Assembly (NCBI GenBank): GCA_013822345.1
Contig: PNKH01000062.1
Span: 1 to 45,338 of the forward strand
Length of the DNA: 45,338 nucleotides
Reading direction: 5' to 3'
Source: Isosphaera sp.
GTDB taxonomy: Bacteria > Planctomycetota > Planctomycetia > Gemmatales > Gemmataceae
Every line of letters begins with the position of its first letter. Position 1 is the stretch's first letter. The notes under the pieces were generated by a model. It was not told the origin of the DNA. It saw only the letters and a program-made list of their open reading frames with translations, and ran no database searches. The position numbers and the translations under genes were made by a program. This document shows, piece by piece, positions 1 to 45,338 of the stretch.

Positions 1-6
1 GCGGGG

Positions 7-264
7 TCAGCCCTTGTGCCCGGCCTTCTGCTTCTGCGGCTCGTTCGGGGTGCCGACGGGGGCCTCGGGCTGCTTCTCCTCCTCCCGCTCGACGATCACC
101 TCGCCGAAGTCCTCGGGCTTCTTGCCGAGGAGTTTCGAGACGAGTTCGCGGTGCATCTGCTCGTGCTCCAGCGGCAGGGCGTCCGGCTCGGAGTCGAGCT
201 TGATGATGATGTTCTGCTTCCCGGTGTTCGGGTCGCGGCGGAGCATGATGATCATTTCGGCCAT
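7..264 (-). CDS. Small acidic accessory protein of the FtsH operon
   Basis: An 85-residue protein that begins MAEMIIMLRRDPNTGK and ends in a Glu/Lys/Gln-rich tail. It is the last gene of the FtsH-like operon inside the window and lies 89 bp beyond the protease stop. The N-terminal half looks like a short beta-strand pair (IIMLRRDP, NIIIKLDSEP) followed by a helix with His residues (LEHEQMHRELVSKLLG). No signal peptide or membrane segment is seen. It resembles the small proteins that accompany FtsH-like AAA proteases in predicted ternary conflict systems, but I cannot name the family with certainty. The start is fixed by the ATG at 262-264; upstream in-frame sequence runs antisense to the protease gene and is not credible coding. 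Confidence 0.75.
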   Translation of the reverse strand: MAEMIIMLRRDPNTGKQNIIIKLDSEPDALPLEHEQMHRELVSKLLGKKPEDFGEVIVEREEEKQPEAPVGTPNEPQKQKAGHKG

Positions 265-281
265 GTCGTCTCCGGTTCCAG

Positions 282-354
282 GTTCCAGGTTCCACGTTCC
301 AAGTTGAACACCCCCGCCGCAGGTTCCGCCAACGTGGAACGTGGAACCTGGAAC
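282..354. repeat. Inverted repeat between accessory gene and FtsH gene
   Basis: Arms at 282-300 and 336-354 (19 nt, GTTCCAGGTTCCACGTTCC and its complement) enclose a 35-nt loop. The left arm is extended by a further direct repeat of GGTTCCA. The repeat fills the gap between two co-directional genes and touches the protease stop codon. It could act as an mRNA processing or attenuation hairpin. Confidence 0.7.
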
Positions 355-3300
355 TACTCCGCCGCATCCTTCTTCGCCTTGCCCGTTTTCTTGTCCGCGG
401 CCCCGTTCGCCTCGGCGGTGGTGCCCGCCTTGGCGTCCAGCTTCACCTCCGGGCCGGGGGCGCCGACATCCTTCGGGAACCGCGCCCGCAGGTCGTCGAT
501 GATCGCCCGCGTCCGCTCCCCCTCGATCGTCTTCTTCTCCATCAACTCGTCCCGCACCTTCACCAGGTCCGCCCGGTGCTTCGCCAGGATCGCGGCCGCC
601 TTCGCCTGGGCCTCGACGATGATCGTGTTCACCTGCCGGTCGATCGCCTCGGCCATGCTGCCGGACAGCACCACCCGCTTCCCCTCGTGGTCGTGGAACG
701 ACCGGAGCGGGGCCGCCAGGTTGCTCATCCCGCACACCTCGACGATCAGCTCGGCCAGCTCCGACGCCCGGGACAGGTCCGACCCCGGGCTCCCCATCCC
801 GCTCGCCCCGGTCGACACGTCCCCGACCAGCAGCCGCTCGGCCTCGATCCCGCCGTACAGGACGCACAGGATGTCGAGCATCTCGGCCCGGCTCATCCCG
901 ACCCGCTTCTTCTCGTGCCTGAACTGGGTGAAGAACGGGGCCCACGGCATGTCGCTCTGGATCGTCACCTTCTCCGGCGGCGGGTGGTTCGGGCAGAAGA
1001 TCGACACCAGGAAGTGCCCGGCCTCGTGCGTCGCCACGACCGGCAGGTCCTTCTCGTGCAGCTCGACCTTCTCGTCGAACTCGGTCAGCGCCTTCTCGAC
1101 CAGTTTGGGGTCCGTGTCGCCCTTGATGTCCTCGCGCATCCGGAGCCGGGCGACGGCCCGGCAGAGGGCGTTCAGGTGGTCGCCGCTGAACGCGGTGCCG
1201 GTCGGCGTCATGTACCGGTTCCCGGTCCGGGTGACCGCGTAGTCGAGCGCCTCCGGGGTGAACTTCAGCTTCATCTTCTTGTCGTAGATCTCGAAGATGG
1301 CGCGGCGGTCGTCGTCGTCCGGGTACGGGATGTGGATGTGGAACTCGAACCGCCCGGGGCGGAGCAGGGCCGGGTCGAGGGACTCGACGAAGTTGGTGGT
1401 CCCGACGACGAAGACGAGCTCGTCCTTGTGGAACCCGTCCATCTCGGTCAGGAGCTGGTTGACCATCGAGTGCTCGACGCCGCTGCCGGTGTAGGTGCCG
1501 CGGGCGGTGGCGAACGAGTCCAGCTCGTCGAACACGATGATCGACGGGGCCGACTGCCGGGCCTTGTGGAAGATCTGCCGCAGGTTCTCCTCGGAGTTGT
1601 GGACCAGGACGTTCCCGAACCCGGCGACGAACCGCTCGGTCTCCGGCACGCTCAGGTCGTACACGTGCTCGCGGCCGTACGGCTCGCGCCGCTTCTCCAC
1701 GACCGCGTCCCACAGCACGTCGTTGGTGATGTGCCGGGCGGGGGTCTGGGCGTCCCGCTTGAACGTCATGCCGTCGAGGTACCCGCGGAGGGCGCGGCTG
1801 CGGCGCTCGTCGGCGAAGCCGATCCTCTCGGCGAACGTGCGGAGGAACCCGCTCCACAGGAACCGGACGCGGTACGCCGGCGCGCCGTTCCGCTCGGGCT
1901 TCGGCCGGACCCGGGCGGCGATCCCGAAGTACTGGAGCAGGGTGACCACGTCCTCGGCCAGCCCGCGGCTGGTCGTGGTCGCCTCGACGTACTTCCCGCT
2001 GAACGTGCCGTCGCCGCTGAAGTACCCGCGGAGGAATCCGGCGACGACGGGGAGCGGCGCGAGGAACATGTCGGCCGGGGCGCGTTTTTCCCCGGACCCG
2101 TCACACATCCCCAGCGCGTCCCTCAGGACGTACTTCAGCAGCGTCGAGTTGACGACCAGGTCGAGCCCGCGCCCGCCGCCGGGCTTTCGGTACCGCGTGA
2201 CGTGCCCGAACAGGCGGTTACACAGCGACTCGACCTGGTCGGCCTCGTCCGCGTGGACCGCGATGCGGACGCCGGTACGGTGGAAGCATCCGTCGGCGAC
2301 CCACCGGCCGAGGAACTCGCCGAGGTCAGGGGTCAGCGGCAGCACGCCGGGCATGCGCTTGTTGCGGTGCCAGCAGTACAGCGACAGACTCGCCGGGTCC
2401 AGGTCTTCCCCCGACTCGCGGGCGAGTTGCCGCAGCCCCGCGAGCGTCAGCGGCGATCTGCGGGTGGTGTACCGCAGTTCGTTGACGGCGACTCCGCAGG
2501 CCGCGCCCGCCCGTTCCGACCCGACCCGCTCGACGGCGTGCCCGAGCCACGCATCGTAGTCTCGCACGCGCACGTCCTCGCGGTCGCCGAGCCGCCCGAC
2601 GAGGTCGATCTCGCGGACGGTCTCAGGGGCCTGCAGCCGGAGCGGGACGGCCACCCGGGTCTCGCCCGGCACCACCTGCTCGGCGAACACCTCGGCCAGC
2701 CGGTCCCCGTCGCGGACGAACAGACTGTGCCCGCCGGTGACCCGCACCCGCCGGCCGGTCTCGGTCACGAGCACGTCGACGTAGTCCGGCCCCTTGTGCT
2801 TCAGGAACCCGGTGACGGGCGCGATCAGGGCCGTGCCGTCGTCGCGCACCGTCCACGTCCGCACGTCGTCCTTCGCGTGCTTCTCGACCAGCTCGCCGAT
2901 CGGGATGCGCCGCGGCCGGCCGTTCAGCAGGACGAAGACCTCTTCCTCGTACGGCAGCGACTCCCCGACCCACTTCGACTTCAGCTCCGGGCCGGACACG
3001 ATGGTGATCGCCGCCCCGATGCTCGCCGCGATCGCCTTCGCGAAGTACGTCTTCCCGGTCCCCGGCGGGCCCCAGAAGATCATCCCGCGCGGGATCAGCT
3101 CCTCCAGCCGCGACACCTCGTCCGCGTCGGTCGCGCGGTCGCGCTTCTGGAGCGTGTCCAGCACCTCGGCCTTCAGCTTCGCCTTCACCTTCCCGTACCC
3201 GCCGATGTCCTTCTCCAGGTCGACGCTCGGGACCTCCATGTGGCCGCTCAGCGTCGCCTGCCGGACCTGGGCGTACGCCCGCTTCGGGTCGGCCGGGTAG

Positions 3301-3953
3301 TCCTCGCCTTCGAGCGTCGACAGCAGCCGGCGGAGGCGGACCGCGTTCACCCCGGAGACGTACTTGTAGAGCGACCACGGGGAGAAGTTGCGGCCGAACT
3401 TCCGGCTCTCCTTCTGGGTGACGAGGTGGCGGAGCCGGTTGCGGGCGGTGCCGAGGATGCCGGTCCAGCACGGGAACAGGTTCTCGATCACCTTCGGGAG
3501 CGGGAACGACGGGTCCTTGAACCCGAGCCAGACCAGCTCCGGGTTCTCGTACAGGAGCGGGATCACCTCCCGCGCCTCGCCGGTCAGCCCGCCCTGGCTG
3601 GTGGTCAGGAGGTCGAGGTGCGGGAGGACGACGACCCGCCGCTCGACCGCCCCGCGGACGGCGTCGCGGAGCTGCGCGATCATGGTGCCGATGAGGCCCA
3701 TCGGCATCGCCCCGGCCTGCTGCTCGCGCTGCCGGCCGTCGAGGTAGATGCACTGCAGCTTCGCCTCGCGGAGCCGGTTCCGGACGTTCATGAACAGGTA
3801 CGGGGCGAGCTCCTTGTCGCACTCGACCAGGACCGGGAGCCCGCGGGCCAACTTGCTGGCGACATCGGCCAGCTCGTGCGCGTACGCCGCCTCGACCGCC
3901 TGCTCGGGCGTCAGGGAGGCGGGCAGTTCCTTCTCGGCGACCGTAATCGACAT
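354..3953 (-). CDS. FtsH-like AAA+ zinc metalloprotease with in-frame intein
   Basis: A 1199-residue precursor. Without the intein (residues 332-786) the host protein is 744 residues. Residues 1-290 lack any membrane segment, unlike FtsH, and look like a degenerate AAA-type domain (a Walker B-like VVVLPHLDLL near 107). The active AAA domain has Walker A GPPGTGKT (295-302), pore loop WVG (328-330), Walker B IIVFDELD (805-812) and the arginine-rich LRPGR (864-868). The M41-type protease domain has HEAGH (976-980) and a probable third zinc ligand, Asp1059, in GSDLSRA. It should therefore be a cytosolic ATP-driven unfoldase-protease. It is fifth in a tight minus-strand operon. What it degrades is unknown; the neighbours suggest a dedicated regulatory or conflict system rather than housekeeping FtsH. 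Confidence 0.9.
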   Translation of the reverse strand: MSITVAEKELPASLTPEQAVEAAYAHELADVASKLARGLPVLVECDKELAPYLFMNVRNRLREAKLQCIYLDGRQREQQAGAMPMGLIGTMIAQLRDAVRGAVERRVVVLPHLDLLTTSQGGLTGEAREVIPLLYENPELVWLGFKDPSFPLPKVIENLFPCWTGILGTARNRLRHLVTQKESRKFGRNFSPWSLYKYVSGVNAVRLRRLLSTLEGEDYPADPKRAYAQVRQATLSGHMEVPSVDLEKDIGGYGKVKAKLKAEVLDTLQKRDRATDADEVSRLEELIPRGMIFWGPPGTGKTYFAKAIAASIGAAITIVSGPELKSKWVGESLPYEEEVFVLLNGRPRRIPIGELVEKHAKDDVRTWTVRDDGTALIAPVTGFLKHKGPDYVDVLVTETGRRVRVTGGHSLFVRDGDRLAEVFAEQVVPGETRVAVPLRLQAPETVREIDLVGRLGDREDVRVRDYDAWLGHAVERVGSERAGAACGVAVNELRYTTRRSPLTLAGLRQLARESGEDLDPASLSLYCWHRNKRMPGVLPLTPDLGEFLGRWVADGCFHRTGVRIAVHADEADQVESLCNRLFGHVTRYRKPGGGRGLDLVVNSTLLKYVLRDALGMCDGSGEKRAPADMFLAPLPVVAGFLRGYFSGDGTFSGKYVEATTTSRGLAEDVVTLLQYFGIAARVRPKPERNGAPAYRVRFLWSGFLRTFAERIGFADERRSRALRGYLDGMTFKRDAQTPARHITNDVLWDAVVEKRREPYGREHVYDLSVPETERFVAGFGNVLVHNSEENLRQIFHKARQSAPSIIVFDELDSFATARGTYTGSGVEHSMVNQLLTEMDGFHKDELVFVVGTTNFVESLDPALLRPGRFEFHIHIPYPDDDDRRAIFEIYDKKMKLKFTPEALDYAVTRTGNRYMTPTGTAFSGDHLNALCRAVARLRMREDIKGDTDPKLVEKALTEFDEKVELHEKDLPVVATHEAGHFLVSIFCPNHPPPEKVTIQSDMPWAPFFTQFRHEKKRVGMSRAEMLDILCVLYGGIEAERLLVGDVSTGASGMGSPGSDLSRASELAELIVEVCGMSNLAAPLRSFHDHEGKRVVLSGSMAEAIDRQVNTIIVEAQAKAAAILAKHRADLVKVRDELMEKKTIEGERTRAIIDDLRARFPKDVGAPGPEVKLDAKAGTTAEANGAADKKTGKAKKDAAE
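1596..2960 (-). other. Intein (LAGLIDADG type) inside the FtsH-like protease
   Basis: A 455-residue in-frame insertion spanning precursor residues Ser332 to Asn786. Block A starts SLPYEEEVFVLL (Ser1 instead of the commoner Cys1). Block B is RVTGGHSLF (Thr406, His409). Two homing-endonuclease motifs are LGEFLGRWVADG (near 544-555) and LRGYFSGDG (641-649). Block F is EHVYDLSVPET, and the end is VLVHN with Ser787 as the +1 residue. All splicing nucleophiles are intact, so protein splicing is expected. Removal rejoins KWVGE and SEENLRQ, a normal AAA sequence. The insertion point lies just after the aromatic-hydrophobic-Gly pore loop, so the unspliced enzyme should be inactive. Confidence 0.95.
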
Positions 3954-3982
3954 CGGGGTGGCTCGCGGCGGTCCGTGAACGG

Positions 3983-4043
3983 GTTTAGCCGCGACCCGAA
4001 GGGGAGCGCGGGCGCCGCGCTCCCCTTCGGGTCGCGGCTAAAC
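3983..4043. repeat. Perfect 28-nt inverted repeat, 5-nt loop
   Basis: Arms at 3983-4010 and 4016-4043 are perfectly complementary (GTTTAGCCGCGACCCGAAGG at the outer end). The repeat sits in the 96-bp gap between the coiled-coil gene and the protease gene, both on the minus strand. No U-run follows, so it may be an extragenic palindrome or mRNA-stability hairpin rather than a simple terminator. Confidence 0.85.
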
Positions 4044-4049
4044 GGGGTC

Positions 4050-4622
4050 CTACACTTCGACCTTGATGGTCAGCGACCCGCTCTTGGCGTCCTCGCTGAT
4101 CTCCTTTACGGTGCCCATCTGCTGGGCCTTCTGCTTCAGGGCGTCGCGGGTCACCTGGTTGACCACCTCCGAGATCTCCGGCTGGAGGTCGTTCAGGTGC
4201 TTCTCGAGCTGCTCGGTCGCCTTGTTCTGGAGCCGGGCCTGCTCCTGCTCGAACTTCTTGTCCAGGTCCGCCTGGAGCTGGTCCTTGACCTTGTCCCGCA
4301 GGCTCCGCTCGCTCGGCCCGACGTCGTTGAACCCGGTCGCGTCCCGCTTCGCCTCCTGGCTCACCGTCTCCTCCGTCTCGGCCTTCACCGTCACCTCGCC
4401 GGAGCACGGGTCGACCTTCACCGTCAGGTCCCCGTCCTTCCGGACCATGGTGCCGTTCTCCTGCTCCTCGAACCCGCGCTTCTTCAGCTCCTCCTTCAGC
4501 AGCGTCGCCATGTCCTCGGGCGGGAGGATCTCCAGGATCTCCAGCTGCGTGCAGATCTCGTCCCCGGCCTTCAGGTGGCGAGTGTCCGACTCCTTCACGG
4601 TGATGCGGTACGCGCGGCTCAT
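4050..4622 (-). CDS. Coiled-coil accessory protein of the FtsH operon
   Basis: 190 residues from the ATG at 4622, which has GAGGAG nine bases upstream. The start MSRAYRITVKES is preceded, in frame 66 nt upstream, by a second MSRAYRI (ATG at 4688) that also has a GGAG. The 5' end therefore looks duplicated, and a 212-residue form is possible. Residues about 1-90 hold mixed strands and helices (CTQLEILEILPPEDMATLLKEE). From about 110 to 180 the sequence is a charged helical stretch (RDKVKDQLQADLDKKFEQE) likely to form a coiled coil, and it ends with a beta-like SGSLTIKVEV. No catalytic motif is visible. It lies between an unrecognised 390-residue gene and the FtsH-like protease, as accessory proteins do in predicted FtsH ternary systems. 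The family assignment is inference. Confidence 0.78.
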   Translation of the reverse strand: MSRAYRITVKESDTRHLKAGDEICTQLEILEILPPEDMATLLKEELKKRGFEEQENGTMVRKDGDLTVKVDPCSGEVTVKAETEETVSQEAKRDATGFNDVGPSERSLRDKVKDQLQADLDKKFEQEQARLQNKATEQLEKHLNDLQPEISEVVNQVTRDALKQKAQQMGTVKEISEDAKSGSLTIKVEV

Positions 4623-4710
4623 GTCGTCTCGCTCCTCGGGCTTCTGGGGTACGGGGTCTTTCAGCCAAATGCGGTAGGCGCGGCTCATGGCTCCACTCCG
4701 GGCCGGCGGG

Positions 4711-5883
4711 TTATCCGGGGCTGCCCTCGGGGTTCTCGCCGGGCGGCGGGCCGGCGGCCTCGGGCGGGCGGCCGCCGAGCGGCCCCCGCAGCGGCTCCAG
4801 CATCTCGACCGCGGCCCGGGCCCGGGCGGCCACCCGGTCCCCGTTCGCCGCTTCCCAGTCCGCCTTCCACAGCTGGCTGGCCTGGTACCCGTCGTCGAAG
4901 AACCCGACGGCCAGGGCCTGCCGCTGCCACGCCTCCAGCACCTCCATCTGCCGGGGCACGGCCAGCGCCGCCCGCTGGGTGTCGAGCCGGTCGGCGAGCC
5001 GCGGCGGCCCGCTCCCCTGCAAGCCGCCGGTCCAGAACACCGGGGTCAGGTCGCCGGTGAACAGGGCGGCGTTGGTCCGCAGCACGAACCGGGCGAGGTC
5101 GGTCCGGCCGGCGGCGGACGCGGCGAGGAGGAACGCCCGCAGGGCCGCGAACTCCGACCGCCCCTGCCGCCGCATCCGCGCCCAGTCCCCGACCTGGCCC
5201 TTCACCCGCTCCGACCGCGTCCACCGCTGGGCGAGGTGCGGCTGCAGCGCCTCCAGGAGCGCCGCCCGGGCCCCCTCGAACAGGTCGGCGAAGTCCGGCG
5301 GGGTGGCGTCGTCGCCCTCGGCCACGTCGCCGGGGGAGGCGAGCCAGCAGAACCGGTTCAGCCGGAACGCGTCCTTCCGGCGGAGGACGGTGAGCAGGTC
5401 CGGGTCGGACCGGGTGGCGTCGAACGCCAGCCAGAAGAACAGCTCGTCGGCCGCGGTCAGGGCGGCCGGGGCGGCGTCCCACGCGGCCTTCGCGTCGTTC
5501 ACCTTCTCGGCCGTCGCCCAGATCAGGAACTCCATCACCGGCTTGGAAAACCACAGCGCCCGCTCGTCGAGCGGGACGCGGTCCCACAGCCGGCCGGGGG
5601 TCGGCACGTTCGCCCGCAGGTACTTGTCGTTCCGCCACGCCCCGTGTCGGACCAGGAACAGGACGCACCCCTTGGCCAGGGTGTCCTTGATCAGGTCGAC
5701 GGCGGCCGGGCTGAGGCACTCAGGCCGGGCGACCGCGGCCCGGACCAGGGTCAGCCCCTGGTCGGCCGGGAAGTGCCCGACCAGGAACCGCAGGATCCGG
5801 AGCAGGTTGAACTCGAACTTCGACACCTGCCGCGGCCCGTCCGGTTCGGGCGGCCGCGGCGGCGGGGCGGCGGGGCGGGTCAT
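4711..5883 (-). CDS. Unrecognised protein of the FtsH operon
   Basis: A 390-residue protein, largely helical, with Pro-rich ends (MTRPAAPPPRPPEP at the start, a Pro/Gly tail at the end). A conserved-looking core begins at about residue 20 (KFEFNLLRILRFLVGHF). Tryptophans in WFSKPVMEFLIWATAEKV and WFAFD-like segments suggest an all-alpha repeat fold. No signal peptide, membrane segment or enzymatic motif is seen. Its ATG overlaps the stop of the radical SAM gene by 4 nt (ATGA), so the two are translationally coupled. I do not recognise the family; by position it matches one of the X-domain proteins of predicted FtsH ternary systems. Confidence 0.8.
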   Translation of the reverse strand: MTRPAAPPPRPPEPDGPRQVSKFEFNLLRILRFLVGHFPADQGLTLVRAAVARPECLSPAAVDLIKDTLAKGCVLFLVRHGAWRNDKYLRANVPTPGRLWDRVPLDERALWFSKPVMEFLIWATAEKVNDAKAAWDAAPAALTAADELFFWLAFDATRSDPDLLTVLRRKDAFRLNRFCWLASPGDVAEGDDATPPDFADLFEGARAALLEALQPHLAQRWTRSERVKGQVGDWARMRRQGRSEFAALRAFLLAASAAGRTDLARFVLRTNAALFTGDLTPVFWTGGLQGSGPPRLADRLDTQRAALAVPRQMEVLEAWQRQALAVGFFDDGYQASQLWKADWEAANGDRVAARARAAVEMLEPLRGPLGGRPPEAAGPPPGENPEGSPG

Positions 5884-6566
5884 GTGGCGTCACCCCCCGC
5901 GGGGGCCGCGGGCGTGGGCTTCTTCCGCCGCCACCCCTTCCACAGCCCGGCGGCGTCCGCGGCCGGGAAGCCGTTCACGCTGACCTCCCGGCCGCGGACG
6001 CGGATCTCCAACGTGTTCCGCCGCCGCCACGGCTCGTCGAACGAGTAGCGGTCGGTGAGGAAGTGGATCCGCTGGTTCGTCGAGCCGATCCACCGCCGCT
6101 CGGTGTCCGGCCGGTCACGGTCGTACGGGCCGTCCACCAGGATGTCGGTGAGGGCGAGCAGGTCGGCCACCTCCGGCTCGGGTCGCGCCCGCAGCTCCTC
6201 CACCGTGTACCCGCTGAACACCATCACGGACAGCCCCAGGTCGCGGGCGGCCCGGGCCAGGCCGACCCCGGCCGCGGCGTGGGCGAACGGCTCGCCCCCG
6301 AGAAGCGTGATCCCCTCGACCCCGGTTTCTTCCCGCGCCCGGTTCAGCCAACCGGCCATCTCCGCCACCGTCTTCGCCTCCCCGCCCTTGAACGGCAGGA
6401 ACTCGGGGTTGCAGCACCCGGGGCAGCGGAGCGGGCAGCCCTGGAACCACACGGCGAACCGCCGCCCCGGCCCCTCGGCCTCGGTGCACGGGACGACCTG
6501 CGCGACCTGCATCGTGGCGGCGTCGGTCGGCATCGCGCGGGCGGCCTCCGGGACGGGTGGCGGCAT
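5880..6566 (-). CDS. NrdG-like radical SAM protein
   Basis: 228 residues resembling the anaerobic ribonucleotide reductase activase type of radical SAM protein. The cluster motif CX3CX2C is at Cys44, Cys48 and Cys51 (QGCPLRCPGCCNPE), and the SAM-binding GGEP is at 90-93, followed by VMVFSGYTVEEL. It should bind a [4Fe-4S] cluster and make a 5'-deoxyadenosyl radical; the substrate is unknown. No class III reductase (NrdD) is nearby. Instead it sits between rtcA and FtsH-system genes, so it may modify an operon partner. The ATG at 6566 overlaps the rtcA stop (TAATG), which favours this start. A second ATG at 6533 (MPTDAAT) with a GGAGG 14 nt upstream could serve a transcript from the internal TATAAT at 6565-6570. 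Confidence 0.87.
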   Translation of the reverse strand: MPPPVPEAARAMPTDAATMQVAQVVPCTEAEGPGRRFAVWFQGCPLRCPGCCNPEFLPFKGGEAKTVAEMAGWLNRAREETGVEGITLLGGEPFAHAAAGVGLARAARDLGLSVMVFSGYTVEELRARPEPEVADLLALTDILVDGPYDRDRPDTERRWIGSTNQRIHFLTDRYSFDEPWRRRNTLEIRVRGREVSVNGFPAADAAGLWKGWRRKKPTPAAPAGGDAT

Positions 6567-7612
6567 TATACCACGGCCGGGATGTGGACGGTCCCGGGTT
6601 GCCCCTCGGCCCCGTCCAATTCGATGTCACGATCCACGAACTTCCGCACGGTCGCGATGTTGGTTGTCAGGTGGCGGGTCACCTCGGACGTGCGGAACGT
6701 GCTGGCGTCCGGGCTGAACACGAGCGGCAGCAGCAACTGGTCGGCCGAGTGCGGGTCGACCGGGCAGCCCGAGGCGCGGAACCGGACCGCCTCGTCGGCC
6801 GCGTCGTCGGCGACCGCCTCGGCCGGCTTGCCGCGCTCCCCGAGGCCGAAGAACAGCGGCGGGACCGGGGCTTGGCGGAAGACCACGGCGGCGACCGTCC
6901 CCGGGTTCGCCGCCTCCCACCGTTCGAGCGGGATGTGCGGCTCGACGCCCTCGGCCTTCATCCGGTTGGCGAGCCGCCGGGCCTGCCGCTTCGCCACCGA
7001 CTCGGGGAGCCCGGCGACGGCGCTGAACCCGCCGGCGGTGGTCAGCTCCGGGCAGGCGGTGAGGGTCACCCCGTGGACGCGGGAACAGGGACGGACGACG
7101 GCCCGGACCTCGCCGTCGCCGCGCGGGTAGAACCCCGGCCGGACCATCTCGAGGTCGACGGTCAGCCCGGCACGCCGGAGGTGCGCGGCCCACGTCGTCT
7201 GGAGGAAGTGGTAGCACGGGGCGTGCTGGTTGTGCGTCCCGCCGGTGACGGTGACCTCGCTCGGGGTCGCCCCGCGGAGGGCGAGCGGCAGGTAGACGGT
7301 GTGCAGCACCAGGGCGGTGGAGCCGGCGGTGCCGATGCGGAAGTGGTACGGCCCGGGCTTCACCGGCCCCGGCTCGAAGTACAGCACCGCCGACCCGTTC
7401 GCGGCCCCCTTGTAGGACGCCCCGCTGACGGCGCCCGCGGCCCGGACGCACATGACGTGCTGCGGCTGGAGGCCGGGCCTGGAACGCCGGGCCCGGATGT
7501 TGGTGAGCTTGAACGGCCGGCCGGTGAGGACCGACAGGGCGAGCGCGGACCGCAGCACCTGGCCGCCGCCCTCGCCCTCCGACCCGTCGATCTCGACCAT
7601 CGCGTCGCTCAT
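6566..7612 (-). CDS. rtcA: RNA 3'-terminal phosphate cyclase
   Basis: 348 residues, the usual length for RtcA, which uses ATP to convert RNA 3'-phosphate ends to 2',3'-cyclic phosphates through an enzyme-AMP intermediate. Visible signatures are GSEGEGGGQVLR (10-21), RPGLQPQH (45-52), GGTHNQHAPCYHF, and the C-terminal HSADQLLLPL whose His288 matches the adenylated histidine of the family. The start MSDAMVEIDG is the one that aligns with family N-termini. It is the first gene of the operon, and its stop overlaps the radical SAM start by one base. No rtcB or rtcR is in the window. Linking RNA-end repair to an FtsH-type protease system is unusual and may mean that the operon responds to RNA cleavage. 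Confidence 0.93.
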   Translation of the reverse strand: MSDAMVEIDGSEGEGGGQVLRSALALSVLTGRPFKLTNIRARRSRPGLQPQHVMCVRAAGAVSGASYKGAANGSAVLYFEPGPVKPGPYHFRIGTAGSTALVLHTVYLPLALRGATPSEVTVTGGTHNQHAPCYHFLQTTWAAHLRRAGLTVDLEMVRPGFYPRGDGEVRAVVRPCSRVHGVTLTACPELTTAGGFSAVAGLPESVAKRQARRLANRMKAEGVEPHIPLERWEAANPGTVAAVVFRQAPVPPLFFGLGERGKPAEAVADDAADEAVRFRASGCPVDPHSADQLLLPLVFSPDASTFRTSEVTRHLTTNIATVRKFVDRDIELDGAEGQPGTVHIPAVV

Positions 7613-7666
7613 GCCGGTGGGGACACGGGGGCCGGCCGGGCGGTTCGCCCCGCCGGCGGTGGGCGA

Positions 7667-7696
7667 ATTGTACCCGGCGGGGCGGCCGGGTAGAGT
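7667..7696. promoter_or_regulatory. Overlapping divergent promoter candidates
   Basis: On the plus strand TTGTAC (7668-7673) and TAGAGT (7691-7696) are 17 bp apart and lie just upstream of the ATG at 7721. On the minus strand TACAAT (complement of 7667-7672) sits 55 bp before rtcA, without a good -35 element. The two overlap, so the operon and the facing pair may compete or be co-regulated. Confidence 0.4.
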
Positions 7697-7720
7697 GGGG
7701 GAAGTCCCCGGGAGTCGCCC

Positions 7721-8161
7721 ATGAGCCGGCGGGTGAGCGTCCACCACTTCGTGGTGAGCAAGTTGGCCCGCAATCACGGCCCCGGGCAGACCGCCTGGGA
7801 CCTTCTTGATGTCGATTACTGGCGGACGGTTCCGGCGGACACGGAGTTCCCGAAGTTGTTCGGCCAGTTGGACGTGTTCACCCGGTTCTACATGGAGCAG
7901 GCGAGGCCGACGGTGTTTCGGGTTCAGGTGTCGTGGGTCGACCACCCGAGCGGTGTTCCAGAGGTGATCGGGGACTACGGCCCGTTCCGGGTTGACTTCG
8001 ACCCCGCCGAGACTGTGCGGGATGTGTCGTTCCGACTGCCGATGATTCGGTTGCAGGGGGTCGGCCGGCACACCGTCGAGTTGATGCGACCAGTCAAGAG
8101 CGGCTGGCGGGCGGGAGAACTGGTCCCGATCGCCCACACGCACTTCTTCGTGGAGCGGTAA
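7721..8161 (+). CDS. Hypothetical protein divergent from rtcA operon
   Basis: 146 residues beginning MSRRVSVHHFVVSKLARN. It appears to be a soluble beta-rich single domain (FRVQVSWVDHP, VDFDPAETVRDVSFRL, TVELMRPVKSGWRAGEL, IAHTHFFVER). The layout recalls small planctomycete proteins that carry a lipid- or ligand-binding-like beta fold, but I do not recognise it firmly. It has no signal peptide. It is followed after 2 nt by an HTH-like gene on the same strand and diverges from the RtcA/FtsH operon, so a regulatory link is possible. Confidence 0.75.
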   Translation: MSRRVSVHHFVVSKLARNHGPGQTAWDLLDVDYWRTVPADTEFPKLFGQLDVFTRFYMEQARPTVFRVQVSWVDHPSGVPEVIGDYGPFRVDFDPAETVRDVSFRLPMIRLQGVGRHTVELMRPVKSGWRAGELVPIAHTHFFVER

Positions 8162-8163
8162 CC

Positions 8164-8484
8164 ATGAGTCGTCGGAAGCGTCCCCGTCGCTCTGACCTGC
8201 CCCTGCCGGGCGGTGTGCGGCCGACCGGGCCGGCAGAGATCATCGAGCTGCACTCGAACCCACTGCCGCCCCCCCCGCGGTTCGACCGCGAGACCGCGCT
8301 CGCCGGCCTCCAGGCCGCGTTCGCCCTCCTCACCGACGACGAGCTGCGCGTCGCCCGGGTCCGGATGCTCGGCATCCGCCTCGTCGACATCGCGGACGAG
8401 TTGGAACTTGGCGACGACGAGGCCGTCGCCCTCTGGAAGAGTGCCCGCCGGAAGCTCGGGACGGCCCTGTTCGGCGGCGGGTGA
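8164..8484 (+). CDS. Small sigma-region-4-like HTH protein
   Basis: 106 residues. The C-terminal half (LTDDELRVARVRMLGIRLVDIADEL then DDEAVALWKSARRKLG) has the shape of a sigma-70 region 4 or LuxR-type helix-turn-helix, preceded by a basic N-terminus (MSRRKRPRRSD). There is no region 2, so it is not a full sigma factor. It starts 2 nt after the preceding gene stop and probably shares its transcript. It could regulate the divergent operon or bind RNA polymerase; this is inference. Confidence 0.7.
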   Translation: MSRRKRPRRSDLPLPGGVRPTGPAEIIELHSNPLPPPPRFDRETALAGLQAAFALLTDDELRVARVRMLGIRLVDIADELELGDDEAVALWKSARRKLGTALFGGG

Positions 8485-8489
8485 GCCGG

Positions 8490-9569
8490 TCACGGGATGG
8501 TCACCGGCTGGCCGTCGGACCGGTGCCCCAGGTACTGGTACGTCCGCATGTCGATCGTCTCCCGGAGGAAGTGCACCGACCCGTCGGCGAACGCGAAGTT
8601 CGCCCCCCCGGGGTGGTTCGACTTGAACCCCCACGTCACGTGCCAGTTCGCCATGCACCGGTCCGCGTTCCCGCTCGGGCACCACGTCGACCCGGCCGAG
8701 CACGACGAGCTGAACGGCGGCAGCGGCGACGCCGTGACCGGCTCGATCTTGTAGTTGATCGGCTGGATCGTCTGCCCCTGGGTGATCGTGTTCCCGCCCT
8801 CCGGCCACCCGGTCCCGAGCGTCCCGGTCGACCGCTGGAACTCGCAGAACTCCGGCAGCGTCTCCCCGATCAGCAGGGTGCTGGAGGTCCCGTCGGTCAC
8901 GTCCCGGATCCGGACCGTCAGCGCCCCCGGCAGGCCGGACGCGGAGGTCCGGGCGAACATCCCGGGGAAGTCCCGGATCCCGGTCACGCTCGTCCCCCAG
9001 CTGTGGCTCGGTCCGTACCCCGGGTGGGTCGGCGGGGACAGGGCCGGGGGGGTGCCGGAGGCGTGGGGGACGACGACCTGCCCGTTGCAGTGGACCTGGA
9101 ACGGGCCGGGGCACCCGGTCGGCGGGTTGTTGCACTGCGGGCCGACGCTGGCAACGTAGTTGCTGTACTGCCCCTGGTCCAACTGGAACCCGTCGCTCGG
9201 GCACCGGGTCAGGTTCGTCCGGGCCGGGAGGATGCCGGCGGTCTTGGCGTTGGCGAAGCTGCCGCTGGCGATCACCGCCTGGTACAGGGCCGTGTCCTCG
9301 GTGTACCCGAGGGCGACGAACATCCAGCTCGGGTTCCCGCCGATCGCGAACGCCCCCGCCCCGACGTTCCGCGGGTAGTGCCCGTTCACCGACTCGAAGT
9401 TCATGCACCCCAGGGCGAGCTGCTTCAGGTTGTTCTGGCACTTCGACCGGGCCGCCGACTCCCGGACCTTCTGGACGGCCGGCAAGAGCAGGCCGACGAG
9501 GACGGCGATGATCGCGATCACGACGAGCAACTCGATCAGCGTGAACCCGCGGCGAAGTAACGAAAACAC
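8490..9569 (-). CDS. DUF1559 prepilin-like protein
   Basis: 359 residues starting at a GTG (9569) with GGGAGA upstream. The type IV pilin-like N-terminus ([19 protein letters not shown]) is a prepilin peptidase site (G/F) followed by one hydrophobic helix. The DUF1559 domain follows, with the family motif near the C-terminus ([17 protein letters not shown]). The protein should be anchored in the inner membrane and face the periplasm, possibly as a pseudopilin. The open frame extends upstream to 9668, but that segment lacks any signal logic and is rejected. This copy is isolated from the three DUF1559 genes further right. Confidence 0.93.
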
Positions 9570-9675
9570 GGGTACGTCTCCCGGAGGGGAATGACGCCGC
9601 GGCCCGAAGGGTCCGGCGGGGGGGGGACGAAGGGCGTGTGGCCGACCGGCGAGAGGCGGTCCGGCCATGTCCAGA

Positions 9676-9705
9676 AGCGTACCCTGCCGGCGGCGGGCGT
9701 GTCAA
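9676..9705 (-). promoter_or_regulatory. Promoter candidate for DUF1559 gene
   Basis: Read on the minus strand: TTGACA (complement of 9700-9705), an 18-bp spacer, then TACGCT (complement of 9676-9681). It leaves a leader of about 100 nt before the GTG at 9569. Confidence 0.5.
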
Positions 9706-9775
9706 CCAACATCCGGGTCGGCGGCCCCCGCCGGGTCGGCCGACACCCGCCCGACCGGCACGCCCGGCCCGGGCG

Positions 9776-10801
9776 TCACCCCGTCTTCAACCACCGGGCC
9801 ACGTCCCGGGCGTGGTACGTCAGGACCACGTCGGCCCCGGCCCGGCGAATACTCGTGAGGATCTCGAGCGTCACCCGACGCTCGTCGATCCAGCCCCGCG
9901 CCGCCGCCGCCTTCACCATCGCGAACTCGCCACTCACGTTGTACGCCGCCACCGGCACCCGGAACCGCTCCTTAACCCGCCGGATGATGTCCAGGTACGA
10001 CAGCGCCGGCTTCACCATCACCAGGTCGGCGCCCTCGGCCAGGTCGAGCCCCACCTCCCGCAAGGCCTCGTCCCCGTTCGCCGGGTCCATCTGGTACGTC
10101 GACCGGTCCCCGAACTGCGGCGGCGACTCGGCCGCGTCCCGGAACGGGCCGTAGAACCCGCTCGCGTACTTCGCCGCGTAGCTCAGGATCGGGACGTGGG
10201 TGAACCCGGCGGCGTCGAGGCCGGTGCGGATCGCCCGCACCATCCCGTCCAGCATCCCGCTCGGGGCGACCACGTCCGCCCCGGCCCGGCAGTGGCTCAC
10301 GCACTGCTCGGCCAGGACCGCCAGGGTCGCGTCGTTGTCCACGTCCGGCACCCCGCCGCGGTCGTGCAGGATGCCGCAGTGCCCGTGGTCGGTGTACTCG
10401 CAGAAGCACTCGTCCGGGATCAGGAGCACGTCCGCCCCGAACGCCTTGCGGGCCGCCCGCAGCGCCTGCTGGACGATCCCGTCATCCCGGAGGGCGGTCG
10501 ACCCGGTCGCGTCCTTCCGCTCCGGGATGCCGAAGAACATGAACGACCGGATGCCGAGGTCGCGGGCCGCCCCGACCTCGTCGACCAGGGTGTCGACGCT
10601 GAGCTGGAAGTTCCCCGGCATCGACCCGATCTCCTGCCGGACGCCGCGGCCCGGGCGGACGAACAGCGGCAGGATCAGGTCGCGGGCCGACAGCTCGGTC
10701 TCCCGGACCAGGTCCCGGACGAGCGGGTGGTAGCGGAGCCGGCGGGGCCGGGCGGTCGGGAAGCCGGGGGAGGGGACGGCGGGATCGGGAAGATGGCTCA
10801 T
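9776..10801 (-). CDS. hemB: Porphobilinogen synthase (delta-aminolevulinate dehydratase)
   Basis: 341 residues, full length. The enzyme condenses two 5-aminolevulinate molecules to porphobilinogen in tetrapyrrole synthesis. Both active-site lysines are present: Lys211 in [14 protein letters not shown] and the Schiff-base Lys264 in [11 protein letters not shown] cysteine-type zinc site is seen in [14 protein letters not shown] (Cys132, Cys134, Cys142), so this is the zinc-dependent form. It is a single gene that diverges from the BBP7 barrel gene. A TAGAAT at 10808-10813 (minus strand) is only 7 bp from the ATG, which would give a leaderless or nearly leaderless mRNA. Confidence 0.97.
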
Positions 10802-10870
10802 CCGGGGATTCTACCGACCCCGGCTTCGGCTGGACGCCGGGGTCGTCCGCCGCGTAGGCTTGGGGGCCGT

Positions 10871-10937
10871 CACCCGCTCCCTGACGGTCGCGGTTCGCCA
10901 GAGTGCCGGGCGAACCGCGACCGTCAGGGAGCGGGTG
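10871..10937. repeat. Palindrome of the CACCCGCTCC family (copy 1)
   Basis: Arms at 10871-10897 and 10911-10937, 27 nt, perfectly complementary, with a 13-nt loop. The arm starts CACCCGCTCCCTGACGGTCG. The same arm recurs at 35553 and 39581. It lies between divergent genes (hemB and the BBP7 barrel), so a terminator role alone does not explain it. The next bases (10938-10990) resemble the right end of the element at 39526-39690. Confidence 0.85.
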
Positions 10938-11045
10938 CCACCCAACCCCAACCACCCAGACCCACACCACGAACCGCCCTGGTCTGGACGCGGCCCCGGC
11001 CGTCCGGCATACCCGCCGGCGGTCGCGCCGACCGGAGGGGCCGGA

Positions 11046-12185
11046 ATGCTCGCGGGGTGTCTCGTCGCCGTCCTCGTCGCGGTCCCGGGTGCCGACGACC
11101 CGGGGCTGCCGGGCGGGACGGAGGTGTCCCGGCCGCTCACCCCGGTCGAAGTTCCGCCGGCGGCCGAGTCGGAAGCGGTCACGCGGGTGGAGGAGTTGGG
11201 CCGGCCGGTCCGCCGCGGCCCGCTCGGGCCGTCGTGGAACAGCCAGGAATACCTCTTCTGGTGGCCGAAGGCGCACCCGCTCCCGCCGCTCGTCAGTGAC
11301 AGCGCGGGCGCGCTCCTCGCCGGCGGCCGGGCCCTCGGGACGCCCGGGGTCTCGGGCGGGCGGTTCACGCTCGGGTGGGCGGCGGACCCCGGCCAGACGC
11401 GCGGGTACGAGGTGGTCTACTTCTTCCTCGGCAGCCGCACCGACCGGTTCACCGCGGGGGCGCAACTCCCGACGATCGGCGTCCCGTTCGCGAACGCCGT
11501 GACCGGGCGGGAAGATGTCTTCCCCGCGCCGGTGCCGGGGGCGGTGACGGTCGCCACCACGACGCGGGTCCAGGGGGCCGAGGCGAACGCCGTCGGCAAC
11601 CTGTTCGACCGGGACGGGGTGCGGCTGAACGGCCTGGCCGGGTACCGCTTCCTGCAGGCCCACGAGGGACTGACCGTCACGACAGCCCGGCCCGGCGGGG
11701 CGGTGTACGACGAGTTCGTCGCCCACAACCGGTTCCACGGCGGCCAGGTCGGGCTGCACGCCGACCTTACGCGCGGGACGGTCTTCTGCGAGCTGACGGG
11801 GAAGGTGGCGCTCGGCGGGACGTTCGAGGTGGTACGGGTTGACGGGGCGACCGGGCCCGGGTTCGTCTTCGTCCCGGGAGGGCTGTTCACCGGGCCGACG
11901 AACATCGGCCGGGCCACCCGCACCGCGTTCGCCGTCGTCCCGGAGGGGACGCTGAAGCTCGGCTTCCGGTGGGGTGAAGCGGGCCGGGTCTACGTCGGGT
12001 ACAACTTCCTCTACCTGTCCGACGCGGTCCGGCCCGGGGACCAGCTCGACCGGGTCGTGAACCCGGCCAACGTCCCGGCCCTCGGCGGCGGCACGGGGGG
12101 CTTCCCGGACCGCCCGCGGCCGCTGTTCAACCGGTCCGATTTCTGGGCGCAGGGGTTGGTGATCGGGCTGGAGACGCGGTATTAA
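11046..12185 (+). CDS. BBP7-type outer-membrane beta-barrel protein
   Basis: 379 residues from the ATG at 11046, which gives a short signal peptide (MLAGCLVAVLVAVPGADD). Signs of the planctomycete BBP7 barrel family are the early YLFWWPKAHPLPPLV, the alternating amphipathic strands (GYEVVYFFLGSRTD, LNGLAGYRFLQAHEGLTV, GQVGLHADL, VYVGYNFLYLSD) and the terminal DFWAQGLVIGLETRY, which ends in an aromatic residue as outer-membrane barrels do. The frame is open back to 10860, but that part translates the repeat and is not coding. It converges with a minus-strand gene across a strong hairpin. Confidence 0.88.
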   Translation: MLAGCLVAVLVAVPGADDPGLPGGTEVSRPLTPVEVPPAAESEAVTRVEELGRPVRRGPLGPSWNSQEYLFWWPKAHPLPPLVSDSAGALLAGGRALGTPGVSGGRFTLGWAADPGQTRGYEVVYFFLGSRTDRFTAGAQLPTIGVPFANAVTGREDVFPAPVPGAVTVATTTRVQGAEANAVGNLFDRDGVRLNGLAGYRFLQAHEGLTVTTARPGGAVYDEFVAHNRFHGGQVGLHADLTRGTVFCELTGKVALGGTFEVVRVDGATGPGFVFVPGGLFTGPTNIGRATRTAFAVVPEGTLKLGFRWGEAGRVYVGYNFLYLSDAVRPGDQLDRVVNPANVPALGGGTGGFPDRPRPLFNRSDFWAQGLVIGLETRY

Positions 12186-12233
12186 GCCGCTTGCGGCGTT
12201 GCGGGCGTCACCGCCCGCAACGCCGCAAGCGGC
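12186..12233. terminator. Bidirectional hairpin between convergent genes
   Basis: Perfect 22-nt arms at 12186-12207 and 12212-12233 (GCCGCTTGCGGCGTTGCGGG at the outer end), loop of 4 nt, right after the barrel stop and 8 bp before the end of the facing gene. No long U-run follows. Confidence 0.75.
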
Positions 12234-12241
12234 GATCCACA

Positions 12242-12955
12242 TCAGACGTGCACCTCGGCGACCGCCAGGTACAGCCGGGCGAGGTTCGCCCACCCGCCGG
12301 CCTGCGGCAGGGCGGCGGCGGCCGCGGTCAGCGGGGCGACCGCGTCGGCCGGGCGGCCGGCGAACAGCCGGGCCATCCCGCGGTTGAACAGCACCGCCGG
12401 GGTGTCGGCCGCCGCCTCCCACGCCGCGAGGGCCTCGGCGCACCGGCCGCGCTGCCAGAGCAGGGCGGCCCGCTCGTTCGCCGCGTCGGCCGGCAACAGC
12501 GTCTCGGCCTGGTCGAAGTCGCCGAGCAGGCGGGCGACGCCGGCGGCGAGGACCGGGTGGGCGGCGGCGTTCTTCGCCACCCACCCCCGCAGCCCGGCGA
12601 ACCCGTGCATCGGCACCTGGTCGGGGTGCGGCCGCAGCTCGGCCGGGTGGAACCGGGCGAGCAGCGGGTGAAGGTCGCTGACGCGCTGGGGGAAGTTCCC
12701 GGCGGCACAGGGAACGGCCGCGGCCGGGGCGGCCTGGGCGACCAGGGCGGCCCAGTCTGGCGGCGGGGAACCCGTGGGGGCTGGGGTGTGCGTCGTGGCG
12801 TCGGTCCAGGCCGCCCGCGGGTCCGCCCGGAACCCGGCGTCCACCCGGTACGGCGTCATCTCGCCGGACTCGACGTTGTCTGAGCCGTGGGCGAGGAGCC
12901 GGGCCGTGAGTTCCTCAAGGCTCGGCTGGCCGAAGGGGGTGGTGGGCCGGGTCAT
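12242..12955 (-). CDS. TPR-like hypothetical protein
   Basis: 237 residues from the ATG at 12955 (MTRPTTPFGQPSLEEL). The first half is poorly structured and Ala/Pro-rich. The second half has helical hairpins of tetratricopeptide type (RLLGDFDQAETLLP, ALLWQRGRCAEALAAWEAA, VLFNRGMARLFAGRPADAVAPL, GGWANLARLYLAVAE). No signal peptide is seen. The function is unknown; TPR repeats usually bind other proteins. The open frame continues up to 13057 but would overlap the neighbouring gene. Confidence 0.75.
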   Translation of the reverse strand: MTRPTTPFGQPSLEELTARLLAHGSDNVESGEMTPYRVDAGFRADPRAAWTDATTHTPAPTGSPPPDWAALVAQAAPAAAVPCAAGNFPQRVSDLHPLLARFHPAELRPHPDQVPMHGFAGLRGWVAKNAAAHPVLAAGVARLLGDFDQAETLLPADAANERAALLWQRGRCAEALAAWEAAADTPAVLFNRGMARLFAGRPADAVAPLTAAAAALPQAGGWANLARLYLAVAEVHV

Positions 12956-13053
12956 GATTCGGGTCCTCGTGTCCCGGGCCGTCCCGCCGGGGTCGCCCAC
13001 CGAACGGCACCCGGCCCGGAACTTGCGCCGCGGACCGGGTGCCATTCTACCGG

Positions 13054-15921
13054 TCACGGGGCCGGGTCTTTCGGCTCCTTCGGCTCTTTCGGGCCCTCCT
13101 TCGGCGGCGGGAGCGGGACGAGCGGCGGGTTGTACCCCTTCACCCGGTCGGTGAACCCGCCCGGGTCGGACACCAGCAACCCCTTCAGCGTCTGCAACTT
13201 ACCGCGGAGGGCCGGGTCCGGCTCCTTCGCCGCCTGCTCGGTCAGCGGGTCGGTCAGGGCCTTCCCGGCCGCCCGCCCGTTCACCTGCACGTGCCGGACG
13301 GCGGCGTCCGCGGCCCTCACCCGCAGTGGCAGCGGCCGGCCGGCGTTCAGGGCCAGCCCGAGCAGCGCCTGCTGGGCCTCGGCCGACCCGAACCGGGCGA
13401 GGGCGTCGACCGCGGCGTCGGCCAGGTCGTCCGCCCGGATCGCGTCGCGGAGTTCGGCCTCGGCGACCTTGACCTCGAACCCGGGGAGTTCGCCGGTCGC
13501 CATCCTCCGCAGCCACTCGACCGCGACCCGCTGGGCCGCCCGCCGCGCCGCCGGGTCGCGCGGGGCGGTGTTCGGGTCGGCCCCGGCCGCCTGCAACTCG
13601 CCGACCAGCGACGACGGGCCGTACAACTCGGGGACCACCCGGACCGCCGGGTAGTTGCCGAGGGCCTTGGCCAGCTTCGCCTCCAGGGCCGGGTCGCGGA
13701 ACGACTCGACCGGGATGCCGAGGTCCGCCAGGTCGATCCGGGCGTACACCGCCTCGAACCGCTTCCGCGCCTCCGGCGCCCGCCCGAGGTCGATCTCGAA
13801 CCGGTCGAGCAGCTTCAGCAGGGCGGTGGTCGGCAGCCCCGCGCCGTAGGTCGCGACCGCAGGCTGGAGGGCGAGTTGCCGGCGGAGCCGGGTCAGTTGG
13901 GTCTCGGTGCCGGGGGCGGAGTCGGCGGAGATCGGGTGCTCGGCGGCGAGGACGGCGTAGGTGACCAACTGCACCCGCAGGTCGAGGAGCACCCGCTGGC
14001 TGGGGGTCAGGGTGGCGTCGAGCCCGGTCGCGTCGATCACCCGCTTCAGCCGGTCGATCCGCCGGGCGACGGTGGTGGCGATGGCCGCGTCGCGGTTGGT
14101 CAGGGCGGTCCGCCGGTCGGCGGCGGCCTCGTCCTCGGTCCGCTTCAGCTTCGGGTCGGGGTAGTACGCCGGGGGGACGGCGGTCGGGTCGTTCTCGGTG
14201 GCCGCGATCAGGGCCGCGAACCGGGCGACGAGCTGGTCGAAGGTCGGGGCCGGCGGCTTGTCCGCGGATGCCACCACGAACGTCGGCCGGCCGCCGCCGC
14301 GGGCGTCGCCCTGGAGCTGGCCGACGAGGTCGATCAGCTCCGGGTTCGGGGCGTGCCGGTCGATCAGGACGATGTCGAAGTCGGACGCCCGGGCGACCCG
14401 GCGGAGCAGGTCCCGGCCGGTGGCGAACACCTCCACGTCGTATCCCAGGCCGCGGAGCAGCCCGGCCGCTGTGTTGGCCCGGAACGGGTTCGGGTCGGCG
14501 AACAGGGCGGTGCCGACCGCCCCGGGCGACGCTCCCGGGTCGGCCGCGGCCGCCCGGCGGAGGATGTCGACGATCTTGCCGCGGGCCTCCGGCGGGACCG
14601 GCGCCGGCGACCGGAGCAGGGCGTTCGCCGCCCCCACCTGCACCTGCGGGTCGGGGTAGCTCAGGGCCCGGACCAGGACCGGCGCGGCGGCCTTGTCCCC
14701 GCGGTCGCCGAGGGCCTGGATCACCCCGACCGCCAGCGCCGTCTTCTTCTGGGCGAGGCCGCGGTTGAGAAGCTCGATCAGCACCCCGGACGGGGCCTCG
14801 GACAGGAGCCGGGAGACGGCCGGCTCGGCCCTCGCCAGGTCGCCGAACCGGGCCCGCTCGACCGCCCGCTCGGTCGCGATCGCCAGGATCAGCGACTGGG
14901 CCGGCTCGGAGTTCGGCTTCGTCTCCAGCGCCCACCGGGCGTAGCGGAGCCCGTAGTACTCGTCCGCCTGCGGCTGGGGCACGTTGTCGTTCTTCACCAG
15001 CTTGGGGGCGAGCGGGTTCGTCGCGTCCCACGCCCAGACCGGGACGGCCGGCGGCTGGCCGGGGTCGGACTTCGCCGCCCCGTACCGGGCCTGGTGGTCG
15101 TAGAACCGGCGGGCGGCGGCCACCAGCTCGGCCTCCGGGACGCGGTTCGCCGCCTTCCCCCCGGTCAGGAACTTGTTGAGCAACCCCTCGGCGAGGGCCC
15201 GGAGGAGCGGGTCCTCGTCCGACGGCCGGGCCATGACCCGCCACAGCGTCGGGGACAGCTCGGTCTGGGCGGCGGCCTGGAGCCGGAGCACGTCGTCCCG
15301 GGAGGCGATCGCCCGGAGGACGCCGTACTGCTGGTCGCGCGACAGCCCGTCGAGGGCCGCGACCCACCCGCCGACGGTCGACGGCTCCAGCTTCGGGATC
15401 AGGGCGAGGATGGCGGCCGACACGTCCTTGTCGCGGTTCAGCCGGAGGTCGTCGGCGAGGAACGGGACGGCGTAGTCGCCGGTGCGGCGGAGCTCCTCCT
15501 CGGCGTACACCCGCTCCTCGTAGGTGGCCCCGAGGTTGCGGATGTACTTGGCCACCCGGGCCGGGTCGTACAGGAGCTTGTCGTTCACCGCCCGGGCCCG
15601 CTTCACCGCCTCCTCGACGTTCGCCCGGGCCTGCTTCTCGACCGCCGGGTTGTCCGACCACTTGGGGACGTTCCGCAGCCCCTGGAACACCGTCGACCCG
15701 TACTTCTTCTCGAGCGCCTGGAGGTCGGCGTCGGTCGGGTTCGAGTCGAGGAACGACTGGAGGAAGTTGGCCGCGACATCGTACCGGCCCTCGCCGACGA
15801 GGTCGCGGAACTGGTTGAAGACGGCGACCGGCTTGGGGACGTTGTCCTTGGGCGGGTCCTGGGCGGTCGCGGCCGGCCCGGCGAGGAACGCGGCGAGGGC
15901 CAGGAACAGGCAGGTTCTCAC
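13054..15921 (-). CDS. Exported HEAT-type repeat protein with receiver-like segment
   Basis: 955 residues from a GTG at 15921 with GGAGG about 8 nt upstream. A signal peptide (VRTCLFLALAAFLAGPAATAQ) shows export. Most of the protein consists of paired helices of HEAT/TPR type (for example AAPVLVRALSYPDPQVQVGAANALL). Residues about 469-556 look like a response-regulator receiver fold: ALFADPNPFRANTAAGLL, LGYDVEVFATGRDLL, FDIVLIDRHAP (Asp521 at the phospho-acceptor place) and PTFVVASADKP (Lys555). A receiver domain outside the cytoplasm could not be phosphorylated by a normal histidine kinase, so it may be structural. The end is Pro/Lys-rich. Its substrate or partner is unknown. Confidence 0.85.
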   Translation of the reverse strand: MRTCLFLALAAFLAGPAATAQDPPKDNVPKPVAVFNQFRDLVGEGRYDVAANFLQSFLDSNPTDADLQALEKKYGSTVFQGLRNVPKWSDNPAVEKQARANVEEAVKRARAVNDKLLYDPARVAKYIRNLGATYEERVYAEEELRRTGDYAVPFLADDLRLNRDKDVSAAILALIPKLEPSTVGGWVAALDGLSRDQQYGVLRAIASRDDVLRLQAAAQTELSPTLWRVMARPSDEDPLLRALAEGLLNKFLTGGKAANRVPEAELVAAARRFYDHQARYGAAKSDPGQPPAVPVWAWDATNPLAPKLVKNDNVPQPQADEYYGLRYARWALETKPNSEPAQSLILAIATERAVERARFGDLARAEPAVSRLLSEAPSGVLIELLNRGLAQKKTALAVGVIQALGDRGDKAAAPVLVRALSYPDPQVQVGAANALLRSPAPVPPEARGKIVDILRRAAAADPGASPGAVGTALFADPNPFRANTAAGLLRGLGYDVEVFATGRDLLRRVARASDFDIVLIDRHAPNPELIDLVGQLQGDARGGGRPTFVVASADKPPAPTFDQLVARFAALIAATENDPTAVPPAYYPDPKLKRTEDEAAADRRTALTNRDAAIATTVARRIDRLKRVIDATGLDATLTPSQRVLLDLRVQLVTYAVLAAEHPISADSAPGTETQLTRLRRQLALQPAVATYGAGLPTTALLKLLDRFEIDLGRAPEARKRFEAVYARIDLADLGIPVESFRDPALEAKLAKALGNYPAVRVVPELYGPSSLVGELQAAGADPNTAPRDPAARRAAQRVAVEWLRRMATGELPGFEVKVAEAELRDAIRADDLADAAVDALARFGSAEAQQALLGLALNAGRPLPLRVRAADAAVRHVQVNGRAAGKALTDPLTEQAAKEPDPALRGKLQTLKGLLVSDPGGFTDRVKGYNPPLVPLPPPKEGPKEPKEPKDPAP

Positions 15922-15965
15922 CGGGTGGTCCTCCGGGCGGCCGGGAATCGGGAGGTCGCGGCGCC

Positions 15966-16030
15966 CGTCCGAGCCGGAAGCGTGAGCGACGGGGAAGGTC
16001 AATCCGTCGCTCACGCTTCCGGCTCGGACG
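15966..16030. repeat. Perfect 25-nt inverted repeat
   Basis: Arms at 15966-15990 and 16006-16030 (CGTCCGAGCCGGAAGCGTGA at the outer end), loop 15 nt, between lysA and the exported repeat protein, both on the minus strand. The first bases of the arm (CGTCCGAGCC) are shared with the family at 36505. Confidence 0.85.
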
Positions 16031-16065
16031 GCGCGCAACCCGTCACCTGATTCTGGCGGCGCCGG

Positions 16066-17379
16066 TCAGAGGAGGCAATCCTCCTCGCACGCCACCAGGT
16101 CCTTGAACGTCTCCCGGCGGCGGATCAGGCGGTGTGTGCCGCCTGTGACGAGGACCTCGGCGGCCCGCAGCCGGGAGTTGTAGTTCGACGCCATCGACAT
16201 GCCGTACGCCCCGGCCGAGAACACCGCCAGCAGGTCGCCGCGCTTCAGGGCCGGGAGCGGCCGGTCCTTCGCCAGGAAGTCGCCCGACTCGCACACCGGT
16301 CCTACGACGTCCTGGGCGAAGCAGTTCGGCATCGGGCGGAACGGGTCGGGCACGTCCGGGTTGCCGTCCACGTCCGGCCGCTCCGGCACGTCCGCCGCCG
16401 GCCTCACCGGCCAGACCCGGTGGAACGACCCGTACAGGGTCGGCCGGATCAGGTCGTTCATCGCCGCGTCCTGGATGACGTAGTGCTTCCCGCCGGTCGA
16501 CTTGGTGAACACCACCCGGCTGAGGAGGACGGCGGCGTTCCCGACGATGAACCGGCCCGGCTCCAGCACCAGTTGGCAGCCGGTCTCGGCGACGGCGGGG
16601 AGGATGACTTCGGCGAACGCGCCGGCCGGCTTCGCCTCGTCGCGGCGGTAGTTGATGCCGAACCCGCCGCCCATGTTCAGGTAGCGGATGTCGTGGCCGA
16701 GGTCGCGGAACGCCTTGACGAGCTTGACCGCCCTCTCGCCGCCCTGGCGGTACGGCTCGGTCTTGAGGATCGGCGACCCGAGGTGCATGTGGATGCCGAC
16801 GACGGCCAGGCCGGGGTGCCCGACGACCCCGCGGGCCACGTCGACGACCGTCTCGATGTCGAGGCCGAACTTGACGCCCTTGACGGACGTGTCGGTCTTG
16901 ACGTGCGTCTTCGGGGGGAGGTCGGGGTTGACCCGGAGGGCGACGGCGGCGGTCCGGCCCATGTGGTGGGCGATGTCGCCGATGGCGTGCAGCTCCTGCT
17001 CGCTCTCGATGTCGAACAGGAAGACGCCGTGCTCGAGGGCGTAGCGGATCTCGGCGTCCGTCTTGCCGACCCCGGCGAAGACGATCTTCGACCCTTGCGG
17101 ACCGGCCTTGAGGGCGCGGAAGAACTCGCCGCCGCTGGTCACGTCGTACCCGGCCCCGTGCTTCCCCATCAGCCGGCATAGGCTCAGGTTGCCGTTCGCC
17201 TTGACCGAATAGCAGACGACCGGGTTCGCCGGGGCGAACGCGGTCTGGATCTCGCGGAGGTGGTGGAGGAGGGTGGCCTCGGAGTAGACGTACAGCGGGG
17301 TGCCGTACTGCTCGGCGAGGTCGGCGACCGGCACGTCCTCGCAGTAGAGGGCGCGGTCGCGGTACTCGAAGTGGTCCAT
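16066..17379 (-). CDS. lysA: Diaminopimelate decarboxylase
   Basis: 437 residues from the ATG at 17379 (MDHFEYRDRALYCEDV). The PLP-dependent enzyme removes CO2 from meso-diaminopimelate, the last step of lysine synthesis. Lys60 in CYSVKANGN is the PLP lysine. The glycine-rich LNMGGGFGINY, LEPGRFIVGN and GPVCESGDF (the catalytic Cys region) are typical of fold-type III decarboxylases. An upstream ATG at 17403 overlaps the preceding gene and is less likely. The gene starts 2 nt after the stop of the retropepsin-like gene, so the two are probably co-transcribed. Confidence 0.96.
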   Translation of the reverse strand: MDHFEYRDRALYCEDVPVADLAEQYGTPLYVYSEATLLHHLREIQTAFAPANPVVCYSVKANGNLSLCRLMGKHGAGYDVTSGGEFFRALKAGPQGSKIVFAGVGKTDAEIRYALEHGVFLFDIESEQELHAIGDIAHHMGRTAAVALRVNPDLPPKTHVKTDTSVKGVKFGLDIETVVDVARGVVGHPGLAVVGIHMHLGSPILKTEPYRQGGERAVKLVKAFRDLGHDIRYLNMGGGFGINYRRDEAKPAGAFAEVILPAVAETGCQLVLEPGRFIVGNAAVLLSRVVFTKSTGGKHYVIQDAAMNDLIRPTLYGSFHRVWPVRPAADVPERPDVDGNPDVPDPFRPMPNCFAQDVVGPVCESGDFLAKDRPLPALKRGDLLAVFSAGAYGMSMASNYNSRLRAAEVLVTGGTHRLIRRRETFKDLVACEEDCLL

Positions 17380-17381
17380 GC

Positions 17382-17819
17382 TCAGGCTTCCTGGATGACG
17401 CACCGGTGGTTGCCGTGGAGTAGGCAGACGGTGTCGCCCGGCCGGTCCACGACGACGGCGAACTTGTTGGTTACGTTCCGGCCGAGGTAGCTGAGCTCGA
17501 GCGGCCCCGGCTCGGTGAAGGCGATGAGCTCCGCCGGCATAACGACTGGGGCGCCGCCGGCGGTGGCTAGGCGGAGCGCGGTCTTGACCACCACGGACGG
17601 GGCCGACCCACCCACCCCCTCCACCCGCACTCCTTCAGGGGACACGGGTTCCAGTCCGAGCAGGAGCAGTGCTTCGGCCGTCAGAGAGGTCGAGTCCGCA
17701 CCGGTGTCAACCAGGAACGGCACCTCGTGCCACGCCCCGTCGGCCGCGCGGACCTCGTAGGAGATCACGGGGCGCAACAGGTCGTCCCGACAGACCAGCC
17801 AATGGCCGTCGATGCGCAT
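17382..17819 (-). CDS. Retropepsin-like aspartic protease domain protein
   Basis: 145 residues with one retropepsin-like motif, FLVDTGADSTSLT (catalytic Asp38), followed by the flap-like VEGVGGSAPSVVVK and a C-terminal YLGRNVTNKFAVVVD that resembles the second hydrophobic-Gly motif of the fold. Single-domain members act as homodimers. No signal peptide or membrane anchor is present, so it should be cytosolic. It lies 3 nt after a 98-residue DUF5678-like gene and directly before lysA. The substrate is unknown. Confidence 0.82.
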   Translation of the reverse strand: MRIDGHWLVCRDDLLRPVISYEVRAADGAWHEVPFLVDTGADSTSLTAEALLLLGLEPVSPEGVRVEGVGGSAPSVVVKTALRLATAGGAPVVMPAELIAFTEPGPLELSYLGRNVTNKFAVVVDRPGDTVCLLHGNHRCVIQEA

Positions 17820-17822
17820 GGG

Positions 17823-18119
17823 TCAGCCGTCCGGCCGGAGGTACATCGTGAAGAACGACCCCCAGTCGTCCGGAAAGGCCGCCCGGGCCCGTGCGAACAC
17901 CTCTCTCGGGTCGGGCCCGGCGAACAGGGTCTCACCGGCCACGCAGACGGATTGGCCGGCGTGCTGCTTGCGGATCTCTGCGATGTGGGCCTCGAACCAG
18001 CGCATGTTCTTGAAGTACCGTTCGCGGCGCGCCAGCGCCCCGGCGTGCTCCTCCGGAGGCAACACGACCTCTTCCATCTCGACGTGAAGTGGCGGCGCGT
18101 GGCCGACGACCCGGATCAT
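17823..18119 (-). CDS. DUF5678-like small protein
   Basis: 98 residues. The C-terminal half (HAGQSVCVAGETLFAGPDPREVFARARAAF) matches the pattern of the small DUF5678 type: a strand pair that displays a value, followed by a helix with DPxEVxxxA. The N-terminal half holds a helix (ERYFKNMRWFEAHIAEIRK). The stop is 3 nt before the retropepsin-like gene. DUF5678-like and retropepsin-like genes next to each other suggest a functional pair, but the role is not known. Confidence 0.7.
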   Translation of the reverse strand: MIRVVGHAPPLHVEMEEVVLPPEEHAGALARRERYFKNMRWFEAHIAEIRKQHAGQSVCVAGETLFAGPDPREVFARARAAFPDDWGSFFTMYLRPDG

Positions 18120-18146
18120 GCGTCGGTCCTCACTTTCACGGCCATC

Positions 18147-18473
18147 TTACCCGCCGGCGACGGGGCTGTCACGCTGTTCGGCCGCCTTCAGCCGGCGGTC
18201 GAGGACGAACGGCCCGAACGGCACGACCGACGCGACCGCCGCCAGCCCGAGCAGCTTGTCCGACAGGTGGCCCCGCCCCCACGCCCAGAACGCGACCGCG
18301 GCGTACAGCACGAACAGCCCGCCGTGGACCGCCCCCACCCAGAACACCGTGTCCGGCCCGGACGGGTGCTGGAACAGGTACTTCAGCGGCATCGCCCCGA
18401 AGAACAGGAGGAGGGCGGACACGCCCTCGACCAGCCCGACCGCCCGGACCCGCCCGACCGGATCGCTCCACAC
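18147..18473 (-). CDS. DUF3817 membrane protein
   Basis: 108 residues from a GTG at 18473, preceded by AGGGAGG. Three hydrophobic helices are visible (VGLVEGVSALLLFFGAMPLK, VFWVGAVHGGLFVLYAAVAF and LLGLAAVASVVPFGPFVLD) with the conserved GxxHG, typical of DUF3817 (about 90 residues). The function is unknown. The frame is open to 18623, but that part reads through an inverted repeat and is not coding. Confidence 0.82.
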   Translation of the reverse strand: MWSDPVGRVRAVGLVEGVSALLLFFGAMPLKYLFQHPSGPDTVFWVGAVHGGLFVLYAAVAFWAWGRGHLSDKLLGLAAVASVVPFGPFVLDRRLKAAEQRDSPVAGG

Positions 18474-18488
18474 GACGAGAACCTCCCT

Positions 18489-18593
18489 GGACCGCGGCCG
18501 TCCCGGCCGCTCCGCGACACGCCCTCGGTCACGTCCCCCATTGTCCCGGTCGCGGAACGACCCCGGTCGCAGCGGCCGGGACGGCCGCGGTCC
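18489..18593. repeat. Long-loop inverted repeat between argH and DUF3817 gene
   Basis: Arms at 18489-18511 and 18571-18593 (23 nt, GGACCGCGGCCGTCCCGGCC at the outer end) with a 59-nt loop that contains a further pair (CCGCGAC/GTCGCGG). It fills the gap between two minus-strand genes, just downstream of the argH stop. Confidence 0.75.
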
Positions 18594-18598
18594 AGGAA

Positions 18599-19990
18599 TC
18601 ACATCCCGAGCCGAGACTTCCACGCCGCCACCTGCTTCGCCACCTCGGCCGGGGCGGTCGAGCCGTAGCTCCGGAACGCCGCCAGGGCGTTCGCCACCCC
18701 GAGCGTCTGCCGGAGACCTCCGGTCGCCGACGCTCCCGGCTCGCCCAGTACCGCGTCGAACGCCGCGTCCGGCAGGTCAGCGAGCCGGCACCGCTTCCCC
18801 TCGCACTCGCGCACCAGCCGGCCGACCGCCTCGTGCGCCGACCGCATCGGAACGCCCCGCGCGATCAGCCCCTCCATCAGCGTCGTCGCGTCGAGGAAGC
18901 CGTCCTCGAGCCGCGCCGCGATCGTCTCGCGCCGCAGCTTCGACTGCGCCACGAGCGGGGCGGCCACCGCCAGGCACCCGGACACCGTGTCCCAGGCGTC
19001 GAACGCCAGGGCCTTGTCCTCCTGCAGGTCGCGGTTGTACGCCAGCGGCAGCCCCTTCACCAGCACGAACAGCGCCTGCAGCGCCCCGACCACCCGCCCG
19101 GTCTTCCCGCGGGTCAGCTCCAGCACGTCCGGGTTCTTCTTGTGCGGCATGATGCTCGACCCGGTGCAGAACGCGTCCGGGATGTCGAGGAAACCGAACT
19201 CCGTCGTGCTCCACAACACCCACTCCTCCGCCCACCCGCTCAGGTGCGCGGCCACCACCGACAGCACGAACACGAACTCGAGCAGGAAGTCGCGGTCGCC
19301 GGACACGTCGAGGCTGTTGGCCGCGACCGCGTCGAACCCGAGCTTCGCCCGCACCGACTCGCGGTCGATCGGCAGCGACGTCCCGGCGAGCGCCGCGGCC
19401 CCGAGCGGCAGCACGTTCACCCGCTCCCGGCAGTCGGCCGCACGCTCCCGGTCGCGCTGCAACTTCTCGACGTAGGCGAGGTAGTAGTGGGGGGCGAGGA
19501 CCGGCTGCGCCCGCTGCAGGTGCGTGTACCCCGGCAGCACCACCCCGTGTTCCCGCTCCGCCGACAGGACGAACGCCCGCTGCAGGTCCGCCAACAGCCC
19601 GTCCAGCTCGTCGAGGGCGTCGCGGACCCACAGCTTCAGGTCGGTCACCACCTGGTCGTTCCGGCTCCGGCCGGTGTGGAGCTTCCGGCCGACATCGCCG
19701 AGCCGGTCGGTCAGCGCCCGCTCGATGTGGGTGTGAATGTCCTCCAGCGCCGCCGAGAACGCCATCCCGCCGTCGGCGATCACCGCCCCGATCTCGTCCA
19801 GGGCGGTCCGGATCGCCTCGGCCTCGGCGGCGGTCAGTAGCCCGACCTCGGCGAGCATCGCGGCGTGGGCCTGGCTGGCCCGGATGTCGTGCCGGTACAG
19901 CCGGCGGTCGAACGACACGCTCTGGGTGAACGCCTCCACCCGGGCGTCCGTACCCTCCGCGAACCGCCCGCCCCACGTCTTCTGGCTCAT
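18599..19990 (-). CDS. argH: Argininosuccinate lyase
   Basis: 463 residues, normal length. It cleaves argininosuccinate to arginine and fumarate, the last step of arginine synthesis. The fumarase-superfamily signature [12 protein letters not shown] is complete, with the catalytic Ser in the flexible loop. HTGRSRNDQ and [10 protein letters not shown] are also present. The start [10 protein letters not shown] is the family standard and has a purine-rich GGAGGGGG upstream. It diverges from the exported 541-residue gene at 20116. Confidence 0.97.
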
Positions 19991-20040
19991 CGCCCCCTCC
20001 GCCGCCGGCCCGCGGGGGTTTTATGATTTCGCCGCCGCCG

Positions 20041-20071
20041 TTGACACCGGCCCCGGAGTCGGGGGTATATC
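20041..20071 (+). promoter_or_regulatory. Promoter candidate for exported protein gene
   Basis: TTGACA at 20041-20046 and TATATC at 20066-20071 (19-bp spacer) lie 45 bp before the ATG at 20116. The -35 is consensus; the spacer is slightly long. Confidence 0.5.
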
Positions 20072-20115
20072 ATGGCATCCCGGGCGACCCGCCCGGCACT
20101 TCGGGAGACCTTCCG

Positions 20116-21741
20116 ATGCGAACCCGGTGGGCGGCGGCGGTGGCGGCCTTGGCCTGGCTCGGCGGGGCGGCGGCGGCCCAGCCGCCGAAGGGCCAGCCGA
20201 CCGTCGAGGTGCGGCTCCGGTCGGTGAACGACCTGCTCGCCAAGGGCGAGTACCTGGCCGGGCTGGCCGGGCAGGAGGAGGTGGTCAAGCAGGTCCGGCA
20301 GATCGTCAAGCAGTGGAGCGCCGACGGGAAGGGGGTGGAGGGCGTCGACCCGGGCAAGCCGTTCGGGCTGACCGCCACCCTGACCGCGGACGTGGTCGGC
20401 AGCCCGGTCCTGGTCCTGGTCCCGGTCGCCGACCGGGACCGGTTCCTCGGCATGCTCCGGGACCGGGCCGGCCTCGCCCCGGAGAAGGGGGCCGACGGGA
20501 CGTACACGGTCGCCGTCCCGTTCGTGAACGAACTCCACCTCCGGTTCGCCAACGACTACGTCTACGTCGGCCGGTCGGCCAAGGACCTGGACCCGAAGGC
20601 CCTCCCGGACCCGAAGGCGTTCTTCGGGAAGGACGACGGGGCGGTCGGTTCGGTCCTGGTCCGGTTCGACACCGTCCCGCCGGACCTGGTCAAGTTCGTC
20701 ACCGGGCAGCTCGAACTCGCCCTGGCCGAGCAGAAGAAGAAGCTCGGGGACAACCCGTCGGCGGTCGAGAGGGCCGGGTTCGACTTCGTCTCCGAGATGA
20801 CGGCCGGGAGCATCAAGACGTTCGTCGAGGAGGCGAAGGACCTGCGGGCCAAGGTGTTCGTCGACGAGAAGGCGGGCGAGCTGTCGGCCGAGCTGACCCT
20901 GACCGCCCGCCCGGGCACCACCCTGGCGAAGAACATCGCCGCCCTCGGCGGGAAGACGAGCCTGCCGGCCGGGATCGTCGGGGCGAAGGGGTCGGTCGCC
21001 CGGCTGACCGCCAGGGCCGGGCTGCCGGACGACATCAAGAAGATCCTCGGGAAGCTGGTCGACGCGGCCGCCGAGCAGATCGTCAAGGACGCCCCGGCGG
21101 ACCAGCGGGAGCTGGCCGAGCGGGTGGTCAAGACCCTGGCCCCGACCCTGAAGGCCGGGGAGGTGGACGCGGCCGCCGCCCTGACCGGGCCGGACGCGAA
21201 GGGCCGGTACGCGGTGGTCGCCGCCCTCGGGGTGAAGAACGGGCGGGACATCGAGGCGCTGGCGAAGGACCTGGCGAAGACGTTCGGCCCGTTCCTCGGG
21301 GACGCGGTCAAGTTCGACTTCGACGTGGCCAAGGAGGGGAACTTCGCCCTCCACACCGTCACCCCGCGCGACCTCCCGCCGGAGGTGGAGAAGCTGCTCG
21401 GCCCGGCGAAGCTGTGGGTCGCGACCTCGCCGGACGTGATCGCCCTGAGCGTCGAGCCGGACGGGGCGGCGCTGAAGGCCGGGCTGAAGGCGAAGGCCGT
21501 CCCGGTGCCGGTGCTGTCGGTGGAGGTGGAGGCGGCGAAGCTCTTGCCGCTGGTCGGCCAGGACCTGAAGCCGGACGAGGTCAAGGCGGCGCTGAAGGAG
21601 GCGTTCGGCGACGGCTCCCCGGCCGGGAAGGACACGGTGAGCGTGACGGTGACCGGCGGGACCGAGTTCGCCGTGAAGGCGAAGGTGAAGGGCGGGGCGC
21701 TCAAGCTGCTGTTCGCCCTCGACCAGTTCAAGATCAAGTGA
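20116..21741 (+). CDS. Exported hypothetical protein
   Basis: 541 residues with a signal peptide (MRTRWAAAVAALAWLGGAAAAQ). The mature part has repeated mixed alpha/beta segments with many Lys and Asp (VEVRLRSVNDLLAKGEYL, LVPVADRDRFLGML, LHLRFANDYVYVGRSAKDL, TLTARPGTTLAKNIAAL), a pattern seen in large exported planctomycete proteins of unknown role. It contains no catalytic motif that I recognise. It ends facing the oxidoreductase gene across a long palindrome. The ATG at 20116 is chosen because it gives the signal peptide; the frame is open to 20023. Confidence 0.82.
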   Translation: MRTRWAAAVAALAWLGGAAAAQPPKGQPTVEVRLRSVNDLLAKGEYLAGLAGQEEVVKQVRQIVKQWSADGKGVEGVDPGKPFGLTATLTADVVGSPVLVLVPVADRDRFLGMLRDRAGLAPEKGADGTYTVAVPFVNELHLRFANDYVYVGRSAKDLDPKALPDPKAFFGKDDGAVGSVLVRFDTVPPDLVKFVTGQLELALAEQKKKLGDNPSAVERAGFDFVSEMTAGSIKTFVEEAKDLRAKVFVDEKAGELSAELTLTARPGTTLAKNIAALGGKTSLPAGIVGAKGSVARLTARAGLPDDIKKILGKLVDAAAEQIVKDAPADQRELAERVVKTLAPTLKAGEVDAAAALTGPDAKGRYAVVAALGVKNGRDIEALAKDLAKTFGPFLGDAVKFDFDVAKEGNFALHTVTPRDLPPEVEKLLGPAKLWVATSPDVIALSVEPDGAALKAGLKAKAVPVPVLSVEVEAAKLLPLVGQDLKPDEVKAALKEAFGDGSPAGKDTVSVTVTGGTEFAVKAKVKGGALKLLFALDQFKIK

Positions 21742-21749
21742 CGGCGTCC

Positions 21750-21815
21750 GGGGTCCGAGCCCGAGCGCCAGCGAGGGTCGAGGCTGACCCTCGCTGGCGC
21801 TCGGGCTCGGACCCC
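21750..21815. repeat. Palindrome of the GTCCGAGCCCGAGCGCCAGCG family (copy 1)
   Basis: Perfect arms at 21750-21779 and 21786-21815, 30 nt with a 6-nt loop, between convergent genes. The core arm GTCCGAGCCCGAGCGCCAGC recurs at 36505-36575. Confidence 0.88.
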
Positions 21816-21823
21816 CGGTGTGA

Positions 21824-22735
21824 TTACCCCTCGGTGCGCACCGCCTCGCCGGCCCCGTGGTTCGCCCCGCTCCGGTTTGCCGCCGCCAGGAACGCGACGA
21901 TCTCCAGCGTCGTCGCCGGGTCGACCGGCGGCTTCCCGGTCTTGAAGAACTCGACCACCTGCTTCAGCAGCTCCCGGTAGATGAACGCGGTCGCGACGGC
22001 GACCGCCTTCACCCCCTTCTCGGCGAACCCGGTGAACCCGTAAGCCCCGGGCCCCTCGCGCGTCCCGCGGACCGTCGCCACCCGCCCGTCCTTCCACCGC
22101 CCGGTGACCACGTCCACGCCCTTCTCGTGGGTGCTGGTCACCCGCTCGCACCCGGGCCCCATCAGCGTGTACAGCACCTCGACCGGGTGGATGCCGTAGT
22201 GGAACAGCCCGGGGTTGCGGTCCGGGACCTGCGAGAGCGACGCCGGGCCGTAGACCAGGCACCCGAGCAGCTTCCCGGGCTTCGGGTCGGCGGCGTACTC
22301 GACCACCTCCGGGGCGTACCGGAGGGACGACGACGAGAACACCGCGGCCTTGTGCTTCGCGGCCAGGTCGATCATCTTCCGGGCGTCGGCGACGGAGCAG
22401 GCGAACGGCTTGTCGACGAAGCACGGGATGCCGGCCTCGAGGAACGGCCTCGCCCGCTCCAGGTGGACGGTGCCGTCGACCGCCTCGATCAGCATCCCGT
22501 CGACCTTGCCGATCATGTCCGCCGGCTTGTCGACCAGCGGGACGCCGAACTTCTTCATCTGGGCGGTGAACCCCTCGATCCGCTCCGGGGACAGCTTCGA
22601 CTCGCCGGGGCAGCCGACCACGACCTTCGCCCCGTCGACGAGCTGCTCCTTCGGGGTGCCGTCGACGTGGTTCAACCTCTTGGTGAACTCGACCGCGTGG
22701 GAGGTGTCGAAGTCGAGGATGCCGAGCTTGATCAT
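21824..22735 (-). CDS. Gfo/Idh/MocA-family oxidoreductase
   Basis: 303 residues. The N-terminal Rossmann region is short and degenerate (MIKLGILDFDTSH lacks the usual GxGxxG). The middle has the family's DKPFACSVADARKM, with the EKP-type lysine as DKP, and the C-terminal domain contains FHYGIHPVEVLYTLMG, where His residues match the catalytic area. It probably handles a sugar or inositol derivative with NAD(P), but the poor dinucleotide loop makes activity uncertain. It ends 8 bp from a large palindrome and starts 7 bp upstream of the ABC permease stop, on the same strand. Confidence 0.85.
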   Translation of the reverse strand: MIKLGILDFDTSHAVEFTKRLNHVDGTPKEQLVDGAKVVVGCPGESKLSPERIEGFTAQMKKFGVPLVDKPADMIGKVDGMLIEAVDGTVHLERARPFLEAGIPCFVDKPFACSVADARKMIDLAAKHKAAVFSSSSLRYAPEVVEYAADPKPGKLLGCLVYGPASLSQVPDRNPGLFHYGIHPVEVLYTLMGPGCERVTSTHEKGVDVVTGRWKDGRVATVRGTREGPGAYGFTGFAEKGVKAVAVATAFIYRELLKQVVEFFKTGKPPVDPATTLEIVAFLAAANRSGANHGAGEAVRTEG

Positions 22736-22742
22736 GGGAGGG

Positions 22743-25700
22743 TCACTCGCGGCGGAGGGCGGGGATCAGGGGCACCCGCAGGATACCCGCCGTGGCGGCG
22801 GACGCCACACCCAACCCGACGACGAGCACCAGGCCGAGCGTGGCGGCCAGCCGGCCCCACGGCACGTCCGCCCCGGCGACGACGTGCGGGGCGACCGAGA
22901 CCAGGGCGGCCGCGACGCCGATCCCGAGGCCGGCCGCGAGGAGGAGGGCGTTCTCCGCGAGGACGAGGAACTGCAACTGCCCGGGGCGGTAGCCGACGGC
23001 CCGGAGGAGGGCGAGTTCCCCGACCCGCTCCCACACGCCGCGGAGCACCACCACCGCGAGGCCGAGCACCCCGAGCAGCAGCCCCAGCCCGCCGAGCACC
23101 TGGAACGTCGTCAGGTACGCCCCGATCACCGCTTGGTACGCCGCCACCTTCTCCCGCGTCGTCGTGACGACCACCCCGTTCTCGCGCAGCCCGAGCGACA
23201 GCGCCCGGGCGACGGCGGCCTCCTGCCCGGGCGGACTGCGGACGAGGAAGACGCGGTACCCGCCGGTGTTCGGGAAGGCCCGGGCGAACGACCCCTCCGC
23301 CATCACCAGCTCGCCCTGGAACGGGCTGTCGGCGAACGTGCCGACGATCCGCAGGGTGAGTTCCGAGCCGTCGTCGGCCAGCATCGTCAGCGTGTCGCCG
23401 ACCGCCTTCTTCAGCATCCACTGGGCGGTGTTCTGCTCGCAGAACACCGGGATCGGCCCGCCCGGCTCACCCGCCCGCAGCAGCAGCCACGGGTTCGCCT
23501 TCTCTTCCGGGGTGGTCGCGGCGGTGGCGTAGAACGCGAACCCGCCGCGGTCGATCAGCGCGTCCGGGACGCCGAGCACCCGCGGCCGGGCGGCCTGGAA
23601 CAGGTTCATGCAACTGGCGTCGTCCCCGCCCCGGAGCCGAAGGGAGAACACCTCCGCGCCGGCCAGGCCACTGGCCGACCCGCCCAGGTCGGTGCGGCCG
23701 GGGGCCGTGTCGAGCGGGTTGAAGACCGGCAGGTCCGTCTCGGCGATCAGGTCGAACCCGCCGCTCCCGCCGGTCTTCGCCCCGAAGTCGCCGCCCGGCT
23801 GGCGGCGGAAGCTCTCGACCGCGACGAGCAGGAACGCGGCGGCCGCCAGCAGCGCGGCGGTGAGCAGACTGCGGGTCGGGTTCCGGGCCGCGTTCCGCCC
23901 GCCGAGCGCGGCGAGGGCCGCCGGGCCGCGCCCCCTCACGACGCCGGTCCGGGCCCGGCGCATCCGCCGCCACAGGAGCGCCAGCCCGGCGGTCAGCAGC
24001 AGCCCGCCGCCGGCAAAGAACGTCATCGCCCGGAAGTCCGGGTTCGCCACGAACCGCCCGGCGACGACGAGGGCTAACCCGAGCGGCACGCAGCCGATGA
24101 CGAGAAGCCGCGACACCCGGCCCGCGGCGGCGGTGCCGGTCGCCGGCGACTCGGTCTCGCCGCGGAGAAGAGACGGGGGGCTGAGCCGGACCAGGCCGCG
24201 GACGCTCAGCCACAGCGCCGCGAGCGACATCAGCACGGTCAGCCCGAACCCGACGGCGAAGCTCAACGGGTCGGCGTGCGGGCGGAGGACGTTCGCCACC
24301 TCCGGGTCCGGCCACAGGGTCAGCAGCACGGCGAGCAGCAGCCGGTTGTACCCGATCGCCAGCGCCAGCCCGAGCAGCGCCCCAACCACCGCGACCAATA
24401 GCCCCTCCGCGAGGAGCACCCGCCGCACCTGCCGGACCGAGAAGCCCGCCGCGAGCAGCAGCCCGACCTCCTTCGCCCGGCGGTCGAGGGTGAGCCGGAA
24501 CAACAGGCCGACGAGCATCAGGGCCGCGGCGATCAGGAAGAAACTGAAGCCGAGGAACAGCCCGCCGAAGTCGGTGCCGCCGCGGCTCGCGGACAGCAGC
24601 CGGTCGCGGACCGGGTCGAACGCCAGGCCGGCGGCCTCCGGGTCGAGGTGCTTCGGCAGCGCGGCCCGCAGCCGCTCGGCGGTCTGCTCGGTGGTCGCCC
24701 CCGGGGCCGGCGCGACCCGCACCGACGTGACCGCCCCGTACCGGCTGCCGAACAGCTTCTCCGCGGTGGCGAGGTTCACGTAGGCCATCGGGGTGGCCTT
24801 GTTCAGCTGGTTGAAGAACGTCCCGCGCGGGTGCGGCTTGCCGTCGGCCATCTTGTCCGGCACCCGCTGCCGCACCTTCTCTTTGGGCAGCACCGGCGGG
24901 AGGTCGAGCTTGTAGAAGTCGGCCCGGGCGTCGGTCACCCCGCGGATCTCGGGCGTCAGGTTCGGGTCGCGGGCCGGGCCGGACAGCGGCAGGTATCCGT
25001 CCGGGGCGCGGAGGGTGAGTTCCGCCGACTTCAGCCGTCCCTCGCCCTCGACCTCCGGGTCGAAGTAGGTGAGCCGGAGCTTCGTCCGGTCGGGCAGCCC
25101 CTTCAACTCCGACCCGACCCAGTCGAGCAGGACCACCTCGCCGTTCTCGAGGGCGGAGAGCTTGGGCGGGAGGAACGGGCCGAGCGGAAGGCGGGCGGCC
25201 GGGTTCAGCCCGGCGACGACGGGGTAGGGGATCTCCTTGCCCTCGTAGGAGAGCGAGTCGGCGACGTACACCACCGTCGGCTCGGCCTCCAGCCCGAGCC
25301 CCTTCGCCGCCGCCTTCACCGCGGCCGCCGCCGCCGGGGCGAGGACCAGGCCGTCCGACTCGACGCTCAGGTACTGGTTCGCCCCGCGCGGCTCGCGCCG
25401 CTCCACGTCGCGGAACTTCAGCCCGTAGTCCTCGGGCCGGAGCCGCTGCCGCAGGGCGTCGTTCAGGGCGGCCGTCTGGCCGCCCGCCGCGAGGAGGGCG
25501 TTCACCCGCACCGTGTCGTCACGGCGTTTCAGGCCGTCCGGGTCGCGCGGCCGGACCAGGTCGGAGAGGGCCCGGAGCGGGACGAAGACGTTCAGCGGGG
25601 CGGCCGGGTTCGGGGCGAGCTGGAAGTCGGCCTTCGGGTCGGCGGCCGGGAGGACGGCGGCGACGGTGAACTCGGCCGCCGCGGTCACGTCGTCGGCCCC

Positions 25701-26204
25701 GCGGCGGGCCAGGGCCGACGACCGCGGGATGTCGGAGAACCGCTCGACCCCGAGCCGCACCGTGCCCCCGGCACCGACGCCCAACTTGTCCGCGACCCGC
25801 CCGGACAGCACCACAACCTTCGCGGTCCCGTCCCAGTTCACGCCGTCCGCGGCGGGGGCGAACCGGCGGTCGACGCCGAGCACGGTGACCCGGCCGAGGT
25901 GCGGGGCGGTCGCGGGGTCGGCGGCGACGGCCCGGACGCTCCCCGGGAGCAGGAGGACGGGCGCCGGGTCGCCGGGGAGGCCGTCGGCGAGGTCGGCCCG
26001 GACCGGGCGCGGGAAGACGGCGGCCGCGGCGACGCCGGCGAGCTGCCGCTCGGCCCGGGCGCGGAGGCTGCCGCGGAGGGAGTCGCCGACCAGGAGCGCC
26101 CCGGTCAGGACCGCCGACCCGACGGCCACCCCGAGCAGGACGGCGAGGTTCCCGCGCCGGTGGTACCGGAGGTTCCGCAGGACGAGCCGGGTGGGGGTGA
26201 GCAT
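22743..26204 (-). CDS. ABC transporter permease, FtsX/MacB type
   Basis: 1153 residues. One N-terminal helix (NLAVLLGVAVGSAVLTGALL), a large periplasmic domain, a first FtsX bundle around 545-690 (FFLIAAALMLVGLLFRL, LLVAVVGALLGLALAIGY, VGFGLTVLMSLAALWL), a middle membrane part near 705-820, a second outer domain, and a C-terminal FtsX bundle (LGGLGLLLGVLGLAVVVL, LLLAAGLGIGVAAALVSV, LGLVLVVGLGVASAATAG). The cytosolic REVGLL-like coupling helices (RAKEVGLLLAAGFSVRQVRR, VGELALLRAVGYRPGQL) are clear. It pairs with the ATPase gene 1 nt upstream. Exporters of this kind extract lipoproteins or peptides; the substrate here is unknown. Confidence 0.93.
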   Translation of the reverse strand: MLTPTRLVLRNLRYHRRGNLAVLLGVAVGSAVLTGALLVGDSLRGSLRARAERQLAGVAAAAVFPRPVRADLADGLPGDPAPVLLLPGSVRAVAADPATAPHLGRVTVLGVDRRFAPAADGVNWDGTAKVVVLSGRVADKLGVGAGGTVRLGVERFSDIPRSSALARRGADDVTAAAEFTVAAVLPAADPKADFQLAPNPAAPLNVFVPLRALSDLVRPRDPDGLKRRDDTVRVNALLAAGGQTAALNDALRQRLRPEDYGLKFRDVERREPRGANQYLSVESDGLVLAPAAAAAVKAAAKGLGLEAEPTVVYVADSLSYEGKEIPYPVVAGLNPAARLPLGPFLPPKLSALENGEVVLLDWVGSELKGLPDRTKLRLTYFDPEVEGEGRLKSAELTLRAPDGYLPLSGPARDPNLTPEIRGVTDARADFYKLDLPPVLPKEKVRQRVPDKMADGKPHPRGTFFNQLNKATPMAYVNLATAEKLFGSRYGAVTSVRVAPAPGATTEQTAERLRAALPKHLDPEAAGLAFDPVRDRLLSASRGGTDFGGLFLGFSFFLIAAALMLVGLLFRLTLDRRAKEVGLLLAAGFSVRQVRRVLLAEGLLVAVVGALLGLALAIGYNRLLLAVLLTLWPDPEVANVLRPHADPLSFAVGFGLTVLMSLAALWLSVRGLVRLSPPSLLRGETESPATGTAAAGRVSRLLVIGCVPLGLALVVAGRFVANPDFRAMTFFAGGGLLLTAGLALLWRRMRRARTGVVRGRGPAALAALGGRNAARNPTRSLLTAALLAAAAFLLVAVESFRRQPGGDFGAKTGGSGGFDLIAETDLPVFNPLDTAPGRTDLGGSASGLAGAEVFSLRLRGGDDASCMNLFQAARPRVLGVPDALIDRGGFAFYATAATTPEEKANPWLLLRAGEPGGPIPVFCEQNTAQWMLKKAVGDTLTMLADDGSELTLRIVGTFADSPFQGELVMAEGSFARAFPNTGGYRVFLVRSPPGQEAAVARALSLGLRENGVVVTTTREKVAAYQAVIGAYLTTFQVLGGLGLLLGVLGLAVVVLRGVWERVGELALLRAVGYRPGQLQFLVLAENALLLAAGLGIGVAAALVSVAPHVVAGADVPWGRLAATLGLVLVVGLGVASAATAGILRVPLIPALRRE

Positions 26205-26205
26205 G

Positions 26206-26880
26206 TCAGGCGGTGACCAGGGTGCCGTCGTTGACCTCGGCCCGGCGGGGGAACATCCGGGCGAGGTCCGCGCTGTGGGTGACCACCACCAGCACGGTGT
26301 TCTCCTGCCGGTGGAGGCCGAGCAGTAGCTCGCCGACGGCCGCGGCGTTCTTCCGGTCGAGGTTCCCGGTCGGCTCGTCGGCCAGCAGGAGGACGGGTTT
26401 GAGCACCAGCGCCCGGGCGACCGCCACCCGCTGCCGCTCGCCGCCGGACAGCTCGGCCGGGCGGTGGTCGAGCCGGCCGGCGAGGCCGACGCGGTCGAGG
26501 AGCTGGCGGGCGTACGCCTCGGCGTCGGCGGGGGTGGTGTCGCGGCTCACGAGCGTCGGGACGAGGACGTTTTCCAGTACGGAACACTGCGGCAGGAGGT
26601 GGTGGTCCTGGAAGACGAACCCGACGCGGCGGTTGCGGAACGCGGCCAGGTCCGCCTCGGGGAGGGCGAACGGGTCGGTGCCGTCGAGGGTGACCCGTCC
26701 GGCGGTCGGCCGGTCGAGGGTGCCGAGGAGGTGGAGCAGGGTGCTCTTCCCGGACCCGGACGGGCCGGTGACGGCGAGGGCGTCGCCGCGGGCCAGGGTG
26801 AGGTCGACGTTGCGCAGGACCGGCAGCGGCCCGGCCCGGGTCGGGTACTCCTTCGACAGGCCGGCGGCGACGAGTGACAT
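26206..26880 (-). CDS. ABC transporter ATP-binding protein, LolD/MacB type
   Basis: 224 residues. Walker A GPSGSGKST (39-47), Q-loop FVFQDHHLLP, signature LSGGERQ (144-150), Walker B LLLADEPTG (164-172) and the switch His in VVVTHSADLA. Its length and sequence match the LolD/MacB/FtsE-like group that partners FtsX-type permeases. The stop is 1 nt before the permease start, so the two form one unit. There is no periplasmic adaptor gene next to it. Confidence 0.95.
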   Translation of the reverse strand: MSLVAAGLSKEYPTRAGPLPVLRNVDLTLARGDALAVTGPSGSGKSTLLHLLGTLDRPTAGRVTLDGTDPFALPEADLAAFRNRRVGFVFQDHHLLPQCSVLENVLVPTLVSRDTTPADAEAYARQLLDRVGLAGRLDHRPAELSGGERQRVAVARALVLKPVLLLADEPTGNLDRKNAAAVGELLLGLHRQENTVLVVVTHSADLARMFPRRAEVNDGTLVTA

Positions 26881-26940
26881 CGGGGGGTCAGTCCGAGGGG
26901 GGTTGCGGCTCGGGCGGGAGGCGGATCAGTCACTCACCCA

Positions 26941-26959
26941 CCCAGGCCAACGGCCTGGG
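26941..26959 (-). terminator. Short hairpin after prenyltransferase-like gene
   Basis: CCCAGGCC at 26941-26948 and GGCCTGGG at 26952-26959 with a 3-nt loop, directly downstream of the minus-strand stop at 26961. No U-run. It separates the upstream operon from the ABC genes. Confidence 0.5.
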
Positions 26960-26960
26960 G

Positions 26961-27923
26961 TCATGTTACCGTCCCGAGGTGCTGGGCCGCCAGGGCCAGG
27001 GTGCCGAGGCCGTAGAAGGTGTACTCCACGTCCGCCCGGTCGTCCCACAGCCCGCCACGGAACCCACCGCGCGCCACCGCACACCCGTCCGCGTAACCCC
27101 GCACCGCCGCCCAGTCGAGCCGGCCCGCCGCCCCGATCTGGTCCAGCGTCCACCCGCCGGTGAACGTCGAGAGGAGGTCCGCCGCCGGGATCCGGTCGTT
27201 CGCCCGCAACCCGCCTTCGCCCAGTGGGGAGGGGAGGGCGGCCAGGAACCCGGCCGTGCCGGCCCGGTCGACATCGTCCATCCCGCCAAGCAACTGCAGC
27301 AGCCCGACACCGGCGGCCGTCGGGTTCGTCCCGCTCCGCCGCATCGCCGAGATCTCGACGTACCCGCCGTCCGGCCGGCGCCGCGACCGGACGAACGCGG
27401 CCAAACGTTCCGGCTCCGGGACCGGGCGGCCGAGCAGTTCCAGGCACAGCGCGACGAGGAAGCTGGTGTAGGTGCTGCCGTGCGGGGCGGCCGGCGCCTT
27501 CCCGTACCCGCCGTCGGGACTACGGAACGTCTCCAGCGCGGCGGCGACGCGGTCGCGCCAGTCGGGCGGGGCGTCGGCGAGCACGTCCGGCCCGCCCCCG
27601 AGCGGCACCAGGTAGCAGCTCACCACCAGCGAGAACAAGTCGACCACCCCGGCCGACCCGGTCATCCGGTCGCGGAGGAACCCGCCGGCCTTCCCGCACA
27701 CCTCCGGCGTCAGCGCCCCGAGCACCGCCAGCGACCGCAAGGCGAACCCGGTGTAGTACAGGTCCGACCCGCCCTCCCGACCCGGAAACCCGCCGTCCGG
27801 GTTCTGGGCCGCGACCAGGTACGCGGCGTGCCGGTCCCGCACCCCGGCCGGCAACCGCTCGACGCCGTCGAGCAGCCGGACGGTCAGCCGCGTCAGGTAC
27901 GGCTCGGGGTCGCCCACCGTCAC
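26961..27923 (-). CDS. Prenyltransferase beta-subunit-like (alpha/alpha toroid) protein
   Basis: 320 residues from a GTG at 27923 that overlaps the thioesterase stop (GTGA). Repeats of the prenyltransferase/squalene-oxidase kind are visible: NPDGGFPGREGG, SPDGGYGKAP, RPDGGYVEIS and RGGFRGGLWDD, each followed by a helix such as DLYYTGFALRSLAVLGAL. This is the alpha/alpha barrel of protein prenyltransferase beta subunits and terpene cyclases. The zinc ligands of true prenyltransferases are not evident, so activity cannot be claimed. It is coupled to a hotdog thioesterase and a glycosyltransferase, which may point to lipid or isoprenoid handling. Confidence 0.82.
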   Translation of the reverse strand: MTVGDPEPYLTRLTVRLLDGVERLPAGVRDRHAAYLVAAQNPDGGFPGREGGSDLYYTGFALRSLAVLGALTPEVCGKAGGFLRDRMTGSAGVVDLFSLVVSCYLVPLGGGPDVLADAPPDWRDRVAAALETFRSPDGGYGKAPAAPHGSTYTSFLVALCLELLGRPVPEPERLAAFVRSRRRPDGGYVEISAMRRSGTNPTAAGVGLLQLLGGMDDVDRAGTAGFLAALPSPLGEGGLRANDRIPAADLLSTFTGGWTLDQIGAAGRLDWAAVRGYADGCAVARGGFRGGLWDDRADVEYTFYGLGTLALAAQHLGTVT

Positions 27924-28324
27924 CCCCCCAGCTTCGCCCGGATGTCGGCCGGGATCTCCGCCGACTCGATCCGCCCCGGCCCCGCATCCCGGCAGAACAC
28001 CGTCGTCACCCGGCCGACGGCCACCTCCTCGCCGCGCTGGTTGGTGAAGTCGAACCGGTAGCTGACCGACTTCGCCCCGACCCGCTCGACCGCCACCGCC
28101 ACCGTCAGCACGTCCTCGAACCGGGCCGGCCGGCGGTAGTCGCACGCCGCCGACACCCGCGGGAACCCCCACCCCTCCGCCCGCCGGCTCACCGACAGCC
28201 CGAGCGCGTGGAGGAAGTCCGTCTCGGCCACCTCCATGAACCGGAAGAAGTTGGCGAAGTGCATGATCCCGGCCATGTCGGTGTCCCCGAACTCGACGCG
28301 GCGGGTGGTGGCGAACGGCGGCAT
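27920..28324 (-). CDS. Acyl-CoA thioesterase, YbgC/FadM-like hotdog
   Basis: 134 residues, single hotdog domain. The N-terminal EFGDTDMAGIMHFANFFRFME matches the family's catalytic pattern with Asp14-type and His residues (usual form: DTDxxGHVNNxxYxxxxE). The central helix and strands (FPRVSAACDYRRPARFEDVL, VGAKSVSYRFDFTN) are typical. It probably hydrolyses acyl-CoA thioesters. The gap to the glycosyltransferase stop is 1 nt, and its own stop overlaps the next gene start. Confidence 0.9.
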   Translation of the reverse strand: MPPFATTRRVEFGDTDMAGIMHFANFFRFMEVAETDFLHALGLSVSRRAEGWGFPRVSAACDYRRPARFEDVLTVAVAVERVGAKSVSYRFDFTNQRGEEVAVGRVTTVFCRDAGPGRIESAEIPADIRAKLGG

Positions 28325-28325
28325 G

Positions 28326-29618
28326 TCACTTCCGGGTCAGGCGTTCCAGGGCGGCGACCGTGTCGCGGGCCATCGCCGGGGCGGTGAACCGGTCGCGGAC
28401 GGCCGCCTCGCCGGCCCGGCCGCACCGGTCGCGCAACCCCGGGTCGTCGAGCATCCGGCGGAGGCCGGCGGCCAGGCTCGCGGGGTCGTCCGGGTCGACC
28501 AGCAGCCCGCCGCCGGTCGCCTCCACCAGCTCCGGGAACGACCCGTGCCGCGGCTGCACCACCGGCACCCCGTTCGCCCACGCCTCCAGCAGGTACAGCC
28601 CCTTCGGCTCGCGGTACACCGTCGGCACGGTGAACACGTCGACCGACCGCAGGAACCGCACCTTGTCGTCGTGCCCGGGGCAGGGGACGTACTCGAAGTC
28701 GCCGGCCAGGCCGGCGGCCGCCAGCTTCCGCACCTGCTCGTCGAAGAACGGGCGGTGGTTCTCGCCAAGCCACCCGCCGGCCCGCAACTTCACCGGCAGG
28801 GTCCCGTGCATCCCCCGCAACCGGACGAACGCGTCGACGGCGTTGTGGAACCCCTTCTCCGGGCAGACCCGGGCGAAAAACCCGACGGTGAGCGGGTGGT
28901 CCGTCCGGACCGGCCGCGGCCCGCCGTGCCCGGCCAGGTTGATCCCCGGGTAGACGACGTGCATCCGGTCCCGGGCCAACCCCAGGTAGTCGGCCATGAA
29001 GTCGGCATAATACCCGCTGGTGCAGACGAACCCGGCGGCGCCGGCGCAGTTCGCCCGGATCAGGTCGATACACGCCCGGCGGTCGGCCTCGGGCAGCTCG
29101 TTCAGGAAGATGTCGTCTCCCTGGAGGGTGACCACGACCGGCACGCCGAGCACCCGCCGCAGCTCCGGGACCACGCCCGACAGCAGGGCGTTGGTCAGCA
29201 CCACCACCTCCGGCTTCACCTCGGCGGCCAGCCACTCCGTCAACTTCGCCACCTCCTTCCGCTGCTTCCCGTCCGCCCCCATCAGGATCGAGGCGGTCAG
29301 CCGGCCCAGTTTGCTGTACTTCGTCCGGACGGCGAACCGGGACGCCGCCCGGAGGAGCCACCGGGAGTTCAGCAGCCGGTCGAACAGCCGGGGGGTGTGG
29401 CGGAACAGCCAGAACTTCTGTTCCAGGTAAACGTTGATGCCGCCGAAGAACACGGTGCCGTGGCTGACATCCGCCTCGTCGGTCTTGATCGGGGTGTAGG
29501 TCGGGACCAGGAGGGCGTCGTGCCCGGCCTTGCCGAGGGCGGCGACCAGGGTATTGTCCCGCATGCAACTGCCGCAGTACATGCCGGCCGCCCCGGCGGT
29601 GATGTAGGCGATGCGCAT
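28326..29618 (-). CDS. Glycosyltransferase family 4 protein
   Basis: 430 residues in two Rossmann-like halves (GT-B fold). The N-terminal part has AGMYCGSCMRDNTLVAAL. The C-terminal half has the sugar-nucleotide binding region with VGFFARVCPEKGFHNAVDAF and VFTVPTVYREPKGLYLLEAW, including the EPKGL motif that corresponds to the EX7E region of GT4 enzymes, and RHGSFPELVEATGGGLLV. It should transfer a sugar from a nucleotide donor to lipid or polysaccharide; the acceptor is unknown. It is the first gene of a three-gene operon. Confidence 0.9.
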   Translation of the reverse strand: MRIAYITAGAAGMYCGSCMRDNTLVAALGKAGHDALLVPTYTPIKTDEADVSHGTVFFGGINVYLEQKFWLFRHTPRLFDRLLNSRWLLRAASRFAVRTKYSKLGRLTASILMGADGKQRKEVAKLTEWLAAEVKPEVVVLTNALLSGVVPELRRVLGVPVVVTLQGDDIFLNELPEADRRACIDLIRANCAGAAGFVCTSGYYADFMADYLGLARDRMHVVYPGINLAGHGGPRPVRTDHPLTVGFFARVCPEKGFHNAVDAFVRLRGMHGTLPVKLRAGGWLGENHRPFFDEQVRKLAAAGLAGDFEYVPCPGHDDKVRFLRSVDVFTVPTVYREPKGLYLLEAWANGVPVVQPRHGSFPELVEATGGGLLVDPDDPASLAAGLRRMLDDPGLRDRCGRAGEAAVRDRFTAPAMARDTVAALERLTRK

Positions 29619-29650
29619 GGCGGGTGGCCGGGCGGGGGTGGGGCAGCCGG

Positions 29651-29656
29651 ATTATA
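29651..29656 (-). promoter_or_regulatory. -10 element for glycosyltransferase operon
   Basis: Perfect TATAAT on the minus strand, 33 bp before the ATG at 29618. No convincing -35 lies 16-18 bp upstream. Confidence 0.4.
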
Positions 29657-29771
29657 CCCCGATCGCCGGGCCGGCTTTCTTCCCCGGCCGTGTGTTCCGG
29701 CCGGGGCACACGACCCGGTCGCGGCGAACCGGTTTCGGCCTGCGCATCCTCACAATCCCCACATAATTCTA

Positions 29772-29800
29772 TTGACCGCCATCCGAGGGTAAGCTACGGT
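29772..29800 (+). promoter_or_regulatory. Promoter candidate for DUF1559 gene, TTGACC-N17-TACGGT
   Basis: TTGACC at 29772-29777, 17-bp spacer, TACGGT at 29795-29800, 88 bp before the ATG at 29889. The identical pair with the same spacing precedes the next DUF1559 gene. Confidence 0.5.
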
Positions 29801-29888
29801 CGGAGATGTCAGCTCAAGAGTCCGACCGATCGACCGGTCCTGATCATTCCGCCCGCGAGCCTCCGCTCCTCTCTTCGCGAGGTCGACG

Positions 29889-30863
29889 ATGCCCACTCCT
29901 CATCCGCACCGCCCGCGTTCCGGGTTCACCCTGGTCGAGCTGCTGGTGGTGGTCGCGATCATCGCGGTCCTGGTCGGGCTCCTCCTGCCCGCCGTCCAGA
30001 AGGCCCGCCAGGCGGCCATCCGCACCCACTGCTCGAACAACCTGCACAACATCGGGATTGCGTACCACAACCAGCGGTCCGTCATCACCGCCCCGTTCCG
30101 GACCGACAGCTGGATCTCCGAGCTGTCCCCGTACCTGGAGGACGTGAACAAGATGTACAAGTGCCGGATGGACCTCCGGCAGCCGGCCGAAATCCTGACC
30201 GGCGGGATGTTCGTCCGGATCTTCCGGACGAACGGCACGCCGGTCCTCTTCTCCGACTACGGGAACACCAACGTCATCCGGATCGAGCGGGCCGGCGCCC
30301 GGTGTCGGGAGGTGACGCCGGAGCGGCTGAGTGCGGTGCACCGTCTGCCGCCCCTGACCGGGGAAGGCGCCTACTACGTCGAGTTCGAGATCACGCACCC
30401 CACGTCGAACAACGACTGGAACGACTTGGTACTGGCGGTCGAGCCGCAGCCGAACGGGTCGAACAGGATCACCTACCACCTCGGGGACAACGGCGGGACC
30501 GACAACTTCGGCGACTACCGGTACGACGTGCTGGACGCGAACCTGAACCCGGTGGCCACGAACTTCCTCCACCTGAACCAGACGTTCGCCCTCGACGCGT
30601 CTGCCAGCTACGGGATCAACAGCCAGGCCCACAAGGTGCGGTTCAACAACGGGAACAAGGTCCTGATCCTGGAGTACCAGAACACCATCGCCAACGTCGT
30701 CCCGCCGACCGCCGGCGGGCTGGCCCGGTGGAGCGCCGACGTCGCCCCGCGGCACTTCGACCTCCTCCACGTCCTGTTCTTCGACGGCCGGGTCGAGCTG
30801 CGGACGAAGGAGTCGGTCGACCCGAACGTCGTCCAGATCGCCGAGGACCTGTGGATCCCGTGA
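29889..30863 (+). CDS. DUF1559 prepilin-like protein
   Basis: 324 residues. The prepilin-type N-terminus ([19 protein letters not shown]) is cut after Gly by prepilin peptidase and anchors the protein; the mature domain is DUF1559. The usual C-terminal HXnDG motif is present in altered form ([16 protein letters not shown]). The domain lacks the common ESAARxxCQNNLKQ and has [14 protein letters not shown] instead, so it is a divergent member. It has its own promoter and is followed by a hairpin, so it is probably a single-gene transcript. Confidence 0.9.
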
Positions 30864-30869
30864 CTCCGG

Positions 30870-30924
30870 CCGGGTCGGGCGTGTGCGACCGAGGAAGCAG
30901 ACCCGTCGCGCACGCCCGACCCGG
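30870..30924. repeat. Inverted repeat between two DUF1559 genes
   Basis: Arms of 20 nt at 30870-30889 and 30905-30924 (CCGGGTCGGGCGTGTGCGAC; one mismatch), loop 15 nt, 7 bp after the stop of the upstream gene. A probable transcript end. Confidence 0.75.
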
Positions 30925-30970
30925 AAAGGGAGTGTCCGGCCGCGTTCTCACGCTTTTCACATCTCTTGTG

Positions 30971-30999
30971 TTGACCCCGTCCCGCCGTCCGGTTACGGT
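30971..30999 (+). promoter_or_regulatory. Promoter candidate for DUF1559 gene, TTGACC-N17-TACGGT
   Basis: TTGACC at 30971-30976 and TACGGT at 30994-30999, 17-bp spacer, identical to the element at 29772-29800. The leader to the ATG at 31125 is about 120 nt. Confidence 0.5.
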
Positions 31000-31124
31000 C
31001 GAAGGCATCAGTTTTGCTCGCCGGCGCCACCCCGTGATCGGCCGGTGGCGGCGCGGCGGGCCACTCCCCCGGTCGGTCGGGTCGGCTCGACACCCCCGCC
31101 CGACGCCTTCATCGCAGGACACTC

Positions 31125-32072
31125 ATGCCCGCCCCGACGCCCCCGAACCCGCGCCGCGGGTTCACCCTGATCGAGCTGTTAGTGGTGATCGCCATCATCG
31201 CGGTCCTGATCGGCCTCCTCCTCCCGGCGGTGCAGAAGGTGCGGGAGAGCGCCGCCCGGTCGAGCTGCCAGAACAACCTGAAGCAGATCGGGATCGGGAT
31301 CCACAACTACCACGGGGTGTACGGCAACCTCCCGCCGGCCCGGCTGGACTACGACGGGGGGGTCACCTGGTGCGTCCTGATCCTGCCGTTCATCGAGCAG
31401 GAGAGCTTCTACAACCAGTGGGCCGCGACCGGCGTCAACCGCCACTACTACGTCCACCCGGACGCCGTCCGGCAGACGCCGGTGAAGCTGTACTTCTGCC
31501 CGGCCCGGCGGGCCCCGGGCGGGGTCAGCACGACCACCCCGGTGAGCGACAAGCCGGACGACAACACCCCCGCCGCCAACCCGTACCCGGGGGCACTCGG
31601 GGACTACGCCTGCGCCGTCGGGGACAACACCGGCCCGGCGTACAACACCCCGCAGGCGAACGGGGCGATCGTCCTGGCCACGTTCACCGTCGACCAGGCG
31701 ACCGAGACGGTCACCACCTGGAAGTCGAACACCCGGTTCGACTTGATCAAGGACGGGCTGAGCACCACCCTGTTCGTCGGCGAGAAGCACGTCCGGCAGG
31801 GGTTCTTCGGGCAGCAGGGGAACGGGGACGGCTCGATCTACAACGGGGACCCGGCGAACAACAACGCCGCCCGGATCGCCGGCGACGGGCGGACCCTGGC
31901 CCGGTCCCCGAACGACGCGTTCAACATCCAGTTCGGGAGCTACCACGCCCAGGGGGTGTGCCAGTTCCTGTTCGGGGACGGGGGCGTCCGCGGGATCGAG
32001 CCGAGCCTCAGCGGCACGGTCCTCCGCCGGCTGTCCGTCCGGGACGACGGCGACCCGGTCCCGGCCTTCTGA
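31125..32072 (+). CDS. DUF1559 prepilin-like protein
   Basis: 315 residues. N-terminal [19 protein letters not shown] followed by the classic [19 protein letters not shown] and the DUF1559 domain; the C-terminal motif reads [17 protein letters not shown]. Expected to be processed by prepilin peptidase and held in the inner membrane. A short lipoprotein gene follows after 12 nt on the same strand and is probably co-transcribed. Confidence 0.94.
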
Positions 32073-32084
32073 CCCAGGTGCCGT

Positions 32085-32495
32085 GTGGCCCGTGGCCTCC
32101 GCCCCGCCGGGCTGTTCGTCGTCGCCCTGGTCGCGGCCGGGTGCGCCGGGCCGACCCACGTCCCGGTCGCGGGGAGCGTGGTCTGGGCGGACGGCGCCCC
32201 GGCGGTCGAGCTGGCCGGCGGGGCGGTGGAGTTCGAGTCGGCCGACCGGCTGCGGAGCGCCCGCGGGGAGATCGGCCCGGACGCCACCTTCTCCCTCTCG
32301 ACCAGCACCCCCGGGGACGGGGTCCCGCCCGGCGAGTACCTGGTGGTGGTGGTCCCGCCGCCGCCCCCGGGCGAGGCCCCGTCCCGGCTGATCGACCCCC
32401 GGTTCTGCAAGTTCGACACCTCCGGCCTGACCCACACCGTCCGGCCGGAGCCGAACACGGGGGTGGTGCTGCGGGTGGCGCGGTTCGGCCGGTGA
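32085..32495 (+). CDS. Small lipoprotein of carboxypeptidase-regulatory-like type
   Basis: 136 residues from a GTG at 32085. Lipoprotein signal MARGLRPAGLFVVALVAAGC with Cys20 as the lipidated residue. The mature part is a small beta-sandwich pattern (VPVAGSVVWADG, GGAVEFESAD, PDATFSLSTSTPG, GEYLVVVVPPPP) like the regulatory-like domains that planctomycetes place after DUF1559 genes. It is probably anchored in a membrane facing the periplasm. Function unknown. Confidence 0.8.
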   Translation: MARGLRPAGLFVVALVAAGCAGPTHVPVAGSVVWADGAPAVELAGGAVEFESADRLRSARGEIGPDATFSLSTSTPGDGVPPGEYLVVVVPPPPPGEAPSRLIDPRFCKFDTSGLTHTVRPEPNTGVVLRVARFGR

Positions 32496-32522
32496 AGTCC
32501 CGGGACCCGGTGCGCATTTGCG

Positions 32523-32552
32523 TTGCCCCGGCCCGGCCCGCCTAGTTACAAT
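32523..32552 (+). promoter_or_regulatory. Promoter candidate for third DUF1559 gene
   Basis: TTGCCC at 32523-32528 and TACAAT at 32547-32552, 18-bp spacer, 64 bp before the ATG at 32617. Confidence 0.45.
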
Positions 32553-32616
32553 CGCCGCCGACGGCCGCCCGGCGCGGCCGGTCACGTCATCGCATCCTCC
32601 CCACGAGGTGCCGGTC

Positions 32617-33651
32617 ATGCTCCCCCCCTCTCCCCGGGGCGGGCGGCGGGCGTTCACCCTGATCGAACTGCTCGTCGTCGTCGCCATCATCGCCGTCCTG
32701 ATCGGGCTCCTGCTGCCGGCCGTGCAGAAGGTCCGCGAGTCGGCCGCCCGGACGAAGTGTCAGAACAACCTGAAGCAGCTGGCCCTGGCGGTGCAGAACT
32801 ACCACGACGCGACCGGGGCGTTCCCGCCGGGGTCGTGGATGGACCTGACCCGGGCGGTCCCGACGACCAGCGACCGGACGCACGGGAACTGGGCGGTCGA
32901 GTCGCTGCCGTACGTCGAGCAGGGGGTGGTCCACGCCCTGTACTCGGCGAACACCCGGAACAACGGGCCGGACCTGCCGAACTCGGAGTACGACGACGCG
33001 AGCGCCAACCAGCCGTTCGTCCGCCAGTTCCTGCCGGTCCACACCTGCCCGAGCGACCCGAACGCGAACAAGGTGCTGGAGCCGGAGACGAAGGCGAACG
33101 GCAGCCCGGCCGGGCGGACGTTCATGACCGGGTCGTACCGGGCGGTGACCGGGGTGTCGGCGACCGGCCCCGGGTTCACGTCGTCGGGGCTGTACTGGGA
33201 CACCTACGACTCGGACGCCCCGCACACCCCGCCGAGGGAGCGGCGCGGCGCGATCCACGCCCAGAGCCGGTTCCTCGGGCTGAAGGGGGAGCGGCTGCAG
33301 GCGGTGACGGACGGGGCGTCGAACACCCTGCTGCTGGGGGAGTACACGACCCTGACCCACCCGACCCGGGCGACGTTCTGGGCCCGGTCGTACACCTCGT
33401 ACAGCATGTCGTCGGCCACCCCGGGCCAGCCGCGGGCGCTGCTCGGGGACTACGACCGGTGCGTCGCGGTCGGCGGGCCGGGGAACACGAACCCGTGCAA
33501 GCGCGGGTTCGGGAGCCAGCACACCGGCGGGGTCATCAACTTCGCCCGGTGCGACGGGTCGGTCCGCCCGGTCCTCACCACCGTCGACACCAACACCGTC
33601 TTCCCGGCGCTGTGCACGATCGCCGGCGGCGAGGTGTTCCCGGACAACTGA
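32617..33651 (+). CDS. DUF1559 prepilin-like protein
   Basis: 344 residues from the ATG at 32617, where the signal begins ([19 protein letters not shown], with Ala instead of Gly before the Phe of the prepilin site). The motif [19 protein letters not shown] and the C-terminal QHTGGVINFARCDGSVRP are typical of DUF1559. The frame is open to 32518, but that part contains the promoter. The Ala at the cleavage position may slow or change processing. A lipoprotein gene follows after 12 nt. Confidence 0.93.
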   Translation: MLPPSPRGGRRAFTLIELLVVVAIIAVLIGLLLPAVQKVRESAARTKCQNNLKQLALAVQNYHDATGAFPPGSWMDLTRAVPTTSDRTHGNWAVESLPYVEQGVVHALYSANTRNNGPDLPNSEYDDASANQPFVRQFLPVHTCPSDPNANKVLEPETKANGSPAGRTFMTGSYRAVTGVSATGPGFTSSGLYWDTYDSDAPHTPPRERRGAIHAQSRFLGLKGERLQAVTDGASNTLLLGEYTTLTHPTRATFWARSYTSYSMSSATPGQPRALLGDYDRCVAVGGPGNTNPCKRGFGSQHTGGVINFARCDGSVRPVLTTVDTNTVFPALCTIAGGEVFPDN

Positions 33652-33663
33652 ACGGGGGTCGCG

Positions 33664-34056
33664 ATGCGGGCGTTCGCGGCGGCGGCGCTGTGCCTGGCGG
33701 GGTGCGGCGGCGGTCCCGAGCCGGTGTCCGGGGTGGTGACCCTGGACGGCACCCCGGTCGAGGGGGCGGCGGTGACGTTCGCCCCGGAGGCCGGGGACGG
33801 CGGGGGCGTCGGCGGGTCGTACGGGCGGACCGGGCCGGACGGGCGGTACACGCTCAAGACGGTAGTCGGGGACCGGCCCGGGGCGGCCCGCGGCAAGCAC
33901 CGGGTGACGGTCAGCAAGACGACGGCCGACCCGGCGAACCCGGACGGCCGGGTGCGGGAGGCGATCCCGGCCCGGTACACGACGCCCGGGGCGCTGACGG
34001 TCGACGTACCGGCCGGCGGCACGACCGCCGCCGACTTGGTCCTGACGACGAGGTGA
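33664..34056 (+). CDS. Transthyretin/carboxypeptidase-regulatory-like lipoprotein
   Basis: 130 residues. Signal MRAFAAAALCLAGC with Cys14 as lipid site. The body is the common planctomycete regulatory-like domain: VSGVVTLDGTPVEGAAVTF, GRTGPDGRYTLKT, GKHRVTVSKT, VPAGGTTAADLVLT. It belongs with the preceding DUF1559 gene as the second DUF1559-lipoprotein pair in this cluster. Function unknown; the fold suggests binding or structural use at the cell surface. Confidence 0.87.
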   Translation: MRAFAAAALCLAGCGGGPEPVSGVVTLDGTPVEGAAVTFAPEAGDGGGVGGSYGRTGPDGRYTLKTVVGDRPGAARGKHRVTVSKTTADPANPDGRVREAIPARYTTPGALTVDVPAGGTTAADLVLTTR

Positions 34057-34063
34057 CGGAGTA

Positions 34064-34154
34064 GTAGGGTGGGCCGAGCCCGGCTCTGCGGGCGAGTCCC
34101 ACCGGGCGTGGGGTGGTGGGACTCGCCCGCAGAGCCGGGCTCGGCCCACCCTAC
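34064..34154. repeat. Palindrome of the GTAGGGTGGGCCGAGCC family (copy 1)
   Basis: Perfect 40-nt arms at 34064-34103 and 34115-34154, 11-nt loop, between convergent genes. The outer bases GTAGGGTGGGCCGAGCC and inner GAGTCCCACC are shared with 38110-38258, while the middle of the arm differs. Confidence 0.9.
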
Positions 34155-34161
34155 AGTAACC

Positions 34162-35475
34162 TCACAGCCCTTCGACCTCCCACCCCTTCCGGTACGGCTT
34201 GCGGACGAAGGCGTTCGCGGCGTCGTGGTTGGTGAACTTCAGCGCCTTCGTGTCCCACTTCAGGTCGGTCTTCGGGAACCGCGTCGCCAGGCACCCGAGC
34301 AGCACCATCTCGGTCAGCGGGCCGGAGTAGCTGAACGGGGTCGAGGTCTCCCCGTTCCCGCGGACCGCCTCGACGAACTGCAGGTAGTGGTTGTCGCCCT
34401 TCACCTCCGGCACCTTGAAGTCCTTATACTTGTCGGCCGGCAGCAGGACCGGGGCGGCGATGTACGGCGAGTACAGCACGCCCTTCTCGCCGAGGTAGAC
34501 CGAACCCTGGTCGTTCAGCTTCCCGCCGGCCAGCTTCTTCACCTCGTCCGGCGGCTGCACCTTCCCGTTGTACCACGTCAGCGCGACCGTCTCGGCGGTG
34601 AACGCCGTGCCGGGGAAGACGTACTTCACCTGCACGTCGAGCGACCAGTTGTCGGCATTCGGCCCGGGGAGTTCCGAGCGGATGGAGAGGGGGTTGCCGA
34701 CGCCCAGCGCACCGAACACCGGGTCGAGGATGTGGCACCCCATGTCGCCGAACGTGCCGGTCCCGAAGTCGAGCCGCTTCCGCCAGTTCCCCGGGTGGTA
34801 GTAGCCGCCGGCGATGAACGGCCGGTCCGCCGCGACCCCGAGCCACAGATCCCAGTCGAACCCGGGCGGGACCGGGTCGGCGCGGTCCGGCTTCGGGTTC
34901 GTGTCGCCCCAGGACTTTCCGCTCCAGGAGTGGACCTCCTTCACCTTCCCGATCACCCCGTCGCGGACCAACTTCACCACCAGCTTGTGGACCGGGTGGG
35001 AGTGGATCTGAATCCCCATCTGGGTGACGAGCTTCTTCCCGGTCGCGACCTCGGCCAGCCGGCGGGCCTCGTGGACGGTCTGGGTCAGCGGCTTCTGGCC
35101 GTAGACGTGGAGCCCGCGGTTCATCGCCCGCATCGCGATCGGGGCGTGCATGTGGTCGGGGGTCGAGACGTTCACCGAGTGGAGGTCCTTCTCCTTGTCG
35201 AGGAGGACGCGGAAGTCGCGGTACACCCGGCAGTCGGGGAACTGCTTCTTGACGTTTGCGAGGCGGGTGTCGTCCACCTCGGCGACGGCGACGAGCTTGA
35301 GGTGCTTGCTGGCGGCGAGGGCGGTGATGTCGGACCAGGCCATCCCGTTGGCGCCGAAGCTGGCGTGCAGGACGGTCTCGCTCGGGGCGGCGTGGGCGTG
35401 GCGGCGCCAGACGTGCGGGACGGCGAGGGCTGCGGCGGCCTTCAGGGCGGTGCGGCGGGTGATGCGGTGTGACAC
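34162..35475 (-). CDS. Tat-exported Gfo/Idh/MocA-family oxidoreductase
   Basis: 437 residues from a GTG at 35475. The N-terminus has a twin-arginine signal (ITRRTALKAAAALAVPHVW), so export in folded form is expected. A Rossmann-like region (ASFGANGMAWSD, LVAVAEVDD), then NVSTPDHMHAPIAMRAM and VYGQKPLTQTVHEAR, where QKP replaces the usual EKP lysine motif, and the substrate domain with GDMGCHILDPVFGAL. Exported members of this family are abundant in planctomycetes and act on sugars or related compounds, some with bound NAD(P). It faces the DUF1080 gene divergently. Confidence 0.92.
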   Translation of the reverse strand: MSHRITRRTALKAAAALAVPHVWRRHAHAAPSETVLHASFGANGMAWSDITALAASKHLKLVAVAEVDDTRLANVKKQFPDCRVYRDFRVLLDKEKDLHSVNVSTPDHMHAPIAMRAMNRGLHVYGQKPLTQTVHEARRLAEVATGKKLVTQMGIQIHSHPVHKLVVKLVRDGVIGKVKEVHSWSGKSWGDTNPKPDRADPVPPGFDWDLWLGVAADRPFIAGGYYHPGNWRKRLDFGTGTFGDMGCHILDPVFGALGVGNPLSIRSELPGPNADNWSLDVQVKYVFPGTAFTAETVALTWYNGKVQPPDEVKKLAGGKLNDQGSVYLGEKGVLYSPYIAAPVLLPADKYKDFKVPEVKGDNHYLQFVEAVRGNGETSTPFSYSGPLTEMVLLGCLATRFPKTDLKWDTKALKFTNHDAANAFVRKPYRKGWEVEGL

Positions 35476-35552
35476 GGCGGGTACCCGGTGGGGAAGGGGG
35501 AGCCCCAAGCGTAAGCGACACCGGGGCCGGCCGCAACAGGTCATGGCTCGTC

Positions 35553-35619
35553 ACCCGCTCCCTGACGGTCGCGGTCCGCCCGGCACCCCGGCGAACCGCG
35601 ACCGTCAGGGAGCGGGTGT
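35553..35619. repeat. Palindrome of the CACCCGCTCC family (copy 2)
   Basis: Arms at 35553-35576 and 35596-35619, 24 nt perfect, with arm sequence CACCCGCTCCCTGACGGTCG as at 10871. Sits between divergent genes (Tat oxidoreductase and DUF1080). Confidence 0.88.
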
Positions 35620-35707
35620 GCGACACCTCGTGGGGCCGTCCCTTTCTTCGCGCGGCGGGGTTCATTACCCTGACTGTCCCGCCGACGAACCTCCCCAGGA
35701 GTTCCGC

Positions 35708-36505
35708 ATGCCCCGCCTCGCCGTCGCCGCCGGCCTCGCCGCCGTGCTGGCCCTGTCCCTGACCGCGCAAGAGCCGAAGAAGGACGAGCCGAAGAAGTAC
35801 AAGTCCGGGGACCGCACCCGGCCGCGGCCGAGGGTCGTCGACCCCGGCACGGCGAGCACCTCCGACGCCCCCGGCCGGCCGCCGGCCGACGCGATCGTGT
35901 TGTTCGACGGTAAGGACCTATCGGCCGAGTGGGTCCGCGGCGGTAAGAAGGCCGACGACACCAAGCCGACGTGGAAGGTGGAGAACGGGTACGCCGAGAT
36001 CGTCCCGAAGGGGGGGGCGATCCAGTCGATCAAGAAGTTCGGGGACTGCCAGGTGCACGTCGAGTGGGCGACCCCGAAGGAGGTGAAGGGGAGCGACCAG
36101 GGGCGCGGGAACAGCGGGGTGTACCTCGGCGGGTTCGGCGAGGTGCAGGTGCTCGACTCGTTCGAGAACGACACCTACCCTGACGGCCAAGCGGCGGCCC
36201 TGTACGGCAAGTTCCCGCCGCTGGTGAACGCGAGCCGGAAGCCGGGCGAGTGGCAGACGTACGACATCATCGCCCACCTGCCGAAGGTCGACGAGGCGGG
36301 GAAGGTCGTCCGGCCGGGCCGGCTGACGGTCCTGCACAACGGAGTGCTGGTCCACCACGCGGTCGAGTTCCCGGGGAAGATCGGGGAGTTCGGCATCTCG
36401 CTCCAGGACCACGGGAACCCGGTCCGGTACCGGAACATCTGGGTGCGGAAGCTGGCCGACTACGACGTGGGGGGGACCCCGCCGCCGGAGCCGAAGAAGA
36501 AGTGA
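35708..36505 (+). CDS. DUF1080 (3-keto-disaccharide hydrolase-type) protein
   Basis: 265 residues with a signal peptide (MPRLAVAAGLAAVLALSLTAQ). The concanavalin-like jelly-roll domain of the DUF1080 family is visible: IVLFDGKDLSAEW, WKVENGYAEIV, CQVHVEWATP, GNSGVYLGGFGEVQVLDSF, GKFPPLVNASRKPGEWQTYDI and ISLQDHGNPVRYRNIWV. Family members bind or cleave glycans, including 3-keto sugars; the substrate here is unknown. The Tat-exported oxidoreductase next door could make or use such sugars. It ends in a Lys/Pro tail. Confidence 0.93.
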   Translation: MPRLAVAAGLAAVLALSLTAQEPKKDEPKKYKSGDRTRPRPRVVDPGTASTSDAPGRPPADAIVLFDGKDLSAEWVRGGKKADDTKPTWKVENGYAEIVPKGGAIQSIKKFGDCQVHVEWATPKEVKGSDQGRGNSGVYLGGFGEVQVLDSFENDTYPDGQAAALYGKFPPLVNASRKPGEWQTYDIIAHLPKVDEAGKVVRPGRLTVLHNGVLVHHAVEFPGKIGEFGISLQDHGNPVRYRNIWVRKLADYDVGGTPPPEPKKK

Positions 36506-36575
36506 CCCCGTCCGAGCCCGAGCGCCAGCGTGGGTGTGCGCCGGACCCTCGCTGGCGCTCGGGCTCGGACGGGGT
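36505..36575. repeat. Palindrome of the GTCCGAGCCCGAGCGCCAGCG family (copy 2)
   Basis: Perfect 26-nt arms at 36505-36530 and 36550-36575, loop 19 nt, beginning at the last base of the DUF1080 stop codon, between convergent genes. The arm core is shared with 21750-21815. Confidence 0.88.
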
Positions 36576-36581
36576 CCGCCG

Positions 36582-37418
36582 TCACACCCGGAACAGCACC
36601 CGGGCGTTCTCCTCGAACACCATGTCGTGGTACTCCGGCGGGACGGCGTCCCGGACGAAGTCCCGGTACGCGGCCATCGGGGCGAGCGGCCAGTCGGTCC
36701 CGTACACGAACCGGTTCGGCCGCTCCGAGTACCGGATCGCCCGGGCGACCGCGTGCCCGACCTCGGCCGCCGCCTCCCGCCCGTCCTCCGACGCGAACAC
36801 CTCGTCCGTCCCGACCAAGAGCCCGGACAGGTCCGCCCACACGTTCATGTTCTTGTAGATCACCTCGGCCGCGTCGGTCGTCCACGGGTTGCCGACGTGG
36901 CACAGGACGAACCGGCAGTCCGGGTGGTCGACCGCCACCTCGTCGACCCCGAGCGGGTGGGCGAACCGGAGCTTGGCCCGCGGGGAGTAGGTGTCGCCGG
37001 TGTGGAACATGACCGGGATCTTGTGCCGGGCGGCGAGCTCGTAGTACCGGCGGTAGTTCGGGTGGGCGGGCTCGTAGTGCAGGTATCCGAGATACCCCTT
37101 CAGGGCGACCACGGTGCCGGCGGCGAGCAACTCGTCGACCCGGCGGAAGTGGTCGTCGCCGGTCCTCGTCGGGTCGGCGACGCCGATCACCTTGAGGCCC
37201 GGCACCTGGTCGGCGACCCTGAGGGTGGCGTTCACCCCGAGCGGGTCGTCGGGGCCGCTGTCCCACGCCCCCATCGCGAACGCGGCGGTCGCCCCGCTCG
37301 TCTGCATCTCCCGCCGCAACTCCGCCGCGACGACCTCGGCCGGCTGGCGGAGCAGGGGGGCCAGGGCCCCCGTCCCGGGGAGGTTCGGGGGCACCGCGTG
37401 GACGTGGCAGTCGATCAT
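36582..37418 (-). CDS. Amidohydrolase-family protein
   Basis: 278 residues from the ATG at 37418, placed so that the metal motif opens the protein (MIDCHVHAVPP, His5 and His7). Further family landmarks are VALKGYLGYLHYE, PVMFHTGDTYSP, FVLCHVGNPW and FVYGTDWPLAP (catalytic Asp). It fits the amidohydrolase-2/ACMSD-like group of TIM-barrel metal hydrolases or decarboxylases. No signal peptide. The substrate cannot be read from the sequence or neighbours. A longer frame to 37508 crosses a hairpin and is rejected. Confidence 0.9.
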   Translation of the reverse strand: MIDCHVHAVPPNLPGTGALAPLLRQPAEVVAAELRREMQTSGATAAFAMGAWDSGPDDPLGVNATLRVADQVPGLKVIGVADPTRTGDDHFRRVDELLAAGTVVALKGYLGYLHYEPAHPNYRRYYELAARHKIPVMFHTGDTYSPRAKLRFAHPLGVDEVAVDHPDCRFVLCHVGNPWTTDAAEVIYKNMNVWADLSGLLVGTDEVFASEDGREAAAEVGHAVARAIRYSERPNRFVYGTDWPLAPMAAYRDFVRDAVPPEYHDMVFEENARVLFRV

Positions 37419-37484
37419 CGGCGGACCCGGTGCGGGGCGGGCGCGACCGGGACAATGTAATCCGCGCTTCCCCCACCGGTTAGC

Positions 37485-37503
37485 GACGCATCGAAGATGC
37501 GTC
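37485..37503 (-). terminator. Small hairpin after exported protein gene
   Basis: GACGCATC (37485-37492), loop GAA, GATGCGTC (37496-37503), 8 bp beyond the minus-strand stop at 37512. No U-run. Confidence 0.5.
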
Positions 37504-37511
37504 TTCACCCC

Positions 37512-38018
37512 TCACGGCTTCGGGGCCGGCGGCGCCGGCGGGGCGGCCGGCGCCTGCGGGCGGAACTTCGTCAGGTCGTGGCGGCGGATCACCACCCCAC
37601 TCCCGTCCGGCCCCGGCCCCATCGTGTAGACGCCGAACTGCCCGGTCGAGGTCTCCGCCAGGTACAGGGCCGACTGCCCCTGGGTGATGTACCCGGTCAC
37701 CATCATGAAGTGGACATCCGCCCGGGCCTGGAGGTTGAACTCCGCGGTCAGGTCGACCTCGGCCCACCCGACGATCTTCCCCTGCAGCCGGTCGATCACC
37801 GTCCCGAGCAGCTTCCCGGCCTTGTAGTCGAGGAGCCACACCCCGTCGGTCTGCACCTTCGGGTTCACCGACACCGCCCCGGTGGCGACGATGAAGTCGC
37901 CGTACCGGTCGTTCGACGCCGCCCCCGCCGGGCGGGTCGGGGCGAGGAGGAACAGGGCCGCCGCCACCCCGCCCGCCCCCGCCAGCGCCGCCACCCCCGC
38001 CGCCACAGCCGTGCGCAT
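37512..38018 (-). CDS. Exported hypothetical protein
   Basis: 168 residues from the ATG at 38018 with an N-terminal signal or anchor (MRTAVAAGVAALAGAGGVAA). The mature part has beta-type segments (GDFIVATGAVSVNPKV, DGVWLLDYKAGKLLGTVIDR, GWAEVDLTAEFNLQARADV, FMMVTGYITQGQSALYLAE) and a Pro/Ala-rich end. It resembles small exported planctomycete proteins that I cannot assign further. It diverges from the exonuclease/phosphatase-fold gene across a repeat cluster. Confidence 0.78.
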   Translation of the reverse strand: MRTAVAAGVAALAGAGGVAAALFLLAPTRPAGAASNDRYGDFIVATGAVSVNPKVQTDGVWLLDYKAGKLLGTVIDRLQGKIVGWAEVDLTAEFNLQARADVHFMMVTGYITQGQSALYLAETSTGQFGVYTMGPGPDGSGVVIRRHDLTKFRPQAPAAPPAPPAPKP

Positions 38019-38109
38019 GCCCCGCCCCCCTTCGCGCCTGATTCCGGATGCTCCCACATACCGCCCCGGGCCGCCGTGTCCAGCCGAACCCGAACCGCAG
38101 CCGGCGGCG

Positions 38110-38258
38110 GTAGGGTGGGCCGAGCCGGCGCCTCGCCGGCGAGTCCCACCGAGGTGGGGTGGTGAGTGGTGGGACTCGCCGGCGAGGCGCCGGCTCGGCC
38201 CACCCTACTCGGAGCGTGGTGGGACTCGCCGGCGAGGCGCCGGCTCGGCCCACCCTAC
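38110..38258. repeat. Three-arm repeat of the GTAGGGTGGGCCGAGCC family (copy 2)
   Basis: Left arm 38110-38150 and right arm 38168-38208 are perfect 41-nt complements. A third arm, 38218-38258, duplicates the right arm exactly after a 9-nt spacer. Outer and inner ends match the repeat at 34064-34154. It lies between divergent genes. Confidence 0.9.
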
Positions 38259-38307
38259 CCTGCCTCCGGGGCACGCGGTAAGCTGTCTGGGCGAACCGGG
38301 GGGACAC

Positions 38308-39453
38308 ATGGCGCGGAAGACCGACGCGGGGGCGCAGCTCGCCCGGCAACTCGTCGCGGCGTTCACCGCCCTGCCGTGGAAGGCCAAGGCGGCGGTGGTC
38401 GCCGTGGTCCTCGTCGGCGGGGTCGCCTGGTACCTCGCCACCCGCGCCCCGAGCCCGCCGCCCGCCCCGCCCGCGCCCCCCGAGCCGGCGCCGACCGTGT
38501 TCCCGGAGGGGTCGAAGACCGTCGTCTTCTGCCTGTGGAACCTCGAGAACCTGTTCGACGACAAGGACGACCGCCGCCGCCAGCCGGACGAGGACTACGA
38601 CCGGTGGTTCACGGACAACCCCGCCGACCGGAAGAAGAAGTACGAGAAGCTGGCCGGGTGGCTGCTGACCCGCAACAGCGGGAAGGGGCCGGACGTGATC
38701 GTCGGGAACGAGGTGGAGAGCCCGCGGGCGGCGGAGCTGCTCCGCCAGGCCCTGAACGCCGGCCTCCCCGCCGGGGCGGCGAAGTACGAGCACGTCGCGA
38801 TGGAGGAGCTGGACGCCGGCCGGCACATCGCCCCGTGCGTGATCTCGCGGGTCCCGCTGTCCGGGGCGAAGCTCCTCGGCCGCCGGCAGCGGATCCTCCA
38901 GGTGAAGGTGACGGCGAACGGGCACGACCTCGTGCTGGTCGCGTCGCACTGGACCTCGCAGCTGACCGACAAGGGGGACAACCCGGACGGCGGGCGGGCC
39001 CGGTACGCGACCACCATCTACGACGCCTACGCGGCGGGGGTGAAGGCCGACCCGCGGCTCGACTACCTGGTGTGCGGCGACTTCAACGACGCCCCGGACG
39101 CCGACGCGGTCGCCAACAAGCTCCGCCTGACCGGGGACGCGAAGGCGGTGACGGCCGGGGGTGACGTGCCGAAGCTGTTCGGCCCGCTCTCCGGCAAGGA
39201 CCCGAAGGAGTTCGGGACGCATTACTACGGCAAGCCGCTGATCTACGACCAGGTGGGGCTGTCGCCGGGGATGCTGGACGCGGCCGGGTGGGGGTACGTG
39301 TCGGAGTCGGTGGTGGTGCCGACCGACGGGCTGACGCGGACCGGGGCGCGGGGCCGCCAGCCGTGGCGGTACGGGTCGGCGAACGACGACGCGGTCGGCC
39401 GCGGGTACAGCGACCACTTCCCGGTGCTGCTGACGCTCAAGGTCGCCCCGTAG
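38308..39453 (+). CDS. Membrane-anchored endonuclease/exonuclease/phosphatase-fold protein
   Basis: 381 residues. An N-terminal membrane helix (AAVVAVVLVGGVAWYLA, near 29-45) is followed by a Pro-rich linker and an EEP domain: VVFCLWNLENLFDD (metal-binding Asn and the acidic start), VIVGNEVESP (catalytic Glu), SHWTSQL, YLVCGDFNDAPDADA (GDFN) and YSDHFPVLLTL (SDH). All usual catalytic positions are present, so it is likely an active Mg-dependent phosphodiesterase or nuclease placed outside the inner membrane. The substrate may be nucleic acid, lipid or nucleotide. Confidence 0.9.
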   Translation: MARKTDAGAQLARQLVAAFTALPWKAKAAVVAVVLVGGVAWYLATRAPSPPPAPPAPPEPAPTVFPEGSKTVVFCLWNLENLFDDKDDRRRQPDEDYDRWFTDNPADRKKKYEKLAGWLLTRNSGKGPDVIVGNEVESPRAAELLRQALNAGLPAGAAKYEHVAMEELDAGRHIAPCVISRVPLSGAKLLGRRQRILQVKVTANGHDLVLVASHWTSQLTDKGDNPDGGRARYATTIYDAYAAGVKADPRLDYLVCGDFNDAPDADAVANKLRLTGDAKAVTAGGDVPKLFGPLSGKDPKEFGTHYYGKPLIYDQVGLSPGMLDAAGWGYVSESVVVPTDGLTRTGARGRQPWRYGSANDDAVGRGYSDHFPVLLTLKVAP

Positions 39454-39457
39454 GTCG

Positions 39458-39526
39458 CCGGGCCGCCACGGAGGGCGGCCCCTACCGGAACCGATCCGGT
39501 AGGGGCCGCCCTCCGTGGCGGCCCGG
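39458..39526. repeat. Perfect 32-nt inverted repeat, 5-nt loop
   Basis: Arms at 39458-39489 and 39495-39526 (outer end CCGGGCCGCCACGGAGGGCG), starting 4 bp after the stop of the EEP gene. It is followed on the plus strand by GGGATTTTTCCC, so it could act as an intrinsic terminator with a short U-run. Confidence 0.85.
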
Positions 39527-39690
39527 GGATTTTTCCCAGGGCCGTTCGGTGTGTGGGGTGGGGTGGTCTGGGGTGTTTCCCACCCGCTCCTGACGGTCGC
39601 GGTTCGCCGGATGTTCGGGCGAACCGCGACCGTCAGGGAGCGGGTGAACCCACCCAGACCCGAACACCGAACGGCCCTGGGATTTTTCCC
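39526..39690. mobile_element. MITE-like element with TIRs and possible target duplication
   Basis: A 141-bp unit (39538-39678) has 15-bp terminal inverted repeats, AGGGCCGTTCGGTGT and its complement, and contains a nested palindrome of the CACCCGCTCC family (39581-39608 and 39618-39646; one base is missing in the left arm). It is flanked on both sides by GGGATTTTTCCC (39526-39537 and 39679-39690) in direct orientation, like a target duplication. That flank is itself partly palindromic, so extension of the hairpin is the other reading. It encodes no protein. Confidence 0.55.
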
Positions 39691-39697
39691 GTCCGTC

Positions 39698-39727
39698 TTG
39701 CCCGGTGCGGGGTTAGAGTTGTATAGT
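39698..39727 (+). promoter_or_regulatory. Promoter candidate for tatA
   Basis: TTGCCC at 39698-39703 and TATAGT at 39722-39727, 18-bp spacer, 92 bp before the ATG at 39820. Together with the two preceding palindromes this accounts for the 366-bp gap between the EEP gene and tatA. Confidence 0.5.
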
Positions 39728-39819
39728 GGACGCAGGCCTGCACGCCACACGCCGGTCGGGGTTACCTTCAACCTCCTCCCGAACCCGTTTCCCGCACCAT
39801 CCCACGAGGAGGAAGTCTG

Positions 39820-40104
39820 ATGTTTGGTCTCGGCGGCCAAGAGATCCTGCTGCTGGTGGTCCTGGGCGTCCTGCTGTTCGGGCGGAAGCTGCCCGAGGTC
39901 GGCCGGTCGCTCGGCAAGACGGTGGTCGAGTTCAAGAAGGGCGTGAAGGGGCTCGAGGAAGAAGTCGGCGAGCCGGGCGGCGGCGGGGCGCGGGCGGCGA
40001 TCGAGCCGGAGCCAGTCAAGGCCCCGACCCGGGTCACCCCGGCGACCCCGAAGCCGACGTTCGACGACGCCCCGGCCGCCCCGACCGTGCCGCCGAAGGT
40101 CTGA
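39820..40104 (+). CDS. tatA: Twin-arginine translocase subunit TatA/TatE
   Basis: 94 residues. One N-terminal transmembrane helix (EILLLVVLGVLLFG), then the hallmark FGRKLPEVGRSLGK hinge and amphipathic helix, and a disordered Pro/Ala/Glu tail. TatA oligomers form the Tat pore or membrane-weakening patch for folded exported proteins, such as the Tat-signalled oxidoreductase at 34162. A strong GGAGGAAG lies 5-12 nt before the ATG. No tatB or tatC is in the window. Confidence 0.95.
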   Translation: MFGLGGQEILLLVVLGVLLFGRKLPEVGRSLGKTVVEFKKGVKGLEEEVGEPGGGGARAAIEPEPVKAPTRVTPATPKPTFDDAPAAPTVPPKV

Positions 40105-40169
40105 CCCTTGACGGCCCGCGGCGGGCGGTGTAAGACCGATGAATGAGCCCGTACCTCCGCGGGCTTCAC

Positions 40170-40242
40170 GGGCGATTAACTCAGCGGCTAGAGTGCGTTC
40201 TTCACACGGACGAAGTCACAGGTTCAAATCCTGTATCGCCCA
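40170..40242 (+). tRNA. tRNA-Val (anticodon CAC)
   Basis: A 73-nt cloverleaf: acceptor GGGCGAT/ATCGCCC, D arm ACTC..GAGT, anticodon stem CGTTC/GGACG with loop TTCACAC (anticodon CAC, reads GTG), T arm ACAGG-TTCAAAT-CCTGT, discriminator A. The CCA is not fully encoded (the next bases are CTCG). The integrase gene begins 111 bp downstream, so this is the likely attachment site of the element to the right. Confidence 0.95.
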
Positions 40243-40353
40243 CTCGGCTTAAGTCCTTACCCCTCCGAAGCTAAAGCTTACCCCGCGGCGTTCGCGGGTG
40301 CGGACGGATGACCCCTCGTTACGCGGTAGACTACCGCGGAAAGGGTTGGTCCC

Positions 40354-41409
40354 GTGCCCCGCACCCCGAACGCCGTCCCCGTTTACCGCCTCCACAGTCC
40401 CACCCGCCAGGCCGTCTGCACCGTCCGTCTCCCCGGCGGCGGCCGCTACGACCTGTACCTGGGAAAGCACAACACCCCAGCCTCCCGGGCCGAGTTCGGC
40501 CGGGTAGTTGCCCTGGTCGCGGCGAACGGCGGGCTGTACCCGGCGGCCGCGCCCGACCTGTCGGTGAACGAGCTGCTGTTCGCCTACCTGAAGTACGCCG
40601 CCGGGTACTACCGCACCACCGACGGGCGGCCGTCCCCGACAGTGGACCGGTTGAAGCAGACCCTGAAGGGGCTGAAGGCGATGTACGGCCCGACCCCGGC
40701 CGCGGAGTTCGGGCCGAAGGCGCTCAAGGCGCTGGTCGCGTCCCGGGTCGGGGAGGGGCTGTCGCGGAAGACAGTCAACGGGCGGATCGGGAACGTGAAG
40801 CGGCTGTTCCGGTGGGCGGTCGGCGAGGAGCTGGTCGGCCCCGACGTTCACGCCCGGCTGGTGACGGTCGAGGGGCTGCGGGCCGGGCGGACGGAGGCGC
40901 CCGACCGGCCGCCGGTCCGGCCGGCGGTCTTGGCGGACGTGGAGGCGGCACTGGCCCACATGCCGCCGCCGGTGCGCGCGCTGGTCGTGGTGCAGCTCCA
41001 CAGCGGGGCGCGGGCCGGCGAACTGGTGAAGCTCCGCGGGTGCGACATCGACCGGACCGACCCGGTCGCCTGGGTGTACCGGCCGGCGGCACACAAGGGG
41101 ACGTGGAAGGGGAGGGGGCGGGTGATCTACTTCGGGGGGCGCTGCCGGGAGGCGCTGGCCCCGCTGCTCGCCGCCGCGCCGTCGGCCGACGCCTACCTGT
41201 TCAGCCCGGACCGGGGCGAGGCGGACCGAAACGCGGCCCGGTCCGAGGCGCGGGTGACGCCGCGGTACCAGTCCCACATGGCCCGCAACAGGGCGAAGCG
41301 GAAGGGCGCCGCCCGCCGCCGGCCGCGCGGCATCTGCGCCTTAATGGGGTCATGCCGGTTGGCAAGGGCATACCGCCCGTGCGGACCGGCGGCGAGGGTG
41401 GCGCCGTGA
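40354..41409 (+). pseudogene. Tyrosine recombinase/integrase lacking the catalytic C-terminus
   Basis: 351 residues from a GTG. An N-terminal arm-like region (YDLYLGKHNTPASRAEFGRV), a core-binding domain (about 70-165, LSRKTVNGRIGNVKRLFRWAV) and the start of the catalytic domain with the first Arg (LHSGARAGELVKLRGCDI, Arg220) and Lys248 (AAHKGTWKGRGRVIYF) are intact. After about residue 326 (QSHMARNRAKRKG) the expected HxxR, His/Trp and Tyr motifs are absent, and a short unrelated tail (GICALMGSCRLARAY) leads to the stop. It should not cleave DNA. It lies just after tRNA-Val, as site-specific integrases do. Its stop overlaps the next start (GTGA). Confidence 0.8.
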
Positions 41410-41723
41410 CCGAGGAAGCGATCGAGCAGCTGCTACTGGAGGAGAAGTTGACCGTCGCGGAGGCCGCAAGGCTGGTCGGCGGGACGCACAACAGCACGGT
41501 GGTTCGTTGGTGCACCCCCAGTGTCATCCTGCCGGACGGTCGTCGGCTGAATCTTGAGCACCTGCGGTGCGGCGGGAAGATCCAGACGACCCGCCCGGCG
41601 CTGACGCGGTTCCTCGCGGCGCAGACCGCGGCCCCGGCCGACGCCCCGGCCCCGCGGTCGCCTGCCGAGCGGAAGCGGGCGGCGGCGGAGGCCGGACGTG
41701 AACTCGACGCGCTGCTTGGGTAG
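41406..41723 (+). CDS. DUF1580-like small HTH protein
   Basis: 105 residues from a GTG at 41406 that overlaps the integrase stop. The central part (EKLTVAEAARLVGGTHNSTVVRWC then GRRLNLEHLRCGGKIQTTRPAL) matches the planctomycete DUF1580 pattern: a helix-turn-helix followed by a beta-type segment and a final helix with a Thr-Arg-rich turn, like excisionase-type proteins. The C-terminus is Ala/Arg-rich. It probably binds DNA as part of the element. An alternative ATG at 41352 would overlap the integrase by 58 bp. Confidence 0.78.
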   Translation: MTEEAIEQLLLEEKLTVAEAARLVGGTHNSTVVRWCTPSVILPDGRRLNLEHLRCGGKIQTTRPALTRFLAAQTAAPADAPAPRSPAERKRAAAEAGRELDALLG

Positions 41724-41745
41724 TGACAACCGGTTGTCACTACCC
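41718..41745. promoter_or_regulatory. Perfect 28-nt palindrome over the DUF1580-like stop
   Basis: GGGTAGTGACAACC followed directly by its complement, with no loop. The dyad covers the TAG stop (41721-41723). With no loop it is a better candidate for an operator than for a terminator. Only a GC hairpin (41767-41794) lies between it and the next gene. Confidence 0.6.
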
Positions 41746-41766
41746 CTGGCGGGACGCAGGTTCCCC

Positions 41767-41794
41767 CGCGGCCCCGTACCACCGCGGGGCCGCG
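41767..41794. terminator. GC-rich hairpin before small HTH gene
   Basis: CGCGGCCCCG (41767-41776) and CGGGGCCGCG (41785-41794) with an 8-nt loop. It lies between the 28-nt palindrome and the GTG at 41834; possibly a transcript end for the integrase/DUF1580-like pair. Confidence 0.45.
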
Positions 41795-41833
41795 GCCGTG
41801 AGGCCGGGCGCCCTCCCCGACACGAGGTGAACC

Positions 41834-42034
41834 GTGGCGATCGAAACGCTACCCGACCTGGCCCGCCGGCAGGGGCTGAGCCTGGACATGGTTCGTGAGT
41901 TCCTCCGCCGCCGCCCCGACCTCGCGGCGCTGGCCGTCCGGGTCGGCGGCGCGCGGGGGTTCGATCCCGCGGCCGCGGATCGGATCGTCGAGGAGTACCG
42001 GGCGGCCCGCCGGCGGGCTCCGGCCGCCGCCTAA
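41834..42034 (+). CDS. Small MerR-like DNA-binding protein
   Basis: 66 residues from a GTG (41834) with GAGGTG just upstream. The sequence LPDLARRQGLSLDMVREFLRRRPDLAAL, then GGARGFDPAAADRIVEEYRAARRR, reads as a single helix-turn-helix plus a wing and a final helix, as in excisionase- or MerR-type minimal domains. A strong terminator follows, so it is probably its own unit. Function inferred only from size and shape. Confidence 0.7.
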   Translation: MAIETLPDLARRQGLSLDMVREFLRRRPDLAALAVRVGGARGFDPAAADRIVEEYRAARRRAPAAA

Positions 42035-42039
42035 GAAAC

Positions 42040-42071
42040 GACGACGCCCGGCTGGCAGGCCGGGCGTCGTC
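42040..42071 (+). terminator. Intrinsic terminator after small HTH gene
   Basis: Stem GACGACGCCCGGC (42040-42052) and its complement (42059-42071) with a 6-nt loop, 5 bp after the stop, followed about 9 nt later by GGTTTTG. Confidence 0.7.
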
Positions 42072-42152
42072 CGCGTTCGGTTTTGCTGGCGGACCTGACC
42101 CTAACGGCCGCGTGAGAGAGCGCGACCCACCCCCCTGACCAGAGGTGCTCAC

Positions 42153-43310
42153 ATCGTAACCCATCTGTCAAGTCCCGTCCACGGCCCCGCCGTTCCCGTT
42201 GCAGACCGTCCCCCGGCGGCCAACCCACCGGACCCGCCGGTTTACCGGATCGACTTCTTCGGGGACGGCCGTCCGCAGGACAAGGTCTGGGCCGCCTACC
42301 GGCGGTCCCACGCCCCCGGCATCCGGAACGACCAGTTCGCGGACGTGCGCGGGCCGGACGGCACCACCTGGTTCGTCCGGTTGCCGGACGGGTCGGGTCA
42401 CTGCGGCGATTACAAGTATGCCGTGGTGGACCGGGCCGACCCCGCGGAGTGGGCCGGGCTGCGGCGGCGGGCCCCCGCCCTGCTGTCCGCCCGCCAGTGG
42501 GAGTCGTTGGAGTTGGCGTTGGACGGGGTGGCCGACGACACGTGGGAGGGCGACGCCCTCGCGAAGAGCGGGTTGTGCGAGTCGGCGGATCTGTGGGCGG
42601 GTCTGATCCCGTTCGGGGCCGTGACGCTCCTGGCCGGGCCGCCGAAGGCCGGGAAGTCTTCGGTCCTTCGCGGCCTGTACCGGGCGGCGGCGGGCGAGGA
42701 GAGCGGCGAGTACCTGGGGCGCCCGGTCCTGCGGGCCCGGTTCCTGGTCGAAACCGAGGAGCCTCCGGCGGCGTGGGCGGGGTTCGACGCGGCGAATGTG
42801 CGCGTCCGGTTCCGCCGCGGCGACCCGGTCGGCACCCACCAGGAGTGGGCCGAGTACGTCCGGCAAATCGCGGCCCTGGCCGACGCCCACCGGTGTGACG
42901 TGATCGTCCTCGACACGTTCACCCGGGTCCGCGGGCTGGACGAGAACAACGCAAAGGCGGTCACCCGGGCGATCGCCCCGCTCCGGGACCTGGTGCTGCG
43001 TGACCTGACGGTGCTACTTATCCACCACACCGGCAGGTCCGGTTCGGTCAGGGGGAGCACCGCGCTCGAAGGCGCCGCGGACGAGGCGATCACCATCGAC
43101 TTGGTGACGGACGACCCGGCCGACACCCGGCGGACGCTGGGCCACCGGGGCCGGGTGCAGCCGAACTGCCGGCTCGAGTACCACCGCACCCCGTCCGGCC
43201 TGCTGCTCCCCGGCCACCCGCCGGCCGGGGCGGCGGGGAAGGTGGGCGGGGCGAAGGGCGGGGCGAAGGGCGGGGCGGCCGGCCTCACGTTCGCCGCCAG
43301 GGGGGGGTGA
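42153..43310 (+). CDS. RepA-like AAA ATPase (RecA/DnaB fold)
   Basis: 385 residues if started at the ATC at 42153. Walker A GPPKAGKSS (about 162-170), a LVETEEPPAAW strand after it, Walker B CDVIVLDTF (about 248-256) and the RepA-type sensor segment LLIHHTGRSGSVRGSTALEG. This is the group of hexameric replicative helicases of small plasmids and phages. Between the in-frame TAA at 42105 and 42345 there is no ATG, GTG or TTG, yet 42220-42345 has strong coding bias (VYRIDFFGDGRPQDKVWAAY). ATC 42153 has AGAGG seven bases upstream; a GTG at 42345 would give 321 residues. The end is Gly/Ala/Lys-rich. One base separates it from the winged-helix gene. Confidence 0.83.
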   Translation: MVTHLSSPVHGPAVPVADRPPAANPPDPPVYRIDFFGDGRPQDKVWAAYRRSHAPGIRNDQFADVRGPDGTTWFVRLPDGSGHCGDYKYAVVDRADPAEWAGLRRRAPALLSARQWESLELALDGVADDTWEGDALAKSGLCESADLWAGLIPFGAVTLLAGPPKAGKSSVLRGLYRAAAGEESGEYLGRPVLRARFLVETEEPPAAWAGFDAANVRVRFRRGDPVGTHQEWAEYVRQIAALADAHRCDVIVLDTFTRVRGLDENNAKAVTRAIAPLRDLVLRDLTVLLIHHTGRSGSVRGSTALEGAADEAITIDLVTDDPADTRRTLGHRGRVQPNCRLEYHRTPSGLLLPGHPPAGAAGKVGGAKGGAKGGAAGLTFAARGG

Positions 43311-43311
43311 G

Positions 43312-43668
43312 ATGCCCGCCCGGAAGCGGAGGCCCCGGGCCGGCGGCCCCGACCGGTGGGCCACGCTGAACGTGTTCGCGGACGAGCAGCTCAAGGCCCT
43401 GACCCGGAAAACCGGGTCGGGGAACGCGGCCGTCGTCTGGCTGGTGCTGTTCCGGAACGCGGACGGGCGGACCGGGCTGGTCCGGCGGGTCACGGTGGTG
43501 GAGTTGGCGGACCGGACCGGGCTGGCGGAGAACACCGTCCGGTCGGCGGTGAAGGCCCTACTCGGGGCCGGCCTTCTCCGGGTCCACAAGCCGGGTCTGG
43601 TGCCCGTGTACGAACTAGCCCACGTCCGCCGGGGCGGGGCGGGCAGCCCTTCAACCGTTGAAGGGTAG
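43312..43668 (+). CDS. Winged-helix replication/regulatory protein
   Basis: 118 residues. After a basic N-terminus (MPARKRRPRAGG), the segment VVWLVLFRNADGRTGLVRR and then VTVVELADRTGLAENTVRSAVKALLGAGLLRVH is a winged helix-turn-helix of the kind found in plasmid Rep-type and MarR-like proteins. It starts 1 nt after the RepA-like ATPase stop, which suggests a two-gene replication or control module. Its last codons overlap the first of the palindromes at 43647, so it may bind them. Confidence 0.78.
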   Translation: MPARKRRPRAGGPDRWATLNVFADEQLKALTRKTGSGNAAVVWLVLFRNADGRTGLVRRVTVVELADRTGLAENTVRSAVKALLGAGLLRVHKPGLVPVYELAHVRRGGAGSPSTVEG

Positions 43669-43747
43669 GGCTTCAACCGTTGAACCCAATACAGAAGTGA
43701 ACCACACGTTGTGTGGTTCACCAAGAACCACACAACGTGTGGTTCAC
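43647..43747. promoter_or_regulatory. Cluster of nested palindromes (operator or origin candidate)
   Basis: Four dyads in 101 bp. (1) CCCTTCAACCGTTGAAGGG at 43647-43665; (2) TTCAACCGTTGAA again at 43672-43684; (3) arms GTGAACCACAC and its complement around GTT at 43697-43721; (4) GAACCACAC and its complement around AAC at 43725-43745. Units 3 and 4 are also inverted copies of each other (23-nt arms, 5-nt centre), so the block is a palindrome made of palindromes. It follows a RepA-like ATPase and a winged-helix gene. Confidence 0.8.
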
Positions 43748-43749
43748 AA

Positions 43750-43804
43750 GCCGGCCGGCTACGCCGGCGGACGCCTTGGGGGCGTCCACCGGCTGCCGGC
43801 CGGC
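43750..43804. repeat. Long imperfect hairpin
   Basis: GCCGGCCGGC at both ends (43750-43759, 43795-43804) with further pairing GCCGG/CCGGC and GGACGCC/GGCGTCC and a loop of 5 nt; followed by AAAAA. It directly adjoins the palindrome cluster and, with it, fills the 217-bp gap before the next gene. Confidence 0.7.
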
Positions 43805-43885
43805 AAAAACCAGCGCCGCGAGGCGTGTCCGCCCGGAGTATCCGGCGGAGGTTGGTCGGGCGGGCGGGTAAGGAGGTGGACGACG

Positions 43886-44260
43886 GTGGCACGCGGTGGC
43901 AGACATTCGGCCGACGACCTCCTGGCCGCCGAGTTGGCGGCCGGCCAGACCGTCCGTGACGCGGCGCGGACCGCCGGCGTGAGTGAGCACACCGCCCACC
44001 GGCGGAACGGCGACCCGGCGTTCAAGGCCCGCGTTGCGGAGTTGCGTGTGGGGATGGTGGCCGAGGCCAGCGGGCGGCTGGCCGAGTCGATGGGGCGCGC
44101 GGCAAATGTCCTCCGCGACCTTCTGGGGAGTGCGGACGAGAAGGTCCGCCTGCGGGCGGCGGAGCGGATGATCGAGTTGGGTCTGAAGGTGGTGGAACTG
44201 ACCGAACTGCAGCGGCGGGTGGAGGAACTCGAACGCCAAGCGGCGGGGGGTACCGGGTGA
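43886..44260 (+). CDS. HTH protein, possibly terminase-small-subunit-like
   Basis: 124 residues from a GTG at 43886 preceded by AAGGAGGTGG. Helix-turn-helix in the N-terminal third (LAAELAAGQTVRDAARTAGVSEHTAHRR, then NGDPAFKARVAELR), a helical middle with SADEKVRLRAAERMIELGLKV and a coiled coil (LQRRVEELERQ). This order of HTH, helix and coiled coil recalls small terminase subunits and similar phage-like proteins; no large terminase is seen. The frame is open to 43658, but that part reads through the palindromes. Confidence 0.75.
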   Translation: MARGGRHSADDLLAAELAAGQTVRDAARTAGVSEHTAHRRNGDPAFKARVAELRVGMVAEASGRLAESMGRAANVLRDLLGSADEKVRLRAAERMIELGLKVVELTELQRRVEELERQAAGGTG

Positions 44261-44745
44261 GCACGAGGCGGCGGATCAAGGCGTTGGAGAAGAAGGCGGG
44301 CGGGTCGTGGCGCGTGCACGAGTTCTGGGAGAAACTGGCCGCCGAGGTGCGGCGGCGGCGGGCGGAGATCCTCGCGATCACCCCCGAAGACTTGAGGGGC
44401 GCCGTGGCCGCGGCGCACGACCGCGACGTACACGGCCCGTTTCGAGAGTTCTTCGCCGTCGGCACCGGCGGCGCCTTCGCCCCCTGGGCTCCGTCCCGCC
44501 CCGCCGGCTACCTCCTCCCGCGGGCGTTGATCGAATTCATGCTTCATGATGACAGGGAGTGGTGGGTCGGCCACACCTGCGGCCGCTGCGGCCTGAAGGT
44601 GCCGCTGTTGTGGCGGTCCTCGCTCGACCCGAACCCGCCGGCCGAGTTGAAGGTCTTCCCGGACTGCCCGGCGTGCGGGTGGAAGACGAGCTACCACGCC
44701 TACTCCGGGCCGGACCGGGAGGACGGGTCCCCGTTCCTGGTGTGA
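44257..44745 (+). CDS. Zinc-ribbon hypothetical protein
   Basis: 162 residues from a GTG that overlaps the preceding stop (GTGA). The N-terminus is basic and helical (RRRIKALEKKAGGSWRVHEFWEKL). The C-terminal part carries two Cys pairs (HTCGRCGLKVPL and FPDCPACGWKTSYH) that should form a zinc ribbon. No enzyme motif is seen. It is translationally coupled to the HTH gene before it. Function unknown; a DNA- or protein-binding part of the element is plausible. Confidence 0.77.
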   Translation: MSTRRRIKALEKKAGGSWRVHEFWEKLAAEVRRRRAEILAITPEDLRGAVAAAHDRDVHGPFREFFAVGTGGAFAPWAPSRPAGYLLPRALIEFMLHDDREWWVGHTCGRCGLKVPLLWRSSLDPNPPAELKVFPDCPACGWKTSYHAYSGPDREDGSPFLV

Positions 44746-44753
44746 GGGCCGCG

Positions 44754-45206
44754 ATGAAGTTCCTGATGGGCGACCGGCGGCAGCCCCGCGGGCCGGGCGG
44801 CACCCTCACCCGGGAGCAGGCGGCCGCCTCCCTCGGCGTTACCTCGGCCCTGCTCCGCCGGCTGCACGAGGCCGGGGTGGTGTTCGCCGGGAAGGTCGGC
44901 CGGGTCTACGCCTACCGACCGGCCGACATCCCGGCGATCCGCGAGAAGCTGGTCGCGCTCGGTTTGGTCCGCCGGCCCGTGAGCCGGGGGCGGGCCGCCG
45001 CGCTCCTCCGGGACCGGCTGGAGGACGAGGGCCGCCCGGCGGTGCGGCGGGCGCTGCAGGTGCTGCTCGCCGCCCTCGCCCCGCCTGACGCCCCCAGTTC
45101 CGAGGAGGGGCCGTGCCGTGGGCCTTGCGGGGGCGGCGGGACGAGGGCCGAGGTGGGGGGGCCGAAGGTGCAGGGGAAAGCAATCCGACCGGGCTTAACG
45201 ACGTAA
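44754..45206 (+). CDS. MerR/excisionase-type HTH protein
   Basis: 150 residues from the ATG at 44754. The segment LTREQAAASLGVTSALLRRLHEAG followed by VGRVYAYRPADIPAIREKLVAL is a MerR-type helix-turn-helix with wing. A second helical part (SRGRAAALLRDRLEDEGRPAVRRALQVLLAAL) follows, then a Cys/Gly-rich, probably disordered tail. It lies 8 nt after the zinc-ribbon gene on the same strand. It likely regulates or assists the element; the partner is unknown. Confidence 0.75.
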   Translation: MKFLMGDRRQPRGPGGTLTREQAAASLGVTSALLRRLHEAGVVFAGKVGRVYAYRPADIPAIREKLVALGLVRRPVSRGRAAALLRDRLEDEGRPAVRRALQVLLAALAPPDAPSSEEGPCRGPCGGGGTRAEVGGPKVQGKAIRPGLTT

Positions 45207-45265
45207 GATGAGGATGATAACATGCCTGGCATTTTGGGCGGACCCCTCCCGGCGAGAGGTTTCCG

Positions 45266-45338
45266 GTGACCCGCACCGAACACATCCTTGCGGTCCTGTC
45301 GGCGTCTGACGGCGCCCCGCTCTCCCCCGTCCAGGTCT
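45266..45338 (+). CDS. Partial gene cut by window end
   Basis: A GTG at 45266 with GAGAGG seven bases upstream opens a frame to the window edge. The first residues (VTRTEHILAVLSASDGAPLSPVQV) look like the first helix of a winged-helix domain. Only 24 residues are visible; the 59-bp gap before it contains GATGAGGATGATAACATG and may hold a promoter. Confidence 0.5.
   Translation, partial: MTRTEHILAVLSASDGAPLSPVQV

Follow-up and report, generated by a model that had tools for sequence, protein, structure and literature searches.

The FtsH-MoxR-vWA ternary AAA systems have been published as predicted conflict systems in which a radical SAM enzyme is thought to modify a peptide effector (main text of PMC7159879). 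No tested function of any FtsH ternary system was found in the literature searched. In Salmonella, the cyclic phosphate ends made by RtcA signal via RtcR (as outlined in PMC7790460), and cyclic-phosphate RNA is a proposed second messenger in CoCoNuT defence (as outlined in PMC11090510). The Gemmataceae operon described here brings an RNA-end enzyme and an FtsH ternary system together. The system itself is already known and rtcA as its lead gene is new within the literature searched: the open PMC literature searched gave no description of RtcA joined with FtsH ternary genes, and the name RtcA is absent from the main text of PMC7159879.

The operon and its gene products

The window, i.e., the whole stretch of 45,338 nucleotides that was analysed, is the entire contig C62, and the operon is truncated by the contig start. 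Reading of the open reading frames and their translations, together with the Pfam names, confirmed the six same-strand genes that the first-pass annotation had placed at 7-7612, all of them on the minus strand. The features are as follows:

6566..7612, minus strand: rtcA, RNA 3'-terminal phosphate cyclase, 348 aa, lead gene (Pfam RTC 4.7e-69)
5880..6566, minus strand: small radical SAM activase-like protein, 228 aa (Pfam Fer4_12 5.9e-32, Radical_SAM 1.8e-09)
4711..5883, minus strand: fvmX6, 390 aa, predicted nearly all helical (PF20004 2.7e-148)
4050..4622, minus strand: fvmX5, 190 aa (PF20003 1.6e-85, beginning at residue 23 of a longer ORF)
3983..4043, no strand: perfect 29-nt palindrome with a 3-nt loop in the fvmX5-FtsH intergenic region
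354..3953, minus strand: FtsH-like AAA ATPase with M41 peptidase, 1199 aa including an intein (Pfam AAA 2.2e-37, Peptidase_M41 4.1e-27)
1596..2960, minus strand: intein with LAGLIDADG endonuclease, 455 aa (Intein_splicing 7.4e-15, LAGLIDADG_3 3.6e-19)
7..264, minus strand: fvmX3-analog, 85 aa, with an HExxH motif (PF20002 6e-33)

Because the window is an entire contig, the count of six genes is set by the assembly break. The operon continues at the end of contig C84 with two fvmX7 genes, so that the six-gene operon described earlier stands as regards gene placement but lacks these two genes. The order in Gemmataceae is rtcA, radical SAM, fvmX6, fvmX5, FtsH, fvmX3-analog and one or two copies of fvmX7, with MoxR and vWA encoded away from the operon in the same genomes. 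The suggestion that the last five genes are FtsH ternary components is borne out by Pfam for four of them and by conserved order for the radical SAM gene, and the two proteins then left uncharacterised (fvmX6 and fvmX5) do match the families of this system. The overlaps reported among the first three genes are also present, TAATG at 6564-6568 (rtcA stop and possible radical SAM start) and ATGA at 5880-5883 between the radical SAM gene and fvmX6, the radical SAM protein starting in the window at 6566 (228 aa) or 6533 (217 aa). Among 68 loci (duplicates included) the 1-nt overlap of rtcA and the radical SAM gene is not conserved: the first matched radical SAM codon lies at -25 to 294 nt relative to the rtcA stop. 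In 35 of these loci fvmX6 has a possible start that shares 4 nt with the stop of the radical SAM gene.

RtcA scores 327 bits against TIGR03399 (cut-off 250), matches E. coli RtcA (1qmh) at 2e-59, and aligns its His314 with the His of the CHLLTN motif of that protein. The loose catalytic-His pattern H..T[NHS] occurs near the C-terminus in 65/65 RtcA sequences. The enzyme in the Gemmataceae operon is thus predicted from its sequence to be, apparently, a catalytically competent RNA 3'-end cyclase. The rtcB gene is not adjacent to rtcA and RtcB is found on contig C41 of G000; in all, 54 of the 60 genomes with fvmX6 encode RtcB. The radical SAM protein carries a CxxxCxxC motif that is invariant in 13/13 aligned rows. 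Its best NCBIfam match is indeed TIGR02491 (NrdG), as the earlier description of an NrdG-like protein implied, but the score of 96.5 bits lies under the equivalog cut-off of 126.1 and a plain NrdG is ruled out. Its relatives stand first in other FtsH ternary operons, those of a Myxococcus and of two more loci (L149, L142 and L143), which also encode MoxR and ivWA.

Pfam likewise upholds the FtsH-like AAA protease, in which the first-pass annotation had missed a 455-residue intein. This element occupies residues 332-786 of the protease ORF, between WVGE and SEEN and after the AAA Walker A motif, and both its termini exceed the cut-offs of TIGR01445 (intein_Nterm) and TIGR01443 (intein_Cterm), as do the Intein_splicing and LAGLIDADG_3 matches their own. 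An intein is present in the FtsH gene of the window's genome and one other, and the site is uninterrupted in 73 other loci (duplicates included). The translation of the protease contains GPPGTGKT, IIVFDELD and HEAGH, with intact Walker motifs, and its N-terminus, where an FtsH ternary protein would carry a second, inactive AAA domain, consists of about 230 conserved residues without a P-loop, for which profile comparison with the active AAA domain gave no similarity.

The AlphaFold2 model of fvmX6 (pLDDT 89.8) has no Foldseek match in the PDB at E<=0.001. A resemblance to a 60S biogenesis chain (VIA-align, best Z 7.3 over 133 residues) falls within the range that this tool returns for common helical arrangements and was therefore dropped. 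The Foldseek matches of the fvmX7 model (pLDDT 79, pTM 0.56) are mostly helical-repeat proteins (best E 0.009). Judging from the alignment, fvmX5 most likely starts at 4622, a position conserved in 11/11 aligned rows, and not at the in-frame upstream ATG at 4688; the protein matches the PADLOC 'Cyclase' model weakly (3.6e-05). The HExxH motif of the fvmX3-analog is found in 44/44 distinct relatives, selected with a pattern that had already required EHE. An 18-base part of the palindrome upstream of the FtsH gene is repeated elsewhere in the G009 locus. The MoxR partner is encoded on contig C160, unlinked (bpMoxR 6.1e-62), and shows 73% to its counterpart in G049, where the system is linked, and ivWA on contig C11 of G000, also unlinked (2.1e-40); ivWA exceeds the cut-off in 62/95 family genomes. 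A profile search of the PDB for a Ro60-like relative of ivWA returned nothing below E 0.3, and Pfam scans of the operon partners gave no RNA-binding or CARF domain.

Linkage of rtcA to the FtsH ternary genes

That rtcA might adjoin these genes in a single genome is rejected. It immediately precedes the radical SAM gene in 45 of the 54 Gemmataceae genomes that have both, a count that takes in rtcA-radical SAM pairs parted from fvmX6, and in 18 of 24 genera; in the other 9 of the 54 genomes the two genes are parted. Upstream of fvmX6 and on the same strand, rtcA is found in 39 of the 60 genomes with fvmX6 over the cut-off (95 searched), and in these 39 the gap between the two genes, 677-1013 bp, is long enough to hold the radical SAM gene. 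Of the 30 loci fetched first, 23 have rtcA, radical SAM and fvmX6 in this order, and rtcA directly precedes the radical SAM gene in 34/80 radical SAM loci of the named collection. The recurrence of this order is far beyond chance, and the earlier view of rtcA as a coupled lead gene foreign to the published system is supported by its conservation as lead gene and by the main text of PMC7159879.

The linkage is kept while the flanking genes turn over: of 30 chosen linked loci, 8 have hemB, one of the five window genes upstream of rtcA, and fewer have any of the other four. Among genomes with a broken cluster, six retain the pair of rtcA and the radical SAM gene and six others have the two genes apart. 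G445, G455, G457 and G459 still have the two paired, with the fvmX6 cluster at another place and devoid of a radical SAM gene; coordinates indicate the same split in G029 and G456. In G479, rtcA is divergent beside the MoxR gene of the system.

The core of the system works without rtcA, as 7 of the 60 fvmX6 genomes have no RTC match, including the one-contig, 99%-complete G019, and rtcA is missing from the fetched flanks of all 22 loci whose titles place them outside Planctomycetota or give no phylum (L109 was left out of this set as mislabelled, and four of the loci have less than 2.3 kb upstream). Present in the Gemmataceae operon and absent from the non-Planctomycetota flanks fetched, rtcA thus extends a known kind of system in a lineage-specific way. 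Co-presence of rtcA and fvmX6 is significant by genome (p 7.5e-10) and not by genus (p 0.17). On the tree, seven changes of linkage are needed, of which the starred branches force three. The AU test does not reject a single origin of the linkage (p 0.36), and the genome count therefore overstates the independent evidence. Pairwise distances over 28 loci correlate for RtcA and fvmX6 (r 0.88) and for RtcA and FtsH (0.66), values obtained without an unlinked control and not taken as evidence.

In two loci of another family, in five fvmX6-negative Gemmataceae and in three linked loci, the gene immediately preceding rtcA is a conserved unknown one. Because this gene also occurs in L133, L135 and L141, which are radical SAM loci without rtcA, a move of the cluster to a resident rtcA is no longer claimed.

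Possible roles of the operon

The conserved lead rtcA points to an RNA role for the AAA protease machine. We read the operon not as a mobile defence system but as a device for RNA damage or RNP quality control: a Gemmataceae FtsH-MoxR-vWA ternary AAA system with RtcA kept at its front by selection, a reading to which we give a little less than an even chance. RtcA would act on RNAs handled by the AAA machine and convert 3'-phosphates at the ends of cleaved or damaged RNA into 2',3'-cyclic phosphates, thereby possibly supplying RNA ends as a signal or as a repair substrate. Such ends could be joined by RtcB or could mark damaged RNA-protein complexes by acting as a ligand; MoxR/vWA and FtsH would remodel or degrade the protein side of these complexes. 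In this process fvmX6 and fvmX7, as putative helical scaffolds, and fvmX5 may function as adaptors, and the radical SAM enzyme may modify one of the proteins.

The linkage could also be explained by rtcA being a resident housekeeping gene that shares transcription with the system under the same conditions and has no substrate in common with it. We consider this rather unlikely, although several observations speak for it. In nine family genomes rtcA occurs without fvmX6, often preceded by the conserved unknown gene that also adjoins it in other lineages, and the system is found without rtcA in the seven Gemmataceae and the non-planctomycete loci mentioned above; moreover, the tree is compatible with a linkage that arose once, with later losses. 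What this explanation accounts for less readily is the persistence of the linkage in 18 genera while the neighbours turn over, the short spacing between rtcA and the radical SAM gene, and the retention of the radical SAM gene by rtcA in the six genomes with a split cluster. RtcA and the radical SAM enzyme might instead be a working pair, one modifying the other or both acting on one RNA, with the tie to FtsH and the fvm proteins being secondary, and pairs without an adjacent fvmX6 do occur (L103, L113, L117, L126 and L132). However, four of the five pair-only genomes (G455, G457, G445 and G459) have an fvmX6 cluster elsewhere without a radical SAM gene of its own, so that all three still co-occur. 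In addition, rtcA is beside a radical SAM gene in 0/9 fvmX6-negative rtcA genomes, seven of which are without any radical SAM match, and the radical SAM gene accompanies fvmX6 (59/60) more often than rtcA (54/62). A working pair of this sort is accordingly given a very low probability.

Along the lines first proposed for the locus, the operon would be a conflict system in which RNA ends of infected cells are the trigger or the repair target, a peptide effector is the substrate modified by the radical SAM enzyme, and the protease executes the response. The published prediction for the family and the proposed messenger of CoCoNuT defence are in its favour, but the label fits the operon poorly and we regard this role as improbable. 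The operon is single-copy, is present in 18 of 19 genomes of the same genus and lies in ordinary chromosomal surroundings (hemB, a lysA-like decarboxylase, argH), and Pfam identifies no defence gene among 20 other proteins of the window that were scanned, six of which are without a match. Within the genus, fvmX5 (78-93%) and FtsH (83-89%) are about as conserved as hemB (82-86%), with RtcA, fvmX6 and the radical SAM protein being less conserved than hemB. No relatives were found in phage, plasmid or viral-contig collections, and the PADLOC matches are to general AAA proteins (IetA, TRIP13), to homing endonucleases or weak. In a wider analogy, to which little probability is attached, the FtsH ternary system of complex bacteria would be a machine for the surveillance of RNPs or ribosomes and the bacterial counterpart of the eukaryotic ribosome-biogenesis set. 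Eukaryotic ribosome biogenesis employs the RtcA-like Rcl1, the MoxR/vWA machine Midasin and classical AAA unfoldases on pre-ribosomal particles. The role of Midasin is named in the main text of PMC7159879. If the analogy were true, the Gemmataceae version would betray the surveillance role by carrying an RNA-end enzyme in the same operon.

A conserved and apparently intact RNA-end enzyme leading the operon provides a biochemical handle on the FtsH ternary system. Furthermore, the near-universal, single-copy presence of the system in a genus bears on the 'conflict system' label of the class.

Comparison with known systems

The closest described system is the FtsH ternary system of the simple type (vWA-MoxR subsystem 3; main text of PMC7159879), with which the Gemmataceae operon has in common the FtsH-like AAA protein, the fvmX3-analog, fvmX5, fvmX6, fvmX7 and the radical SAM enzyme, as well as MoxR and ivWA encoded in the genome. 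It differs in its lead gene rtcA, absent from that main text, and in its unlinked MoxR/vWA, duplicated fvmX7 and the intein in the FtsH gene. With the NrdG/PflA activases, the radical SAM protein shares the CxxxCxxC motif and the small activase core, whereas its gene adjoins fvm genes and no reductase. The rtcBA-RtcR operon of E. coli and Salmonella (as outlined in PMC7790460) likewise has RtcA with the catalytic His and RtcB in the genome; in the Gemmataceae operon, by contrast, rtcB is on another contig, the partners are those of an AAA machine, and a simple sigma-54-like consensus is found within 300 bp upstream in none of 68 loci (duplicates included). Finally, CoCoNuT systems with an RtcR-like CARF (as outlined in PMC11090510) differ in their CARF, HEPN and McrB-type domains, which are absent from the Pfam matches of the window operon, but both may tie cyclic-phosphate RNA ends to an NTPase machine.

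Composition of the operon and its continuation on other contigs

The six genes on the minus strand at 7-7612 are present as the first-pass annotation described them, with stop and start codons overlapping at TAATG (6564-6568) and ATGA (5880-5883) as read in the sequence. Pfam assigns them to RTC (rtcA), Fer4_12 (the small radical SAM protein), fvmX6, fvmX5, an FtsH-like AAA plus M41 protein and fvmX3-analog, the fvm names being Pfam's own labels for FtsH ternary system domains. The likeness of the last five genes to such systems, which that annotation had pointed out, is borne out by the fvmX6, fvmX5, fvmX3-analog and AAA plus M41 matches, the first two of which are the proteins left uncharacterized there and now placed by profile matching. 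A second in-frame copy of the fvmX5 start (MSRAYRI) lies 66 nt upstream (4602-4688), and this start region looks duplicated. The window is a complete contig (C62) from a draft assembly in 226 contigs. What stops at coordinate 7 is this contig and not the operon; the gene order in relatives runs on, through one or two fvmX7 genes. In the window genome, two fvmX7 genes occupy the end of contig C84 (length 33591), the system's MoxR gene is on contig C160 with no other system genes adjoining, and the vWA gene (ivWA) is on contig C11.

RtcA scores over the TIGR03399 cut-off, and its His314 aligns with the histidine of the CHLLTN motif in E. coli RtcA, which we take to be catalytic; a loose pattern for this residue is present in 65/65 RtcA relatives. 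The radical SAM CxxxCxxC is invariant (13/13 aligned rows), and the FtsH-like protein has AAA and M41 motifs. The fvmX3-analog (7-264, 85 aa) carries HExxH in 44/44 distinct sequences, selected with a pattern that already required EHE, and this may be a metal site or mini-zincin. The fvmX6 structure is confidently predicted (pLDDT 89.8) as helices plus a single short hairpin, and it has no convincing PDB relative; the fvmX7 model has an alpha/beta N-terminal part followed by a long helical solenoid, for which structure search gave general helical-repeat matches only. As modeled, both proteins look like scaffolds.

Intein and repeats in the operon

Three further features lie within the operon:

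1596-2960, minus strand: intein, residues 332-786 (455 residues) of the 1199-residue protease ORF, with splicing blocks and a LAGLIDADG endonuclease
3983-4043, fvmX5-FtsH intergenic: perfect palindrome with 29-nt arms and a 3-nt loop
275-354, between the FtsH-like gene and fvmX3-analog: inverted repeats of 24-25 nt, 96% complementary, with GTTCCAG-type units

The intein is inserted in the AAA domain between WVGE, presumably part of the pore loop, and SEEN. A counterpart, 70% identical, occurs in one relative (G003, appearing twice as loci L043 and L087), and the site is uninterrupted in 73 other loci, duplicates included. Since the protease would be broken until the intein is removed, splicing could act as a gate on it. 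The RtcB gene of the window genome (contig C41, 9995-12826) shows two matched pieces inside one 1032-codon open frame, as if intein-bearing, and RtcB also matches in two pieces in G022, G449 and G460. An 18-base part of the palindrome recurs in a G009 locus (L048, near 6258-6308 and 8552) and in a few other loci, and the palindrome may therefore be a mobile REP-like element able to affect the operon mRNA. The 19-base core of one arm of the 275-354 repeat is absent from 215 other loci searched.

Persistence of the rtcA linkage

Among 95 Gemmataceae genomes, 60 have fvmX6 over its cut-off (61 at E<=0.001), 62 have RTC and 53 have both; the radical SAM gene is found in 68, together with rtcA in 54. 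The two latter genes are adjacent in 45 of these 54 genomes (six added by reading coordinates or neighborhoods) and in 18 of 24 genera, so that the adjacency, which the first-pass annotation did not know from such systems, recurs and is not confined to the window genome. They are apart in G031, G442, G446, G453 (a weak radical SAM match), G464, G473, G475, G479 and G481. In 39 of the 60 fvmX6 genomes, rtcA lies upstream of fvmX6 on the same strand at a gap of 677-1013 bp, which is space for one radical SAM gene. Of the 19 genomes in the window's genus, the 18 with fvmX6 all show this arrangement, and the one without is 68% complete. In a named genome collection, rtcA is directly upstream in 34/80 radical SAM loci (L110 is cut by a contig end), many of them from the genomes counted above. 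RtcA identity to that of the window falls to 39% among nine other loci with rtcA directly upstream of the radical SAM gene (linked loci).

An RTC match is absent in seven fvmX6 genomes (G019, G027, G033, G449, G465, G466 and G483), and rtcA was not seen in 22/22 loci titled outside Planctomycetota or without a phylum, for four of which the sequence available ahead of the radical SAM gene is <2.3 kb. Locus L109 (JAIXLE010000185.1, titled 'Bacteroidales bacterium'), left out of the 22, has rtcA and the gene positions of contig C138 of G454, a Gemmataceae genome, and is probably a mislabelled MAG. By genus, the presence of rtcA and fvmX6 shows no significant association (20, 4, 5, 4; p 0.17). In the RtcA tree (65 sequences), 36 mostly linked rows group together (SH-aLRT 94) and 7 changes of linkage are needed. 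The AU test does not reject a single linked clade (p 0.36; 0.31 when long rows are dropped). The genomes thus do not count as independent trials, and the weight rests on persistence over deep divergence.

Possible roles of the rtcA-headed operon

The surprise is an RNA enzyme heading an AAA-protease operon. Given the observed composition, order, persistence and catalytic motifs, RNA-linked quality control is tentatively preferred. RtcA would act on RNA 3'-phosphate ends that the machine encounters, producing cyclic phosphates that might be joined by RtcB or used as a mark, and the AAA parts might then remodel or degrade proteins of the damaged complex. In Salmonella, RtcA-made cyclic-phosphate ends are such a mark for RtcR (PMC7790460). 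RtcB is found in 72/95 family genomes and in 54/60 with fvmX6, and by coordinates it adjoins rtcA only in G481, an fvmX6-negative genome.

Bare co-regulation of rtcA with the operon is somewhat unlikely. In a selection of 30 linked loci, not the full set, the five window genes that lie upstream of rtcA were looked for: hemB occurs in 8/30, all in the window's genus except L109, and the other four each in 2 to 5. Of the 30 loci, 26 have fvmX6, and all were picked for having both rtcA and the radical SAM gene. With upstream genes so sparse, the conserved order mostly ends at rtcA itself. An exception is a conserved gene, of no assigned family, directly upstream of rtcA in L184 and L185 (another family), in five fvmX6-negative Gemmataceae (L160, L161, L163, L164 and L165) and in three linked loci (L054, L126 and L205); the gene otherwise upstream of rtcA is also in L133, L135 and L141, three radical SAM loci that lack rtcA. 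A primary RtcA-radical SAM pair, joined to the rest secondarily, is the least probable reading. The pair stands apart from an fvmX6 cluster without an adjoining radical SAM gene in G445, G455, G457 and G459, and by coordinates in G029 and G456; the radical SAM gene remains beside fvmX6 with rtcA elsewhere in G446, G464, G473, G475, G479 (rtcA divergent from the system's MoxR gene) and G031; and all three are separate in G442. In fvmX6-negative genomes carrying rtcA, it is beside a radical SAM gene in 0/9, and 7/9 lack a radical SAM match at E<=1e-25. As side observations, in L141 the gene otherwise upstream of rtcA sits immediately before the radical SAM gene, in rtcA's place, and downstream of the radical SAM gene in L103, L126, L132, L127 and L141, where fvmX6 is not adjacent, there is a protein of ~455-473 aa whose start is similar; in L103 it gives a weak alpha/beta-hydrolase match.

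The conflict role suggested in the first-pass annotation is quite unlikely; in its favor is that the family is published as a predicted conflict system. The system is single-copy and present in 18/19 genomes of the window's genus. Searches of 72,556 plasmid and 50,697 phage records gave no fvmX6 match, and viral contigs gave none to fvmX5. The nearest scanned neighbors include hemB, a lysA-like gene and argH, and a Pfam scan of 20 other window proteins matched 14, with no defence family among the matches. Within the genus, conservation of fvmX5 and FtsH is about that of hemB; it is lower for RtcA, fvmX6 and the radical SAM protein. Mobile defence systems do not usually look like this, although defence is still compatible with the data. 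Well away from the operon, at 40-45 kb, lie an AAA_25 protein and genes with no match, which may be mobile.

Relation to known FtsH ternary systems

The distribution of fvmX6 is narrow, with 2/392 genomes sampled across the phylum over cut-off (the window's own and one partial match). Within the family, ivWA is over cut-off in 62/95 genomes, including 56 of the 60 fvmX6 genomes. In Limnoglobus roseus (L100, G464), MoxR adjoins fvmX7, and rtcA is 7.4 Mb off by coordinate, or ~2 Mb in the other direction on the 9.4-Mb chromosome. Variants include a cluster without the FtsH-like gene and fvmX3-analog, fvmX5 being followed directly by fvmX7 (L054, G030), and a second, shorter fvmX3-analog beside the usual one (L034 6001-6183, G013; PF20002, 3.4e-18). 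In L149 (Myxococcus), L142 and L143, the tight operon radical SAM - fvmX6 - fvmX5 - FtsH - fvmX3-analog - fvmX7 - MoxR - ivWA agrees with the simple FtsH ternary system of Kaur et al. 2020 (PMC7159879). The rtcA-headed operon, undescribed within the literature searched, is a real, conserved extension of this known predicted system.
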